Assembly (NCBI GenBank): GCA_902775355.1
Contig: CACYLY010000004.1
Location: forward strand, 1 to 56,535
Direction: 5' to 3'
Source of the DNA: Oscillospiraceae bacterium
GTDB lineage: Bacteria > Bacillota > Clostridia > Oscillospirales > Oscillospiraceae
Length of the DNA: 56,535 bases
Shown in pieces: positions 1-56,535 of the stretch. Made by a program: the position numbers and the translations under genes. The notes beneath the pieces were generated by a model. That model saw only the letters and a program-made list of their open reading frames with translations, did no database searches and was not told the DNA's origin. The first letter of the stretch is position 1, and every line of letters begins with the position of its first letter.

Positions 1-247
1 CAGAAGAAGCGAGGGCGCAATTTCCGCAGCGGTCGAAAAAACGGAGGAACAGCGAAGCCCGAACGGTTTTTCGGGCACCGCAAGGCGGACAGGTGGCGTT
101 TGCCGATCTCACGCGAGGCAGACGACGGATGAGGGAGAGCGATGGACAAGAGCCCGACCTTTGATCGCGGCCTTCTCCCTCCCCTCCGCCCTCCCTTTTC
201 CTTGCGCATCGTCCGGCGTTTCATATCATGGGACAAGGTCCCCGCAG
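1..247. other. Gap with no recognised gene
   Basis: No credible coding region was found. The open frames here lack a ribosome binding site and match nothing known to me. The stretch holds a small hairpin (CCCGAA/TTCGGG near 58-78) and a pyrimidine-rich run near 170-200. It leads into the REP cluster at 248-406. Confidence 0.4.
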
Positions 248-406
248 CGCCGAGCATTGCTCGGCGAACCCCGCGCAAGACGACGCCGAGCAATGCTCGG
301 CGCTACGGGGGTAAAGCAGGACGGCGGGCGACCGCAAGGATCGCCCCTACGGCGGGAAACGGACGTCGGCGCGGGACAGCGGGAGGGGGCAAGCCCCTCC
401 CCTACG
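248..406. repeat. REP cluster, four palindromes
   Basis: Four short palindromes stand in a row: 248-266 (stem CGCCGAGC), 284-308 (same stem, ending CTACGG), 326-352 (stem GGGCGA, ending CCTACGG) and 381-406 (stem GGGAGGGG, ending CCTACG). Read on the minus strand, those with the tail begin with GTAG followed by a hairpin. That is the layout of REP sequences mobilised by RAYT transposases. A copy of the TCATCCTGAGCGAG repeat follows at about 411-446. Confidence 0.8.
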
Positions 407-474
407 CTGTCATCCTGAGCGAGCCCAACGGGCGAGTCGAAGGATCTTTGCTTCCTATCTCTGATCTTCGTCCC

Positions 475-551
475 CTATTCCCTGTTCCCTATTCTCCGCT
501 TTCCGTTTACCATTCACCGTTCACTGTTCTCTGTTCACTGTTCACTGTTTT
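475..551. repeat. Heptamer tandem repeat, 11 units
   Basis: Eleven consecutive 7-base units (CTATTCC, CTGTTCC, CTATTCT, CCGCTTT, CCGTTTA, CCATTCA, CCGTTCA, CTGTTCT, CTGTTCA, CTGTTCA, CTGTTTT) fill this interval without a gap. The last base directly abuts the stop codon (552-554, minus strand) of the CARF gene. On the coding strand the units read about TGAACAG, so TGA falls in every frame. Confidence 0.85.
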
Positions 552-1727
552 TTAGTTCCGCATCATGCTCTCCAGCCGCTCCGGGAGCCGGCCTGCCAGC
601 AGGTCGTTCAGGTCGATGACCCGGATGTTCAGCTCGGCGGCACGGTTGCGCATGACGGTGCGGCCCCGCTCGGCGGTGACAATGGCGGCCTTGGCCATCT
701 GGCCGCCGAAGCGGTCCCGCAGCACCGCCAGCTCGTTAAGAGCCTCGGTCTTCACGTCGCAGGTCTTGCAGCTGATGAACACCGGCGTCACGCCCTGGGT
801 GCACATCACGTCCAGCTCGTTTGTAACCGCGTTATCCCGCTTGTCTTCCTCCCAGTCCACCACGGCGCTGGTGCGAACGTCGTCAAAGAGTCCCGTATCC
901 AGGCAGGCCTTGTAGACATAGAGCTCCAGGACGCTGCCCACGTCCCGCAGCCAGGCGCGGATCTGCCGGTCCCGGAAGACGAAGGACACCCGCTCGTCCT
1001 GCACGATGCGCAGATCCCGGATGAATCCGATCTCCACCAGATCCCAGAGCGCCGCCTCCGGCGCGCTGATGCGGGAGGCCCGCTCCCCTTTCACCTCATA
1101 GGGGCCGGAGACTTCCAGGGGGATGGGGGCATCGGGCGCTGTCTGGGAAAGGCGCTGGAAGTATGTGACGATCCGGGTCCAGTCCTGCCGGTGCTTCAGG
1201 TACAGGCGGAAAAAGGGCCCGTAATCGTCCCGATAGCGGTACAGGATCTCGTTCTCCACCCGGCCGGTGCGCATGGAGCCGCCGGCCATACGGAAGCAGT
1301 CCTCCACGCTGAAGCGCACATCGCAGGGCAGATTGGCCGCGAAGGGGGCGTTGCAGATATCGTAATACTTGTTCCGCCGGCGGCTGTAGGTGAAAACCGG
1401 GATCTCCCGCCGGGCGCTGAGGAGCCCCGCCGCGAAGAGCACCGCGTCCGTGCCGCCGGTTATGTCCATGGCGCAGTCCGGATACTGTTCCACCGTGCGC
1501 AGCAGGAGCTCGAGCACCGCCTGGGAGTTGTAGACATTGACCCGGAAAAAGACCATCTCCGGCTCCAGGCCACGGGCCCGGAAATAGGTGCGAAGCTGCC
1601 GATGGATCCGCTTGTCCCCGTCCACGCCGTCCGGGCAGATATAGATCACCCGCTCGGGATGAAACATCTCCACGCCCAGCACGTTTTCCAGGGGGCGCTC
1701 GTCATAGAGCTCGATCAGAGTCTGCAT
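552..1727 (-). CDS. Orphan CARF-nuclease protein (Card1/DUF1887-like)
   Basis: 391 residues. Residues 1-150 look like a CARF (CRISPR-associated Rossmann fold) sensor, with the glycine-rich DITGGT motif at 89-94. Residues about 265-391 carry a PD-(D/E)xK nuclease signature: E268, E304-L-D306 and an S-C-K triad ending at K321. This order matches the Card1/Can2 (DUF1887) family, whose members are nucleases switched on by cyclic oligoadenylate made by type III CRISPR complexes. The ATG at 1727 is chosen because GAAGGAGAG precedes it; the longer GTG start at 1757 lies inside the predicted -10 box. No cas gene or CRISPR array lies in the window, so the activating signal is unknown. Family call is confident; function is inferred. 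Confidence 0.8.
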   Translation of the reverse strand: MQTLIELYDERPLENVLGVEMFHPERVIYICPDGVDGDKRIHRQLRTYFRARGLEPEMVFFRVNVYNSQAVLELLLRTVEQYPDCAMDITGGTDAVLFAAGLLSARREIPVFTYSRRRNKYYDICNAPFAANLPCDVRFSVEDCFRMAGGSMRTGRVENEILYRYRDDYGPFFRLYLKHRQDWTRIVTYFQRLSQTAPDAPIPLEVSGPYEVKGERASRISAPEAALWDLVEIGFIRDLRIVQDERVSFVFRDRQIRAWLRDVGSVLELYVYKACLDTGLFDDVRTSAVVDWEEDKRDNAVTNELDVMCTQGVTPVFISCKTCDVKTEALNELAVLRDRFGGQMAKAAIVTAERGRTVMRNRAAELNIRVIDLNDLLAGRLPERLESMMRN

Positions 1728-1755
1728 GGCACTCTCTCCTTCGCTGTTTTTCTTC

Positions 1756-1785
1756 ACTTTACCACAGAAAGCGGGCGGCGCGCAA
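1756..1785 (-). promoter_or_regulatory. Promoter of the CARF gene
   Basis: On the minus strand: -35 TTGCGC (1780-1785), 18-base spacer, -10 TAAAGT (1756-1761). The predicted start of transcription lies near 1749, just upstream of the Shine-Dalgarno sequence, so only the ATG at 1727 can be used. No convincing sigma-A promoter was found for the divergent megL gene in the AT-rich stretch 1800-1920. Confidence 0.6.
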
Positions 1786-1938
1786 GCAGGCCCAAGGCGT
1801 TGTTATAAAAAAAACTTATAGCAGGCAATGGAATTTAAAAGCTACCCCTTCGCTTGTGGATTATGTTAGATTATATGGGGAGTAAATCCCACGGAATTTG
1901 GACACAATGAATAAAAATAGAATGCAGGAGGGGCAGTC

Positions 1939-3132
1939 ATGAACCACGACACTTGCGGATTCGGAACCAAGGCCATCCATGCGGGGAACGTGAAGGACGC
2001 GCAGTACGGCGCGCTCTCCACCCCCATCTATCAGTCCTCCACCTTCGTGTTTGACAGCTGCGAGCAGGGCGGCCGCCGCTTTGCCGGCGCGGAGAACGGC
2101 TACATCTATACCCGTCTGGGCAACCCCACCACCACGGTGCTGGAGAACAAGATCGCCGCGCTGGAGGGGGGCGAGGCCTGCCTGGCCACCGCTTCCGGCA
2201 TGGGCGCCATCTCCTCCACTCTCTGGACCGTCGCCGGGGCCGGAAAGCACATCATCGCCGACGGGACCCTCTACGGCTGCACCTTCGCCCTGCTGAACCA
2301 CGGCATCACCCGCTACGGCGTGGAGGTGGACTTCATCGACACCTCGGACCTGGAAGCCCTGCGCTCCCATCTGAAGGAGAACACCGTGGCCGTGTATCTT
2401 GAGACCCCGGCCAACCCCACCCTGAAGATCACGGACATCGCCGCCGTGGCCCGGGAAGCCCACGGCTACAACCCGGCCATCAAGGTGATCTGCGACAACA
2501 CCTTCGCCTCCCCCGCCCTGCAGAACCCCCTGTCCCTGGGGGCGGACGTGGTGGTGCATTCCGCCACCAAGTACCTCAACGGCCACGGGGACGTGGTCGC
2601 GGGCTTCGTGGTGGGCAAGGCGGACTTCATCAGCCAGGTGCGCCTCTTCGGTCTGAAGGACATGACCGGCGCGGTGATGGACCCCTTCGCCGCCTGGCTG
2701 CTGCTGCGGGGGCTCAAGACCCTGGAGCTGCGCATGGCCCGGCACTGCGAGAACGCCCGGAAGATCGCAGCCTTCCTGGCCGCCCATCCGGCGGTGGAAA
2801 AGGTGAACTACCCCGGTCTTGCCACCCACAAGGGCCACGACGTGGCCGCCCGGCAGATGAAGGACTTCGGCGGCATGCTGAGCTTTGAGGTCCGGGGCGG
2901 CAAGGCCGCGGGCATGAAGCTGGTCAACGCCCTGAAGCTCATCACCGTGGCCGTCTCCCTGGGCGACGCGGAGAGCCTCATCGAGCACCCGGCCTCCATG
3001 ACCCACTCCACCTACAGCGAGGAGGAGCTCAGGGAGGCGGGCATCGCCCCGGGCCTGATCCGTCTGTCCGCCGGTCTGGAGAACGCGGAGGATCTGATCG
3101 CCGACCTGGAGCAGGCCATGGCGGAGCTGTGA
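1939..3132 (+). CDS. megL: Methionine gamma-lyase
   Basis: 397 residues, the full length of the Cys/Met metabolism PLP enzyme family. It splits L-methionine into methanethiol, 2-oxobutyrate and ammonia in the cytoplasm. The PLP lysine is K211 in SATKY. The active-site motif LYGC at 111-114 has the cysteine that marks methionine gamma-lyases (C116 in the Pseudomonas enzyme) rather than cystathionine synthases. The D186 and Y58-R60 cofactor positions are also present. The start follows AGGAGGGG. The gene stands alone, convergent with a LysR gene. Cystathionine gamma-lyase activity cannot be excluded. Confidence 0.92.
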   Translation: MNHDTCGFGTKAIHAGNVKDAQYGALSTPIYQSSTFVFDSCEQGGRRFAGAENGYIYTRLGNPTTTVLENKIAALEGGEACLATASGMGAISSTLWTVAGAGKHIIADGTLYGCTFALLNHGITRYGVEVDFIDTSDLEALRSHLKENTVAVYLETPANPTLKITDIAAVAREAHGYNPAIKVICDNTFASPALQNPLSLGADVVVHSATKYLNGHGDVVAGFVVGKADFISQVRLFGLKDMTGAVMDPFAAWLLLRGLKTLELRMARHCENARKIAAFLAAHPAVEKVNYPGLATHKGHDVAARQMKDFGGMLSFEVRGGKAAGMKLVNALKLITVAVSLGDAESLIEHPASMTHSTYSEEELREAGIAPGLIRLSAGLENAEDLIADLEQAMAEL

Positions 3133-3136
3133 GGCG

Positions 3137-3164
3137 GTTCGAAGTTCGTAGTTCGTAGTTTTTA
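3137..3164 (+). repeat. Heptamer tandem repeat after megL
   Basis: Four 7-base units (GTTCGAA, GTTCGTA, GTTCGTA, GTTTTTA) begin four bases after the megL stop codon. The sequence differs from the CTGTTCA arrays elsewhere, but the period and position are the same. Confidence 0.7.
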
Positions 3165-3167
3165 GAT

Positions 3168-3198
3168 AAAAAATCGAGGCGGGCCGGCGGCCCGCCTC
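3168..3198 (-). terminator. Terminator for the LysR gene
   Basis: A perfect hairpin, GAGGCGGGCC (3176-3185) with GGCCCGCCTC (3189-3198) and a three-base loop. The run of A on its left becomes a T tract on the minus strand, so it works for transcripts coming from the LysR gene. The same hairpin recurs at 3349-3372. Confidence 0.75.
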
Positions 3199-3222
3199 AA
3201 TGTATAGGCGAACCCAAAAGGA

Positions 3223-3324
3223 TGTCATCTTGAGCGGAGGCGAAGCCGGAGTCGAAAGATCTAAAGTCTTGAAAACACGGGTTTTTAGATCCTTCGACTT
3301 CGCTGCGCTTCGCTCAGGATGACA
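3223..3324. mobile_element. Palindromic MITE-like element, copy 1
   Basis: 102 bp with inverted ends TGTCATC and GATGACA, and long imperfect arms (TTGAGCG...GTCGAAAGATCT against AGATCCTTCGAC...CGCTCAGGATGACA). The same element recurs at 42107-42220 and 43505-43618. It has no coding capacity. It lies between two copies of one terminator hairpin. Confidence 0.7.
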
Positions 3325-3348
3325 GTAACACCACTTTATCGACAGTCT

Positions 3349-3379
3349 GAGGCGGGCCGTTTGGCCCGCCTCGGTTTTT
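3349..3379 (+). terminator. Terminator for megL
   Basis: GAGGCGGGCC (3349-3358) pairs with GGCCCGCCTC (3363-3372) around a GTTT loop and is followed by GGTTTTTA. The T tract faces the plus strand, so it serves megL. Its stem is identical to the one at 3176-3198. Confidence 0.75.
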
Positions 3380-4286
3380 ACATATCGGCTGTGATCTCTT
3401 TCAGCAGCGCCACAAAGCGCGTCTGCAGCCTGTTCAGCGGCTCCCGCCGGTGGATGCAGCCCAGGCGCATGTCCCGCTGCCCCGCAAGGGGAATGGCGGT
3501 GAGGCCCGCGTCGGCATAGCCGGGGGGCAGGACGCCGCTGCCGGTGGACACGCAGTCCGTATGGGCGATGATGTTGTAGATCGTGGCCCGGTCGCTGACA
3601 TAGACCATCCGGGGAAAGTCCACGCCGGAGCCCGCCACCGCCTCCTCGGCGAAGTTCAGGTCCCCCTCGGAGCGGGTGAAGACCACGTGGGGATAGGGCC
3701 GCAGCTGCTCCAGGGTCACGGAGCGCTCGCCGGCCAGGGGATGGCCCCGGCGCAGGAACACATGGGGCTTCAGCGTCACCAGGGGCTCAAAGTCCAGCTG
3801 CTTTTCCTCCAGGGCCCGCAGCACCGCGTGCTCGGTCAGATCCGAGATGAAGAGGACCCCCAGCTCGCTCTCCCCAAGGGCCACCTCCCGGATCACGTCC
3901 GCCATGTCCAGCTCCTTGAGACTCAGCTGCATGGGGCTCTCCGGCAGTTCCTTCAGCAGCTCCACAAAGGCCTTGGCGCAGAAGGGGTAGCGCTGGGCCG
4001 CCACGGACAGCTGCACCCAGTCCCCCGCCCGGCGGGAGGCGTAATAGCGGCTGAGCTTCCGGCTCTGCTCCACGATGGGCGCGATCTGGCCCACCAGGGA
4101 GCGCCCCTCCTCCGTCAGGCTGACGCCCCGGTTGGACCGGTGGAACACCGTGATGCCCAGCTCCTGCTCCACCTCCCCGATGGCGCTGGAAAGGGCCGAC
4201 TGGGACAGGAACAGCCGCTGGGCGGCCTTGTTGAAGGAGCCGCAGCGGTCGATCTCCAGGATATAGCGCATCTGCAAAAGGGTCAT
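3378..4286 (-). CDS. LysR-family transcriptional regulator
   Basis: 302 residues, the usual LysR length. Residues 1-60 form the winged helix-turn-helix (FNKAAQRLFLSQSALSSAI), followed by a linker helix and a periplasmic-binding-like effector domain from about 90 to 300. The start at 4286 is preceded by GGGTGAG; an upstream extension in the same frame is not used because it crosses the promoter. It is divergent from an EamA transporter gene, with a shared 115-bp control region, so it probably regulates that transporter and itself. The effector is unknown. Confidence 0.88.
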   Translation of the reverse strand: MTLLQMRYILEIDRCGSFNKAAQRLFLSQSALSSAIGEVEQELGITVFHRSNRGVSLTEEGRSLVGQIAPIVEQSRKLSRYYASRRAGDWVQLSVAAQRYPFCAKAFVELLKELPESPMQLSLKELDMADVIREVALGESELGVLFISDLTEHAVLRALEEKQLDFEPLVTLKPHVFLRRGHPLAGERSVTLEQLRPYPHVVFTRSEGDLNFAEEAVAGSGVDFPRMVYVSDRATIYNIIAHTDCVSTGSGVLPPGYADAGLTAIPLAGQRDMRLGCIHRREPLNRLQTRFVALLKEITADM

Positions 4287-4305
4287 TGCTCTCACCCCCG
4301 CTTGT

Positions 4306-4367
4306 ATTCTACACGAAAGCGCGCTGAAAGGCAAGCACTTGCAAAAGCGGACGGAGCGTGCTATCAT
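4306..4367. promoter_or_regulatory. Divergent promoters with a shared palindrome
   Basis: Minus strand, for the LysR gene: -35 TTGCCT (4329-4334), 17-base spacer, -10 TAGAAT (4306-4311). Plus strand, for the EamA gene: -35 TTGCAA (4339-4344), 17-base spacer, -10 TATCAT (4362-4367). The inverted repeat GCAAG-CA-CTTGC (4331-4342) overlaps both -35 boxes and is a plausible LysR operator. Confidence 0.65.
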
Positions 4368-4401
4368 GGGCCAAGCACGCGAAAGGGGGGCTTCGGACCG
4401 C

Positions 4402-5310
4402 ATGAAGACGAAACAAGTGAAGATCTTCCTGGCGGCCACGGTCTGCCATGTGTTCTGGGGCTTCAGCTTCCTGGCCTCCCGGAGGGCGCTGGACACGGCC
4501 CCGGTGCTGGTGCTGCTGAGCCACCGCTTCCTTCTGGCCTTTCTGGGCATGAATCTGCTGCTGCTCACGCCCCTGGGCTCGCTGCGGCTGCGGGGGAAGC
4601 GGCTGCTTCCGCTGCTGGCCCTGGGCCTGGCGGAGCCGGTGGTCTATTTCTTCGGCGAGCAGTACGGTCTGCTGCACTCCAACACCATCTTTTCCGGGGT
4701 CATGATCGCCATGATCCCCATCGTGTCCACCCTGGCCGCCGCGCCGATCCTGCGGGAAAAGCCCAGCGCCGGGCAGCTGCTGTTCAGCCTGCTGTCCGTG
4801 GGCGGCGTCATCGGCGTTGGGCTTTTGTCCAAAAGCTCCGGCGCCCTGGACTGGATCGGCGTTCTCGGGCTGCTGACGGCGGTGTTCTCCGCTGTGGCCT
4901 ATACCCTGCTGAGCCGGGGCATCTCCGGCCGCTTCAGCCCCTTCGAGCGCACCTATTTCATGATGGGCGTGGGCGCCGCCGTCTTCACCGCCCTGGCCCT
5001 GCTGAGCTGCCGCGGCGACCCGGGCGCCTATCTGCGGCCTCTGGAGACGCCGGGCTATGTGCTCTCCCTGCTGTTTCTGGCCCTGTGCTGCTCCATTGTC
5101 AGCTACTTCCTTTCGGCCTACGCTATCACCCATTTGAGCGTGGCCCGGGAGACCGTCTTTGCCAATCTCACCACCGCCGTCTCCGTCTTCGCCGGGGCGG
5201 TGTTCCTGCACGAGCCCTTTTCCCTGCTTGGCGGGCTCTGCTGCCTGCTGATCCTGCTGGGGATCTACGGCGTCCAGCGCTGCTCCCCCGAGCGGGAGGA
5301 GACGAAATAA
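4402..5310 (+). CDS. EamA/DMT-family transporter
   Basis: 302 residues with about ten hydrophobic segments arranged as two EamA repeats, typical of drug/metabolite exporters in the inner membrane. The N-terminal repeat contains the family-typical stretch FWGFSFLASRRAL. The ATG at 4402 is chosen over upstream in-frame codons because those overlap the -10 box at 4362-4367; AAGGGGGG lies upstream. The substrate is unknown. Its divergent LysR neighbour suggests that the substrate or a related metabolite is the inducer. Confidence 0.88.
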   Translation: MKTKQVKIFLAATVCHVFWGFSFLASRRALDTAPVLVLLSHRFLLAFLGMNLLLLTPLGSLRLRGKRLLPLLALGLAEPVVYFFGEQYGLLHSNTIFSGVMIAMIPIVSTLAAAPILREKPSAGQLLFSLLSVGGVIGVGLLSKSSGALDWIGVLGLLTAVFSAVAYTLLSRGISGRFSPFERTYFMMGVGAAVFTALALLSCRGDPGAYLRPLETPGYVLSLLFLALCCSIVSYFLSAYAITHLSVARETVFANLTTAVSVFAGAVFLHEPFSLLGGLCCLLILLGIYGVQRCSPEREETK

Positions 5311-6175
5311 GGCAGGCAGAATTTGAGCCCTTGAGCCTGTCATCCTGCGCGCCTCTCCCCTGTCATCCTGAGCGAGCGAAGCGAGTCGAAGGATCTTATC
5401 TCCGTAGCGCCGCGCATCACTCGGCGAAAACCGAACGAAGCGGCAGAACGTAGGATCGCCGAGCGATGCTCGGCGCTACGGGCGCTGGATGGAACGTCGG
5501 CGCGAGACGGCGGGCGCTTCATGAAGCGCCCCTACGGCATGGTGCGAGGCTGCGCGTGTAGGGGCCGGCCCCCTGGACGGCCCGGCGGGACAGCCCTGTT
5601 TTCTGAATAACAAAGGGCGAATCCGTATTCTGCGGGATGCGGGTCCGCCTGTTTTTTGTGCCGCAGCAAGTTTGGCGCGGCGGGTCGCCGAGGACGTCGA
5701 CCCCTACGGCAGGGAGGCAAGCAACCCGCGTAAGGCGCGATGCCTACATCGCGCCGTGGATCACGCATGCGGGAGCAAGGGCGGGCGACCTAAGGTCGCC
5801 CCTACGGCGCGGGACGAACGTTGGAGCGCTCTTGCCTCCCCCTTCGGGGGAGGTGTCGCCCGGCGTCTCACGCAAGCCGGGCGACGGAAGGGGTCCGCCC
5901 CCTATTCCCCAGTGTGCGCACTGGGGACTTCCCCCGGAGGGGGAAGCAAGACGCAGTGCGATGCCAAGCGCTGCGGGCGGGGGACGGGAGGTCGGTGCGA
6001 ATCGCGGGAGGGGCAAGCCCCTCCCCTACGGCGGGGACGGGACGTCGGCGCATGGCGGCGGGCGACCAAAGGTCGCCCCTACGGGCGCGGGCGGGACCTT
6101 GCGCGGATCGCCGGGCAGAGTTCATTGATCGCAGGCTTCACGCTAAAAACTGCTATGTCTATATGTCTATCATAC
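5311..6175. repeat. Large REP and palindrome array
   Basis: A gap of about 0.9 kb without genes, filled by palindromes. TCATCCTGAGCGAG repeat: about 5360-5398. GCCGAGC stems: 5404-5426 and 5457-5481. GCGCTTCATGAAGCGC: 5512-5537. GGGCCGG stem: 5558-5587. GGGTCG stem: 5682-5708. GGCGCGATG stem: 5734-5755. GGGCGACC stems: 5783-5807 and 6060-6084. GGGAGGGG stem: 6006-6031. Most end in CCTACGG or, inverted, begin with GTAG. A separate block at 5833-5955 has CTCCCCCTTCGGGGGAG, GTCGCCCGGC/GCCGGGCGAC, CCCCAGTG/CACTGGGG and CTTCCCCC/GGGGGAAG hairpins; a relative recurs at about 25738-25810. Long overlapping open frames here are by-products of GC-rich repeats. Confidence 0.8.
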
Positions 6176-6178
6176 ATT

Positions 6179-6211
6179 GAGCCCCGTTTCGGACAGGCCG
6201 AAACGGGGCTC
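6179..6211. terminator. Hairpin downstream of the small peptide gene
   Basis: GAGCCCCGTTTCGG pairs with CCGAAACGGGGCTC around a short loop. It lies about 40 bases past the stop of the 45-residue peptide gene. A T-rich stretch (GATGTTTTTATG) follows on the plus strand; on the minus strand the T tract is weak. It probably marks the transcript end of the secreted-protein operon. Confidence 0.5.
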
Positions 6212-6249
6212 GATGTTTTTATGCTCTTATGCTTCTATGCTCTTCTGCC

Positions 6250-6387
6250 TCAGAAGTCGCCGTCGGGCGTCAGGCCCTCTGTCTCCTCGCCCAGCTCCGC
6301 CGGGATGATGGGCAGCTCGCTGCTCTCCGTCAGGATTTCTCCGTTTTCAAAGCGGATCCATTCCAGCTTGGGTCTTGTATACCGCAT
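6250..6387 (-). CDS. Small acidic peptide, 45 residues
   Basis: This gene encodes MRYTRPKLEWIRFENGEIL followed by 26 mostly acidic and hydrophobic residues ending in GDF. A strong AGGAGG precedes the ATG, and the start lies 14 bases after the stop of the large secreted-protein gene, so translation is probably coupled. There is no signal peptide, cysteine or membrane segment. The N-terminal pattern (Y-x-x-P-x-L/M-E, then a short acidic tail) resembles small clostridial peptides I recall next to large surface-protein genes; that is recollection, not a search. Function is unknown. Confidence 0.7.
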   Translation of the reverse strand: MRYTRPKLEWIRFENGEILTESSELPIIPAELGEETEGLTPDGDF

Positions 6388-6401
6388 GTCTTTCCCTCCT
6401 C

Positions 6402-9400
6402 TCAGCCGAAGTAGGCGTTGGCCGCCCGGTTGTAGAGCACGATGCCCTTCACCAGGTCGATCAGGGTTTCCGCCTTGCTGCCGCCGCCCAGCACACCGTA
6501 GGCATAGCTCAGGGCGCTGTACTGTACCGTCAGTACGGTGTCGGCGCCTCTCGTCACCTTCACCGTATAGGTCTTGTCCAGGTCCTTGGCCGCGATGTTC
6601 GGGATCTCGACCATCCAGCCCAGATCCGTCTCCGTCGGCGTCACCTTCCTGGTGCCCAGCTTGAAGGTGTAGTCGCCGATCTCGCCCTCGTCCAGGCTGA
6701 AGTACAGGCGGATCGCCGTAGCGGACTTCAGCGCCAGGCTGCCGCCGGCAAAGCTGACGCCCGTGGCCGTGCCCGCCGTCACCTTCTTCTCATAGTCCGC
6801 GACGCTCTCCGCGGTGACGCTGTCCAGGTCGCCCTGCACCTCCGGCAGGTCCTCGGTGTTATAGTCGAAGTGGCGCTGGGCCAGGACGCCGTAGTCGGCC
6901 ATGGCGTTCACCAGGGCGATCAGCTCCTCGTCCGTGCTGGTCTCCCGGGTCTTCTGAATGTAGTCCTGCACAGAGTAGCTGTAGCCCGTCTCGGTGAGGT
7001 CCTCGTCGTTGCTGTGCCGGTACAGGGCCACGGGATTGCCCTGGCCGTCAAAGACCTTCAGGGTCACCACGTCGTTCATCTGCTTGGCGTGGAGGCTGAC
7101 GCTGAACTGGTACAGGGTGTCCTCGCCCACCACGCGGCTCGGGGCCTCGGAGAACTTGATCTGCTCGTCGCCCAGGCTGACGTAGGCATCATCGTCATCC
7201 AGCAGCTGCTCCGAGGGGATCAGGTAGAAGTTCAGGCCGATGTTGCCCTTCAGGCTCACGCTGCAGCCGTACACGTCGGCAAACAGCTCCGGCTTCAGCA
7301 GGGAGCCGATGTAGAAGTAGCCGCCGAAATCCCGCCAGGCGTCCACATAGTCCGTCTTGAAGTAGATGGTCACGTTGCCGGAGTGGGCCTCGTCCACGTG
7401 GTACTGGGTCCCCGGTCCGTCGGGCCACCAGCCGGTGATGGCGTTGTTCTCCACCCGGACGACCTTGATCTCGTCGCCCACGGCCAGGGTGGTGCTCAGC
7501 AGCCACTCGTTCTGGGCGTTGCCGTTGAGCTCAAACTTGTTGGCGGGATCAACGCTGCCGATGACCCAGTCGTCCTCCGCGTGGGCGATCAGCAGATAGA
7601 AGCCGTCGTCCAGGGTCTCGGGCTCCGGGACCACCAGGGTCAGCTCGATGCTGCCCGGCTCGCCGGGGTGTCCTTCATTCCAGTCGCTCTCATAGGTGAA
7701 GGTGCCGGTGTAGATACCTGGAGCGGCGGCGGCATAGATCTCCGGGTCGATCCAGATGGCCATAATAACGGTCTCCTCCGGATCGCTGATCCCGACCCCC
7801 GTATTCGCTCTCTCTACCGCGCCGAAATGGAATTGATCATCCACCAGGAAGGGGATCGTGCCGCCGTCCTCGTTTGTCAGAGTACCTGCATTCATCATGA
7901 AGCCGATACTCTCTGCCATTTCGGTCTCTCCGCCTCCGACGTCGATCAGGCCCAGCACCAGAGAGGTGAAGGAGCACTCGATGTCGGTGTAGCCAGCGCC
8001 GGCAAGGGTGAACTCCGTGGGCGCCAGGCTGTAGGAGGCCATAGGCGCCGGGAGGGTGTAGAAGGTGAAGGCGTAGCAGGTCTCATAGTTTTCTGTGGGT
8101 GCGTCGTAGGTCTGGTAGTTGTTGTATTTCTTGCCGTACTCGATATACTTTTCCGCGCCGGGGTTGTAGAGATAGGCGCCGGTGGGCTCCAGGTCCTCCA
8201 CGCTCTCGCCGACGGTCCAGAGGATGTTGCTGCTCTCCTCGTCGCCCAGGGCCAGCTTGTTGGACTCGTTCACATAGAGGTACTGGCCGGCGTTGTTGAT
8301 CAGATAGAAGCCCTCGTCGGCGGTCTTGACCGTCCAGACGTTATCCTCCGCCACGGGGACGGTGACGCCCTCCTGGGCGTTGATCTCGGCGGCGGCCATG
8401 TAGCCGCCGTTGGAGGATTCCGTGCCGGTCATGGCCTTGCCAAAGGCGCCGGTGACCAGGATCAGGCTGTCCCCGTCGTTCAGGCTCTCAGCCTGGGTGA
8501 AGATCCTGCCCTCGCAGGCATCGCAGAGGCCGTCTGCATCCCCGTCCGCGTGGGGGATCATGGGGATGTCCTCGGTGTAGGTCTCATCGCAGCCGCTGCA
8601 GGCAAAGGTCCTCACGCCCTTGGCGGTGCAGCTGGGCTCGGCGGTGACGGTGCCCTCGTCCCAGTCATGGACATGGGCGTCGGGATTCGCCAGGATGTAG
8701 AGCTGGAACTGATAGGGGGCGGCGGTCCTGTAGCCATAGGCCGTAAACGCGCCGTAGTATTCCAGCCTCTGATAATTACCGTTATACTTGGCGTTGGCGT
8801 TGGTGATAAAAACGGTCTTGCCGTTCTCGTTGGCCAGGCTCAGATTCCAGAGGGTGTAATCGCTGGCCTCAGCCGCAAAGCTCAGGCCGTCGCCGGTAGC
8901 GGGGCTGGTGAGATATTCGCCGTTGTCGAGCTTCAGGCGGAAATTCGTCGCGTCATCATATTCCACGGTCATCACCGCGGTTTCTTCGTCGTCGGACATC
9001 ACGGTCAGCTCCTCGCCGCTGATGCTGGCCGCAACGCCCTTCAGAGAACGTCCGCTGGCGGTGGTGGACAGGGCCAGCGAGGCGTACGGAGAGAAAATGA
9101 CCACCCGGTCGCCCTCGTGCAGCTCGGTTCCCAGGGTGAAGATGGCAGCGGTAGGCATCTCCTCGCCGCAGACGTCGCAGTAGCCGTTGCCGTCCTCGTC
9201 CACGTGATTGCCGGTGGCGGGGATGGCTTCCGTGAAGCTGTAGCCGCAGAGGAAGCAGGCGTAGGTCCGCTCGCCCTCCTCCACGCAGCCGGGCTCGATG
9301 GTGACGGTGCCCTCGTCATAGCTGCAGTTCTCGATCAGGCTGCCGATGGGGCAGTCCGCCGTCTGGCAGCTCCGGCTGTGGGTGCCGTCCCCGTTGGACG

Positions 9401-10670
9401 TCCATGCGCTCCAGTCGTGCTCGTGAACCGAAACGTCCCCGCCGGTAAGTTTCCAAAACTGAATGTTCTGGCCGACGATATTCCCGTTGCCGCTTGGGCT
9501 CGTGTAGGCGCGCCAGTCCTGGCCGTTGTATACGCCCAGGTAGCGGCCAGTGGCGGAATGCCTGAGATAACCGCCGCCGAGAAACCAGCCCTTGTCGCTG
9601 TTGGTGCCCACACGGACGCCGTTGTTCGCGTTGGTGCTGTACAGCCAGGTGGCGCTGTCTGCAGCGGAGTAAATGGTGAACGTCCCGTCCGCCTCCGCAT
9701 CAATGGTCCAGGAGACGGTCTCGTTGGATACGTCGCTGTTCAGGGTCAGCGTATTGTCCTTGATGGTGGCCGGGATCGCAGCAGGCGGGTTGCCCGTCCC
9801 CTTGTTGTTGGATATGGCATAGGTTGATCCTTCGCTCGTTGTCATGGTAAAGGTGACGATCCCCGCGGCGGCAGCCGCGGAAAGCGGATTGCCCTCCTCG
9901 ATCAGGACCCATTTTACGGCGTCAGGATCCTCCTGCGGCATTTCCCCGCCGCAGACGTCGCAGACCTGGTCCTCATCTTCATCGATGCAGTCCTCGGTCT
10001 GCATGCCGATGGGGCAGTCCTCGCCCGCGCAGCTCCGGCTGTGGGTGCCGTCGCCGTTGGAGCTCCAGTCGCCCCAGTCGTGCTCATGGGGAGCGGCAGT
10101 TTCATCAAATTTCCAGAATTGCAGCGTCTGGCCGGCGATGTTGCCTGTCGTATTGGTGTAAGCACGCCAGTCCGCATTGTTGTACACGCCAAGATAGCGG
10201 CTTGTGCCGACGTGCTTCAGGTAGCCGCTGTCGCTGTCAATGACCCAGGTTTTTGCGCTGTTGGTGCCCACACGAACGCCGTTGTTTATGTTCGTGCTGT
10301 ACAGCCATAAGCTGCCGCTCTCGTCGGCATTGATGACATAGCCCTCATCGGCAGCGCTCAGGTACCAGGTCACTCTGCTCTCAAACCCATCCTCCAGGCT
10401 AAGGAGCTTGCCTGCTGCCTCTACCGGGATCGCGATGGGGGCGGCGCTCGTCCCCCTGTAGTTGGACAGGGCAAAGGTGCCTGCTTCATTCGTCACGGTG
10501 ATGATGACCGGACCCACGCCAACAGCGTCGGCAATGTCGTCGGCCCCGCCGATCAGCACCCAGCATCCGCCGGTCTCTTCCTCGGCCAGGGCGGCGCCCG
10601 GCATCAGCGTGAACACCATGGCGAACAGCAGGACGGTCGCCAGGACTTTGCTTGTTTTCGTTTGAACCAT
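6402..10670 (-). CDS. Large secreted modular protein, 1422 residues
   Basis: A signal peptide (1-29, ending PGAALA) shows export. The protein is modular: two related beta-rich repeats (about 35-180 and 250-390, sharing STNxNNGVRVGTNS and LGVYNxxDWRAYT), three short blocks starting H-x-HDW and carrying CxxC pairs (CDVCGG, CDVCGE, CDACEG), a beta-rich unit at about 505-670, further repeats, and a C-terminal module (about 1130-1422) also found in the protein at 50398-56535. There is no LPXTG-type signal, dockerin or S-layer domain. The ATG at 10670 follows GGAGG and begins the signal peptide; a longer frame start is ignored. Role unknown, probably a cell-surface or matrix protein. Confidence 0.8.
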   Translation of the reverse strand: MVQTKTSKVLATVLLFAMVFTLMPGAALAEEETGGCWVLIGGADDIADAVGVGPVIITVTNEAGTFALSNYRGTSAAPIAIPVEAAGKLLSLEDGFESRVTWYLSAADEGYVINADESGSLWLYSTNINNGVRVGTNSAKTWVIDSDSGYLKHVGTSRYLGVYNNADWRAYTNTTGNIAGQTLQFWKFDETAAPHEHDWGDWSSNGDGTHSRSCAGEDCPIGMQTEDCIDEDEDQVCDVCGGEMPQEDPDAVKWVLIEEGNPLSAAAAAGIVTFTMTTSEGSTYAISNNKGTGNPPAAIPATIKDNTLTLNSDVSNETVSWTIDAEADGTFTIYSAADSATWLYSTNANNGVRVGTNSDKGWFLGGGYLRHSATGRYLGVYNGQDWRAYTSPSGNGNIVGQNIQFWKLTGGDVSVHEHDWSAWTSNGDGTHSRSCQTADCPIGSLIENCSYDEGTVTIEPGCVEEGERTYACFLCGYSFTEAIPATGNHVDEDGNGYCDVCGEEMPTAAIFTLGTELHEGDRVVIFSPYASLALSTTASGRSLKGVAASISGEELTVMSDDEETAVMTVEYDDATNFRLKLDNGEYLTSPATGDGLSFAAEASDYTLWNLSLANENGKTVFITNANAKYNGNYQRLEYYGAFTAYGYRTAAPYQFQLYILANPDAHVHDWDEGTVTAEPSCTAKGVRTFACSGCDETYTEDIPMIPHADGDADGLCDACEGRIFTQAESLNDGDSLILVTGAFGKAMTGTESSNGGYMAAAEINAQEGVTVPVAEDNVWTVKTADEGFYLINNAGQYLYVNESNKLALGDEESSNILWTVGESVEDLEPTGAYLYNPGAEKYIEYGKKYNNYQTYDAPTENYETCYAFTFYTLPAPMASYSLAPTEFTLAGAGYTDIECSFTSLVLGLIDVGGGETEMAESIGFMMNAGTLTNEDGGTIPFLVDDQFHFGAVERANTGVGISDPEETVIMAIWIDPEIYAAAAPGIYTGTFTYESDWNEGHPGEPGSIELTLVVPEPETLDDGFYLLIAHAEDDWVIGSVDPANKFELNGNAQNEWLLSTTLAVGDEIKVVRVENNAITGWWPDGPGTQYHVDEAHSGNVTIYFKTDYVDAWRDFGGYFYIGSLLKPELFADVYGCSVSLKGNIGLNFYLIPSEQLLDDDDAYVSLGDEQIKFSEAPSRVVGEDTLYQFSVSLHAKQMNDVVTLKVFDGQGNPVALYRHSNDEDLTETGYSYSVQDYIQKTRETSTDEELIALVNAMADYGVLAQRHFDYNTEDLPEVQGDLDSVTAESVADYEKKVTAGTATGVSFAGGSLALKSATAIRLYFSLDEGEIGDYTFKLGTRKVTPTETDLGWMVEIPNIAAKDLDKTYTVKVTRGADTVLTVQYSALSYAYGVLGGGSKAETLIDLVKGIVLYNRAANAYFG

Positions 10671-10722
10671 TGTGAAAGGCCTCCTTTTTCCAAATTTGCA
10701 TGCATAAAGTGCCACTGTTTTG

Positions 10723-10751
10723 AGTATAGCATAAGCTGTTTCCGATGAAAA
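10723..10751 (-). promoter_or_regulatory. Promoter of the 1422-residue secreted protein
   Basis: Minus strand: -35 TTTTCA (10746-10751), 17-base spacer, -10 TATACT (10723-10728). The start codon is about 50 bases downstream. The -10 is a near-perfect sigma-A box; the -35 is weak. Confidence 0.5.
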
Positions 10752-10796
10752 GCATCCTTTTCACTCTTTTTCAAATACGCTCCCCTGCATTGACAG

Positions 10797-10824
10797 GCGG
10801 CAGGGCGATCTCTCGTCCTGCCGC
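10797..10824 (-). terminator. Hairpin at the end of the ABC operon
   Basis: GCGGCAGGGCGA (10797-10808) pairs with TCGTCCTGCCGC (10813-10824), with one mismatch. It lies about 40 bases after the lyxose isomerase stop on the minus strand. There is no clear T tract on that strand, so the terminator call is tentative. Confidence 0.4.
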
Positions 10825-10861
10825 GTTTTGTTTGCCGGCTTTTTCGTCCCTTTTCACGCGC

Positions 10862-11545
10862 TCATACCCGTGGGTATTCGCTGCAGAGCAGCCGGTAGGG
10901 CGGCTCGTCCTCCTCGATCTTCGGGAAGCGGCCCACCGGCGGGTTGAAGCGGTTGTCGCTCTTGTCGTCGTTGCACTGGCTCACCTCGCCCAGCAGCACC
11001 GGCCCGGTGCCCGGCTCCACCTCGAAATCGTGGTAGAGGCCCTGGTAGATGTGGATGCTCTCCCCCGGCCGGAGCTTCACCTGGTTTCCCGCCGGCACGG
11101 TCCAGCAGCGCCCGTCGCACTTGACGGTCACCGGGCTCTCCCGGTCGATCTCCTCGTCGGGCAGAGAGTTATAGACGCGGATGAGCACGTTCCCCCCGGC
11201 CCGGTTGATGATGTCCTCGGTCTTGTACCAGTGGAAGTGCATGGGCGAATACTGGCCCTCCTTCAGGTACAGCAGCTTTTCCGCATAGACCTTGGGATAG
11301 CGCGCGGCCATGGCCCGGTTCCCGTTGCGCAGGGTGATGAGGGAGAAACCCACCCGGTCAAAGTCCCCCAGGCCGTAGTCCGTGATGTCCCAGCCCAGCA
11401 TGCAGTCCCGGACCTCGTCGTACTCATGGCCCAGGCTCTGCCACTGCTCCGGCGAAAAGCCGCAGAAGGGCGGCAGACTGATCCGATAGTCCCGGATGCA
11501 CTGCTCCATCTCCCGCAGGGCAGCGTTGATCTGACTGCGTTTCAT
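10862..11545 (-). CDS. D-lyxose/D-mannose isomerase family protein
   Basis: 227 residues, the normal length of D-lyxose ketol-isomerases, which interconvert D-lyxose and D-xylulose and often D-mannose and D-fructose. This is a cupin fold: the metal ligands H103 and H105 (MHFHW), E110 and H172 (LYHDF) are all present. The gene is last in the ABC operon; its ATG overlaps the stop of the kinase gene by four bases (ATGA), so translation is coupled. The operon context suggests that it isomerises the imported or dephosphorylated sugar. The exact sugar cannot be read from sequence. Confidence 0.85.
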   Translation of the reverse strand: MKRSQINAALREMEQCIRDYRISLPPFCGFSPEQWQSLGHEYDEVRDCMLGWDITDYGLGDFDRVGFSLITLRNGNRAMAARYPKVYAEKLLYLKEGQYSPMHFHWYKTEDIINRAGGNVLIRVYNSLPDEEIDRESPVTVKCDGRCWTVPAGNQVKLRPGESIHIYQGLYHDFEVEPGTGPVLLGEVSQCNDDKSDNRFNPPVGRFPKIEEDEPPYRLLCSEYPRV

Positions 11546-13176
11546 GCCTTCTCCTCCTCGATCCCATAGTACAGGGCCCCCACGGCCTGGCCGAAGCGGG
11601 CCGCCATGCCCTCGCCCCGGGCTGCCAAAGTCCGCATCAGGGGCGAGGCGGCCAGCTCCGCGTCCGCCGCGATGAGCCGCAGCCCCGGCAGGACGGAGGC
11701 GCAGCCCTCCCGGATCAGGGCAAAGCAGCGGGGATGGCGCACGAAGCGGCCGAACAAAAAGCGCTCCTCCGTCTCTGGCCGCAGCAGATACTCGATCTCC
11801 CGGCTGATCTGCCCCAGATGGACGCCGATGCGCCGGAAGATCTCCTCCGCCGCCGGCTCTCCCTTCTCCGCCAGGCGCATCAGATGCTCCAGGCAGGGCT
11901 TGCGCAGGTCCTCGGGCTCGCTGCGAAGGCGCAGGATCCCGTCCTTCTCCTCCGCAAAGCCCTCCAGCAGCTTTGGCTCCAGTTCCCAGGCCAGGCGGAA
12001 GGCCGCGGCCTGGCCCAGATAGCGCCGCGCCCCCGGCAGGCCGGAATTCTCGTTTCGGGTAGAGCGCAGGTCCTCCGCCGGCAGGGCCGCCTGAGGGCCG
12101 CTGCCCAGGTCGATCAGCAGATCGTAGAGCTCCAGGGGCAGCTCCGGCACCGAGCCGTCCGCCCGGAGCCAGCCGCTGCCCAGGTCCGTGCCCAGGCTGT
12201 GGGCGAATACGCCCCGGGCGATGGCTCCGTCCTCTCCCGCGCAGGCCAGCTCCAGGGCGGCGGTGAAGGCGGCCATGCTGCCGTCGTTCAGGGCCCGCAC
12301 CCGAGCCCCCGGGCGGCAGAGGCTCTCCAGGCGCTCGTTCAGCCCCGCCAGACGGCGGAGCTCGTTTTCATAGTTCTCCGGGTCATGCTCCCGGATGCCC
12401 TTGGTTTTGGGGGTCTCCCCGCCCAGGATCCGGTCCCGGATCACCACGTCCGGGAAGCTCAGGCCCAGGGAGTCGGGTCTTGCATCCCCGCCCGGACAGA
12501 TCTTCTCCAGTCCCCTTTTCAGGAAGGCCAGGATCGGCCCCATCAGCTCCTCCGCCGTCGGCAGGCGGGAGGGGTCCCAGTCGTATTCCTCCGCCAGCAG
12601 CAGCTCCCCGTCCCGGGCGAGCACCAGCTTGATATCCGTGCCGCCCACGTCCAGGCCGCAGCGCAGGCCCCGGTTCCCTCTCTCGGCCAGGCGGCGCAGC
12701 CGCGCTCCCAGCTCCGGCGGGGCGGCGCTGGCCTTCTTCGGCGGCGGCGTCCAGGCGCGCAGGGGCAGCAGCTCCCGGCGAAGAGGCGGCAGGCCCGCCG
12801 CGGCGCAGAGCCGGGCGGACACCCGCAGGGCCTTGTCATAGCCCGGCTCCTCCAGAGCGGTCAGAGCGGAGGCCGTCAGCTCCCAAAGGGAGGCGGGGGC
12901 GGCCTCCGGCAGATAGAGCCGCAGCTCGCTCCCGCCGCAGGCAGAGAGCAGATTCAGCAAAAAGGCCCGGAGCACATCCCGAAGGAAGGCGGCCTCTTCC
13001 CCGCTCTCCTGCGGGACCAGAGGCAGGCAGGCGTCCCGCCGCTCCCCTCCCGCTGTGCGCAGGCAGATCCGCAGCGGCAGCGCCGCCGGGTCCTTCTCCA
13101 GAGCTTGACGCAGATCGGGCAGCCACAGGCTCTCCCCCGCCGCGGCGGCGGAGAGCAGCGGCGTCAAGGCGCTCAC
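11542..13176 (-). CDS. ROK/ASKHA-fold sugar kinase-like protein
   Basis: 544 residues. An actin-like kinase domain starts at about 170 with the phosphate-binding motif GLDVGGTDIK and includes further family stretches (LGLSFPD, ALNDGSMAAF). Residues 1-165 are a separate leucine-rich extension I do not recognise. The cysteine-rich zinc motif of classical ROK kinases is absent. GTG at 13176 is the start: it overlaps the TGA of the HAD gene and follows GGGAGG. A longer frame running to 13419 is discarded. Predicted to phosphorylate a sugar in the pathway of this operon; the substrate is unknown. Confidence 0.7.
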   Translation of the reverse strand: MSALTPLLSAAAAGESLWLPDLRQALEKDPAALPLRICLRTAGGERRDACLPLVPQESGEEAAFLRDVLRAFLLNLLSACGGSELRLYLPEAAPASLWELTASALTALEEPGYDKALRVSARLCAAAGLPPLRRELLPLRAWTPPPKKASAAPPELGARLRRLAERGNRGLRCGLDVGGTDIKLVLARDGELLLAEEYDWDPSRLPTAEELMGPILAFLKRGLEKICPGGDARPDSLGLSFPDVVIRDRILGGETPKTKGIREHDPENYENELRRLAGLNERLESLCRPGARVRALNDGSMAAFTAALELACAGEDGAIARGVFAHSLGTDLGSGWLRADGSVPELPLELYDLLIDLGSGPQAALPAEDLRSTRNENSGLPGARRYLGQAAAFRLAWELEPKLLEGFAEEKDGILRLRSEPEDLRKPCLEHLMRLAEKGEPAAEEIFRRIGVHLGQISREIEYLLRPETEERFLFGRFVRHPRCFALIREGCASVLPGLRLIAADAELAASPLMRTLAARGEGMAARFGQAVGALYYGIEEEKA

Positions 13177-13796
13177 GCCTCGCCCTCCCGGACCGGGACG
13201 CCCCGGCTCCGCAGGTCCCGGCGCAGCCTGTTCGTATCCCCGTAGAAGACGACGCCGTCCATGCCGCAGCGAAGGGCGCCCTCCACATTGGCGGCGCTGT
13301 CGTCGACAAAGAGGCAGTCGGCCGCGTTCAGGCCGCACTCCGAAAAGAGCTTCTCGTAGATCTCCCGCTGGGGCTTCAGCAGCTTCCAGTCCGCCGACAC
13401 GATCCCGCCCCGGAAACACGCCGAGCCGGGGATCCGGGGGAAATACTCGTGGAGGGCGGAGGTGGCGTTGGAGAGCAGATAGATCCCGTATCCCATGTCG
13501 GCCAGCTCACGGATCAGCTCCTCCATGCCCTCAATGGGCCAGAGTTCTTCCTTCCACCAGAAGACGCAGCGCTCCGCCGCGGGGTGCAGTCCCTCCGGGA
13601 GCCGGGCGCGAAAACGCTGGAGGGCCTCCTGCTCGGACAGGCTGCCCCGATCCAGGCAGACCCATTCCACGCTGCCGAAGACCTCCCGGCGGAGGAGCTG
13701 CATGTCTCCGTCGCACAGGTCGAACCGTGCGGCGATCCGGTGGGGGCTCCAGGTGATCAGGACCCCGCCCATGTCAAAAACGATGTTTTGGATCAT
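13173..13796 (-). CDS. HAD-superfamily sugar phosphatase (YihX-like)
   Basis: 207 residues. HAD motif I is FDMGGV with nucleophile D8; the usual second aspartate at +2 is a glycine, as in the E. coli alpha-glucose-1-phosphate phosphatase YihX. Motif II is LLSNAT, motif III the lysine in LLKPQ, and motif IV VDDSAAN. The start at 13796 overlaps the permease stop (ATGA), and the stop overlaps the kinase start. Placement between an AfuC-like transporter and sugar enzymes suggests that it dephosphorylates an imported sugar phosphate. The family is clear; the substrate is inferred. Confidence 0.8.
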   Translation of the reverse strand: MIQNIVFDMGGVLITWSPHRIAARFDLCDGDMQLLRREVFGSVEWVCLDRGSLSEQEALQRFRARLPEGLHPAAERCVFWWKEELWPIEGMEELIRELADMGYGIYLLSNATSALHEYFPRIPGSACFRGGIVSADWKLLKPQREIYEKLFSECGLNAADCLFVDDSAANVEGALRCGMDGVVFYGDTNRLRRDLRSRGVPVREGEA

Positions 13797-15699
13797 AAGC
13801 CTTCCTTTTCCGCGGAGGCCTTGCGGGCCCGGCCGGTGAGCTTGGCCCAGCGCTCCCGCCGCTTCTTCCGGATCTCCAGCCGTTCGCCCAGATCCCGGGA
13901 GCCCACGCCGTAAACCAGATAGAGCACGATGCCCGAGACGATCATGATGAACACCGTGGAGGCGCACTGCCGGCCCAGGGCGTTCATGTTGGCGCCGCGG
14001 GTGGCGTCCGCCAGCATGCCCTGGATGACCATGGCGTAGGTGGTGGCGTTGGAGCTGTGGAAGGTGGCAGACATGTCGTATTCCGTGAAGAGGGCGTTGA
14101 AGTTCAGGGCGAACACCGCCAGGACGCTGGGCAGGATGATGGGCAGCTTCACCTTCAGGAAGGTCCGCAGGCCGCTGGAGCCCAGGTTCCGGGCTGCATC
14201 CTGCAGCTCGTCGTCGATGGCGTAGAAGCTGGCCTTGATCATGCGCAGGGAGAAGGGCAGCTTGGTCACCGTATAGGCCATGATGATGAGCAGCCGCACA
14301 TTCTCTTTATAGGCCAGGTTTTGGCCCCCCACGTACCACACGTTGTTGTTGAAGAAGATCCGGTAGGAGTAGCAGATCAGGATGGTGGGCAGCAGCCAGG
14401 GGAAGAGCAGGGCGTACTCCAGGATGATGCCGGAGAGCTTGCTCTTTTTCTTTTTGAAGATGTAGTTGCAGGCCACCACCACGATGACGCAGGCCAGGGC
14501 CGCCGCGATGGCGGACATGAGAAAGCTGAGCTTGATGCCGCCCAGGGTCTTGTCGTTGGAGAACACGCCGGTGATGGAGTTTTCCATGGTGACGGTCACG
14601 CCGCTGCCCTTCTGGTAGGTGTAATCCTGCTTGCCGTAGAAGTTGATGAAGGTCCAGGCGCCGAAATCCAACTGCTTGCGCTTGATGGCGGTATAGTTCT
14701 GGAAGGAGAAGAGGATGATCATCACCACGGGGGTCATGTAGATGATGAACAGGACATAAGCGTAGATATGGGCGACGACGTTCCAGACGGGATTGTTGAT
14801 CTTCTGCTTCTGGAGCTTGGCCTTGGTCTTGGATACCGACAGATAGTGGCCCCGGCGCTCATAGGCAGAGAGGATCGTCAGCAGCACGATGGTGAACATG
14901 GCCAGCAGGATGCTCAGCAGAGCGGCCCGGGCCTGGGGGAAGGACTCGTCCGCGGGGGTGGAGCCGGCCAGACGCACGATCTCGGGGTTGATGGAGTCAT
15001 AGCCGATGACCGTGGGCGCCGACATGGCGCACAGGCCCGTGATGAAGGTCATGACCGTCAGGGAGAAGAGTGTGGGCAGCAGGGTGGGCAGCACCACCTT
15101 CCACAGCACCTTGAAGGGACTGGCGCCCATATTGCGGGCGGCCTCCACCGTGTTGTAGTCAATGTTGCGGATGGCGTTGCGCAGGAAGAGCATGTGGTTG
15201 GAGGTGCAGGCGAAGGTCATGGTGAAGAGCACCGCGTTGAAGCCGGAAAACCAGTCCTTGTTGAACCCGGGAAAGGCGTTCTTCAGGGCGGTGGTCACCA
15301 CGCCGTCTCCGGCGTAGAGGAACATGTAGCCCGTGACCAGGGCCACGCCGGAGTAGATCATGGTGGTCATGTAGCCCATGCGGAGGATCCTGGCGCCCTT
15401 GATATCAAAATACTCCGTCAGCAGCACCAGAGAGGTGCCAACCACATTGACCGTCACCACCAGGCAGAGGGCCAGCTTCAGGGAGTTCCAGACGAAGCGC
15501 CCCATGGTGCCCGCCAGGAAAAACTCGATGACCGCAAAGGGCCCCGCGCTGGTGCCGTCCGGGTTCTTGGCGTTGAAAATGCTGGTCAGGGTGTTCAGGC
15601 AGGGCACCAGCATGAAGCCGAAGAAGAGATACGCGAAGAAGGCGACGCCAAACACGCGCAGCAGGAGCTCCGGCTGCAGCTTCTTATCCAGCGTCCGGT

Positions 15700-15703
<4 letters not shown>
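13793..15703 (-). CDS. ABC transporter permease, two-domain fused
   Basis: 636 residues with two permease halves, each about six membrane segments. Both carry EAA loops that contact the ATPase: EAARNMGASPFKVLWKVVLP in the first half and DAARNLGSSGLRTFLKVKLP in the second. The fused layout is that of FbpB/AfuB permeases of the ferric-iron and hexose-phosphate class. The start overlaps the ATPase stop and the stop overlaps the HAD start by four bases each. Confidence 0.9.
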
Positions 15704-16737
<1,034 letters not shown>

Positions 16738-16828
16738 AAGGCATTTCTCCTTTTCCTCTAAAATGGGCATCCGGAAACGTCTCCGGTCCGGGGGCGCTTC
16801 CGGATGCGCACTGTGGTTTTATACGGCT

Positions 16829-16858
16829 ATGGCGAGCCGGAAGGATCCGGCTCGCCAT
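16829..16858 (-). promoter_or_regulatory. Intercistronic stem-loop after the binding protein gene
   Basis: A perfect 13-bp stem, ATGGCGAGCCGGA (16829-16841) with TCCGGCTCGCCAT (16846-16858), AGGA loop. It lies 20 bases after the binding-protein stop. There is no T tract. Such hairpins protect the upstream mRNA or attenuate, giving more binding protein than membrane components; that role is inferred. Confidence 0.6.
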
Positions 16859-16877
16859 ATGAAATTCAGGGTATGGA

Positions 16878-18119
16878 TTACTCGGCCTTCTGGGTCAGAG
16901 CAGCCCAGTCCAGGTTATCCCAATCGGGCTCGGCGGGAGCCGCGGAGGCGTCCTTCCAGTAGAAGCCCAGGTTGGTGAGGATGTTGGTCCACTCCGCGCT
17001 GTGGGCGGCCACATACTCGGCATAGGTCATGTCGGTGCCCTCGACCTTGGTCAGGGCGAAGTTGGGGATCTGGTAAATGGCGGGGATGCCGTTGGGATAG
17101 AGCTGGGCGGCAGCCACGGTGTTGCAGGGGAAGGAGTCGAACTGAGCGCCCCAGGAAGCCTGCACGTCAGCGGAGCCGAACCACTCGGCAAAGGCCTTGA
17201 CAGCCTCGGTCTCCTCGGCGGTGCGGCCCTCGCGGTCCAGGATGCCGATGTACTCGGCGATGTAGTAGGTGCCGTCCTTGATGTCGACCAGCTGCCAGTT
17301 TTCAGGCTCCAGGGTACCCTTCAGAGGATGCTCGCTGGTGTCGGCAGCGGTGTCGATGGAGCCGTACAGGGAGGAGGAGTAGAACTCGGTGACCTGCACG
17401 TCGCCCCGGTTCAGAGGCTCAATGCCGTACTTCCAGTCGTCGCCGCCGAACTTGCCCTCGGCGCAGAACTTCCACAGGGTCTTCCAGCCGTCCACGGAAA
17501 TGCCGCCGGCGGGAGAAGCGGGATCCACAAAGGGATAGAGCATTGCGGAGTTGATGTTGGCGTTGGTGGTGCCGCCGACCTTGTTCTGGCGGTACCAGGC
17601 ATAACCGGAATTGACCACGTCAGCCCAGTGGTCGAAGTGGAGTTCCTCGCCGTTGGTGCCGAACTCGTCGGTGCGGTAGAGCATCAGCACGTTCTGGATC
17701 ACGATGCCGTAGGCCTTGCCGTCATACTTGTACTCGCCCACTTCGCCGGCCCAGGTGGGAGTCCAGTCCATCACCTTCAGGTTGGCGTACTGGCCGTTGA
17801 CCAGCTGGCTCCAACGGGTCTCGTTCAAGCCGAAGATCAGGTCGCCGTCCTTGTTCTCGTCGGCAGCCTGCACGGCGGCGGTATCGCCGGAGATGACCTC
17901 ATTGGTGTCCAGGCTGATGGTGAATCCGGCTTCCTTGGCCTTGTTCACCAGCCACTCCACGCGCTCGGTGGAGTTGGAGTTGGAGTAGATCCGGATGGTG
18001 TAGCCGGAGTAATCCGCAGCCGGAGCATCTTCAGCGGGCTCGGCGGGCTTGGTCTCGCCGCAGGCGGCCAGTGCGAACACCATGGCAAGAGCGAGAAGCA
18101 GCGCAAGCAGTTTCTTCAT
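16878..18119 (-). CDS. ABC transporter substrate-binding lipoprotein
   Basis: 413 residues. The lipoprotein signal ends in LAAC with C20 as the lipidated cysteine, so it is tethered outside the membrane. The rest is a family-1/AfuA-FbpA type binding fold beginning YTIRIYSNSN at about 37. In this class ligands include ferric iron, thiamine, putrescine-like compounds and, for AfuA, hexose phosphates. No clear iron-ligand tyrosine pair could be assigned by eye. The neighbouring sugar phosphatase, kinase and isomerase favour a sugar phosphate. The start at 18119 follows AAAAAGGAG. First gene of the operon. Confidence 0.85.
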   Translation of the reverse strand: MKKLLALLLALAMVFALAACGETKPAEPAEDAPAADYSGYTIRIYSNSNSTERVEWLVNKAKEAGFTISLDTNEVISGDTAAVQAADENKDGDLIFGLNETRWSQLVNGQYANLKVMDWTPTWAGEVGEYKYDGKAYGIVIQNVLMLYRTDEFGTNGEELHFDHWADVVNSGYAWYRQNKVGGTTNANINSAMLYPFVDPASPAGGISVDGWKTLWKFCAEGKFGGDDWKYGIEPLNRGDVQVTEFYSSSLYGSIDTAADTSEHPLKGTLEPENWQLVDIKDGTYYIAEYIGILDREGRTAEETEAVKAFAEWFGSADVQASWGAQFDSFPCNTVAAAQLYPNGIPAIYQIPNFALTKVEGTDMTYAEYVAAHSAEWTNILTNLGFYWKDASAAPAEPDWDNLDWAALTQKAE

Positions 18120-18231
18120 TTCGTTTTCTCCTTTTTCATATTTTTTTATGTCGATATCCCCGCCGCGGGACAAGAAGAAAACCCTCTCCTCCGTCAGGCG
18201 GAAATATTAACAACTTGTAAAATCAATCTTT

Positions 18232-18260
18232 ACTATAGTTTTTTGAAGTGAAAAAGTCAA
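18232..18260 (-). promoter_or_regulatory. Promoter of the ABC operon
   Basis: Minus strand: -35 TTGACT (18255-18260), 17-base spacer, -10 TATAGT (18232-18237). The leader to the ATG is about 105 bases and contains two small GC hairpins (near 18164-18175 and 18186-18202), but no riboswitch that I recognise. Confidence 0.75.
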
Positions 18261-18378
18261 TTCATCCCGCCGCGCTGTTTTTCATTTCGTACGCTTGCAC
18301 AAAGATTTCAGTATTTTTTTGTTCATGTTTTCGCGTGCAGGGAGCGAAGCAGGCGGTGCGGCGCATCACGGCGGGCAA

Positions 18379-18505
18379 CGGTCGGTCGCCCCTACGGGCA
18401 CGGACGGGCGTGGGCGCGGGTCGGCGGGCGCCCAAAGGTCGCCCCTACGGGCGCGGGATAAGCGTTGGCGCTGAACGGCGGGAGGGGCAAGTCCCTCCCG
18501 CCGTG
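18379..18505. repeat. REP cluster, three palindromes
   Basis: Two units with arms ending TCGCCCCTACGGG (about 18379-18407 and 18427-18455) and one GGGAGGGG/CCCTCCC unit (about 18477-18505). They fill most of the gap between the ABC operon promoter and the 3' end of the pullulanase gene. The rest of 18261-18540 holds nothing else recognisable. Confidence 0.7.
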
Positions 18506-18540
18506 GGTGGTTTGTTATGTTTTTCGTCTGCGGAAGCCGC

Positions 18541-21216
18541 TTATTTGCCGACGATCAGAACGCTCCTGGCGGGAACGGTCTCCAGACTCTCGCCCAGCAG
18601 CAGGGTCCAGTCCCCTTCGGGAAGCTCCGCGGGACGCTCGGTCTCCAGGGGATTGATGACGGCATAGGCCACAATCTCCCCGTCCATGGTCCAGGTAACG
18701 ACAATGCTCAGATCCTCCTGCACTTCGGCGCTGACCTCTGCCTGGGTGAAGAAGGGGTTGGCCTGGCGCACGGCGATGAGCTGCCGGTAGAAGTCCGCCA
18801 TCTTATAAGCGTCGCTGTCCGCCGTCAGGGCCTCCCAATCCAGGTTGTTCACCGAGTCGGGAGACATGTAGCTGTTATGGTCGCCGCCCTTGGTGCGCAG
18901 CATCTCCTCACCGGCCAGGAAGAAGGGCGTGCCCTTGGAGAGCATCACGATCTCGGCGCAGAAGCGGTTCATCTGCAGCAGCTCCTCCTGCGAGGCGTCG
19001 GGATTGGTGACCTGTAGCTTGTCCCAAAGGGTGTTGTTGTCGTGGGAGGAGACGTAGTTGATGACCATGGCGTTCTCCACGCCCCAGTTCACCGTGCCGT
19101 CCCGGACGCCGCCCTTGATGCCGAAGGCCACCTTCTGGGCGGTGCCCTTGTTGGCGGTGCCGTTGGCGTAGCCGGTGTCCTTCTGGTCGAACACGCTGCC
19201 CTTCATGCCGTCGCGGATGGCGTCGTTGAACACCGCCACCGCGCCGATGCCCTCGCCGCTGGCCTGGATCTGGCCGATGTTGGCCTGGTTGGCCTTCTGG
19301 TTATCCCGCAGCGGAGAGGTGCCGCCGGTCCAGCCCTCGCCGTAGATGATGGCCTTGGGGTTGATCTCATGCAGGGCCGTTTCGATCTCCTGCATGGTCT
19401 GGACGTCGTGCAGCGCCATCAGGTCGAAACGGAAGCCGTCGATCTTGTACTCCTCCGCCCAGTAGCGGACGCTGTCCACCATGTACTTGCGGAACATCAC
19501 CCGGTTGGAGGCGGTCTCGTTGCCGCAGCCGCTGCCGTTGGCGGAGCTGCCGTCCGGATTGAAACGGTAGTAGTAATAGGGCACGATGCGGTTCAGGTTG
19601 GAGTCCTGAGAATAGGTGTGGTTATAGACCACGTCCATGACCACGGCCATGTTGTTCTCGTGGAGGCTCTGGACCATCTGCTTGAACTCGTTGACCCGGA
19701 CCTCGCCGTGGAAGGGGTCGGTGGAGTAGCTGCCCTCGGGGGCGTTGTAGTTCTTGGGATCGTAGCCCCAGTTGAACTGCGGCTCGTCGCTGCTCTCATC
19801 CACGGTGGCGTAGTCGTAGACCGGCTGCAGATGCACGTGGGTGACGCCCAGCCACTTCAGATAGTCCACGCCCACGGGGATGCCGGAGGAGTTGGTCAGG
19901 CCGGTCTCCGTAAAGGCCAGGTACTTGCCGGGATACTGGGAGTCGGCAATGGTGTTGGAGAAGTCCCGCACATGGACCTCCCAGACAATGGCGTCCCCGT
20001 AGCAGGCCAGGTCCTCATAGTAGCCGCTGTCCCGGAAGCCCTCGGGGTCGGTGCTGCGCAGGTCGATGACCATGCCCCGGTTGCCGTTGACGCCAACCGC
20101 CCGGGCGTAGGGGTCCACCGCCTCCTGGGCGCCCAGAGAGGTGGTCACGGTGTAGGTATAATAGGTGCCGTGGCCGCAGGAGGCTTCGGCGCTCCAGACG
20201 CCCTTGTCGCCCTTGACCATATCCAGGACCTCGTAGGCCTGGCCGCCGTCACCGGCCTCGAAGAGGTTCAGCTGCACCTGGGAGGCCGTGGGGGCCCAGA
20301 CCTTGAACACGGTGGTGTCGCCCTGGATCACAGCGCCCAGATCGTCTCCGTCGTAGGTATAGCGATTGATAAACGAAGGACTGTCAAAAATCTCCGTGGG
20401 CATGGCGGCGATTTCCCCGTAGCCCTCGATCTCCACGGTATAGGCCTTGGACACGTCCAGCTCCTCCTTGACAGTGATGACGCCGGTGACAACGTTGTTG
20501 TTCAGGCTTGAGAGGGAGAGGATCTCCAGTTCCCGTCCGTCCTGCCGTACATGGACCTGGCCCAGGTTCTCGATCTTGGCCGCAGGGCTGATGGTGTAGC
20601 GGATCTCCTTGGGAGAGATGATGCCTGCCAGGGTGAAGCTGCGGATCGGGTTCAGAGTGACGCCTCCGTCCGGGCTGGTGTACTGCATACCGTCGCCGGG
20701 CTTCAGGTAGATCACCGTGTCCGCCCCGGTCATAATGGCAAAGCGGTCGTCCTCATAGTCCTTGGTGGCGTCGCCCCAGGATTTGGCGCCGGGATCGGAG
20801 CAGTCCCGCCGGACGATGAAGCCCACCTCGCTGACGTCCTCCGGCACGTTGACCACGCATTTGACGCCGTAGGCGCAGGGGTGGAAGAGATTGCCGCTGC
20901 CGTCCTTCCCCGGGAACCAGATCCACACGTCGCACTTGGAATAATCCGCGCTGGGATGGTTCCAGTAGAGGGTCAGCTGGTTGCAGCCGGGCTCCTTTTC
21001 CAATGTGTACTCATCCTCCGCCGGCGCCGGGGCAGGCGGCTCCTCCTTCGGCGCCTCCTCCTTCGGCGGCTCTTCCTTCTCAGGCTGTGTATCCTGCGCG
21101 GGAGCGGACTGCTCCTCAGGTTTCTCCGCCGGGGCGGGGGCTTCGCCGCAGGCCGCCAGCAAAGAGCAGAGCATCAGCAAAACCAGAAGCAGAGCAATGT
21201 GTCTTTTGCTTTTCAT
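18541..21216 (-). CDS. pulA: Pullulanase, secreted lipoprotein (GH13)
   Basis: 891 residues. The signal ends in LLAAC (C23), then a Pro/Glu-rich linker. A CBM41-like starch-binding domain follows ([20 protein letters not shown]), then further beta domains including a CBM48-like unit. The GH13 barrel has the type I pullulanase motif [11 protein letters not shown], region I DVVYNH, nucleophile D598 (GFRFDLM), acid/base E627 (YGEGW) and D726 (SSHDN). It cleaves alpha-1,6 branches in pullulan, glycogen or starch outside the cell. The ATG at 21216 follows GAGGTG. An upstream extension lies across the promoter and is ignored. Confidence 0.93.
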
Positions 21217-21261
21217 GGAATGCACCTCATTTCCTTTATTTGTTCCGGTTTTTGTAGTATT

Positions 21262-21325
21262 ATCGTAGCACTTCCACCGCTTCAAGTCAACGCCCTTGCG
21301 TCCGGTTTTCCTTTTGTGCTATACT
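21262..21325. promoter_or_regulatory. Divergent promoters, pulA and esterase
   Basis: Minus strand, for pulA: -35 TTGACT (21285-21290), 17-base spacer, -10 TACGAT (21262-21267). Plus strand, for the esterase: -35 TTGCGT (21296-21301), 18-base spacer, -10 TATACT (21320-21325). The two -35 boxes are only five bases apart, so the genes may compete for polymerase. Confidence 0.65.
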
Positions 21326-21381
21326 GTTTTCGTGTAATATTCTCCCTCATGATATCAAGAAAAAGCAAAGAAGGCGTGTAT

Positions 21382-22203
21382 ATGCCAAGCAAGCAGGAAA
21401 CCGTCAAGATCTCCGGTCCGGCCGGTCCCCGCAGAGCGCTGCTGATCCGCCCCCGGGGAGAGACTCCCGCCGCCGGCAGACCGGGCGTCCTCTGGATCCA
21501 CGGCGGCGGCTATTCCATGGGGATGCCGGAGATGGTCTACTTTTCCCGGGGGATCAGCCTGGCGCGGAAATTCGGCGCCGTGGTGCTGGCGCCGGACTAC
21601 CGGCTGAGCAAAGAGTCCCCCTACCCCGCCGCCCTGGAGGACTGCTGGGCGGCTCTGGTCTGGCTGAAGGAGCACGCGGCGGAGCTGGGCGTTCGGACGG
21701 ACCAGATCATCGTGGGCGGCGAGAGCGCCGGCGGCGGTCTCACCGCGGCCCTCTGCATGCTGGCCCGGGACCGGGGGCAGGTCCGCATCGCCTTTCAGCT
21801 GCCCCTCTACCCCATGCTGGACGACCGGGACACCCCCTCCTCCCGGGACAATCACGCGCCGGTGTGGAACACCCGGCGCAATCACCGGGGCTGGCGGCTC
21901 TATCTCCGGGACCTGGCCGGCTCGGAGCCCCCGCCCACCGCCGCCCCCGCCCGGCAGACGGATTATCGGAACCTTCCCCCGGCCTACACCTTCGTGGGGG
22001 ACGGCGAGCCCTTCTACTGCGAAACTCTGGACTATATCCGGCGGCTGCGGGAGGCGGGCGTCCCCGCGGAGGTCGACATCTACCCCACCTGCTTCCACGC
22101 CTTCGACCTGTATCTGCACTGGACCCGGAAGGGCAGGGCCGCCGTCCGCCGCTTTGAGGAATGGGTGGGCTTCGCCCTGGAGCATTATTTCGCGGCGAAC
22201 TGA
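21382..22203 (+). CDS. Alpha/beta-hydrolase fold-3 esterase
   Basis: 273 residues of the hormone-sensitive-lipase family. The oxyanion-hole motif HGGG is at 40-43, the nucleophile S115 in GESAGG, an acidic residue in GDGEP (D207/E209) and the catalytic H239 in CFHAFD. Cytoplasmic, with no signal peptide. Likely cleaves short acyl or acetyl esters, possibly from carbohydrates, given the glycosidase neighbours. The ATG at 21382 follows AAGAAGG; a much longer upstream frame is a shadow of pulA. Confidence 0.88.
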   Translation: MPSKQETVKISGPAGPRRALLIRPRGETPAAGRPGVLWIHGGGYSMGMPEMVYFSRGISLARKFGAVVLAPDYRLSKESPYPAALEDCWAALVWLKEHAAELGVRTDQIIVGGESAGGGLTAALCMLARDRGQVRIAFQLPLYPMLDDRDTPSSRDNHAPVWNTRRNHRGWRLYLRDLAGSEPPPTAAPARQTDYRNLPPAYTFVGDGEPFYCETLDYIRRLREAGVPAEVDIYPTCFHAFDLYLHWTRKGRAAVRRFEEWVGFALEHYFAAN

Positions 22204-22360
22204 ACTATTATCCAATAGAAGAGCTTGAAATCTTCCGGTCAGATTTGCGCCATGCTTCGTTATCGGCCTTGACCATACACAAAGTATGCTCTGCGGCCTC
22301 TGCCTCGTCTGGCGTAAATCCGCCTCGGAATCTTTCTAAGCCGTCTTATCGGATAATAGT
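22204..22360. mobile_element. 157-bp MITE with 10-bp inverted ends
   Basis: The ends are ACTATTATCC (22204-22213) and GGATAATAGT (22351-22360), exact inverse complements. Inner arms are also inverted (AAATCTTCCGGTCAGATTTGCGCC against GGCGTAAATC...GAATCTTTC, imperfect). There is no coding capacity. It begins one base after the esterase stop codon. Unlike the REP units it lacks GTAG feet. Confidence 0.7.
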
Positions 22361-22367
22361 ATGAACA

Positions 22368-22407
22368 GAGGAAGCTCCGTTCCCACACCGGGGAGCGGAG
22401 CTTCCTC
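22368..22407. terminator. Bidirectional hairpin between convergent genes
   Basis: GAGGAAGCTCCG (22368-22379) pairs with CGGAGCTTCCTC (22396-22407) around a 16-base loop. It is followed by TTGTTATTCTT on the plus strand. It lies between the esterase (plus) and GH3 (minus) genes; the GH3 stop is only four bases away. Confidence 0.6.
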
Positions 22408-22410
22408 TTG

Positions 22411-24852
22411 TTATTCTTCCTGTTTTTGAGCCGCGGCGCGCTCTTCCGTCAGCTCCCGGGCCAGGCGGATCACCCGGCTGGCGTTGAGGCGCAGCTGGAT
22501 CCGGGTCAGCTTCTTGCGCTTCAGGGCCCGCAGGATGGCTTTCTGGTCGTTCTTGCTGCCCGGCATGGTCAGATCCCCGCCGGCGGCGGCGATCTTCCCC
22601 GCGTCGGGGGCCCTGTACTTTTTGCTCTTGCCCTGAGCCATGGGCAGGATCCAGTCGCTCATCACGATGCCCTTGAAGCCGAACTCGCTGCGGAGGATCC
22701 TGTCGATCAGGTCCCGCCGCTCGGAGGTGTGCTCCCCGTTCAGCAGGTTATACGAGCTCATCACCGCCGTGGGCGAGCTCTCCCGCACGCAGATCCCGAA
22801 GCCCCGCAGATAGAGCTCCCGCAGGGTCCGCTGGCTCAGCTGGCTGTTGTTATTGTATCGGTTGCGCTCCTGGTTGTTGGCGGCAAAGTGCTTGATGGTG
22901 ACGCCGCAGCCCGGGTGCTTCTGCACCCCCAGGGTCAGGCCCGCGGCCATCTTGCCGGAGAGCAGCGGGTCCTCTGAAAAATACTCGAAGTTCCGCCCGC
23001 AGCGGATGTCCCGGTGCAGGTTCAGGGCCGGGGCCAGCCAGAGATGCACGCCAAAGCGCTCCATCTCCGCCCCCACCACGTCGCCGCAGGCCCGGGCCAA
23101 GTCCACGTCCCAGCTCTGGGCGATGGCGGTGCCGATGGGAATGGCCGTGGCGTACTGGTGCCGGACCTCTCCCCGGGGCGCAGGGCCCCTCATCTTGTTC
23201 ATCAGCCAGGCCACGGGCTTGGGCATCAGCTCATTGGTGCTCTCCAGCTGCAGCTCCCCCACGGTGTGGGCGCCCTTCTCGTCCAGCACATAGCTCCGGC
23301 TCAGCCGCAGGCCCGCGGGCCCGTCGGCCATCACCAGGGAGAGCACGCCCTTCTCCCGGAGCAGGCGGCAGGTCTCCCCCGCCGCGCCGGCCACGCTGCG
23401 GCCGGAATCGCCGATGAAGCCCAGGAGGCCGGGCTTGTCCTCATAGCAGCCCACGCCCAGCAGGGCCAGCTCCTCGTCGCTGAGCTCTTCCGTCAGCAGC
23501 TCCGGCTCCTCCTTGCGCCGGTACCGGATTTTTTCCCGCTTGATCTTCTTCGAGCGGAAGCTGAGGCCTCGAAGCAGCCCAGTTTTTTCCCGCTGCCGGG
23601 GCTCCGGGCTCCAGTCCTTGAAGTCCGGCTTTCCGCCGCAGGCACGGCACTGCACGGTGACGGCGTCTTTGTTCAGCAGGAGCTTTCCCGCCAGGCGGGT
23701 ATCCCTGCTGGAATCGCCCAGGCGCAGCAGATAGCTACCCTTTTCCAGGGTCCAGGTGTTGTCGTCCTCGTCAAAATAGGCCAGATCCCGCAGAGGAAAG
23801 TCCAGGCTCACCTCGCAGCTCTCCCCGGGCTGCAGCTCGCCGGTCTTGGCAAAGGCCGCCAGCACCTGCCAGGGCTGGGGGATCTCCTTGCCGGGCTGGG
23901 AGACGTAGAGCTGCACGGTCTCCTTTCCCGGGTGTTTGCCGATGTTGCGGACCCTGGCCTGCAGGCGGATCTCCTCCCCCTCCCGGCGGAGGGCCCCGGC
24001 CTTGATCTCGAAATCCGTATAGCCCAGGCCGAAGCCGAAGGGGAAGAGGGGCTTTTTGTCCACGCTGTCAAAGTAGCGGTAGCCCACGAAGACGCCCTCT
24101 TTGTAGCGGGTCTCGTCCCGGCCGCCGAAGTCGCCCAGGTCCGGGTACTCGCCCCAGGCCGCCCAGGTGGTGCTGAGCTTGCCGGCGGGATAGCTCTTTC
24201 CCAGGAGGATGTCCGCCAGGATATTGCCGGTCTCGGCCCCCAGCTGGCTCAGGAGCAGGATGTTCTCCACCTCCAGGACCGGGGAGAGATCCACCGGTCC
24301 CCCCACGTTGAGCACCAGCAGGAAGCGGCTGTACTTCTTCCGCAGGGCCAGGATGTCCCGCTTTTCGGTCTCGGTGAGCAGGATATCCCCGGGCACGGCC
24401 GCCCGGTCCGAGCCCTCGCCGGAAATGCGGGCGAGGACGTAGACCGCCGTGTCCCCCTCGCCGTAGAGGGGGATGCAGTACTCCGGCTCCGGCATCACCG
24501 CTCCGAAGTACTCCGCCGCGGCGATCTTGTGCTCCCTCCGGGCCTTCTCCTTCAGCTCCCGGACAAAGCGCTCCCGTGCGCCCCGGTACAGGGCGTCGTA
24601 GGTCTCCAGCCAGTATTTGGTCGTGACGGTGAAGCCCGCGTCCTCCAGGCCCTGCTCGGCGGTGACGAAATAGCGGGAGTTCACCTCGCCGGAGCCGGTG
24701 CCGCCCTTGACGGTGCGCCGGGCGCCGCTGCCGAAGAGGGCGATGTTTCCTGGCCCGGTCAGGGGGAAGTCCCCGTTCCGCTTCAAAAACAGCGTGCACT
24801 CCGCTCCCAGGCGGCGAATACGTTGGGCGTGCTCCCGTTCATACTCTTCCAT
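22411..24852 (-). CDS. GH3 beta-glucosidase, circularly permuted
   Basis: 813 residues. The usual GH3 domain order is reversed. The C-terminal alpha/beta sandwich and a fibronectin-III-like domain (FPFGFGLGYTDF at about 265) come first, and the catalytic barrel follows from about 480, with the nucleophile D733 in GIVMSDW and substrate-binding KHF and RD motifs. This permuted order is known from Ruminococcus-type beta-glucosidases. There is no signal peptide, so it is intracellular and would act on imported oligosaccharides. ATG at 24852; 13 bases separate it from the SDR gene, so the two form an operon. Confidence 0.88.
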   Translation of the reverse strand: MEEYEREHAQRIRRLGAECTLFLKRNGDFPLTGPGNIALFGSGARRTVKGGTGSGEVNSRYFVTAEQGLEDAGFTVTTKYWLETYDALYRGARERFVRELKEKARREHKIAAAEYFGAVMPEPEYCIPLYGEGDTAVYVLARISGEGSDRAAVPGDILLTETEKRDILALRKKYSRFLLVLNVGGPVDLSPVLEVENILLLSQLGAETGNILADILLGKSYPAGKLSTTWAAWGEYPDLGDFGGRDETRYKEGVFVGYRYFDSVDKKPLFPFGFGLGYTDFEIKAGALRREGEEIRLQARVRNIGKHPGKETVQLYVSQPGKEIPQPWQVLAAFAKTGELQPGESCEVSLDFPLRDLAYFDEDDNTWTLEKGSYLLRLGDSSRDTRLAGKLLLNKDAVTVQCRACGGKPDFKDWSPEPRQREKTGLLRGLSFRSKKIKREKIRYRRKEEPELLTEELSDEELALLGVGCYEDKPGLLGFIGDSGRSVAGAAGETCRLLREKGVLSLVMADGPAGLRLSRSYVLDEKGAHTVGELQLESTNELMPKPVAWLMNKMRGPAPRGEVRHQYATAIPIGTAIAQSWDVDLARACGDVVGAEMERFGVHLWLAPALNLHRDIRCGRNFEYFSEDPLLSGKMAAGLTLGVQKHPGCGVTIKHFAANNQERNRYNNNSQLSQRTLRELYLRGFGICVRESSPTAVMSSYNLLNGEHTSERRDLIDRILRSEFGFKGIVMSDWILPMAQGKSKKYRAPDAGKIAAAGGDLTMPGSKNDQKAILRALKRKKLTRIQLRLNASRVIRLARELTEERAAAQKQEE

Positions 24853-24865
24853 CTCTTTTTCCCCC

Positions 24866-25627
24866 TCACTCGATCCCCTGCTGCCGGCACCAGATGTCCA
24901 TAACCATGTCCACCGGCAGATGCTTCACCAGGCGCACCTGACGGCGCACCGGATGACCCAGGATGGAGACGGTCTTTTTCTTCTTCAGGTCCTTCATGGC
25001 CTGCTCCGCCACCTCCTCCGGGCCGTACCAGCGGTCCACGTAGCGGATGTACTCGTCGTGATGGGCACTCTGCTGGAATTCGGTCTTGATCCAGCCGGGG
25101 CAGACGCACATCACGTGGATGCCCTTGGGCTTCAGCTCTCTTCCGATGGCCCGGGAGAGGCTCAGCACATAGCTCTTGCTGGCCCCGTAGACGGCCTGGA
25201 GGGGCACGGGCTGCCATGCGGAGTTGGAGCCCATGTTGACGATGGCGGAGCCCGCCTTCATATAGGGCAGACTCACGTGGCACATGGCGGTGAGGGCCAG
25301 GGAATTGAGCCGGGCGCTCATCAGGAGCTTGTCCAGCTCCTTCTCCGCGAAGGGGCCGAAGACCCCGCAGCCCGCGGCGTTAATCAGCAGGCCGATCTCC
25401 GGTTTCTCCCGCTCCAGCAGCTCCCGGTAGCGCTCCACGTTGTCGGTGTCGCTCAGGTTCAGGGGGATGGGCCGGATGGGATTACGGCACTTCTCTTTGA
25501 GCTCCAGCAGCCGCTCCTCCCGCCGGGCGATGACCCAGATCTCATCCAGCTCCATCTCTTTGTCCACCGCGTAGACGAATTCTCTCCCGATGCCGGCGGA
25601 GGCGCCGGTGATGACCGCGATCCTCAT
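24866..25627 (-). CDS. Short-chain dehydrogenase/reductase
   Basis: 253 residues, classical SDR. Cofactor motif TGASAGIG (7-14), NAAG at 83-86, and the active-site serine and Y147-x3-K151 (YGASK). Reduces or oxidises an alcohol/carbonyl with NAD(P). The C-terminal tail (about 215-253) is basic and hydrophobic. First gene of a pair with the GH3 enzyme. Start preceded by AAGGAG. The substrate is unknown. Confidence 0.88.
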   Translation of the reverse strand: MRIAVITGASAGIGREFVYAVDKEMELDEIWVIARREERLLELKEKCRNPIRPIPLNLSDTDNVERYRELLEREKPEIGLLINAAGCGVFGPFAEKELDKLLMSARLNSLALTAMCHVSLPYMKAGSAIVNMGSNSAWQPVPLQAVYGASKSYVLSLSRAIGRELKPKGIHVMCVCPGWIKTEFQQSAHHDEYIRYVDRWYGPEEVAEQAMKDLKKKKTVSILGHPVRRQVRLVKHLPVDMVMDIWCRQQGIE

Positions 25628-25671
25628 GCTCCGCTCCTTCTCCCGCCGGGCGTCGGCGGGGCTTTTTTTCT

Positions 25672-25700
25672 ATTGTAGTACAGCGGAGCGCAGATTGCAA
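25672..25700 (-). promoter_or_regulatory. Promoter of the SDR-GH3 operon
   Basis: Minus strand: -35 TTGCAA (25695-25700), 17-base spacer, -10 TACAAT (25672-25677). The transcript leader of about 40 bases contains a GC-rich hairpin. Confidence 0.65.
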
Positions 25701-25737
25701 ACAAAAAAGCGCGCGATTCCCCAGCGCCCCCATCCTT

Positions 25738-25810
25738 GCCTCCCCCTCCGGGGGAGGTGGCGCGTCGCGTCTCACGCAAGCGCCGTGACGGAAGGGGTCC
25801 TCCCCCTTCG
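25738..25810. repeat. Palindrome block related to 5833-5900
   Basis: CTCCCCCTCCGGGGGAG is followed by imperfect arms around CTCACGCAAGC and a GACGGAAGGGGTCC segment. The same order of hairpins occurs at 5833-5900, so this is a dispersed repeat family without GTAG feet. The rest of 25628-25949 holds only the promoter and terminator noted. Confidence 0.6.
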
Positions 25811-25851
25811 CCGCCCCGCGCCGGGGTCGGCCGGATCACGGCACAAAGAAA

Positions 25852-25889
25852 CGGGCGGATCCGGTTCACGCTGAACACGGATCCGCCCG
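25852..25889 (-). terminator. Terminator of the wall-anchored protein gene
   Basis: CGGGCGGATCCG (25852-25863) pairs with CGGATCCGCCCG (25878-25889). On the minus strand the stem is followed by TTTCTTTG. It lies about 60 bases past the stop of the 1404-residue gene. Confidence 0.75.
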
Positions 25890-25949
25890 CTTATCTGTCA
25901 ATATCCCTTGACCTCCGGGGAGCTCTCGTCCAGGGAAGTCAACTCCGGA

Positions 25950-28900
25950 TCACAGCTCGCCCATCCTGCGCTTCCAGGCCGGCGCCAGGGCCGCGAGACC
26001 CATGCCGGAGAGGAACAGGAGCCCGGCCCAGAGACCGACGCCGTCGTCTCCGGTGTGAGGCGAGGCGGAGGCGGGCTTGATATTCAATGTGGTCTCGGCC
26101 TTGCCGTCCTTGAAGAGGATCGTGACCGTGTGGTTCCCCTCGGAGAGGCTCTGCAGCGCGGTGGACTTGACGGTCACCACGGTGCTGCCCGCGGCGGCGG
26201 TATAGTCCGTGCCCGCCGTCAGGGCGGCGCCGTCGATCTCCACGCCGGTAAAGAGGGCGAAGCAGGCGCTGTCATCCGGGTCGCGCTTGACGGTAATGAC
26301 CAGATCCTTGCCGCTGTTCTTGTACCAGGGGCTGCTCTTGACGCTGGTCACCGTATATTTGACGCTGCCGGGGCTGATGACGGCGTGAGTCGCGATGGTG
26401 CTGCCGTCGCTCTCCACAATGTTGGTGCCGCCGCTGCTGAGTACGCCGCCCGCCGGCTCCTCAATATAGAGTCCGCTGTCGATAATGATGATCGCGCCTT
26501 TGACGGCGCTGGCGCTCCCGTCGGCTTCCACCCGGACGAGGCCGGTCCGGAAGCGGATGATCTTGCCCTTCAGGCCATATTCTCCACTGGTTTTGACCGT
26601 TCCGCCGGAGATGGAGATATCCCCGCCTGCGCTGAAGCCGTTCTTGACGTACAGCTCGCCGCCGCTGATATTCACATCGTCTTCAACATCGACTCCGTAA
26701 TATCCGACGCTCGTCAGTTTGCCGCCGGAAACCTCCAGCGTTTCACAATAGATCCCTTTTTCGGCTGACAACTCACCATTCGTGACCGTAAGCGTGCCTC
26801 CGACGCTCATCGCGCTGTCACCGAAAGAGAGGAGATCGCCTCCGTTGACCGTGATGTTCTTCTTCACACTGACGCCGGGGCCGGAATTGTTTTCAATACT
26901 GTACGCGTCTCCGTGCAGGCTTCCGCCGTTTACGGTGATGCTGCTCTCGGAATAGACGCCTGTGCCCCCGTAGTTCGAAAAACCGCTGCCGGAGAGCAAT
27001 CCGCCGTTCACCGTGATATCTCCGGCGACGTAAACGCCGTCGTACTCAGCGCTTCCGTAGACGCTGCCATCCTGCACGACCAGGTCCCCTCCCACGATAA
27101 CACCGCGGCCCTCGCCAAATCCCGAAACCTCGCCGCCGGTAGCCAGAAGATTGCCGCCGATGGAAAAACCCCCGCCTGTGGAATAGCTTTTGATTGACGA
27201 GGAGATGCTCCCTCCGCAAGCTGTCATCGTGCCGTCGACCCGGGAGGTGGAGCCTTTCATTTCCGTTTCTCCGCCCAAAACGGTCAGATCCCCATGGATC
27301 AGGAGCGGCGCTTTGTCCACTTTGATGGTAAGCGAGGCGTTCAGCGTCAGGCTGCCGCTGCCCGCCATGCCGCTGGTGACCACGATTCCGCAGGCCGCGT
27401 TTGACGCGTGATACAGGTCGGCCGACCCTGTGATCGTCAAGTCGTAGCCCTCGACATAGATCAGGCTGTCAAAATACAGCTTGTCGATGGTGGGATCGTT
27501 CAGCTTCAGGGTTCCGGTCTCGGGATCAAAAACGGCCTTGCCGCCGTCGCCCAGGATATCGTCCTTGTTGGCGGAGCTGACGTGGACGCCGCCGACCCAG
27601 ATGGGATAATAGCTTACCGTGCCGGAACTGTCCGCTGTGATGACCGCCTTCAGCGCAACGGTGCTGCCGTCCGCCTCGGTGACGGTCTTCTGATCCGCAC
27701 TGAGCAGGCCGCCTGCCGGTTCCTCGATTCCCAGTCCGCTCTCCATCGCGATCGGATCCGCCTGAATGGCGGCGGTGCCGCCTTCGGCCGTCACCTTCTC
27801 CAGGTTGTTGTTCAGGTGGAGCTGGTCCGCATGGATGCCGTAGGCGCCGCCCTTGGCGGTGACCGTCCCGCCGGAGATCGCGGCTTCAGCCTGGCCCCAG
27901 GAGTCCTTCAAGGCTTTGATGCCGACGCCGTCGGTCCCCGTGCCGGTGGCGGAGAGGCTGCCTCCGGTGACGGTGAGCTTCGTGGTTTCGACGCCCGCGG
28001 CCACGCCGGAGCAGATCACCTCGCCGCCGGAAACGGCAATGTCGCCGGTCATACCGACGGAATCCGCGCCGGTGCCGACGGCTGTGACCGAGCCGCCCAG
28101 GAATTGTCCTCCGCCGGCTATGCCGACTTTCCCGCCCTCAGCGGTAACGGTGCCGGCTGTGACCTTCAGCTCGAATGCGCCGTATTCTCCGCCCATGGCC
28201 TTAAGCTCGGCGCCGTTGACGGTAATGCCGTTATACGTGGAATATATTCCGCCTTTCCCTCCTTCGGCGCTGATAGAGCTGCCGGTGATGACGATTCCGT
28301 CCGTGGCGGAGATCGCCGTACTGGAAGACTTGCATCTGATCTGGGCGTCATGGAAGGTCAGCGACCCGATATAGGACTCGATGCCGTACCATTCCTCCGT
28401 CTCCAGGTCAGCGGAGCCTGTGACGATCAGGTTCATATTATACGCTTTGATCAGCGCGTTGTCATGGCTGCCCGAGATGCTGGGATGATCCAGGGTCAGG
28501 GTGTTGGTATCCGGATCGAATACCGCGCTGCCGCCGTCGTCCAGGATATCGTCCTTGTTGGCGTCGGTCACTCTCACACTGCCCAGATAGAGACTGTATT
28601 CCTTCACGGCCACTGCGTTCCTGATGAGAACGTAGCTGGCCGCGGTGCTGCCGTCCGCCTCGGCAATGGTGGTCCCGTCTCCGCTGATCACGCCGCCCTC
28701 CGGCTTTTGGATGTGCAGAGAGCTTCCCAGGCTCACGCCGGAAGAGCGCACGGCGGCCAGGCCGCCGGAGATCTCCGCCGTCTCCACCTCGTCCGCGAAG
28801 CTGACGGCTCCGCCGTCCAGACCGTAAAGGTCGCCGGAGCTGATGAACTCGCCGCCGGCCAGGGTGATGCCGCCGCCGACGGAGCGGACGCCCACACTGT

Positions 28901-30164
28901 CGTTGCCGGTGCCCTGTACCTCGCCGTGGGTCAGCTTGAGGAGAATGTCGCCCTCGGCCAGGATGCCTGCTTTGCCGCCCTTAAGCAAGAGGTAATTGGC
29001 CTCGGCGCTGACCGAGCCGCCGGCCTGGAGGCCGATCTCCCCGGCTTCCCGCACCTCGAAGGAGGCGTTGATGGAGACATTTCCGTCCGCGCGGACGCCG
29101 ATCTTGGCGGATTTTACAACGGAATAATCGTCAACAACCAGATCCCCGTCGACCCAAATGCCGTATTCCGCAGCGTCCAGGTAAAGATAGCCCTTCACCC
29201 TCAGGCTGCCGCCCACTACCCGGACGCTCGTGACCGTGCCGCCCTCCGGATCGGTGTAGCCGCCGGCGGTAGTCAGGTCCATGCCCTCGGCATAGATCGC
29301 AGCCTGCTGATAGCTCCCCGCGATGGTCGGATAATTCATGGTCAGGGTCTTGCTGATGGGGTTGTAGCTCGCCTTGCTGTCCCCCAGGATATCATCCTGG
29401 TTGGCGTCCGTCACCTGCACGCCGCCCAACCAGAGCGGGTAGCTTACCCCGATGTTGGGGAAGATCAGCGTGATGGCCACCGGCAGATTCGTGCAGGTCA
29501 GCGCGTTGCTGCCGCTGACCTGGGTACCGTCCAGCTTTTCAAAATCGGCGCTGAGAGGATCGCCGCTGTGAAAGACGACCTTCAGATCCGGTACGCTGTC
29601 CCCGTCCAGATCGTAGCTGCGCTCCTCCCCGTCGGTAAAGCCGCTCTGCCCCTGGGAGGCCAGGAAGCACTCGATCTCGGACGACCCGCTGACCGTCACA
29701 GGGCCGCCGGTCAGGTCGATGCTCAGCTTGGTCTGGCTGGCAAACACGCCCTCGATGTACACCTTCGCTCCGGGCATGACGAAGCTGCCGTCCGGCTGGA
29801 TCGTGACGGTCGAATAATATTTCTCTTGCCACTTGATCAGATATTCCCCGGCGGGAGGGTCGGCCTTCAGCCAGACCGTGTCCCCCTCTGAGGCCCGGTC
29901 GATCTTCATGGTGCAGGCGGCGTCCTTATAGGCGGATCCGCCGGTCACGTCGATAAAATAAGTCGTCGGCGCGTTGGGCTCGTCGGGCGTCGGCGGCGCG
30001 GCCTTGACGCCGTCCTCCGGACTTTCCTCGGGGGCGGGCGCTTCCGTCTCCGCCGGAGCCGGATCCTCCGGCTCCTGCGCGGCGGCAATGGTCTGCCAGG
30101 GCAGAAGACTGCAGAGCAGCAGCACCGCCAGCAGAACGCCAAGCAGCTTTCTGAACTGTTTCAT
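25950..30164 (-). CDS. Wall-anchored beta-helix-like surface protein, 1404 residues
   Basis: Signal peptide at 1-28, then a Pro/Glu/Ala-rich stretch. Three homologous modules start near 241, 525 and 853; each opens with a Y-x-L/I-W/Y-x-G-x-V-x-V motif, then ANxDDILGD and a TLTL strand. They are followed by long runs of G-G-x-x-T-x-x-G strands typical of right-handed beta-helices, like carbohydrate-binding Cthe_2159-type proteins. The C-terminus has SPHTG (1368-1372), a hydrophobic segment and KRR, matching the (S/P)PxTG sortase signals of clostridia. The start at 30164 follows GGAGGG. It probably binds polysaccharide; no catalytic residues were recognised. Confidence 0.82.
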   Translation of the reverse strand: MKQFRKLLGVLLAVLLLCSLLPWQTIAAAQEPEDPAPAETEAPAPEESPEDGVKAAPPTPDEPNAPTTYFIDVTGGSAYKDAACTMKIDRASEGDTVWLKADPPAGEYLIKWQEKYYSTVTIQPDGSFVMPGAKVYIEGVFASQTKLSIDLTGGPVTVSGSSEIECFLASQGQSGFTDGEERSYDLDGDSVPDLKVVFHSGDPLSADFEKLDGTQVSGSNALTCTNLPVAITLIFPNIGVSYPLWLGGVQVTDANQDDILGDSKASYNPISKTLTMNYPTIAGSYQQAAIYAEGMDLTTAGGYTDPEGGTVTSVRVVGGSLRVKGYLYLDAAEYGIWVDGDLVVDDYSVVKSAKIGVRADGNVSINASFEVREAGEIGLQAGGSVSAEANYLLLKGGKAGILAEGDILLKLTHGEVQGTGNDSVGVRSVGGGITLAGGEFISSGDLYGLDGGAVSFADEVETAEISGGLAAVRSSGVSLGSSLHIQKPEGGVISGDGTTIAEADGSTAASYVLIRNAVAVKEYSLYLGSVRVTDANKDDILDDGGSAVFDPDTNTLTLDHPSISGSHDNALIKAYNMNLIVTGSADLETEEWYGIESYIGSLTFHDAQIRCKSSSTAISATDGIVITGSSISAEGGKGGIYSTYNGITVNGAELKAMGGEYGAFELKVTAGTVTAEGGKVGIAGGGQFLGGSVTAVGTGADSVGMTGDIAVSGGEVICSGVAAGVETTKLTVTGGSLSATGTGTDGVGIKALKDSWGQAEAAISGGTVTAKGGAYGIHADQLHLNNNLEKVTAEGGTAAIQADPIAMESGLGIEEPAGGLLSADQKTVTEADGSTVALKAVITADSSGTVSYYPIWVGGVHVSSANKDDILGDGGKAVFDPETGTLKLNDPTIDKLYFDSLIYVEGYDLTITGSADLYHASNAACGIVVTSGMAGSGSLTLNASLTIKVDKAPLLIHGDLTVLGGETEMKGSTSRVDGTMTACGGSISSSIKSYSTGGGFSIGGNLLATGGEVSGFGEGRGVIVGGDLVVQDGSVYGSAEYDGVYVAGDITVNGGLLSGSGFSNYGGTGVYSESSITVNGGSLHGDAYSIENNSGPGVSVKKNITVNGGDLLSFGDSAMSVGGTLTVTNGELSAEKGIYCETLEVSGGKLTSVGYYGVDVEDDVNISGGELYVKNGFSAGGDISISGGTVKTSGEYGLKGKIIRFRTGLVRVEADGSASAVKGAIIIIDSGLYIEEPAGGVLSSGGTNIVESDGSTIATHAVISPGSVKYTVTSVKSSPWYKNSGKDLVITVKRDPDDSACFALFTGVEIDGAALTAGTDYTAAAGSTVVTVKSTALQSLSEGNHTVTILFKDGKAETTLNIKPASASPHTGDDGVGLWAGLLFLSGMGLAALAPAWKRRMGEL

Positions 30165-30233
30165 GGTCCTTCCCTCCTGCGGATCAACCGCTTCGTGATT
30201 CGATGATGCAAATACTATTCCTCAATATAAATC

Positions 30234-30262
30234 ATTGTAACAGCTTTGCAACTCTTGGTCAA
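30234..30262 (-). promoter_or_regulatory. Promoter of the wall-anchored protein
   Basis: Minus strand: -35 TTGACC (30257-30262), 17-base spacer, -10 TACAAT (30234-30239). The region is strikingly AT-rich compared with its surroundings. Leader about 65 bases. Confidence 0.75.
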
Positions 30263-30315
30263 TACAAAATATAGTGTTTTCTCCGCCGTTTTGCACCGAC
30301 GCACCGTTCTCTCTT

Positions 30316-30560
30316 GTAGGGGCTGGCGCCCTCGACAGCCCGCCCGGTTGCGTGATCCGCGGCGCGATGGCTGCATCGCGCTCTACGCGGGTTGACCGCC
30401 CTCACCGTAGGGGCGCTTCACGAAGCGCCCGCCGTCCCGCGCCAACGTCCCGTTCCCCGCCTTAGGGGAGGGGCTTGTCCCCTCCCGCGATTCGCACCGA
30501 CCTCCCGTCCCCCGCCGCCTGGTCCTTGACGCGGACAAGCCGCCCCGTAGGGCGGCTTGT
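30316..30560. repeat. REP cluster, five palindromes
   Basis: Units at 30316-30343 (GTAG foot, GGGCTG stem), 30362-30386 (GCGCGATG stem, TCTACG tail), 30405-30430 (GTAG foot, GCGCTTCACGAAGCGC), 30462-30486 (TTAG foot, GGGGAGGGG stem) and 30535-30560 (ACAAGCCGCC/GGCGGCTTGT around CCGTAG). The last may also serve as the 3' hairpin of the Etf operon, though no T tract follows on the minus strand. Confidence 0.75.
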
Positions 30561-30592
30561 AAAAAGATCCTTTTATTATCGCTCTGTGCGTT

Positions 30593-31597
30593 TCACTTCC
30601 CCGCAGCCCGGAGCTGGTCGATCAGCTCGTCGCAGACCTCGTCCATGTCGCCCACGATTCCGTAGTCGCAGTAATTGAAGATCTGGGCCTCCGGGTTCTT
30701 GTCCACGGCGATGAGGAGCTCCGCGTCCACGCCGGCGGTGTGGTTCACCGCGCCGGAGACGCCGAAGCTGATGTAGAGCTTGGTCTTGACCATGACGCCG
30801 GACTGGCCGATCTGCAGCTTGTAGGGCAGGATGCCCCGGTCGTACAGGGGCCGCGTGCAGCCGATCTTGCCGCCCAGGAGCTTTGCCAGGGTGCGGTAGC
30901 GCTCCAGGTGCTCCGAATCCTTCAGGCCGTTGCCCACGCAGACGATGCAGTCGGCATTGGCGATATCCAGCTCAGGGTCGGACTCGTCGGGAATGAAGTC
31001 CAGATGTCTGCAGCGGATGGCCTCGGGGTCGAAGTTGATCTCCTCCCGGATGCGCTCCACCTGCTCCTTCCTGCCCGCGGGGGCGTACTTGAAGGTGCCG
31101 GGACGGATGGTGCCCACCTGGGGGCGCAGCGCCGGCACGGTGATGACGGCCATGATCTTGCCGCCCACAGCGGGCTCGATGAACTGGATGTCCCCGGTCT
31201 CGGGGTCGTATTCCAGCTCCATGGCGTCGGAGGTGCAGCCGGTGTCCAGCTGGACGGCGAAGCGGGGCGCGAAATCCCGGCCGTTGACGGTGCCGCCCAC
31301 AAAGATGGCGGAGGGATTGTATTTGCGGGAGAGGACCGTAAAGGCGTTGGCCCAGGCGTCGGTGTTGAAGTACTCGTAGCCGGTGCCGCTGACCTCGATG
31401 ACGCCGTCCACGGCGCAGTCCAGGATCTTCTCGATCTGGTCCCCGGCCAGAGGGCCCAGGATCACGGCAAAGAGCTTGTCCCCGGTCTTGTCGCAGAGCT
31501 TGCGCAGCTCACAGCAGAGCTCCAGACTCACGGGCGCGGCGGTCTTTCCGTCGTGCTCCACGTAGACCCACATGTTCTTGTAATCGGATTTCTGCAT
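30593..31597 (-). CDS. etfA: Electron transfer flavoprotein, alpha subunit
   Basis: 334 residues. The C-terminal FAD domain carries the signature GQSGVMVKTKLYISFGVSGA (about 263-282) and NHTAG. It forms a heterodimer with EtfB and passes electrons to or from the flavin dehydrogenase encoded upstream. There is no N-terminal cysteine-rich ferredoxin domain, unlike the EtfA of the Acetobacterium woodii lactate dehydrogenase complex. The start follows GGAGGGGGAGAAG, 13 bases after etfB. Last gene of the operon. Confidence 0.93.
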   Translation of the reverse strand: MQKSDYKNMWVYVEHDGKTAAPVSLELCCELRKLCDKTGDKLFAVILGPLAGDQIEKILDCAVDGVIEVSGTGYEYFNTDAWANAFTVLSRKYNPSAIFVGGTVNGRDFAPRFAVQLDTGCTSDAMELEYDPETGDIQFIEPAVGGKIMAVITVPALRPQVGTIRPGTFKYAPAGRKEQVERIREEINFDPEAIRCRHLDFIPDESDPELDIANADCIVCVGNGLKDSEHLERYRTLAKLLGGKIGCTRPLYDRGILPYKLQIGQSGVMVKTKLYISFGVSGAVNHTAGVDAELLIAVDKNPEAQIFNYCDYGIVGDMDEVCDELIDQLRAAGK

Positions 31598-31610
31598 CTT
31601 CTCCCCCTCC

Positions 31611-32405
31611 TTACAGTGCGCCTTTTTCCGTCAGCACGTCCATGAGGGCGGCCACGTCGCTCTTCACGCTGCCGGTGCGGATGATCCGGCCGGGCTCCGG
31701 CAGCTCGGGCGGGTAGATCTTCGGAACGATGGTGCCGGAGCCGGGGACGCCGATCTTGTTCAGGTCCAGGCCGTCGATGTTGTTCTCCGTATAGGTGGTG
31801 ATGGGGGCGGTCTTGGCGGCCAGGTAGTCCTTCAGGCTGGGGAGGCGGCCGTAGAAATTGTCCTTCTCCACGGTGAGCAGGCAGGGCAGCGTGGCCTCCA
31901 CGATCTCCCTGCCGGTCTCCAGGACGCGGGTGGCGCGAAGCTTCCCGTCCCCGATCTCGTCGATGCTGAGGCAGCAGGAGACCTGGGAGGCGTCAAAGCG
32001 CTCGGCCAGCTGGGAGGCCATCTGGCCCGTGGCGCCGTCCTGAGACTCCTTGCCGCAGAAGATCAGGTCGAACCTGCCCTCCATGTCCGCAGCCTTGACG
32101 ATGGAATAGCTGGTGGAGAGGGTGTCGGCCCCGCCGAAGGGCCGGCCGGTGATGAGCACCGCCTCGTCGCCGCCGACGGCCAGGCACTCCCTCAGGGTGC
32201 TCTCGGCCATGGGCGGGCCCATGGTGATCAGGGTGATCTCGCCGCCGTAGCTCTCCTTGACCTGCACGGCGGCCTCCAGAGCGTTCAGATCCAGGGGGTT
32301 GGTGAGGGTAGGCACGCCGGCGCGGACCAGATTGCCGGTCTCCGGGTCCATTTTGACCAGGTCGATATCCGGGATCTGCTTGACACAAACCAGTATTTTC
32401 AGCAT
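31611..32405 (-). CDS. etfB: Electron transfer flavoprotein, beta subunit
   Basis: 264 residues. N-terminus MLKILVCVKQIPD, the family hallmark, and the central stretch CGKESQDGATGQ near 118-129 that binds the second flavin or nucleotide in bifurcating Etfs. The ATG at 32405 follows AAGGAG; seven extra upstream codons are not used. Second-last gene of the operon, between the flavoprotein dehydrogenase and etfA. Confidence 0.93.
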   Translation of the reverse strand: MLKILVCVKQIPDIDLVKMDPETGNLVRAGVPTLTNPLDLNALEAAVQVKESYGGEITLITMGPPMAESTLRECLAVGGDEAVLITGRPFGGADTLSTSYSIVKAADMEGRFDLIFCGKESQDGATGQMASQLAERFDASQVSCCLSIDEIGDGKLRATRVLETGREIVEATLPCLLTVEKDNFYGRLPSLKDYLAAKTAPITTYTENNIDGLDLNKIGVPGSGTIVPKIYPPELPEPGRIIRTGSVKSDVAALMDVLTEKGAL

Positions 32406-32436
32406 AGCGTTCTCCTTCTTACACACGCGGCCCGTC

Positions 32437-33870
32437 TCAGGAGCGCAGCGCGGCGTCGCAGACCTTGCCGGGATTGAGGATGCCGTCCGGATCGAAGACC
32501 TTCTTGATCTCGCCCATCAGCCGGAACACATCCTCGCCCACGGACTCCCGGAGATAGACCATCTTGGCGTGGCCGATGCTGTGCTCGCCCGAAACCTGAC
32601 CCTCCAGCTCGGCGCACTTGGTATAGGCCTTGTCCATGATGATCTTGACCCGCCTCTTGAACTCCTCTTCCTCCAGGTCGTTGGAGCAGCAGTAAATATG
32701 CAGGTTGCCGTCGCCGGCGTGGCCGAAGTTGCGGATGCGGATGCCGCCCTCCTCCCCCAGCCTGCGGATGTAGATCAGGAAGGCGGGGATCTTGTCCACC
32801 GGGACTACCACGTCCATCTCGTCGATGAGCCTGGTGTCCGCCTCGATGGCGGTGAGGAAGCTGGAGCGGGCGGCCCAGGCGGCCTTCTTGTTGGAGCTGG
32901 TGGCCACCACCAGCACGTCCAGGGCGCCGGCCTCCTCGGCGATCTTGCCCAGCCGGATCATCTTCTGGTCCAGCTCGTCCTCGTCGCTGCCCACGAAGGT
33001 GACCAGGATGGAGGCGCCCACATCCTCGTTCTTCACGGTCTCGGGGAAAATGGGGTTTCCGGTGAAGGCCGCGGAGGAGGTGACGATGTCCGCGTCCATG
33101 AACTCGATGGACTGGGGATCCAGGTTCGCCAGCTTGATCTTCGGTACGAAGTGGATGCAGGATTCCACGTCCCGGAAGGGCACCAGGCAGGACACGTCGC
33201 AGATGGGATTGGGGATCAGCTTCATGGTCATCTCGGTGATGATGCCCAGGGTGCCCTCGGAGCCGATCATCAGGTGCAGCAGACTGTAGCCGGAGCTGGT
33301 CTTGCACACGGACTTGCCCAGCTCGATGATCCGCCCGTCCGCCAGCACCACCGTCAGCGCCAGCACATAGTCCCGGGTGACGCCGTATTTCACCGCCCGC
33401 ATGCCGCCGGCGTTGGTGGAGATGTTGCCGCCCACGGTGGCGGTCTTCTCGCCGGGATCGGGCGGATACATGAGGCCGTGGGTCAGTGCGTCCGCCGCCA
33501 GGTCCTTCAGCAGCACACCGGGCTGGATGCGCACCACCAGGTTGTCCATATCATAAGAGAGGATCTTGTTCATGCGGCGGGTGCAGAGCACCAGGCCCCC
33601 CGCCAGGGGAACGCAGCCGCCCACCAGGCCGGTGCCGGCGCCGCGGCAGGTCACGGGGATCTTGTTGGCGGAGCAGATCTTCAGAATGCCGGAGACCTCC
33701 TCGGTGGTCTCCACGTCCACGGCCGCCTCGGGGAGGTATTTGCCGTAGATGGGCATCTCGTCGTGGCTGTAGTTGGGGTCGATGTCCTCTCCCATGAAGA
33801 AGCGCTTCTCCCCCACCACCGCCTTGAGCTGCCCGGCGATCTCCGGGGTGATTTTATTGTAAGTTGCCAT
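32437..33870 (-). CDS. lctD: FAD-linked 2-hydroxy-acid (lactate) dehydrogenase
   Basis: 477 residues, GlcD/LctD family. The PCMH-type FAD domain has CRGAGTGLVGG, PPDPGEKTATVGGN and GSEGTLGIITE; the C-terminal half has the metal/substrate motifs FGHAGDGNLH and GEHSIGHAK. It oxidises lactate or a related 2-hydroxy acid and hands electrons to EtfAB. In A. woodii the equivalent complex drives lactate oxidation with NAD by electron confurcation using ferredoxin; that mode here is inferred. RBS AGGAGGATG. The order dehydrogenase-etfB-etfA matches. Confidence 0.88.
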   Translation of the reverse strand: MATYNKITPEIAGQLKAVVGEKRFFMGEDIDPNYSHDEMPIYGKYLPEAAVDVETTEEVSGILKICSANKIPVTCRGAGTGLVGGCVPLAGGLVLCTRRMNKILSYDMDNLVVRIQPGVLLKDLAADALTHGLMYPPDPGEKTATVGGNISTNAGGMRAVKYGVTRDYVLALTVVLADGRIIELGKSVCKTSSGYSLLHLMIGSEGTLGIITEMTMKLIPNPICDVSCLVPFRDVESCIHFVPKIKLANLDPQSIEFMDADIVTSSAAFTGNPIFPETVKNEDVGASILVTFVGSDEDELDQKMIRLGKIAEEAGALDVLVVATSSNKKAAWAARSSFLTAIEADTRLIDEMDVVVPVDKIPAFLIYIRRLGEEGGIRIRNFGHAGDGNLHIYCCSNDLEEEEFKRRVKIIMDKAYTKCAELEGQVSGEHSIGHAKMVYLRESVGEDVFRLMGEIKKVFDPDGILNPGKVCDAALRS

Positions 33871-33917
33871 GGGGTCATCCTCCTGTTCGTTGTTGAAAAA
33901 CCTCGTCGATGCAATAT

Positions 33918-33945
33918 GACCGAACCGGAAAAGGCCGGTTCGGTC
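33918..33945 (-). promoter_or_regulatory. Intercistronic stem-loop
   Basis: GACCGAACCGG (33918-33928) pairs with CCGGTTCGGTC (33935-33945). It lies just after the Ldh2-type gene and before lctD, with no T tract. It probably stabilises the upstream mRNA or sets relative expression. Confidence 0.55.
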
Positions 33946-33958
33946 AACTTGTCTGCGT

Positions 33959-35017
33959 TCAGGCCAGCAGATCGGCCAGCTTGCCGTCCTCGCCCAGGAT
34001 GCCGCTCTGCCGGGCCAGGCCGGCCAGCTCCGCTTCCAGCGCGTCGGAAAAGTCCAGGCCGGTGAGCTTCCGCTCCTCGATCAGGCGGGCTTCGATCTCG
34101 CCGGGCATGAAGATCTCCTTCACGCCGGTGGCGGTGCGGCTGTTCTTGATCAGGTCGGCGTACAGAGACGCGTGCTCCTTGAAGCGCTCCACGTCGATGA
34201 AGTGGGCGATGTCCAGCAGGATCACGGCAAAGCCGGTCTCCTCGGGGCGCATGTCCTCCACGAAGGGGATCTCGGGGCTGGTGAGGGCGTTGGAGAGGAC
34301 GCCGCCGAACATGTCCACAAACACGGCCAGGCCGTAACCCTTGTGGCCGCCCATGGGACGGACGCAGTAGGCCGTGTGGGGATCGGTGGTGGGGTTGCCG
34401 TCGTAGTCGTTGGCCCAGTCGGGCGGCATCTCCCTGTTCTCCCGGCGATAGGCCTGGACCTTGCCTATGGCTACGCCGCTGGTGGAGATGTCGATGACGA
34501 TGGGGCGGTTGGGATTGGTGGTAGGGCAGCCCATGATGATGGGGTTGGTGCCGATGAGCCGGTCCGCGCCGCCGAAGGGGGCCTGGCAGGGATAGGTGTT
34601 GCTCACGACGATGCCGATCACGTTGTCCTCCGCCATGCGGTGGCCGTAATAGCCGCCGCAGCCGATGTTGGCGCTGTTGCGGGCAACGCCCGCGGCCACG
34701 CCGTATTTGCGGGCCCGCTCCAGCACCGCGTCATAGACGCTGTTCACCGCAACGATGCCGGAGCCTCCGCCGCACTCGAAGACCAGGGAGGCCTCCGCGT
34801 CCTTCACGCAGCGGAAGTCGGGCTTCGCCACCAGGGCGCCGGCCATATACTGCCGCAGGTAGATGCACAGGCGGGACAGACCGTGGGAATAGGTGCCGGT
34901 AAAGTCGGAGTGGGTGACCACGGCGGCCAGGGACGCGGCGTCGCTCTCACTGACGCCCTGGGCCATGACCAGGCGCTTGATCAGCTGGATTTCCTGTTCG
35001 TAAGAGAGATGGATCAT
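33959..35017 (-). CDS. Ldh2-family NAD(P)-dependent 2-keto-acid dehydrogenase
   Basis: 352 residues of the malate/L-lactate/ureidoglycolate/sulfolactate dehydrogenase family, unrelated to classical LDH. The catalytic histidine is H45 in TYSHGLSRL; the family stretches DISTSGVAIGK and GGHKGYGLA are present. ATG at 35017 with RBS GGAGG. It is first in the operon with lctD-etfBA, so it likely interconverts the same 2-keto and 2-hydroxy acids with NAD(P)H, perhaps for the other enantiomer. The substrate is unproven. Confidence 0.88.
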   Translation of the reverse strand: MIHLSYEQEIQLIKRLVMAQGVSESDAASLAAVVTHSDFTGTYSHGLSRLCIYLRQYMAGALVAKPDFRCVKDAEASLVFECGGGSGIVAVNSVYDAVLERARKYGVAAGVARNSANIGCGGYYGHRMAEDNVIGIVVSNTYPCQAPFGGADRLIGTNPIIMGCPTTNPNRPIVIDISTSGVAIGKVQAYRRENREMPPDWANDYDGNPTTDPHTAYCVRPMGGHKGYGLAVFVDMFGGVLSNALTSPEIPFVEDMRPEETGFAVILLDIAHFIDVERFKEHASLYADLIKNSRTATGVKEIFMPGEIEARLIEERKLTGLDFSDALEAELAGLARQSGILGEDGKLADLLA

Positions 35018-35061
35018 GGAATATACCTCCCATATTGATTTTTTCATATTGCTTTTTATTT

Positions 35062-35090
35062 AGTATATCAAAGCTTTCTGTGCTTTTCAA
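35062..35090 (-). promoter_or_regulatory. Promoter of the Ldh2-lctD-etfBA operon
   Basis: Minus strand: -35 TTGAAA (35085-35090), 17-base spacer, -10 TATACT (35062-35067). Leader about 38 bases. Confidence 0.7.
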
Positions 35091-35143
35091 CCACGATCCA
35101 CAGGCATTTCCCGACTCGTTCCGACCTTCCGGAAAAGCCGGCC

Positions 35144-35172
35144 TTGCCCTTTCCCCGCTTTTCCTGTATACT
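35144..35172 (+). promoter_or_regulatory. Promoter of the AEC permease gene
   Basis: Plus strand: -35 TTGCCC (35144-35149), 17-base spacer, -10 TATACT (35167-35172), 43 bases before the ATG. Divergent from the dehydrogenase operon promoter. Confidence 0.65.
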
Positions 35173-35215
35173 TTTCCCAAACAAAGGAAATCTTCTCGGA
35201 GAGGAGGCCAGAGCC

Positions 35216-36118
35216 ATGTCCGCCGCCCTGCACCAGATCGCCATCATCTTCATCGGCATCCTCGCGGGCTTTATCTGCCGCAAGGCCAAGGTGCTCACCG
35301 AGGAGGGCACCGCAACCATTTCGGGCATCGTTGTAAAGATCATCCTGCCCTTCTATCTGTTCAGCGCCATCCTGAAATCCGGCGACGGCGTCGATTCCCG
35401 GGGCGTGTTCCTGGCCCTCGGCCTCTCCTGCGGGATGTTTCTGATGAGCGGACTCGTCGCCCTGCTGGTCGTGCCGCTGCTGAAGGCGCCGAAGGACGAC
35501 CGGGGCGTCTATCTCTTCGAGACCATGTGCGGCAACGTCACCTACATCGGCATCCCGGTCTGCGCCGCCATCCTGGGCGGGAACGCCGCGTTCTACGCCT
35601 CGCTTCTGAACATTCCCTACAACCTGCTTTGCTTTTCCCTGGGCATCTGGCTGCTGGCCGGCAAGCTCCCGCTGAAAAAGATCCTGAACCCCGCCTTTCT
35701 GGCCGGCGTCGCCGCGGCGATCCTCTATCTGCTGCGCGTGCCGGTGCCGGCTGTGATCCTGGACGGCTGCTCCTTCATCGGGCAGGCCACCTCCCCCTGC
35801 GCCATGCTGGTGATCGGCTCGGTGCTGGGGAGCGTTCCCTTTCGGGAGATCTTCACCGAGTGGCGGGCCGTCCCCTATGTGGCTCTGCGGCTCGTGGGAC
35901 TCGGCGCGCTGACAGCACTGCTGCTCTCGTTCCTGCCGGTCGATCCGGTTCTCAAGGGCGTGCTGATCCTGATGGCCTCCATGCCCGCCGCCACCAACTC
36001 CACCATGCTCTGCACCATCTACGGAGGCAACCGGGCCCTCTCGGCCAAGCTGATTTTCCTGTCCACCGCCCTGTCCGTCGTGACGATCCCCCTCTGGGCG
36101 GCCCTGTATTTCGGATAA
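35216..36118 (+). CDS. AEC-family permease
   Basis: 300 residues with about ten membrane segments, auxin-efflux-carrier family. Bacterial members include malate and other carboxylate permeases. The ATG at 35216 follows AGGAGG; an in-frame upstream start would lie across the promoter. Divergent from the hydroxy-acid dehydrogenase operon, so a role in lactate, malate or similar acid transport is likely, but this is inference from position. Confidence 0.85.
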   Translation: MSAALHQIAIIFIGILAGFICRKAKVLTEEGTATISGIVVKIILPFYLFSAILKSGDGVDSRGVFLALGLSCGMFLMSGLVALLVVPLLKAPKDDRGVYLFETMCGNVTYIGIPVCAAILGGNAAFYASLLNIPYNLLCFSLGIWLLAGKLPLKKILNPAFLAGVAAAILYLLRVPVPAVILDGCSFIGQATSPCAMLVIGSVLGSVPFREIFTEWRAVPYVALRLVGLGALTALLLSFLPVDPVLKGVLILMASMPAATNSTMLCTIYGGNRALSAKLIFLSTALSVVTIPLWAALYFG

Positions 36119-36141
36119 GGCCAAAAAAGTGCCCGCAAATC

Positions 36142-36170
36142 TTGACTTGCGCGGCAATGCGTGGTATAAA
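36142..36170 (+). promoter_or_regulatory. Promoter of the SCIFF locus
   Basis: -35 TTGACT (36142-36147), 17-base spacer, -10 TATAAA (36165-36170). Leader of about 33 bases to the precursor ATG. Confidence 0.75.
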
Positions 36171-36209
36171 AAGAAGGAATCTGAAAAAACGCTTTTGGAG
36201 GATCAAAAC

Positions 36210-36356
36210 ATGGAACACATCGTCACCCTGAAGACCCGCAACCTGTGCGAGAGCGCTGCCAACGGCGGCTGCGGCGAGTGCCAGACCTCTTGCCAGTCTG
36301 CCTGCAAGACCAGCTGCGGTATCGCCAATCAGAAGTGCGAGAACACCGAGGAATAA
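36210..36356 (+). CDS. scfA: SCIFF ranthipeptide precursor
   Basis: 48 residues. The core CGECQTSCQSACKTSC (21-36) plus C43 gives the six cysteines of the SCIFF (six cysteines in forty-five residues) family. An additional cysteine, C13, lies in the leader part (RNLCES). In this family a radical SAM enzyme links cysteine sulfur to carbons of neighbouring residues, giving thioether rings. ATG at 36210 follows GGAGGA with seven-base spacing; the longer open frame is not used because it overlaps the promoter. The biological role of SCIFF peptides is not settled; a link to signalling has been proposed. Confidence 0.93.
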   Translation: MEHIVTLKTRNLCESAANGGCGECQTSCQSACKTSCGIANQKCENTEE

Positions 36357-36369
36357 TCGGGAAGAATTG

Positions 36370-36400
36370 AAATGCCGCCATGAAACATGGCGGCATTTTT
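36370..36400 (+). terminator. Terminator or attenuator between precursor and maturase
   Basis: A perfect 13-bp stem AAATGCCGCCATG (36370-36382) with CATGGCGGCATTT (36386-36398), AAA loop, running into TTTTT. It lies 14 bases after the precursor stop and 20 before the maturase ATG. Partial termination would give far more precursor than enzyme mRNA. Confidence 0.8.
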
Positions 36401-36420
36401 CATGAGAAGGAGTTAGACCC

Positions 36421-37794
36421 ATGATCCATCAATACAAGCTGGGCGGCTATAACATCGTGCTGGACATCTGCTCCGGCGCGGTCCACGCGGTGGACGAGCT
36501 GGCCTATGACTGCATCGCCCTCTTCGAAGAGAAGAGCCGGGAAGAGCTCGTCGCGGCCATGGAGAAAAAATATCCGGATCTGCCCGCCGGGGAGGTTGAA
36601 AGCTGCTGGGAGCAGATCGCCGCCCTCAAGGCCGCGGGCCAGCTCTTCACGCCGGACACCTACGCCCCCATGGCCGGCAAATTCAAGGAGAAGAGCGCCG
36701 GCGTCGTCAAGGCCCTGTGCCTGCACGTGGCCCACACCTGCAACCTGAACTGCTCCTACTGCTTTGCCAGTCAGGGCAAGTACCACGGGGAGCGGGCCAT
36801 CATGTCCTTTGAGGTGGGCAAGCGGGCCCTGGACTTCCTCATCGAGCACTCCGGCAGGCGGCGCAACCTGGAGGTGGACTTCTTCGGCGGCGAGCCTTTG
36901 ATGAACTGGCAGGTGGTCAAGGACCTGGTGGCCTACGCCCGCTCCATCGAGAAGGAGGCGGGCAAGAACTTCCGCTTCACCCTCACCACCAACGGCATGC
37001 TGATCGACGACGAGGTCATCGAGTTCTGCAACCGGGAGATGAGCAACGTGGTGCTCTCTTTGGACGGCCGCAAGGAGATCCACGACCGCTTCCGGGTGGA
37101 CTACGCCGGGAAGGGCAGCTGGGAGCGGATCGTGCCCAAGTTCCAGAAGCTGGTGGCCGCCCGGGGCGGCAAGAACTACTATATGCGCGGCACCTTCACC
37201 CATGCAAACCCCGATTTTGTCACGGACATCCGGCAGATGCTGGACCTGGGCTTCACCGAGCTGAGCATGGAGCCGGTGGTCTGCGCCCCCTCGGACCCCT
37301 CCGCTCTGACGCCGGAGGATATCGAGATCGTGAAGCAGCAGTACGAGGAGCTGGCGGAGCTCATGCGGCAGCGGGACCGGGAGGGCCGCCCCTTCACCTT
37401 CTATCACTACATGATCGACCTGGCCGCCGGCCCCTGCATCTACAAGCGCATCTCCGGCTGCGGCTCCGGCACGGAGTACATGGCGGTCACCCCCTGGGGC
37501 GACCTGTACCCCTGCCACCAGTTCGTGGGCGAGGAGCGCTTCAAGCTGGGCGATATCTGGCACGGGCTGAACAATCCCCAGGTCCAGGGCGAATTCGCCG
37601 CCTGCAACGTCTACGCCAAGCCGGAATGCGCGGACTGCTGGGCCAAGCTCTACTGCTCCGGCGGCTGCGCCGCCAACGCCTACCACGCCACCGGCGCCAT
37701 CACCGGGATCTACGAGGCGGGCTGCGAGCTCTTCCGCAAGCGCATGGAGTGCGCCATCATGCTGGCGGTGTCCCGGGCCGCGGAAGCCAGATGA
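36421..37794 (+). CDS. scfB: Radical SAM SCIFF maturase
   Basis: 457 residues. An N-terminal precursor-recognition region (RRE-like, 1-90) precedes the radical SAM motif C107-x3-C111-x2-C114 (CNLNCSYC) and the GGEPL motif. A C-terminal SPASM domain with many cysteines (CGSGTEYMAV, YPC, C-x-x-C and CSGGC) holds two further iron-sulfur clusters. It forms Cys thioether crosslinks in the SCIFF peptide. RBS AAGGAG. The stop overlaps the start of the next gene (ATGA). Confidence 0.95.
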   Translation: MIHQYKLGGYNIVLDICSGAVHAVDELAYDCIALFEEKSREELVAAMEKKYPDLPAGEVESCWEQIAALKAAGQLFTPDTYAPMAGKFKEKSAGVVKALCLHVAHTCNLNCSYCFASQGKYHGERAIMSFEVGKRALDFLIEHSGRRRNLEVDFFGGEPLMNWQVVKDLVAYARSIEKEAGKNFRFTLTTNGMLIDDEVIEFCNREMSNVVLSLDGRKEIHDRFRVDYAGKGSWERIVPKFQKLVAARGGKNYYMRGTFTHANPDFVTDIRQMLDLGFTELSMEPVVCAPSDPSALTPEDIEIVKQQYEELAELMRQRDREGRPFTFYHYMIDLAAGPCIYKRISGCGSGTEYMAVTPWGDLYPCHQFVGEERFKLGDIWHGLNNPQVQGEFAACNVYAKPECADCWAKLYCSGGCAANAYHATGAITGIYEAGCELFRKRMECAIMLAVSRAAEAR

Positions 37795-39128
37795 AGACCC
37801 CGATCTGCGATTTCGTCCGCGCCTACGCGGAAGCCGCCCCCATCCGGCTGCACATGCCGGGGCACAAGGGCCGGGCCGTTCTGGGTCCGGAGGCTCTGGA
37901 CATCACGGAGATCGACGGGGCGGACGTGCTGTACCGCGCCCGGGGCGTCATCCGCCAGAGCGAGGAAAACGCCGCCGCTCTCTTCGACAGCGCCCGGACC
38001 CTCTACTCCGCCGAGGGCTCGTCCCTCTGCATCCGGGCCATGCTGCAGCTGGCCCTGCTCAATGCTAAAATGCAGGGCAGGCCTCTGCGGATCGCCGCCG
38101 GGCGCAATGCCCACCGGGTCTTTTTAGAGGGCGCGGCCCTGCTGGATTGGGAGATCCGCTGGATCGGCTGCGGACAGGATCTGCTGTCCTGCACGCCGGA
38201 GCCTGCCGAGCTGGAGGCGCTGTTCGCCGATCCGGATACCGCCCCCGCCGCGGTGTACCTCACCAGCCCGGACTATCTGGGAAACACCCTGGATCTGCGG
38301 CCCTACGCGGAGCTCTGCCGTCGAAACGGCGCCCTGCTGCTGGTGGACAACGCCCACGGGGCCTATTTGAAGTTTCTCTCCCCCTCCCGGCACCCGCTGG
38401 ATCAGGGGGCGGACCTCTGCTGCGACTCGGCCCACAAGACCCTCCCGGTGCTCACCGGCGGGGCCTATCTGCATCTGTCCCGGTCCTGTCCGGCGGCGCT
38501 GCTGCCCATGGCGGAGCAGGCTCTGGCCCTCTTTGCCAGCACCAGCCCCTCCTGGCTGATCCTCCAGTCTCTGGACGCGGCCAATGCCCGGCTGAGCGGG
38601 GAGTACCCCGCCCGGATCGCCGAGGCCGCCCAAGGTCTGGCCGGGCTGAAAGCCGCCCTGCTTGCCGGGAGTTGGACCCTGGCCGGGCAGGAGCCTTTGA
38701 AGCTGACCCTCCGCCCCAAGGCCCGGGGCTATACCGGCGAGGCGCTGGCGGCGCTGCTGCGGGAGCGCGGCATCGTGGCCGAATTTGCCGACCCGGATCA
38801 TCTGGTGCTCATGGTCAGCGCCGGGACGGAGATGCGGGAGCTGGACGCCCTGCAAGACGCGCTACTGTCCCTCCCGGCCCTGCCGCCGATCCGGGACCTG
38901 CCCCCCGCCCTGCCCGCGCCCCGGCCGGTCCTCTCGCCCCGGGAAGCGCTGCTCTCCCCCTTTGAGACGGTCCCGGCGGAGAAAGCCCCGGGCCGGATCC
39001 TGGCCAGTCCCAGCGTGGGCTGTCCCCCCGCCGTGCCCATCGCCGTCTGCGGCGAGCGTCTGAGCGAGGAAGCCCTGGCCCTCTTCCGCTACTACGGCGT
39101 CGATGAGATCGACGTGATTCTTGAATAA
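37791..39128 (+). CDS. Orn/Lys/Arg decarboxylase-family PLP protein
   Basis: 445 residues, the short (Bacillus YaaO-like) form of this fold-type I PLP family. HMPGHKG (21-27) and the PLP lysine K216 in SAHKTL, with D186 and H189 in VDNAHG, are present. Translationally coupled to the maturase by a 4-nt overlap. It may decarboxylate arginine, lysine or ornithine for polyamine synthesis. A role in SCIFF processing has no sequence support beyond position. An upstream frame extension inside the maturase is not used. Confidence 0.85.
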   Translation: MKTPICDFVRAYAEAAPIRLHMPGHKGRAVLGPEALDITEIDGADVLYRARGVIRQSEENAAALFDSARTLYSAEGSSLCIRAMLQLALLNAKMQGRPLRIAAGRNAHRVFLEGAALLDWEIRWIGCGQDLLSCTPEPAELEALFADPDTAPAAVYLTSPDYLGNTLDLRPYAELCRRNGALLLVDNAHGAYLKFLSPSRHPLDQGADLCCDSAHKTLPVLTGGAYLHLSRSCPAALLPMAEQALALFASTSPSWLILQSLDAANARLSGEYPARIAEAAQGLAGLKAALLAGSWTLAGQEPLKLTLRPKARGYTGEALAALLRERGIVAEFADPDHLVLMVSAGTEMRELDALQDALLSLPALPPIRDLPPALPAPRPVLSPREALLSPFETVPAEKAPGRILASPSVGCPPAVPIAVCGERLSEEALALFRYYGVDEIDVILE

Positions 39129-39170
39129 AGGGAAGCCGCTGAAAGTTTTCACTTTCAACGGCTTCCCTTT
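39127..39170 (+). terminator. Terminator of the SCIFF operon
   Basis: AAAGGGAAGCCG...GAAAG (39127-39145) pairs with CTTTCAACGGCTTCCCTTT (39152-39170), one mismatch, followed by ATTTG. It is convergent with the RAYT remnant and works in both directions by symmetry. Confidence 0.75.
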
Positions 39171-39390
39171 ATTTGTAGGTTCACTCTGAATAATACCGAT
39201 CTTCTGTCCATCGGAGCGGGTTCGTATCAATATAATCCCAAATCTCACGATAATCCTTCTCGTTACGGATCACATGCTCGTAATAGGATCGCTGCCAAAT
39301 CTTCCGTTCCGGATCAAGCTGATGCTTTTTGCTGCTGTTCATTTTCAGATACCCGATCGTCTGAGCGAGGAGGGATCGTGCTGCGCGCTG

Positions 39391-39416
39391 CCGTAGGGGC
39401 GCTTCACGAAGCGCCC
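39391..39416. repeat. REP unit inside the transposase frame (1)
   Basis: CCGTAG foot followed by GCGCTTCACGAAGCGC. The same unit is found between genes at 30405-30430. It is read in frame as RALREAPLR by the transposase, in the opposite orientation to the second copy. Confidence 0.85.
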
Positions 39417-39561
39417 GATCCTCCTCGATCCGCAGTAAAAGATGGAGATGATTCGGCATAATGATGTACTTATCCACAAAAAGATTCGGAAAGCGATCCG
39501 GCAGGGCGTTAACGACATCATCTACGATTTGACCGATCTCTGTGAGACGCAGAGATTCCGC

Positions 39562-39587
39562 GGGCGCTTCATGAAGCGCCCCTACGG
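39562..39587. repeat. REP unit inside the transposase frame (2)
   Basis: GCGCTTCATGAAGCGC followed by CCTACGG, identical to the intergenic copy at 5512-5537. Read in frame as VGALHEAP by the transposase. Confidence 0.85.
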
Positions 39588-39749
39588 CGATAGACGAGAA
39601 GATACAGCGACGGTCGTGGGTGCATATCGTTACGAAGTATGCCCCCGGGCTCGAATAATCATAGTTTTCCAGCCGAACCGTCTTTCATTTTGGCAGATCT
39701 ATGTCCCAAGCCCCTGTTTTCTTTCCCATCTGCGGATTAGTTTTCAGGT

Positions 39750-40814
39750 CTACCGCGTCACGATCCGGACGATGTCGTTGTAGAGCACAAAGACCATCAG
39801 GCCCAGCAGCAGGACCATGCCCGCCAGGTGGATATAGCCCTCGTACTTGGGATCCAGCTTCTTCTTGGTGATGGCCTCGATGACGCAGGTCACCAGCAGC
39901 AGGAAGATCCGCCCGCCGTCCAGAGCGGGGATGGGCAGCAGGTTCATGATGGCCAGGTTCACCGCGATCAGGGCCGCCAGGAGCAGGATGTTCTCCAAAG
40001 CCTCGCCGAAGCTCTCTGCCTGTTCTCCGGTCTCCGCCATATAGTCCACGATGCCCACGGGACCCGCCAGTTCCTTCACCGCCACATTGCCGCCGATCAG
40101 GTCGCCCAGGCCCCTCCACACCATGCGGGAGAACTGCATCGTCGTGTCCCAGGTATGCTGGAGCTTTTTGCCGAAGGTGGCCCGCTCCAGCCCATTGCCC
40201 AGATACAGGCCGAAATACTCCTTGCCGGACTCGTCGTACACCTGGGGCGTCATGGTGAAGTCCTTCAGCACCACCTTGCGCTCGCCGCGGATTAGGACCA
40301 GGTCATAGCTGTCCCCGCCCAGGCTCAGATAGTAGCCCACGTCGTCGGTGTCGTAGATCCGGTGCCCGTCGATGGACCAGAACTGGTCGCCCGTCTGCAG
40401 CCCCTCCGGGGAAGCGTAGGGGCAGCCCTCCATAAAGCCGGTGAGCACCGGCACATAGAAGCCCCAGGCGCTGAGGTAGATGAAGAAGACCACCAGCAGG
40501 CCCAGGAGGAAATTCATGGCGGCCCCGGCGCAGAGGATGAGAATGCGCTTCCAGGGAGCCTGGTTGGTAAAGGCCCGGGGATCCTCGGAGGCGGAATCCT
40601 CCCCCGCCATGGCGCAGTAGCCGCCGATGGGGATGCAGCGCAGGGCGTAGAGGGTCTCCCCCTTCTGCTTTTTCCAGATGGCGGGACCCATGCCCACCGC
40701 GAATTCATCCACCCGCACGCCGCAGGCCTTGGCTGTGATAAAGTGGCCGAACTCGTGGCTGGCGATGAGGATGCCGAATACCAGGATGCCGATGAGAATG
40801 TAAACAACGATCAT
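39750..40814 (-). CDS. rseP: Site-2 protease (RseP family)
   Basis: 354 residues. The zinc motif HEFGH (20-24) is in the first membrane segment, a PDZ domain spans about 120-210, and LDGGR (near 306) is the second metal motif. Intramembrane metalloprotease that cleaves anti-sigma factors or leftover signal peptides. It is downstream of dxr with a 15-base gap, the usual clostridial order. Confidence 0.93.
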   Translation of the reverse strand: MIVVYILIGILVFGILIASHEFGHFITAKACGVRVDEFAVGMGPAIWKKQKGETLYALRCIPIGGYCAMAGEDSASEDPRAFTNQAPWKRILILCAGAAMNFLLGLLVVFFIYLSAWGFYVPVLTGFMEGCPYASPEGLQTGDQFWSIDGHRIYDTDDVGYYLSLGGDSYDLVLIRGERKVVLKDFTMTPQVYDESGKEYFGLYLGNGLERATFGKKLQHTWDTTMQFSRMVWRGLGDLIGGNVAVKELAGPVGIVDYMAETGEQAESFGEALENILLLAALIAVNLAIMNLLPIPALDGGRIFLLLVTCVIEAITKKKLDPKYEGYIHLAGMVLLLGLMVFVLYNDIVRIVTR

Positions 40815-40829
40815 ATTGGAGTCTCCGAT

Positions 40830-41972
40830 TTAAAAATTCTGTCTCACAAAGGCCCGCGCGGCCAGATCCGCCTCCAGGATCGTCTCCAGATCCGAGGCGG
40901 GGACCACGCCCACGCGCTCCACGGCCTCCGCCGCCGCGTCATAGATGCGGTTGTAGCCCAGCTCGTGCCGCAGGAACTTGTGCACCGCCACCTCGTTTGC
41001 GGCGCTCATCACGCAGGGGGCCGTGCCGCCCCGCCGGGCGCAGTCCATGGCCAGGCGCAGGCAGGGGAAATTCGTAAGATCCGGCTCCTCAAAGCTCAGA
41101 TCCCGCAGCTTCCAGAAGTCCAGGTGCTCAAACATCGAGGGCTTCCGCTCCGGCCAGGTCAGGGCCAGCTGGATGGGCAGGCCCATGTCCGGCACGCCCA
41201 GCTGGGCGATCACCGTGCCGTCCACCAGCTCCACCATGGAGTGGATCACGCTCTGGGGGTGGATCACCACCTGGATATCGTCGGGCGCGACGCCGAAGAG
41301 GTGCATGGCCTCCACGAACTCCAGGCCCTTGTTCATCAAGGTGGAGCTGTCCACGGAGATCTTGGCGCCCATGCTCCAGTTGGGATGGCGCACCGCCTGC
41401 TCCGGGGTGATGTCCTCCAGCTCCTCCCGCTTTTTCCCGCGGAAGGGGCCGCCGGAGCCGGTGAGCAGGATCTTCTGGAGCTCTCCCTTCCCCCGGCCCG
41501 TCAGGCACTGGAAGATGGCGGAGTGCTCCGAGTCCACCGGCACGATCTCCGCGCCCTTTTCTTTGGCCCGGGCCATCACCAGCTCCCCGGCGCATACCAG
41601 GGTCTCCTTGTTGGCCAGGGCGATGTGTTTTCTCTCGTCGATGGCCGCCAGAGTGGGCTTGAGCCCCACCGCGCCGGAGACGGCGGTGACCACGCAGTCG
41701 CTCTCGGACAGGGTCGCGGCCTCGATCAATCCCTCGATGCCGGAGCCCACGCGGATCTCCGTGTCCGCCACCGCGATTTTGAACAGCTTCGCGGCCTCCT
41801 CGTCGTAGACCGCGACGAAGGAGGGCTTAAAGAGCCGGGCCTGCTGCTCCAGCAGGTCGATCTTCCGGTTGGCGGTCAGGGCGGCCACCCGGATCCCCAG
41901 GTGCTCCGCCACCGCGGCGGTCTGCCGCCCGATGGAGCCGGTGCAGCCCAGGATGGAAATGGAACGTACCAT
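40830..41972 (-). CDS. dxr: 1-deoxy-D-xylulose 5-phosphate reductoisomerase
   Basis: 380 residues, full length. NADPH motif GCTGSIGRQT (9-18), metal and substrate motifs PVDSEHSAIFQ, GSGGPF, KISVDSSTLMNKGLE and the C-terminal SAANE. Second step of the MEP isoprenoid pathway. RBS AAGGAG. In related genomes it follows cdsA; here it follows a REP array and the alkD-like gene. Confidence 0.97.
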   Translation of the reverse strand: MVRSISILGCTGSIGRQTAAVAEHLGIRVAALTANRKIDLLEQQARLFKPSFVAVYDEEAAKLFKIAVADTEIRVGSGIEGLIEAATLSESDCVVTAVSGAVGLKPTLAAIDERKHIALANKETLVCAGELVMARAKEKGAEIVPVDSEHSAIFQCLTGRGKGELQKILLTGSGGPFRGKKREELEDITPEQAVRHPNWSMGAKISVDSSTLMNKGLEFVEAMHLFGVAPDDIQVVIHPQSVIHSMVELVDGTVIAQLGVPDMGLPIQLALTWPERKPSMFEHLDFWKLRDLSFEEPDLTNFPCLRLAMDCARRGGTAPCVMSAANEVAVHKFLRHELGYNRIYDAAAEAVERVGVVPASDLETILEADLAARAFVRQNF

Positions 41973-42043
41973 ACTTTACTCCTTTTTCACCCGAAAAATG
42001 TGAAAGAAACGAAAACTCTTGTCTGCTTGATTCGCGTCAGCAT

Positions 42044-42429
42044 CGTAGCGCCGAGCATCCCGACGCGCGGGAAGCGTGCGACGCTCCCAGCTCTGCTTGC
42101 CCGGCATGTCATCTTGAGCGAGCGAAGCGAGTCGAAAGATCTTGCCCCTCGTCAAGCTCGCCCTTATCCGGCCTGGAAGATCCTTCGACTGCGGCGCAAG
42201 CGCCTTCGCTCAGGATGACAGGGACGGACGTTCCTGCGCGGATCGGTGGGCTGTCGAGGGCGCCAGCCCCTACGGCGCAGGGACGGACGTTTGCGGATCG
42301 GCGGGAGGGGCAAGCCCCTCCCCTACGGCGGAGGACGGACATGGACGCGCGTAGGGAGCGATCCCTTGATCGCTCCGCGGATGATGCGCTGACGCGTGTT
42401 CGCGGGCGCGACCTGAAGCGCCCCTACGG
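42044..42429. repeat. Left copy of a composite direct repeat
   Basis: 386 bp, matching 43408-43772 in the same orientation. It contains a GTAG-GCCGAGC unit, the 114-bp MITE-like palindrome at 42107-42220, a GGGCTGTCGAGGGCGCCAGC unit missing from the right copy, a GGGAGGGG unit (42303-42328), a GTAGGGAGCGATC unit (42351-42376) and a GGGCGCGACCTGAAGCGCCC unit. The remainder of the gap to 42633 has two more REP units (42453-42475 and about 42511-42534). Confidence 0.8.
42107..42220. mobile_element. Palindromic MITE-like element, copy 2
   Basis: 114 bp with inverted ends TGTCATC and GATGACA, the same family as 3223-3324 and nearly identical to 43505-43618. No coding capacity. Confidence 0.7.
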
Positions 42430-42633
42430 CGCAGACGGGAACGGATGTGCGCGGGGGCAAGCCCCTCCCCTACGGGCGCGGGACAGAGCGTCGGCGCACT
42501 TCGGCGGGCCGCCGAGCAATGCTCGGCGCTACGGGCGCGGGACGGCGGGCATTGCTCGGCGTCGCCCAGCCCCTTGTACCTTGTCCGCCCGCGACGCAGG
42601 GGCGGATGAGACCCACCTGGCAGAGGAACATCA

Positions 42634-42661
42634 TTCCGAATTCCGAACTCCGAATTCCGAA
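42634..42661. repeat. Heptamer tandem repeat abutting alkD stop
   Basis: Four 7-base units TTCCGAA, TTCCGAA, CTCCGAA, TTCCGAA; the next base is the first of the TTA that is the alkD-like gene's stop codon on the minus strand. Confidence 0.8.
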
Positions 42662-43351
42662 TTACTCCCGTCCTCTTCTCAGTCCCCGCAGCAGCGTCTT
42701 TCTTTCCTCGCCGATGCGGTTGCTCTCCACCGCTTTCTGGATCGTCCTGTTGTGCGTCCAGGGATCCAGCCGCCGTTCCTTTATAAGGGGCAGGGTGCTG
42801 TCCCACTGCTTTGCCAGGGCCGTGGCGAAATACCAGGCCCGCATCATGTTTACATAATATTCTTCTGACTCGATTACGGAAACCATTTCCAGGTATTTCG
42901 GCTTGAAATCCCCGTCCAGGAAATGATTCATCAGCATCTTGATCCCGAAGCGGACGGTATAGGTCTCCCCGGAGGCAAGCCAGCTCTCCACATGCTTCAG
43001 CAGCGCCGCCCTGTGCTTGTTGAAGACGGTCGGGTTCATCTGGTCGCAAACCGCCCAGTTGTCCACAAAGGGCAGAAAGCGCTCCACCGCGGCCATGCAG
43101 GCCTCAAAATCCCGAAGCTGCTCCAGCAGGAAGGCGTGCAGGCAGTTCTCCTCATAATATGCGTGGGGCAGTTCGCCCAAAAACGCCTCCGCCTCCCCGC
43201 TCCCCCGCAGTTCCTTCGCCAGGGCCCGCAGGGCGGGGGTCCGCACCCCCAGGAACGTCCCGGCGGGAACGTTGGGGATCAGCTTCGCCGTAAAGGCGGC
43301 GAAGTCCGGCTCCGCCATGGCAATGAGACGGCTTTGTATCGTCGTGTTCAT
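42662..43351 (-). CDS. DNA alkylation repair protein (AlkD-like)
   Basis: 229 residues, HEAT-like repeat family that recognises or excises N3/N7-alkylated bases. Typical stretches are FLGVRTPALRALAKEL near 33-48, FVDNWAVCDQMNP near 94-106 and the W-D/R-x-N patterns in the C-terminal half. The start follows GAGAGGAT. It occupies the place where cdsA usually lies between uppS and dxr and is bracketed by direct repeats, so it may be an insertion. It has no operon link to its neighbours. Confidence 0.87.
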   Translation of the reverse strand: MNTTIQSRLIAMAEPDFAAFTAKLIPNVPAGTFLGVRTPALRALAKELRGSGEAEAFLGELPHAYYEENCLHAFLLEQLRDFEACMAAVERFLPFVDNWAVCDQMNPTVFNKHRAALLKHVESWLASGETYTVRFGIKMLMNHFLDGDFKPKYLEMVSVIESEEYYVNMMRAWYFATALAKQWDSTLPLIKERRLDPWTHNRTIQKAVESNRIGEERKTLLRGLRRGRE

Positions 43352-43407
43352 GTTATCCTCTCAGCATGTCGGCGCTGCTGTATGGCGATCCATGCCTGTG
43401 CTTGCCC

Positions 43408-43772
43408 CGTAGCGCCGAGCATCCCGACGCGCGGGAAGCGTGCGACGCTCCCAGCTCTGCTTGCTCGGCGTCTTCTGCAGCGGGCCGCCGAGCATTGCCC
43501 GGCATGTCATTTTGAGCGAGCGAAGCGAGTCGAAAGATCTTATCCCTCGTCAACCTCGCCCTTATCCGGCCTGGAAGATCCTTCGACTGCGGCGCAAGCG
43601 CCTTCGCTCAGGATGACAGGGACGGACGTTCCTGCGCGGATCGGCGGGAGGGGCAAGCCCCTCCCCTACGGCGGAGGACGGACATGGACGCGCGTAGGGA
43701 GTGATCCCTTGATCGCTCCGCGGATGATGCGTTGGCGCGTGATCACGGGCGCGACCTGAAGCGCCCCTACGG
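43408..43772. repeat. Right copy of a composite direct repeat
   Basis: 365 bp, the direct counterpart of 42044-42429. It has a 29-bp addition with a GCCGAGCATTGC half-palindrome and lacks one REP unit present in the left copy. It ends in the same GACCTGAAGCGCCCCTACGG block. Confidence 0.8.
43505..43618. mobile_element. Palindromic MITE-like element, copy 3
   Basis: 114 bp, ends TGTCATT and GATGACA, nearly identical to 42107-42220 and embedded in the right direct repeat. Confidence 0.7.
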
Positions 43773-43783
43773 TTCCCTGATCT

Positions 43784-43818
43784 CTGTTCACCGTTCACTG
43801 TTATCTGTTCACTGTCCT
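43784..43818. repeat. Heptamer tandem repeat near uppS 3' end
   Basis: Five 7-base units CTGTTCA, CCGTTCA, CTGTTAT, CTGTTCA, CTGTCCT, 46 bases beyond the uppS stop codon. Confidence 0.75.
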
Positions 43819-43864
43819 CACTGTCCGCGTTTCCGCGCTCGGCCGAAGCTCGCCCCTACCGGGT

Positions 43865-44596
43865 TTATTTCACGCCGCCGTATCTTCTGTCCCTCTTCTG
43901 GAAGGCGGCGATGGCCTTGTCCAGCTCGTCGGTATTGAAGTCCGGCCAGAGCACGTCCGTGAAGTAAAACTCCGCGTAGGCGCACTGCCAGAGCAGGAAG
44001 TTGGAGATGCGCTGCTCGCCGCCGGGGCGGATCAGCAGATCCGGGTCCGGGATCCCGGCGGAGTAGAGATAGCCGCCGAACTGCGCCTCGGTCAGTTCGC
44101 CCTCGGTCCTGCCCGCGGCGTAATCCTCGGCGTAGTGCCGGGCGGCGTGGACGATCTCGTCCCGCCCGCCGTAGTTCAGGCAGATGTTGGCCTGGAAGCC
44201 CTGGTAGCGCTGGGAGATCTCGTCGGTCTTCTTCACCAGCTCCCGCAGCTCCGGAGAAAGGCCCTGCACATCGCCGAAGATCTTCATGCGGATCTGATCC
44301 CGCTCCATGGTGTCAATGGCCTCGTTGAGGTAGCGGCGCAGCAGGCGCATGATGGTCTTCACCTCGTCCTCGGGCCGCTTCCAGTTCTCCGTAGAGAAGG
44401 CGTAGACCGTCAGATAGTCCACGCCGATGTTTTTGCAGTAGGTCGCGATCTTCCGGAAATTCTCCGAGCCCGCCGCGTGGCCGGCGGTCCGGGGCAGGCC
44501 GCGCCGTTTAGCCCAGCGCCCGTTGCCGTCCAGAATAATGGCAATATGCCGGGGGATGTTCTCCCCCGGCTGCCTGATGTTTTTCTCCGCCGCCAT
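43865..44596 (-). CDS. uppS: Isoprenyl (undecaprenyl) diphosphate synthase
   Basis: 243 residues. Cis-prenyltransferase motif IILDGNGRWAK with catalytic D23, then HAAGSENF, YAFSTENWKRP and the C-terminal DLLIRPGGEQRISNFLLWQ. It makes the C55 lipid carrier for cell wall synthesis. ATG overlaps the frr stop by one base (TGATG), so the two are co-translated. cdsA, usually next, is absent. Confidence 0.97.
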   Translation of the reverse strand: MAAEKNIRQPGENIPRHIAIILDGNGRWAKRRGLPRTAGHAAGSENFRKIATYCKNIGVDYLTVYAFSTENWKRPEDEVKTIMRLLRRYLNEAIDTMERDQIRMKIFGDVQGLSPELRELVKKTDEISQRYQGFQANICLNYGGRDEIVHAARHYAEDYAAGRTEGELTEAQFGGYLYSAGIPDPDLLIRPGGEQRISNFLLWQCAYAEFYFTDVLWPDFNTDELDKAIAAFQKRDRRYGGVK

Positions 44597-45147
44597 CAGA
44601 TCTCGGTCAGCTCCTTATCCTTCCGCTCGGTGATCTTGTCGATCTCCTTGATATAGTCGTCGGTGAGCTTCTGGATGTCCTTCTCGGCGATCTTGTAGTC
44701 GTCCTCAGTGATCTCGGAGGCCTTCTGCTGCTTCTTGAACTTGTCGATGGCGTCCCGGCGGATGTTGCGGATGGCCACCTTGGCCTCCTCGGCGTACTTC
44801 TTGGTCTGCTTCACCAGGTCCCGGCGGCGCTCCTCGGTGAGGGGCGGGAACACCAGGCGGATGCAGCGGCCGTCGTTCTGGGGATTGATGCCCAGGTCGG
44901 AGGACAGGATCGCCTTCTCGATGGGCCGGATCTGCTTGGCGTCCCAGGGCTGGATCAGCAGGGAGCGGGGATCCGGGGTGGCGATGGAGGCCATCTGCTG
45001 GATGGGCGTGGGAACGCCGTAATACTCCACCTGGATCTGGTCCAGCACGGCGGCGTTGGCGCGGCCGGCGCGGATGGTGGCGAACTGCGCGGTCAGGGCC
45101 TCGCAGGTCTTCTGCATTTTGTTCTCAAACTCTTTGTAGTCAGACAT
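44596..45147 (-). CDS. frr: Ribosome recycling factor
   Basis: 183 residues, standard length. Family stretches TIRAGRANAAVLDQI, YYGVPTPIQQMASI, and IRNIRRDAIDKFK. Splits post-termination ribosomes with EF-G. RBS GGAGGAGGAGA, 48 bases after pyrH and overlapping uppS. Confidence 0.98.
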   Translation of the reverse strand: MSDYKEFENKMQKTCEALTAQFATIRAGRANAAVLDQIQVEYYGVPTPIQQMASIATPDPRSLLIQPWDAKQIRPIEKAILSSDLGINPQNDGRCIRLVFPPLTEERRRDLVKQTKKYAEEAKVAIRNIRRDAIDKFKKQQKASEITEDDYKIAEKDIQKLTDDYIKEIDKITERKDKELTEI

Positions 45148-45195
45148 GAAATCTCCTCCTCCATAGTATTGTCAAAAAAGTATTCTTTTCCTCAT

Positions 45196-45906
45196 TCAGC
45201 CCACGGTGGTGCCGATCTTCTCGCCGCCGAGGACCCGCAGGATGTTCTCGGGCTCGGCCAGGGCGAAGACCACCACGGGGATATGATTGTCCATGGCCAT
45301 GCTGGTAGCCGTGGAGTCCATCACCGCCAGGCGCCGGGCCAGGACCTCCTCATAGCTGATGGCGTCGAACTTCACGGCCGCCGGGTTCTTCCGGGGGTCG
45401 TCGTCATACACACCGTCGATGTTCTTGGCCAGCAGGATCGCGTCGGCATGGATCTCCGCCGCCCGCAGGGTAGCCGCGGTGTCGGTGGAGAAGAAGGGCA
45501 TGCCCGTGCCGCAGCCGAAGAGCACCACCTTGCCCTGCTGCAGGTACTCGATGGCCCGGCGGGTGTCGTAGCGCTCGCCCACGCCCTGAATGTCCACGGC
45601 GGTCATGACCCGGGCGTCGCAGCCCAGCTGACGGAACACGTCCGCCACGGCCAGGCAGTTCATGGCGGTGGCCAGCATCCCCATCCGGTCCGCGCTGACC
45701 CGCTCCACCTTGCCGTCCCCGTCCTTGACGCCGCGCCAGAAGTTGCCGCCGCCGATGACGATGCCAACCTGCACGCCGGCCTCCGCGGCCCGCTTCACGG
45801 TCTCGCACACTCTGGTGACAAAGGCAAAGTCAAAGCCGGTCTTTTTCTCCCCGGCCAGAGCCTCTCCGCTGATTTTGATCAAAACACGCCGATAAATCGC
45901 TTCCAT
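45196..45906 (-). CDS. pyrH: UMP kinase
   Basis: 236 residues. Amino-acid-kinase fold with RVLIKISGEAL at the N-terminus, GGGNFWRG, DRMGMLAT and the acceptor-binding region. Phosphorylates UMP to UDP. The ATG at 45906 is chosen by conservation and AGGAGG; the 12-residue extension is not used because it runs toward the promoter. rpsB and tsf, often upstream, are absent; a divergent spoIIGA gene lies there instead. Confidence 0.96.
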   Translation of the reverse strand: MEAIYRRVLIKISGEALAGEKKTGFDFAFVTRVCETVKRAAEAGVQVGIVIGGGNFWRGVKDGDGKVERVSADRMGMLATAMNCLAVADVFRQLGCDARVMTAVDIQGVGERYDTRRAIEYLQQGKVVLFGCGTGMPFFSTDTAATLRAAEIHADAILLAKNIDGVYDDDPRKNPAAVKFDAISYEEVLARRLAVMDSTATSMAMDNHIPVVVFALAEPENILRVLGGEKIGTTVG

Positions 45907-45945
45907 ATCCGTCTTTCTCCTCCTGTGGGCAGGCATTTCCAATTC

Positions 45946-45974
45946 ATATTACCACAGCCTTTTTCTTTTGACAA
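45946..45974 (-). promoter_or_regulatory. Promoter of pyrH-frr-uppS
   Basis: Minus strand: -35 TTGTCA (45969-45974), 17-base spacer, -10 TAATAT (45946-45951). The -35 overlaps the first possible Spo0A box of the divergent spoIIGA promoter. Confidence 0.7.
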
Positions 45975-46014
45975 TTCCCAAATGACAAAATCTACGGCCC
46001 GAAACGGGTACAAT
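45969..46014 (+). promoter_or_regulatory. Putative Spo0A-controlled spoIIGA promoter
   Basis: -10 TACAAT (46009-46014) ends six bases before the ATG. The best -35 is ATGACA (45982-45987) with a 21-base gap, close to the unusual 22-base spacing of the Bacillus spoIIG promoter. Two Spo0A-box-like sites, TGACAAT (45969-45975) and TGACAAA (45983-45989), 14 bases apart, resemble TGNCGAA with two and one mismatches. Confidence 0.4.
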
Positions 46015-46020
46015 AGGGCC

Positions 46021-46827
46021 ATGAAGATTCTGTATGCGGACCTGTACTTTTTCTGGAATCTGCTGGCGGACTATCTGCTGTGCCTGGCGGCGGGGCGGCT
46101 GTGCGCCCTGCGCCTGCGCCGGGGCCGCTATGCCCTGGCCGCCCTCTTCGGCGCGTCCTATGCTTTGGCGCTGCTCTTTCCCCTGCCCCCGGCTCTCACC
46201 GCGCCTCCCGCCCGGCTGGGGGCGGGGCTCCTCATGGGCCTCATCGCCTTCGGGGGCGAGGAGCGGCCCCTGTCCTGCGTGCTGACGCTGCTGGGCGTCT
46301 CGGCAGCCTTCGGCGGCGCTCTCTACGCGCTCTCGGAGCTGGGCGGCGACGGACTTCGGCTGAGCTTTCGCCTGCTGCTGGCCGCGTTTCTGGTGATCTA
46401 CGGGCTGCTGAAGCTCTTCTCCCGCCTCCGCTGCCGGCTCCGGGGCAGCCCCCGCGCCGCGGTCCGCCTCCGCTTCCTGGCGCGGGAGGTCTCCTTCTCC
46501 GCCCTGGTGGACAGCGGCAACGCCGCCCGGGACCCGGCCACGGGCCTGGCCCTGCTGATCGCCTCCCCCGCCGCCCTGGCCCCGCTCTTCGGCGCCCTGG
46601 CCCCGCTGCTGGAGGAGCTGCCGCCGGTGGAGCTGCTGGAGGCGCTCTCCCGCGACGCCCTCTGCAAGGGAAAGCTGCGCCTGGTCCCCTTCCGCAGTCT
46701 GGGCGGCGGCGGTCTGCTGCCGGTGTTTCGGCCGGAGGCGTTGTGGGTGGACGGAAAGCGGCGGGAGGATCTGCTGGTGGCCCTGTCCCGGGAGGCCCGG
46801 GGCGAGGGCTTTGACGCGATTTTATAA
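46021..46827 (+). CDS. spoIIGA: Sigma-E processing peptidase SpoIIGA
   Basis: 268 residues. About five membrane segments in the first 130 residues, then an aspartic-protease domain with the catalytic D164 in ALVDSGN. It cleaves the pro-sequence of sigma-E in the mother cell during sporulation. The ATG at 46021 gives the family N-terminus [20 protein letters not shown]. No Shine-Dalgarno sequence precedes it and the -10 box is six bases away. A long upstream frame is a shadow of pyrH. sigE follows after 11 bases. Confidence 0.93.
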
Positions 46828-46838
46828 GGAGGAACGCT

Positions 46839-47561
46839 ATGCTCTGCAAACACGAACTTGCCTCTCTGGGGGAGCGGCTGCTGCGGCTGCTGGGTCTGCA
46901 GCCGCCGGAGGTCTATTACATCGGCGGCAGCGACACCCTGCCCGCTCCCCTCAGCCGGGAGGAAGAGGACCGGGCCATCGCGGACCTGGCCGCCGGCAGC
47001 GCCGCCGCCCGCAGCCTGCTCATTGAGCACAATCTGCGCCTGGTGGTCTTTCTGGCCAAGCGCTTCGAGAACACCGGGGTCAATCTGGAGGACCTGATCT
47101 CCATCGGCACCATCGGGCTCATCAAGGCCATCAACACCTTTCAGGCGGGCAAGAACATCAAGCTGGCCACCTACGCCTCCCGCTGCATCGAGAACGAGAT
47201 CCTGATGCACCTGCGGAAGATCAGCTCCCAGCGCAGCGAGGTGAGCTTCGACGAGCCCCTGAACACGGACTGGGACGGCAACGAACTGCTGCTGTCGGAC
47301 ATTCTGGGCACCGACGTAGACGAGGTCTCCCGCCCCCTGGAGGACGATGCGGACAAGCAGATGCTGCTGGAGTCGGTGGCGGAGCTCTCCCCCCGGGAGC
47401 AGCAGATCATCGCCCTGCGCTTCGGCCTCCCCGGCGGAAGGGAATACACGCAAAAAGAGGTGGCTGATCTGCTCGGGATCTCCCAGAGCTATATCAGCCG
47501 CCTCGAAAAGCGGATCCTGGAGCGTCTGCGAAGAGACATGCTGCGCAGGATGCAAATATGA
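46839..47561 (+). CDS. sigE: Sporulation sigma factor SigE (pro-sigma-E)
   Basis: 240 residues. N-terminal pro-sequence of about 27-30 residues ending near [11 protein letters not shown], the SpoIIGA cleavage region. Region 2 contains [14 protein letters not shown] and [16 protein letters not shown]; region 4 has [18 protein letters not shown]. Mother-cell sigma factor. RBS AAGGAGG. sigG, often next, is absent. The TGA stop is the first three bases of a heptamer array. Confidence 0.96.
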
Positions 47562-47592
47562 GATAACAGATAACAGTGAACAGTGAACAGAG
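47559..47592 (+). repeat. Heptamer repeat overlapping sigE stop
   Basis: TGAGATA, ACAGATA, ACAGTGA, ACAGTGA, ACAGAG(C). The first three bases are the sigE stop codon. The units are the inverse complement of those in the array at 47612-47744, so the two can pair. Confidence 0.75.
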
Positions 47593-47611
47593 CCATCCCC
47601 TGATTGATTCT

Positions 47612-47744
47612 CTGTTCACTGTTCGTTGTTCACTGTTCGTTGTTCACTGTTCGTTGTTCACTGTTCGTTGTTCACTGTTCGTTGTTCACTGTTCTCTGTT
47701 CGTTGTTCACTGTTCACTGTTCACTGTTCGTTGTTCACTGTTCA
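47612..47744. repeat. Heptamer tandem repeat, 19 units, overlapping MATE stop
   Basis: Nineteen exact 7-base units alternate mainly between CTGTTCA/CTGTTCG and TTGTTCA with no phase break. The last three bases (TCA, 47742-47744) are the stop codon of the MATE gene on the minus strand. The apparent open frames coding SLFVVHC repeats are by-products. Confidence 0.9.
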
Positions 47745-49127
47745 CTTCCCCACCAGGTTCACGACCCAGCGGCGGTTCCGTACCAGGATGAAGCCGATGA
47801 CGCACTTGATGACATTCAGCAGCTCCACGATCAGGTACATGGTCACGATATTCATCCGGGTCCAGTGGGAGAGCGCGAAGGCCACGGGGATGCTCACCAC
47901 CCAGACAAAGAGGCTGTCAAACACAAAGGTGATGATGGTCTTGCCCCCGGAGCGCAGGGTGAAATAGCAGCTGTTGGTATAGGAAAACAGGGGCATCATG
48001 GCCGCGTACACCAGCAGCAGCTTCTCCGCCAGGGCCTTCACCGTGTCGGTGGTGTTGTAGGCCTGGGGCACCAGGGGCGCGGTCAGGGCCATCAGCAGGC
48101 CGATGGCCACGCTGAGGGCCAGGGAGAAGGCGATGAGCTTCCGGTCCTCGTCCACGGCCCGCTCCAGCTCCCCCGCCCCCAGCAGCTGGCCGATCATGAT
48201 GGAGATGGCGTTGCCCGAGGCGATGAAGGCGCAGAAAAAGAGACTGCCCACGGTGCTGGAAATATTGAAGGCCGAGACCACCTCCAGGCCCCGCAGGGAA
48301 TAGCACTGGTTCAGCACCGTCATCCCGCCGGACCATAAAAACTCGTTGAGCAGCAGGGGCGTTCCCAGCACCAGGATCTGCCGCAGCAGCTTTCCCGGCA
48401 CCCGCAGGCTCCGGTACAGGCCGTTCACAAAGGGATTCTTCTCCCGGTGCCGGTGGGTCCAGGTGAGCACGATGCTCAGCTCCACGAAGCGGGAAAGCAC
48501 CGTGGCCATGGCGGCGCCCACCACGCCCAGAGCCGGGAAACCCAGCTTGCCGAAGATCAGGATGTAGTTGAACACCAGGTTCACCAGTACGGCGGCGATC
48601 CCCGCCCGCATGGGCAGCAGCGTCTCGCCGGTCTCCCGCAGGGTGCTGGAATAGACCTGCATCAGGGCGAAGGGCGCCGTCTGGATCAGCATCACCGCCA
48701 GGTATTCCTTCGCGTAGCCCAGGGTGGCCTCCAGATCCAGATTCTCCTCCCCCTGATGGAGGAAGAGGGAGATCAGCTTCTCCCCGAAGAGCAGGAACAC
48801 CGAGAGGCACACGCCCACGGCCAACAGCGCGAACCAGAGCTTGGTCCGCACCGTGTCCCGCAGGCCCTCCCAGTCCCCCTTGCCGTAGTACTGGGCGGTG
48901 AAAATGCCGGCCCCGGCCAGGCCGCCGAAGATGCAGAGGTTATACACGAACAGCAGCTGGTTCACGATGGCCACGCCGGACATGGGCTCGGTGCCCACCT
49001 GGCCCACCATCACGTTATCCAGAAGGCTGACGAAGTTGGTGATCAGTTGTTGGACGAGGATGGGCACCATCACGGCGAACAGCCGCCGGTAAAAGGCCCG
49101 GTCCCCGATATAATTGCGCAGACGCAT
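47742..49127 (-). CDS. MATE-family efflux transporter
   Basis: 461 residues with about 12 membrane segments in two homologous halves. Family features are VPILVQQLITNFVSLLDNVMVG at the N-terminus and PALGVVGAAMATVLSR mid-protein. Exports drugs or metabolites with Na+ or H+. ATG at 49127 follows GAGGTG; four extra upstream codons are not used. Monocistronic. Its stop codon is part of a heptamer array. Confidence 0.93.
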   Translation of the reverse strand: MRLRNYIGDRAFYRRLFAVMVPILVQQLITNFVSLLDNVMVGQVGTEPMSGVAIVNQLLFVYNLCIFGGLAGAGIFTAQYYGKGDWEGLRDTVRTKLWFALLAVGVCLSVFLLFGEKLISLFLHQGEENLDLEATLGYAKEYLAVMLIQTAPFALMQVYSSTLRETGETLLPMRAGIAAVLVNLVFNYILIFGKLGFPALGVVGAAMATVLSRFVELSIVLTWTHRHREKNPFVNGLYRSLRVPGKLLRQILVLGTPLLLNEFLWSGGMTVLNQCYSLRGLEVVSAFNISSTVGSLFFCAFIASGNAISIMIGQLLGAGELERAVDEDRKLIAFSLALSVAIGLLMALTAPLVPQAYNTTDTVKALAEKLLLVYAAMMPLFSYTNSCYFTLRSGGKTIITFVFDSLFVWVVSIPVAFALSHWTRMNIVTMYLIVELLNVIKCVIGFILVRNRRWVVNLVGK

Positions 49128-49185
49128 GGAACACCTCACCGCGTTTTTTCAGAGCATTGCGCCATATTGTACAGGATTCCGGAGC

Positions 49186-49230
49186 AAAAAGCAAGAGAAA
49201 AGCCGTTTTTGGCTTTTCTCCTGCTTTTTT
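49186..49230. terminator. Bidirectional terminator
   Basis: GAGAAAAGCC (49195-49204) pairs with GGCTTTTCTC (49211-49220). Flanking AAAAAGCA and TGCTTTTTT extend the symmetry, so there is a T tract on both strands. It ends the prsW transcript on the minus strand. Confidence 0.75.
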
Positions 49231-49984
49231 ATCCTCTCATGTACTTGTCGAAGCGGGACATCAGCCGCACCAGAAAATAGGAGACGAGGAACATCGCCCC
49301 GATAAAGGGCAGGAAGAGCCAGCCCAATTCTTGCAGCTGGGACGCCGCCGCAAAATCGTACAGTCCGTGGAGCAGCGTGGGGATCAGGAAGGCCAGGAGG
49401 CGGAAGAACAGGCTCTTTCCCGGTTTTCCCGCCAGAGACGCCCGCTTTGCCAGCCCGTACCAGGTGCCCATGAAGACGCCGAAGCAGGCGTGGCCCGGCA
49501 CCGCCGTCACCGCCCGGGCCACCGCGGTGCCCATGCCGTAGGCCAGCACATAGTGGATGTTCTCCCACAGGGCGAAGCCCAGGGAGAGGAACACCGCGTA
49601 GACCACCCCGTCGAAGGTGCAGTTGAACTCCGGCGAGCGCCAGGTGCGAAACCGCAGGATCAGGTATTTGATGCCCTCCTCGGAAACCGCGACCACGACG
49701 AAATACAGCAGGATGTCATAGAGGGTGGAATACTGGGTCGTGGCGTAGGCCACCGTGCCCCAGCCGAAGCTCCAGCCGCCGCTCTGCACCTGGGGGATCA
49801 GCCGTTTCAGCAGAAATATGCCGGCCTGCTCGGACAGGGCGGCCAGCTCCGTCGCCACGACGCCCCAGAAGATCAGGCCCAGCAGCAGGGAAAGAGGCTC
49901 TCTCTCCAGCCGGTCGGCCAGATAGACCCGGACCAGCAGCAGCAGAGCGGGCACCACCGCCGCCAGGACCAATGTGACATTCAC
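49229..49984 (-). CDS. prsW: PrsW-family intramembrane metalloprotease
   Basis: 251 residues, about seven membrane segments. The conserved motifs are E102-E103-x2-K in VSEEGIKY, DGVVYAVFLSLGFALWENI, H164 in PGHACFG and H206 in HGLYDF, the predicted zinc site. In Bacillus PrsW cleaves the anti-sigma factor RsiW; no such partner gene is in the window. The start is GTG at 49984 with GGGGAGAGG upstream. Confidence 0.9.
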   Translation of the reverse strand: MNVTLVLAAVVPALLLLVRVYLADRLEREPLSLLLGLIFWGVVATELAALSEQAGIFLLKRLIPQVQSGGWSFGWGTVAYATTQYSTLYDILLYFVVVAVSEEGIKYLILRFRTWRSPEFNCTFDGVVYAVFLSLGFALWENIHYVLAYGMGTAVARAVTAVPGHACFGVFMGTWYGLAKRASLAGKPGKSLFFRLLAFLIPTLLHGLYDFAAASQLQELGWLFLPFIGAMFLVSYFLVRLMSRFDKYMRG

Positions 49985-50022
49985 TTGCCTCTCCCCTTTC
50001 TCCGTTCAGCGCTTCTCAAATC

Positions 50023-50051
50023 ATATTAGTTTTTTTCGCGCCGTCTGTCAA
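50023..50051 (-). promoter_or_regulatory. Promoter of prsW
   Basis: Minus strand: consensus -35 TTGACA (50046-50051), 17-base spacer, -10 TAATAT (50023-50028). Confidence 0.75.
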
Positions 50052-50122
50052 TAAGGATTCTCCGCCGAAGGACGTTTTGCCGAGCCATACCGCAGACGGA
50101 GGCAGACGGCGGCAGACGAAGA

Positions 50123-50387
50123 AAGCGCCCGGAGATCTCTCTCCGGGCGCTTCGGCTGCAGACAAACGCAAGCGGCCCAGGCGGGAATCGCATGGGGAGA
50201 TTGTGAAGAGGGGCGGGTATGCCCCTCTTCACGTTCAATCTATGCGAAAATGGGAACTTTTCGGAAGTTTCCATTTTCGCTGCTCAAGCTGTCGACACTC
50301 TGTCAACAGCTTGAGCGCCCGGAGATCTCTCTCCGGGCGCTCGGGTTTTTTCGCTCCTCTTCTCTCCGGAAGCCGGAGAGAAGAGGA
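50123..50387. repeat. Array of six consecutive hairpins
   Basis: From left: E AAGCGCCCGGAG/CTCCGGGCGCTT (50123-50152); D GTGAAGAGGGGC/GCCCCTCTTCAC (50203-50232); C GCGAAAATGG.../...CCATTTTCGC with a TTCGG loop (50244-50280); B GCTCAAGCTGTCGACA/TGTCAACAGCTTGAGC (50282-50316); A GAGCGCCCGGAG/CTCCGGGCGCTC plus T6 (50313-50351); F CCTCTTCTCTCCGG/CCGGAGAGAAGAGG (about 50355-50387). A and B share GAGC and exclude each other. A and E have the same stem and loop. It fills the gap between prsW and the giant secreted protein; no gene was found there. Confidence 0.8.
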
Positions 50388-50397
50388 AATGGGGGGA

Positions 50398-53300
50398 TCA
50401 GCCTTCGAAGTAGGCGTCCGCGGCCTGGCTGTAGAGGGTCAGAGCCTTCAGCAGATCGGTCAGCGTGGAGTTCTCGCCCTTGCTGAGCGTCTTGTAGACG
50501 TAGCTGAGCGCGCTGTAATCCAGGCTGATGATCACGCCGGAAGTGGCGCTGGAGACCTCCACATGGTAGGTCCGGTTCAGATCCTTGGCTACCACATTGT
50601 TGATCTCAATGTAGTAGTAGCTGCCCTTTCTCACGGGCTGGACGGTCTTGCCGTCCACCTTGAAGGTGAACTGGCTGGGATCGCCCTTGACGGTGAAGTA
50701 ATGGCGGATCTGGGTCTGCTCGGTCAGCAGCAGGCTGGAGCCGTAGTAGCTGACGCCCAGGCCGGCCTCGGACTTCACCACCGGCGCGTAGGCGCTGACG
50801 GTGTCGGCCGTGACGGCGCTCAGGTCGCCCACGACTTCCACGCGCTCCTCCACGTTGTACTCGAACTGGAGCTGCGCCAGGCTGCCCAGGTCGGACAGCG
50901 CGTTGACCAGAGCCAGGAGCTTCTCATTCGTGCCGTTGGCGCGGACGTTCTCGATGTAATCCTGCGCGCAGAAGACATAGCCGGTCTCGGTCAGATCCGC
51001 GCCCTTGCTGTTCAGCAGGGTCACCAGAGCGTCCTCGCCGGTGTATACGCGGACGGTGCGCTTCTCGGTGAGCTGGGAGAACTTCACGTACACCGTGAAG
51101 ACATGGCAGGTCTTGTCGCCCTGGACCGTCGTTCTGGCCTTGGAGACAGGCAGCTTCTCCTCGCCGAAGGTGACATAGGCGTCAGCGTCGGCGGTGACGG
51201 ACTCGGGCAGCACCAGGTAGACGTTCAGCGCGATCTTGCCCTTCAGGCTCAGGCTCTTGCCGTAGACCACGGCGGCGTTCTCATCCACGGCGGAGGTGCA
51301 GATGATATCGGCACGGTTGCGCACGCGGATGCGCGGGAAGTACTCGGTGTCCTTCCAGGTGTCGTCGTAGGAGCTGAGACCGGTGGCCTCGATCCGGCAG
51401 CCCACGGTCAGGTTCTTCACGTCCTCGGCGGTGGTGATATAGCCGTCGATGAACACGCGGGCGATATTGCCCTCGTCGTCCTTGACCATGATGGTCTGGA
51501 TCAGGCCGTTCTCATACTCGAAGCTCTCCACGGTGCCCTTCAGGGTGACCAGGCTGCCCAGCACGCTCTTGTCGTTGATCTGGGCGGCGGTGACCTCCTT
51601 GGGCTCCACGGGATCGGTCTCGCCGAGCTTCTCGATGCTCATGACCTGCAGCTCCATCTCGGCCTGGTAGAAGTCGGTGTAGCCGGTGATCCGGACCACA
51701 TCGCCGATCTTGAAGTTGCCGGAGACGGGGAAGCAGCAGATACCGGCGGTCTCGTCCTGCACGTAGATGCAGTCGAAGAAGGCGGTGTCCTTGTCATAAC
51801 CGGAGGCGTTGGAGGTCACGATGCCCTCGATGGTGTAGACCAGGCCGATCTCGGTCTGGGCCTGGACCTCGGCGATGGGCGTGACGGTGATCTCGTTGAA
51901 GCCCTTGACCAGGTTCTCGCAGATCTTGTAGTTGGCGTAGTTCTTCTGGTTGTCCGCGTCGGTGGAGCCGCTGGACACAGCCGCCTGCACCTCGAAGTTG
52001 GACATGAAGGCCGCGCCGGCCACGATGATCAGGCCCTTGCCCTCCAGCTGCTCGCTGGCCATCACGATCACGCGGCTGCCGTCCTGGTACGGGTAGACCA
52101 GATCGTTCTTGCCGTCGCCGTCGCAGTCCTTGGTGTAGGTGGTGGCGTGACCGTAGACGATGGGCGTCACGTTGGCGGGCACGCCCTCGCCCTCGAAGAA
52201 GACGGAGCAGCCGCCGTAGTTGGAGTAGACCTCGCTGTACTCGCGGTCGTTGGGATTCTCGGGATCGACGATGACGCCCTGCATCAGGTAGCTGTCGAAG
52301 TTGAAGGCGTCAAAGTACAGGCGCTGGGCCTGGCCGCCGTTGAGCTCGTCGTCCATGACCTCGTCGTCGCCCAGGCGGATGCTGGAGCCGAGTGCGGCCA
52401 GCAGCTCGTTCTGGGTGGCGGCCATGTGCTTGGTGCCCTCAGGCAGGCTGTAGTTCTCGTAGTTGTCGCCCCAGCCGGAGACGATCACCTGACCGCCGGC
52501 GGCGTTGAAGGCGGCAATGGCTGCCAGCTCATCCTCGGAGTAGGTCTTCGGATCGGACTGGGCGGCGGCGAGACGGCGGGAAGGAGCGGTGAAGATGATG
52601 GCCACAAACTTCTCGTTGGAGCAGGCGGCGATCAGGTCCTCGGAGGTCTTCAGCTCCACGGTGCGCACACCGTAGCCGCCGGCAAGGGCGCCGAAGTTGC
52701 CCATGCTGTCCTTGTAGTTGCCGGAGACGTACTCGTTGTAGTGAGAGGCGTCGATGCCGATGTAGACCAGGGAGTCGGCGTCCTTGACCTCCAGCTCGAT
52801 GTCCTTGCTGAAGGTGTACTCCACGCCGTTGAGCTCGACCACGGCCGTCACGGTGATGGTCATGATCTTCGCCTTGGTCGGGGTGTACTTGAATTCCACG
52901 GCGGCGGTGGAGCTGGCGGGGATCTGGCCGGCCGCGGTGTCGGTGCCGATGACCTCGCTGCCGTTCACCGTGTAGACGATGGACTTGATGACGGCGGCGC
53001 TGGCCTCGCTGTTGAAGAAGGTGGTGGTCAGGGTGAACTCCTCACCGGTGACGGGAGTGGAGGTGCCGCATTCCACAGCGGAGATGCCCAGCTTCAGGCT
53101 CTCGCCCACCCACACGGGGGCGGTGACGGCCAGGTCGCCGTCCGCCTGGGTGACGCGGACGAAGTAGTAGCTGTAGGTGGGAGGCAGCGTGGTCTCCAGG
53201 AGACCTGTGGCGATCTGGTTGGCGTCGGTCCAGGTGTAGGCCACGGCGCCGGAGTTGGCCACCAGCTCAACCTTGGTGATGGTGTCGCTGCTGTCCGGAT

Positions 53301-56300
53301 CGTACAGGGACACGGTGAAGTTCAGCTCCTCGGGGACCTCGCTGAAGACGGTGCCGAGAGGCTCGCCGTTGACATTGTACTGGATCTCCAGGTTCTTGTC
53401 CTCAGTGGCGTACACCCGGTAGAGCTTGATGGCGTTGTACAGGCCCTGCTCGGAGAAGTCGTCGGTCAGGATAACGTCACGGGCGGTGTTGGCATTGCCC
53501 CAGCGGCCCTTGTGGTTGTCCTGGTTGTTGGTGGGAGCCACGTGCCAGCCCTTATCCAGCGCCATGATGTACTGCTCATAGCTGGGATAGTAGCCGCCGG
53601 CGCCGATCTGGCCCTCGCCGTTGCCGACCTCGACCAGGTAGATGCGGCTGTCGGTGACCGCATCCCAGTAGGAGAAGTCCACAAAGTTGCCGAAGGTCTT
53701 GCCCGGGTGGTTGAACTGGCTCAGCGCGTCGGCCAGAGCCTCGTTGTCCAGCAGGGCGTAGTAGGCCTTCATGCCGGCGTCGTTGGTCTTGTTGTTCAGG
53801 GTGGCGTTGTTGCGGGAGACGATACCGGGAGTATTGAAGGTGTTGATGTGGCCGGGGCCGCCGGACCAGGTCATCTCAAAGCCGCCGATGGCGACGATGT
53901 CGGACTGGCTGGCGTTGAAGGCCGCGACCGCGTCCTTGTAGCTCTTCCAGGTCTGCTGGCTGGCCGCGGTCATCTGGCTCACGTCGTAGAGAGCGGCCTC
54001 GGGGTTGGCGGCAGAGGTGGAATCAAAGTAGTTGGAGTGGTCGGTGAAGGCCACGAACTGGATATTGTCGCTCTCGGGAATGGCGGCAATGTATTCCAGC
54101 GCGGCTTCCAGGGAACCGGAGCCGTCGGAGTAGGTGGTGTGAGAGTGCAACTGGCCGAAGTAGAGCTGGAACTGGGCCTTGCCCACATAGAAGCTCCACA
54201 TCTTCTCGGCGCTCTTGCCATCGGCACGGGTCACGGTGACGATGACGGTGTAGCGGCCGTCATCCATGTCCTCGGCGGCCTGGTAGCTCAGGACGCCGTT
54301 TTCGAAGACGGCCTCCACGGGCTGGTCGTTCACGGTCATGGTGAAGACGGCGTTCTCACCCACGTTGCCGATCTCGGCGGAGATGACGGGCCGCTTGTCC
54401 TCCAGGGTCTGGGCGTTGGCGGCGGGGGTCAGCTTGCCGATGAAGGGCTCGTCCAGGATGGTGACGGTCTTGACGCCCTGGTAGCTGAGGCTGTAGCTGT
54501 TGGTGACGGACACGGTCAGCGTGAAGCTCTCGGCGGTCACGGCGTCCAGATCCGCGGCGGGGATGGTGAAGGAGTAGGTCTTGCCCTCCACCGTGTAGTC
54601 GGTGACGGTGTTGGTCGCCTCGCCCACGGTGTAGGTGATGTCGATGCCGGTGATCTCGGGGGCCAGGTCGTCCAGGGTGAACTTGACGGCGTAGTCCTGC
54701 TCGACGTAGCGGGAATCCTCGCAGGCAAAGATCACGTTGGGCACCTGAGCCACGCCGTTGACCACGGCGGTGCCGTCAGCCACGGGGTAGAAGTTGAAGC
54801 GGAAGATGTCCGCATCGGTGGACTTGAAGGTCCAGCCGGAGAAGGAGCCGGAGAAGAACTCGATGCAGACGGGGTTGCCGTTGTAGTTGGCGGTCTTGTT
54901 GTAGAGGATGTAGCCGGAGTTGTTCTTGGTGAGATACCACTTGGTGTACTCGTCGATCTCATCCTTGAAGAAGAGCTCCTCGGCGTTGTTGGTGGCCAGG
55001 TACTTGCCGCCCACCTCGAGCACGTAGTAGCGGCCCGGGTTGTCCGCCACGGTGAAGACCAGGGCGCCGTTGGTGACCGTGGCCTTGCCGCCGGCGATGG
55101 TAGCGGGCACGTTGGTCAGGGCGTTGCCCATGTCATTGGGGATGCCCAGCACGCCTTCGGCGCTGGCGTTGTAAATGACATAGCTGCTGCCCTTGTTCAG
55201 GACCTTGTCCCAGGTGCCGTCGTCGGTCTCCTCGGAGGCGTCGGCGGGATCCACGAGGTAGAACTGCAGACCGTAGTTGTCCTCGCTGGGCTTGCTGGTG
55301 GCATAGCCGGAGAAGACCTCGGCTCCGTTCTTGGTGAAGGCCTCCACGTAGCAGGGATTGTCGTTCAGGGTCAGGCTGCTGCTGGAGACGTACCAGGTGT
55401 GGGTCGCCGCGTTGCACTGGGCCAGGTTCCAGGTGGAGACGGTCTCCGCGTTGTAGTTCGGATTCACCGTCAGCTCCACGTAGTTGCCGCTGAGCCAGGC
55501 GGAGAGGACGTTCTCGCCGTTTGCGAACTTGTAGGTGCCGTCCTCGTTCACGGTGACGGTCCACACCAGAGGCGCGGTGAAGCTGTCGGTCACGGGGCCG
55601 ACGGCCTTGATGTACCAGTCGCCGTTGGGCACGGAGCTGGCCGCGGTCTTGTGGGTGGGGCTGTAGATCAGCACGGTGGCGCCGTTCGTGAGCTGGCTCA
55701 GATCGGTGACCAGGGTGCCGACCTTGATGCTGTCGTCACCCGGCGTGGGCGGCTCCTCGGGATTCTCGGGAGCGGGCACCAGGTAGAACTGCATGCCGTA
55801 GGCCTTTTCGGTCAGTTTGTCGGCGGAGGTGCTGTAGCCGCAGAAGACCAGGGTGCCGGAGACGTCGTTGACCTTCTTGCCGTAGACCTCAATGTAGGCG
55901 CTGCCGTAGCTGGTGCTCAGACTGGAGCTGGACATATAGAAGGTGGAGGTCTCAGGGTTGCAGGACTCCAGATTCCAGCTTACGGCGGTAGCGTCGTTGT
56001 AGGAGCCGTTGTTGGTCAGCTCCACATAGTTGCCGCTCAGCCAGGCTGCCACGGTGTAGGCGTCCTGGGAGAAGGTATAGCTGCCGTCCTCGTTGACGGT
56101 GACCTTCCAGATTTGGTTGGCCGCGGGCTCGGTCACCTCATTGTCGCTGATGGTGGCCTCGGCACCCAGCAGATACCAATCCTGGTAGGTCTCGGAGGTC
56201 ATGGCCAGGCTGTTGCCCGGGTTGTAGATGACCACGTAGGAGCCGTCGGTCAGGTCGGCCAGATCGGTGACCAGGCCGGTCTTCTCGGGCTCGGGAACAA

Positions 56301-56535
56301 TGCCGTAAAAGTCAAACTTGTAGGCGGCGTTGTCAGCCTTGTAGCCATAGGTGGTGAAGCCGCTCCAGTACTCCAGCGCCTGGTTGCGGGTGCCGCTGTA
56401 CTCAGCGCCCACGTTCATCAGGTACCAGGTACCGTCGCTGTTCTGTCCCAGCGTCCACTGGGCCAGTTCGCTGCTGCCGTCCTCGGCGAAGCTCAGACCG
56501 TTGCCGGTTGCGGCGGAGGTCAGGAACTTGCCCTC
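50398..56535 (-). CDS. Giant secreted PHP-domain protein, 5' end missing
   Basis: At least 2045 residues; the start lies beyond the window. From the visible N-terminal side: beta-rich repeats (about 1-720) related to those of the 1422-residue protein (KFLTSAATGNGLSFAED, TTYGYKADNAAYKFDFY); a CehA-type PHP metallohydrolase at about 795-1060 (LHSHTTYSDG, FTDHSNY, NHPG, NQDNH); Ig-like segments; a glutamine-amidotransferase-like domain at about 1258-1548; two OB-fold-like units at about 1550-1748; and a C-terminal module at 1755-2045 shared with the protein at 6402-10670. Probably extracellular, perhaps a phosphoesterase. The substrate is unknown. Confidence 0.82.
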   Translation of the reverse strand, partial: EGKFLTSAATGNGLSFAEDGSSELAQWTLGQNSDGTWYLMNVGAEYSGTRNQALEYWSGFTTYGYKADNAAYKFDFYGIVPEPEKTGLVTDLADLTDGSYVVIYNPGNSLAMTSETYQDWYLLGAEATISDNEVTEPAANQIWKVTVNEDGSYTFSQDAYTVAAWLSGNYVELTNNGSYNDATAVSWNLESCNPETSTFYMSSSSLSTSYGSAYIEVYGKKVNDVSGTLVFCGYSTSADKLTEKAYGMQFYLVPAPENPEEPPTPGDDSIKVGTLVTDLSQLTNGATVLIYSPTHKTAASSVPNGDWYIKAVGPVTDSFTAPLVWTVTVNEDGTYKFANGENVLSAWLSGNYVELTVNPNYNAETVSTWNLAQCNAATHTWYVSSSSLTLNDNPCYVEAFTKNGAEVFSGYATSKPSEDNYGLQFYLVDPADASEETDDGTWDKVLNKGSSYVIYNASAEGVLGIPNDMGNALTNVPATIAGGKATVTNGALVFTVADNPGRYYVLEVGGKYLATNNAEELFFKDEIDEYTKWYLTKNNSGYILYNKTANYNGNPVCIEFFSGSFSGWTFKSTDADIFRFNFYPVADGTAVVNGVAQVPNVIFACEDSRYVEQDYAVKFTLDDLAPEITGIDITYTVGEATNTVTDYTVEGKTYSFTIPAADLDAVTAESFTLTVSVTNSYSLSYQGVKTVTILDEPFIGKLTPAANAQTLEDKRPVISAEIGNVGENAVFTMTVNDQPVEAVFENGVLSYQAAEDMDDGRYTVIVTVTRADGKSAEKMWSFYVGKAQFQLYFGQLHSHTTYSDGSGSLEAALEYIAAIPESDNIQFVAFTDHSNYFDSTSAANPEAALYDVSQMTAASQQTWKSYKDAVAAFNASQSDIVAIGGFEMTWSGGPGHINTFNTPGIVSRNNATLNNKTNDAGMKAYYALLDNEALADALSQFNHPGKTFGNFVDFSYWDAVTDSRIYLVEVGNGEGQIGAGGYYPSYEQYIMALDKGWHVAPTNNQDNHKGRWGNANTARDVILTDDFSEQGLYNAIKLYRVYATEDKNLEIQYNVNGEPLGTVFSEVPEELNFTVSLYDPDSSDTITKVELVANSGAVAYTWTDANQIATGLLETTLPPTYSYYFVRVTQADGDLAVTAPVWVGESLKLGISAVECGTSTPVTGEEFTLTTTFFNSEASAAVIKSIVYTVNGSEVIGTDTAAGQIPASSTAAVEFKYTPTKAKIMTITVTAVVELNGVEYTFSKDIELEVKDADSLVYIGIDASHYNEYVSGNYKDSMGNFGALAGGYGVRTVELKTSEDLIAACSNEKFVAIIFTAPSRRLAAAQSDPKTYSEDELAAIAAFNAAGGQVIVSGWGDNYENYSLPEGTKHMAATQNELLAALGSSIRLGDDEVMDDELNGGQAQRLYFDAFNFDSYLMQGVIVDPENPNDREYSEVYSNYGGCSVFFEGEGVPANVTPIVYGHATTYTKDCDGDGKNDLVYPYQDGSRVIVMASEQLEGKGLIIVAGAAFMSNFEVQAAVSSGSTDADNQKNYANYKICENLVKGFNEITVTPIAEVQAQTEIGLVYTIEGIVTSNASGYDKDTAFFDCIYVQDETAGICCFPVSGNFKIGDVVRITGYTDFYQAEMELQVMSIEKLGETDPVEPKEVTAAQINDKSVLGSLVTLKGTVESFEYENGLIQTIMVKDDEGNIARVFIDGYITTAEDVKNLTVGCRIEATGLSSYDDTWKDTEYFPRIRVRNRADIICTSAVDENAAVVYGKSLSLKGKIALNVYLVLPESVTADADAYVTFGEEKLPVSKARTTVQGDKTCHVFTVYVKFSQLTEKRTVRVYTGEDALVTLLNSKGADLTETGYVFCAQDYIENVRANGTNEKLLALVNALSDLGSLAQLQFEYNVEERVEVVGDLSAVTADTVSAYAPVVKSEAGLGVSYYGSSLLLTEQTQIRHYFTVKGDPSQFTFKVDGKTVQPVRKGSYYYIEINNVVAKDLNRTYHVEVSSATSGVIISLDYSALSYVYKTLSKGENSTLTDLLKALTLYSQAADAYFEG

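Follow-up and report, generated by a model that had tools for sequence, protein, structure and literature searches.

The window RAYT gene and its REPs

The window, by which we mean the whole stretch of 56,535 nucleotides analysed here, is contig C4 of a 2.86-Mb draft genome of an Oscillospiraceae bacterium (92 contigs, 87.5% complete). Its minus strand contains a disabled reading frame that the original prediction had recognised as a RAYT, with an aminotransferase/decarboxylase-like gene and a site-2-protease-like gene (names from reading the translations) as neighbours (Table 1). This identification was supported by a match to NF047646 (E 5.4e-19, short of the curated family cut-off of 80 bits) and by a score of 245.8 bits against a RAYT profile, with one TGA. 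A PF01797 search of the same genome found two places and missed the window gene; NF047646 recovered it. The minus-frame translation includes ..SSIAVGALHEAPAES.. and ..IEEDRALREAPLRQ.., as well as MPNHLH and WDYIDTNP, and the tyrosine of the latter is, by analogy with other RAYTs, the presumed catalytic residue. The gene has the HUH motif, downstream tyrosine and IS200/RAYT fold of an HUH single-tyrosine (Y1) transposase, and both the family profile and the dispersed GTAG-footed REPs in its genome place it among RAYTs (TnpAREPs). Its motifs NHLH, IWQ and YIDTNP are near, not identical to, the NH[IFV]H, WQ and YIxNNP of TnpAREP subclass 2.4 (Quentin et al., 2018), which the text of PMC6006769 treats as the same as the group 4 RAYTs of Bertels et al. 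(2017). Among relatives of the gene, the consensus is NHVH, WQ and YIDNNP. The window gene also shares with this subclass the presence of REPs in frame within the gene.

Table 1. Features of the window RAYT gene and matching REPs
Feature	Position	Strand	Basis
RAYT (TnpAREP) reading frame, disabled	39181..39687	-	NF047646 match, RAYT profile, translation
REP in loop 1, GTAG foot 5' on coding strand, in frame as VGALHEAP	39562..39587	-	sequence match, relatives
MPNHLH, HUH motif, between the two REPs	39442..39459	-	read from sequence and translation
REP in loop 2, inverse, CTAC 3' on coding strand, in frame as ALREAPL	39391..39416	+	sequence match, relatives
Codon of presumed catalytic tyrosine in WDYIDTNP	39232..39234	-	assigned by analogy with RAYTs
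Copy of the window RAYT's REP outside the RAYT	5512..5537	-	sequence match
Copy of the window RAYT's REP outside the RAYT	30405..30430	+	sequence match

Two palindromes in opposite orientations had been proposed to lie within this frame, to keep it open, to have the GTAG foot and to match two palindromes elsewhere in the window, and all of this was found. The first copy is GTAGGGGCGCTTCATGAAGCGCCC (39562-39585, minus strand, 0 mismatches) and the second is GTAGGGGCGCTTCACGAAGCGCCC (39393-39416, plus strand, 1 mismatch); both have the GTAG foot of RAYT-associated REPs and are read through in frame. Of the copies outside the gene, the one at 5512-5535 has no mismatch and the one at 30407-30430 has 1. 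When up to 3 mismatches are allowed, this REP has 6 matches in the window, compared with 0 in 100 dinucleotide shuffles, and there is no copy of it within 400 nt outside the gene (L004). Genome-wide, 41 copies were found at up to 1 mismatch, including the two internal ones, and 0 with a reversed control pattern.

The suggestion that the enzyme was recently disabled is a fair one. An in-frame TGA is present at 39685-39687, followed by 167 open codons; no start codon lies upstream in the frame and none is usable for the whole protein, the first mechanical start (GTG at 39477) being too internal. A sequencing error in the draft assembly may also account for this. The best reading of the window copy is that of an inactivated member that still carries its REP pair, and its broken start region is an event separate from that pair.

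Other repeats are present in the window. Different GTAG-footed REP types are clustered side by side at 5400-6110, 18336-18471, 30316-30516 and 42245-43860, and a TTCACTGTTC-like unit of 14 nt (or half of it) forms tandem arrays at 458-560, 43773-43815 and 47561-47746, where inverted copies occur too.

Further RAYTs in this genome

The RAYT family model found eight places in this genome, seven of which are RAYTs of the window gene's kind. Three more of its RAYTs have one pair distributed over the two loops, each with a different REP, namely GCGACCCTTGCGGTCGC (L003), CCGACGCCCTCGGCGG (L006) and CCGGCGCCCTCGACGG (L009), the second copy being in each case the inverse of the first. One gene (L008) has a REP in loop 1 only. 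Two others (L005/L153 and L007/L156) have no internal REPs and are bordered by REP hairpins on both sides; the classical flanked arrangement and the internal one thus coexist in one genome. Genome-wide copies, counted for the L003 and L006 types (the L009 type was left out), numbered 25 and 31, respectively, and a type carried by no RAYT of this genome had 1 copy there, with a mismatch. Among own-genome REP copies elsewhere, 16 of 54 lie within an open frame of at least 150 codons with 40 codons on either side, a figure to be read with the knowledge that GC-rich frames are often spurious. The genome also contains an N-terminal RAYT stub of another type (L154, G000:C84, 1021-1140), which stops in its loop-1 REP, GTAGGGGAGGGCTTGCCCCTCCC. 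An intact RAYT follows immediately downstream of this stub, and its REP pair is a different one.

Occurrence of the internal inverted pair among related RAYTs

Relatives were collected in two sets. The first combined RAYTs from 61 congeneric genomes, 33 of which gave a match, with the best 80 loci from a scan of named genomes. The second comprised the best matches in 400 genomes of the same family, of which 133 gave a match, a choice by which weak and fragmentary genes are under-represented. After removal of 26 of 158 profile hits from the first set (22 without MPxHxH, 3 at edges and 1 duplicate) and of 11 hits from the second (6 duplicates and 5 without MPxHxH), 132 and 101 distinct genes were retained, respectively; own-genome loci L001-L003 and L005-L011 were also left out, as they duplicate stretches included under other loci or are of another kind. 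For each gene, the best ungapped inverted match between the DNA before and after the HUH motif was scored, with a threshold of 16.

An inverted match of at least 16 between loop 1 and loop 2 was found in 149 of the 233 distinct RAYTs (78 of 132 and 71 of 101). With one shuffle per gene, the maximum was 11 in each set and the threshold was never reached. When loop 1 and loop 2 of different genes were combined, it was reached in 59 of 1584 and 33 of 1212 comparisons, because REP types are common to several genes. The two copies within a gene are very similar (mean identity 0.968; 64 of the 149 pairs exact), and the mismatches between them are concentrated at the hairpin centre, at apical positions 14-16. 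The GTAG feet point outward in 144 pairs and inward in 1, and 4 could not be classified; that is, 144 of 149 have the layout of a REPIN, an inverted REP doublet with outward GTAG feet. The outer span is 170-247 nt (median 193). One of the 149 paired genes (L082) carries something other than a GTAG REP. Among the named loci, the pair is present in 40 of 52 from Bacillota, 1 of 28 from other named phyla and 0 of 2 without a phylum. Judged by these comparisons of sequences, the pair is a widespread and orientation-fixed feature of this RAYT clade, whose copies change together.

The alignment with related RAYTs that the original prediction had proposed revealed other palindromes at the same two loops, and the opposing expectation, that homologues would have loops of the same residues and length with no palindrome, was not borne out. 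A recent self-inflicted insertion, one of the explanations offered with it, is not the best one, given that the pair is widespread in the clade, fixed in orientation and composed of copies that change together. A further suggestion, that the loops simply tolerate such extensions, is plausible in that the structure model is least confident at loop 2 (residues 96-103 below pLDDT 50).

Tolerance of this kind is also the basis of a simpler explanation, in which abundant REPs land anywhere and only those in frame within tolerant surface loops of RAYTs survive. It is the reading closest to the 2018 paper, whose text describes REPs inserted in subclass 2.4 RAYTs (PMC6006769), and REP insertions into unrelated genes have been reported (text of PMC3733652). 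In addition to the low-confidence loop 2, it is favoured by a REP-like hairpin in a single loop (10 in loop 1 and 27 in loop 2) among the 84 genes without a pair, and by extra tandem REP units in frame in loop 2 of two genes (L046 and L123), which give repeated SGTPAPT-like peptides. The agreement of the two copies within each gene across 38 REP types, together with the single orientation of 144 of 149 pairs, argues against it, and we regard it as very improbable.

Concerted change of REP type

The internal REPs were divided into 38 coarse types at edit distance 3, and the two copies within one gene agree in type; random REPs of different types share 0.39 of the core. On a tree of 231 rows built without the loops, REP type changes at least 59 times, a rough figure since the tree is poorly resolved; an earlier tree of 130 rows, also poorly resolved, gave 26.

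To avoid dependence on the types themselves, gene pairs unselected by REP type were grouped by backbone identity. At a backbone identity of 0.65-0.80, the REPs have a nucleotide identity of 0.91-0.98, while outside them other codons are used at 0.47-0.55 of identical residues. At a backbone identity of 0.40-0.45, REP identity falls to 0.54 (including the shared foot), as between unrelated types. The conservation of the REPs while outside codons vary implies that the constraint acts on the nucleic acid and follows the RAYT clade. What is preserved is the stem positions and the GTAG feet, with the rest near synonymous saturation. Synonymous change was also counted within REP types (156 of 3518 codons, compared with 11692 of 21148); this count was abandoned as main evidence, since it is circular when types are defined by REP similarity, and was replaced by the backbone grouping.

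It could be argued that such concerted evolution has no function, i.e. that inverted copies of 27 nt about 140 nt apart are homogenised by template switching or gene conversion, and that the match to other REPs of the genome results from conversion by those REPs. The clustering of between-copy mismatches at the apical positions would fit this process, as would loop 2 of two genes (L136 and L140), an apparent hybrid in which halves of two REP types are joined (..GTGGCCGGGCCCCTAC) and the frame is shifted. However, preservation of stems and GTAG feet, with the rest near synonymous saturation, points away from it, and we consider homogenisation without function unlikely.

Internal and flanking placement of the pair

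The carried REP was found within 400 nt outside the gene in 12 of 70 and 9 of 66 testable carriers, and at loci of at least 10 kb no other copy was present in the flank sequence in 32 of 42. We then scored the flanks, 200 nt on either side, for any matched inverted pair spanning the gene, leaving out 12 genes near edges. A flanking matched pair was observed in 2 of 141 carriers of the internal pair vs 23 of 80 non-carriers (Fisher p 1.1e-9, an optimistic value because the genes are related), and in one of these 2 carriers (L198) the flanking match is something other than a GTAG REP. A relatedness-aware test had 8 usable independent pairs and lacks power (median p 0.5); these pairs fell in the expected direction 1.6 times on average and in the opposite one 0.0 times (two of 200 draws had one). 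The pattern is suggestive of a replacement of flanking by internal placement. A linked pair is not universal: 84 of 233 genes are without an internal pair, and only 23 of the 80 that were testable are flanked by one.

The loss of the flanking pair in carriers is not expected if REPs are inserted passively, and the absence of other copies from the flanks of most long loci counts against passive insertion as well. Homogenisation without function, by itself, also leaves the lack of flanking pairs in carriers unexplained.

Relationship with the REP content of genomes

For four REP types examined in 61 genomes, carrier genomes had more copies outside RAYTs than did the other genomes with RAYTs (one-sided p 0.0034, 0.00044, 0.0031 and, for T4, 0.053); most genomes used were drafts. 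The complete genome of Chakrabartyella piscis (CP092441.1, L056) has 79 copies of its carried type at up to 2 mismatches, 39 of them exact. No exact copy of that type is present in four other genomes, two of which have 13 and 30 places at 1-2 mismatches, mostly of other types. For a further type followed in 12 genomes, five carriers have 149, 56, 33, 23 and 2 copies and six others have 0; the exception, with 17 copies, is a genome only part of whose RAYTs were read. Another type, followed in a set of the same size, has 56, 56 and 25 copies in three carriers vs 0-2 in nine others.

There are exceptions in both directions. One genome (G270, one contig, 99% complete) has its two internal copies as the only ones at up to 2 mismatches. 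Both passive insertion and homogenisation without function have difficulty with this case, in which the pair persists with no other copy found. Conversely, some genomes have many copies and no matching gene was found in them: G060 (T2, 42), G049 (T4, 91), G048 (T3, 39), G027 (T3, 39) and G006 (T1, 29). G060 (79% complete) gave no RAYT match despite 42 GCGACC...GGTCGC (T2) and 14 GGCTATNAGCC REPs. Genome-wide REP copies thus follow the carried type, with exceptions, which makes the association imperfect. The idea of a genome-wide link between this RAYT clade and these palindromes has nevertheless held up, as RAYT type is associated with REP content, and the contrary expectation of no such link has failed.

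In one genome (G035, L158-L165), outward REP pairs of four types are present in 8 of 8 stretches, at 134-149 nt, the stretches having been chosen for showing pairs. Several spacers of these REPIN-like pairs look able to form a long inner hairpin.

RAYT genes broken at internal REPs

Many partial RAYTs in the genus sample start at profile positions 94-99, just past loop 2. From the 17 fragment loci viewed (L136-L152) and the own-genome stub, 13 (L137, L141-L143, L145-L152 and L154) were compared with intact genes at the DNA level; two nearly whole genes with a shifted frame (L136 and L140) and three at contig ends (L138, L139 and L144) were left out, and the count is also without L040 and the partial matches G043:C136, G046:C19 and G044:C142. 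Eight of the 13 fragments (L141, L142, L146, L147, L149, L150, L151 and L154) end in, or at most 2 nt from, an internal REP. Another (L148) starts 24 nt beyond the mapped REP, three (L137, L143 and L145) point to a REP by profile position alone (43, 94 and 95, respectively), and the break of L152 is not at an internal REP. Misassembly at repeats in the drafts could inflate the number of such breaks.

When L141 is aligned to an intact relative, the match runs to the end of the first REP and picks up again where the second one starts: L141 has lost its catalytic segment and retains a single double-footed REP. An origin of double-foot REPs by central deletion of an inverted dimer is considered in the text of PMC6006769. 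None of the profile matches in the genus covers solely the segment between the REPs.

These breaks bring up the possibility of a self-limiting replicator, a RAYT that would carry its substrate pair around its own catalytic codons, seed REP families and cap its own activity. Wherever such a gene arrived, it would introduce the founder of a new REP family, and its own enzyme, or repair at the hairpins, could excise or sever the catalytic segment; the genome with the internal pair alone (G270) might then represent the seed and L141, with its segment lost, the end. We hold this full cycle to be improbable.

A linked REP pair within the enzyme gene

Our preferred reading, which we think is probably correct, is that the window gene belongs to a RAYT group of the subclass 2.4 / group 4 kind whose cognate REP pair is internal, configured as a REPIN and kept linked to the enzyme. 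It draws on the geometry of the pair, the match of copies within genes, their joint change of type, the conservation of synonymous sites, the link to the REP content of genomes and the breakage at REPs, all of which are apparent at the level of DNA and protein sequence. One REP occupies the loop before the HUH motif, GTAG first, and its inverse the loop between the HUH motif and the tyrosine, which gives the outline of a REPIN with GTAG feet outward and a spacer coding for the catalytic motif. On the coding strand the GTAG hairpin is that of loop 1, and on the opposite strand it is that of loop 2, the same arrangement as in REPINs. We infer that linkage of an inverted REP pair is of importance to RAYT biology, that an internal pair can stand in for a flanking one and that it may act as a cis-linked substrate, which would keep enzyme and substrate matched and co-inherited, e.g. 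upon transfer of the gene to another genome. Action on the pair in single-stranded DNA, by the enzyme or through repair at hairpins, might keep the copies alike, sometimes swap their type and sometimes destroy the gene. Propagation, autoregulation and self-limitation are all candidate roles of the pair.

Autoregulation, which the original prediction had also mentioned, deserves separate attention. The REPs could pair or form two hairpins in the mRNA, or bind the RAYT, and thereby limit expression. The coding strand of an intact gene (L041) is predicted to fold so that the loops are joined by a stem of some 27-29 bp (-118.2 vs -86.0 +/- 5.1 kcal/mol for 200 shuffles, z -6.35); this is not independent evidence, because any matched inverted repeat folds so. 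Down-regulation of RAYTs by REP hairpins is discussed as a possibility in the text of PMC3733652. Limitation of expression is possible, if somewhat doubtful, and it is compatible with the linked-substrate reading rather than exclusive of it.

The arrangement bears on how RAYTs and REPs stay matched and on whether RAYTs act on a gene-linked pair. With the presumed substrate written into each gene, sequence alone may reveal specificity for dozens of types. The internal pair can also be set against flanking pairs as a naturally occurring contrast, and through the genes broken at REPs one may examine whether RAYTs attack the genes that encode them.

Comparison with known systems

REPINs, which Bertels and Rainey are said to have described in 2011, reportedly consist of two inverted REPs with a spacer. 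The internal pair resembles them in sequence layout, the level at which the likeness is known, and differs in that its spacer codes for the catalytic motif. The classical RAYT / REPtron (Nunvar 2010, PMC2817692) is similar, according to the text of that article, in its inverted cognate REP pair and in RAYT-REP coevolution; there the pair flanks the gene, whereas here it is inside.

Rickettsia palindromic elements are also palindromic repeats in frame within protein genes; as described in the text of PMC3733652, they end in CGTC and occur in unrelated genes, whereas the internal REPs have GTAG feet and are located within the gene of their presumed own enzyme. Regarding activity, cleavage of single-stranded REPs is described for TnpAREP of E. 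coli and for two more RAYTs, in which the GTAG and the hairpin are recognised; an inverse REP alone is uncleaved in the systems tested (text of PMC8266576).

The closest known system is TnpAREP subclass 2.4, as presented in the text of PMC6006769. Shared features are the HUH single-tyrosine type, motifs of the NHxH, WQ and YIxNP type, a variable HUH-Y region and REPs inserted in the gene with the frame unbroken. In that description the insertions are generally between HuH and Y, REPs flank the genes too, and the genes come from Cyanobacteria, Bacteroidetes and various phyla. In contrast, the RAYTs studied here have a second site before the HUH motif, rarely have flanking matched pairs and carry the pair mainly in Bacillota, and their two REPs are inverse copies that change together. 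In the text of PMC6006769 we found no matched inverted pair, regular pre-HUH site in subclass 2.4, concerted change or flanking exchange, and its supplementary figures may show more; the literature examined on REPs within RAYT genes yielded no other paper on a matched internal pair. Hence, relative to the text of that paper, in-frame REPs in subclass 2.4 genes were already published, and what appears to be new is the matched pair, its concerted change and the internal-or-flanking pattern.
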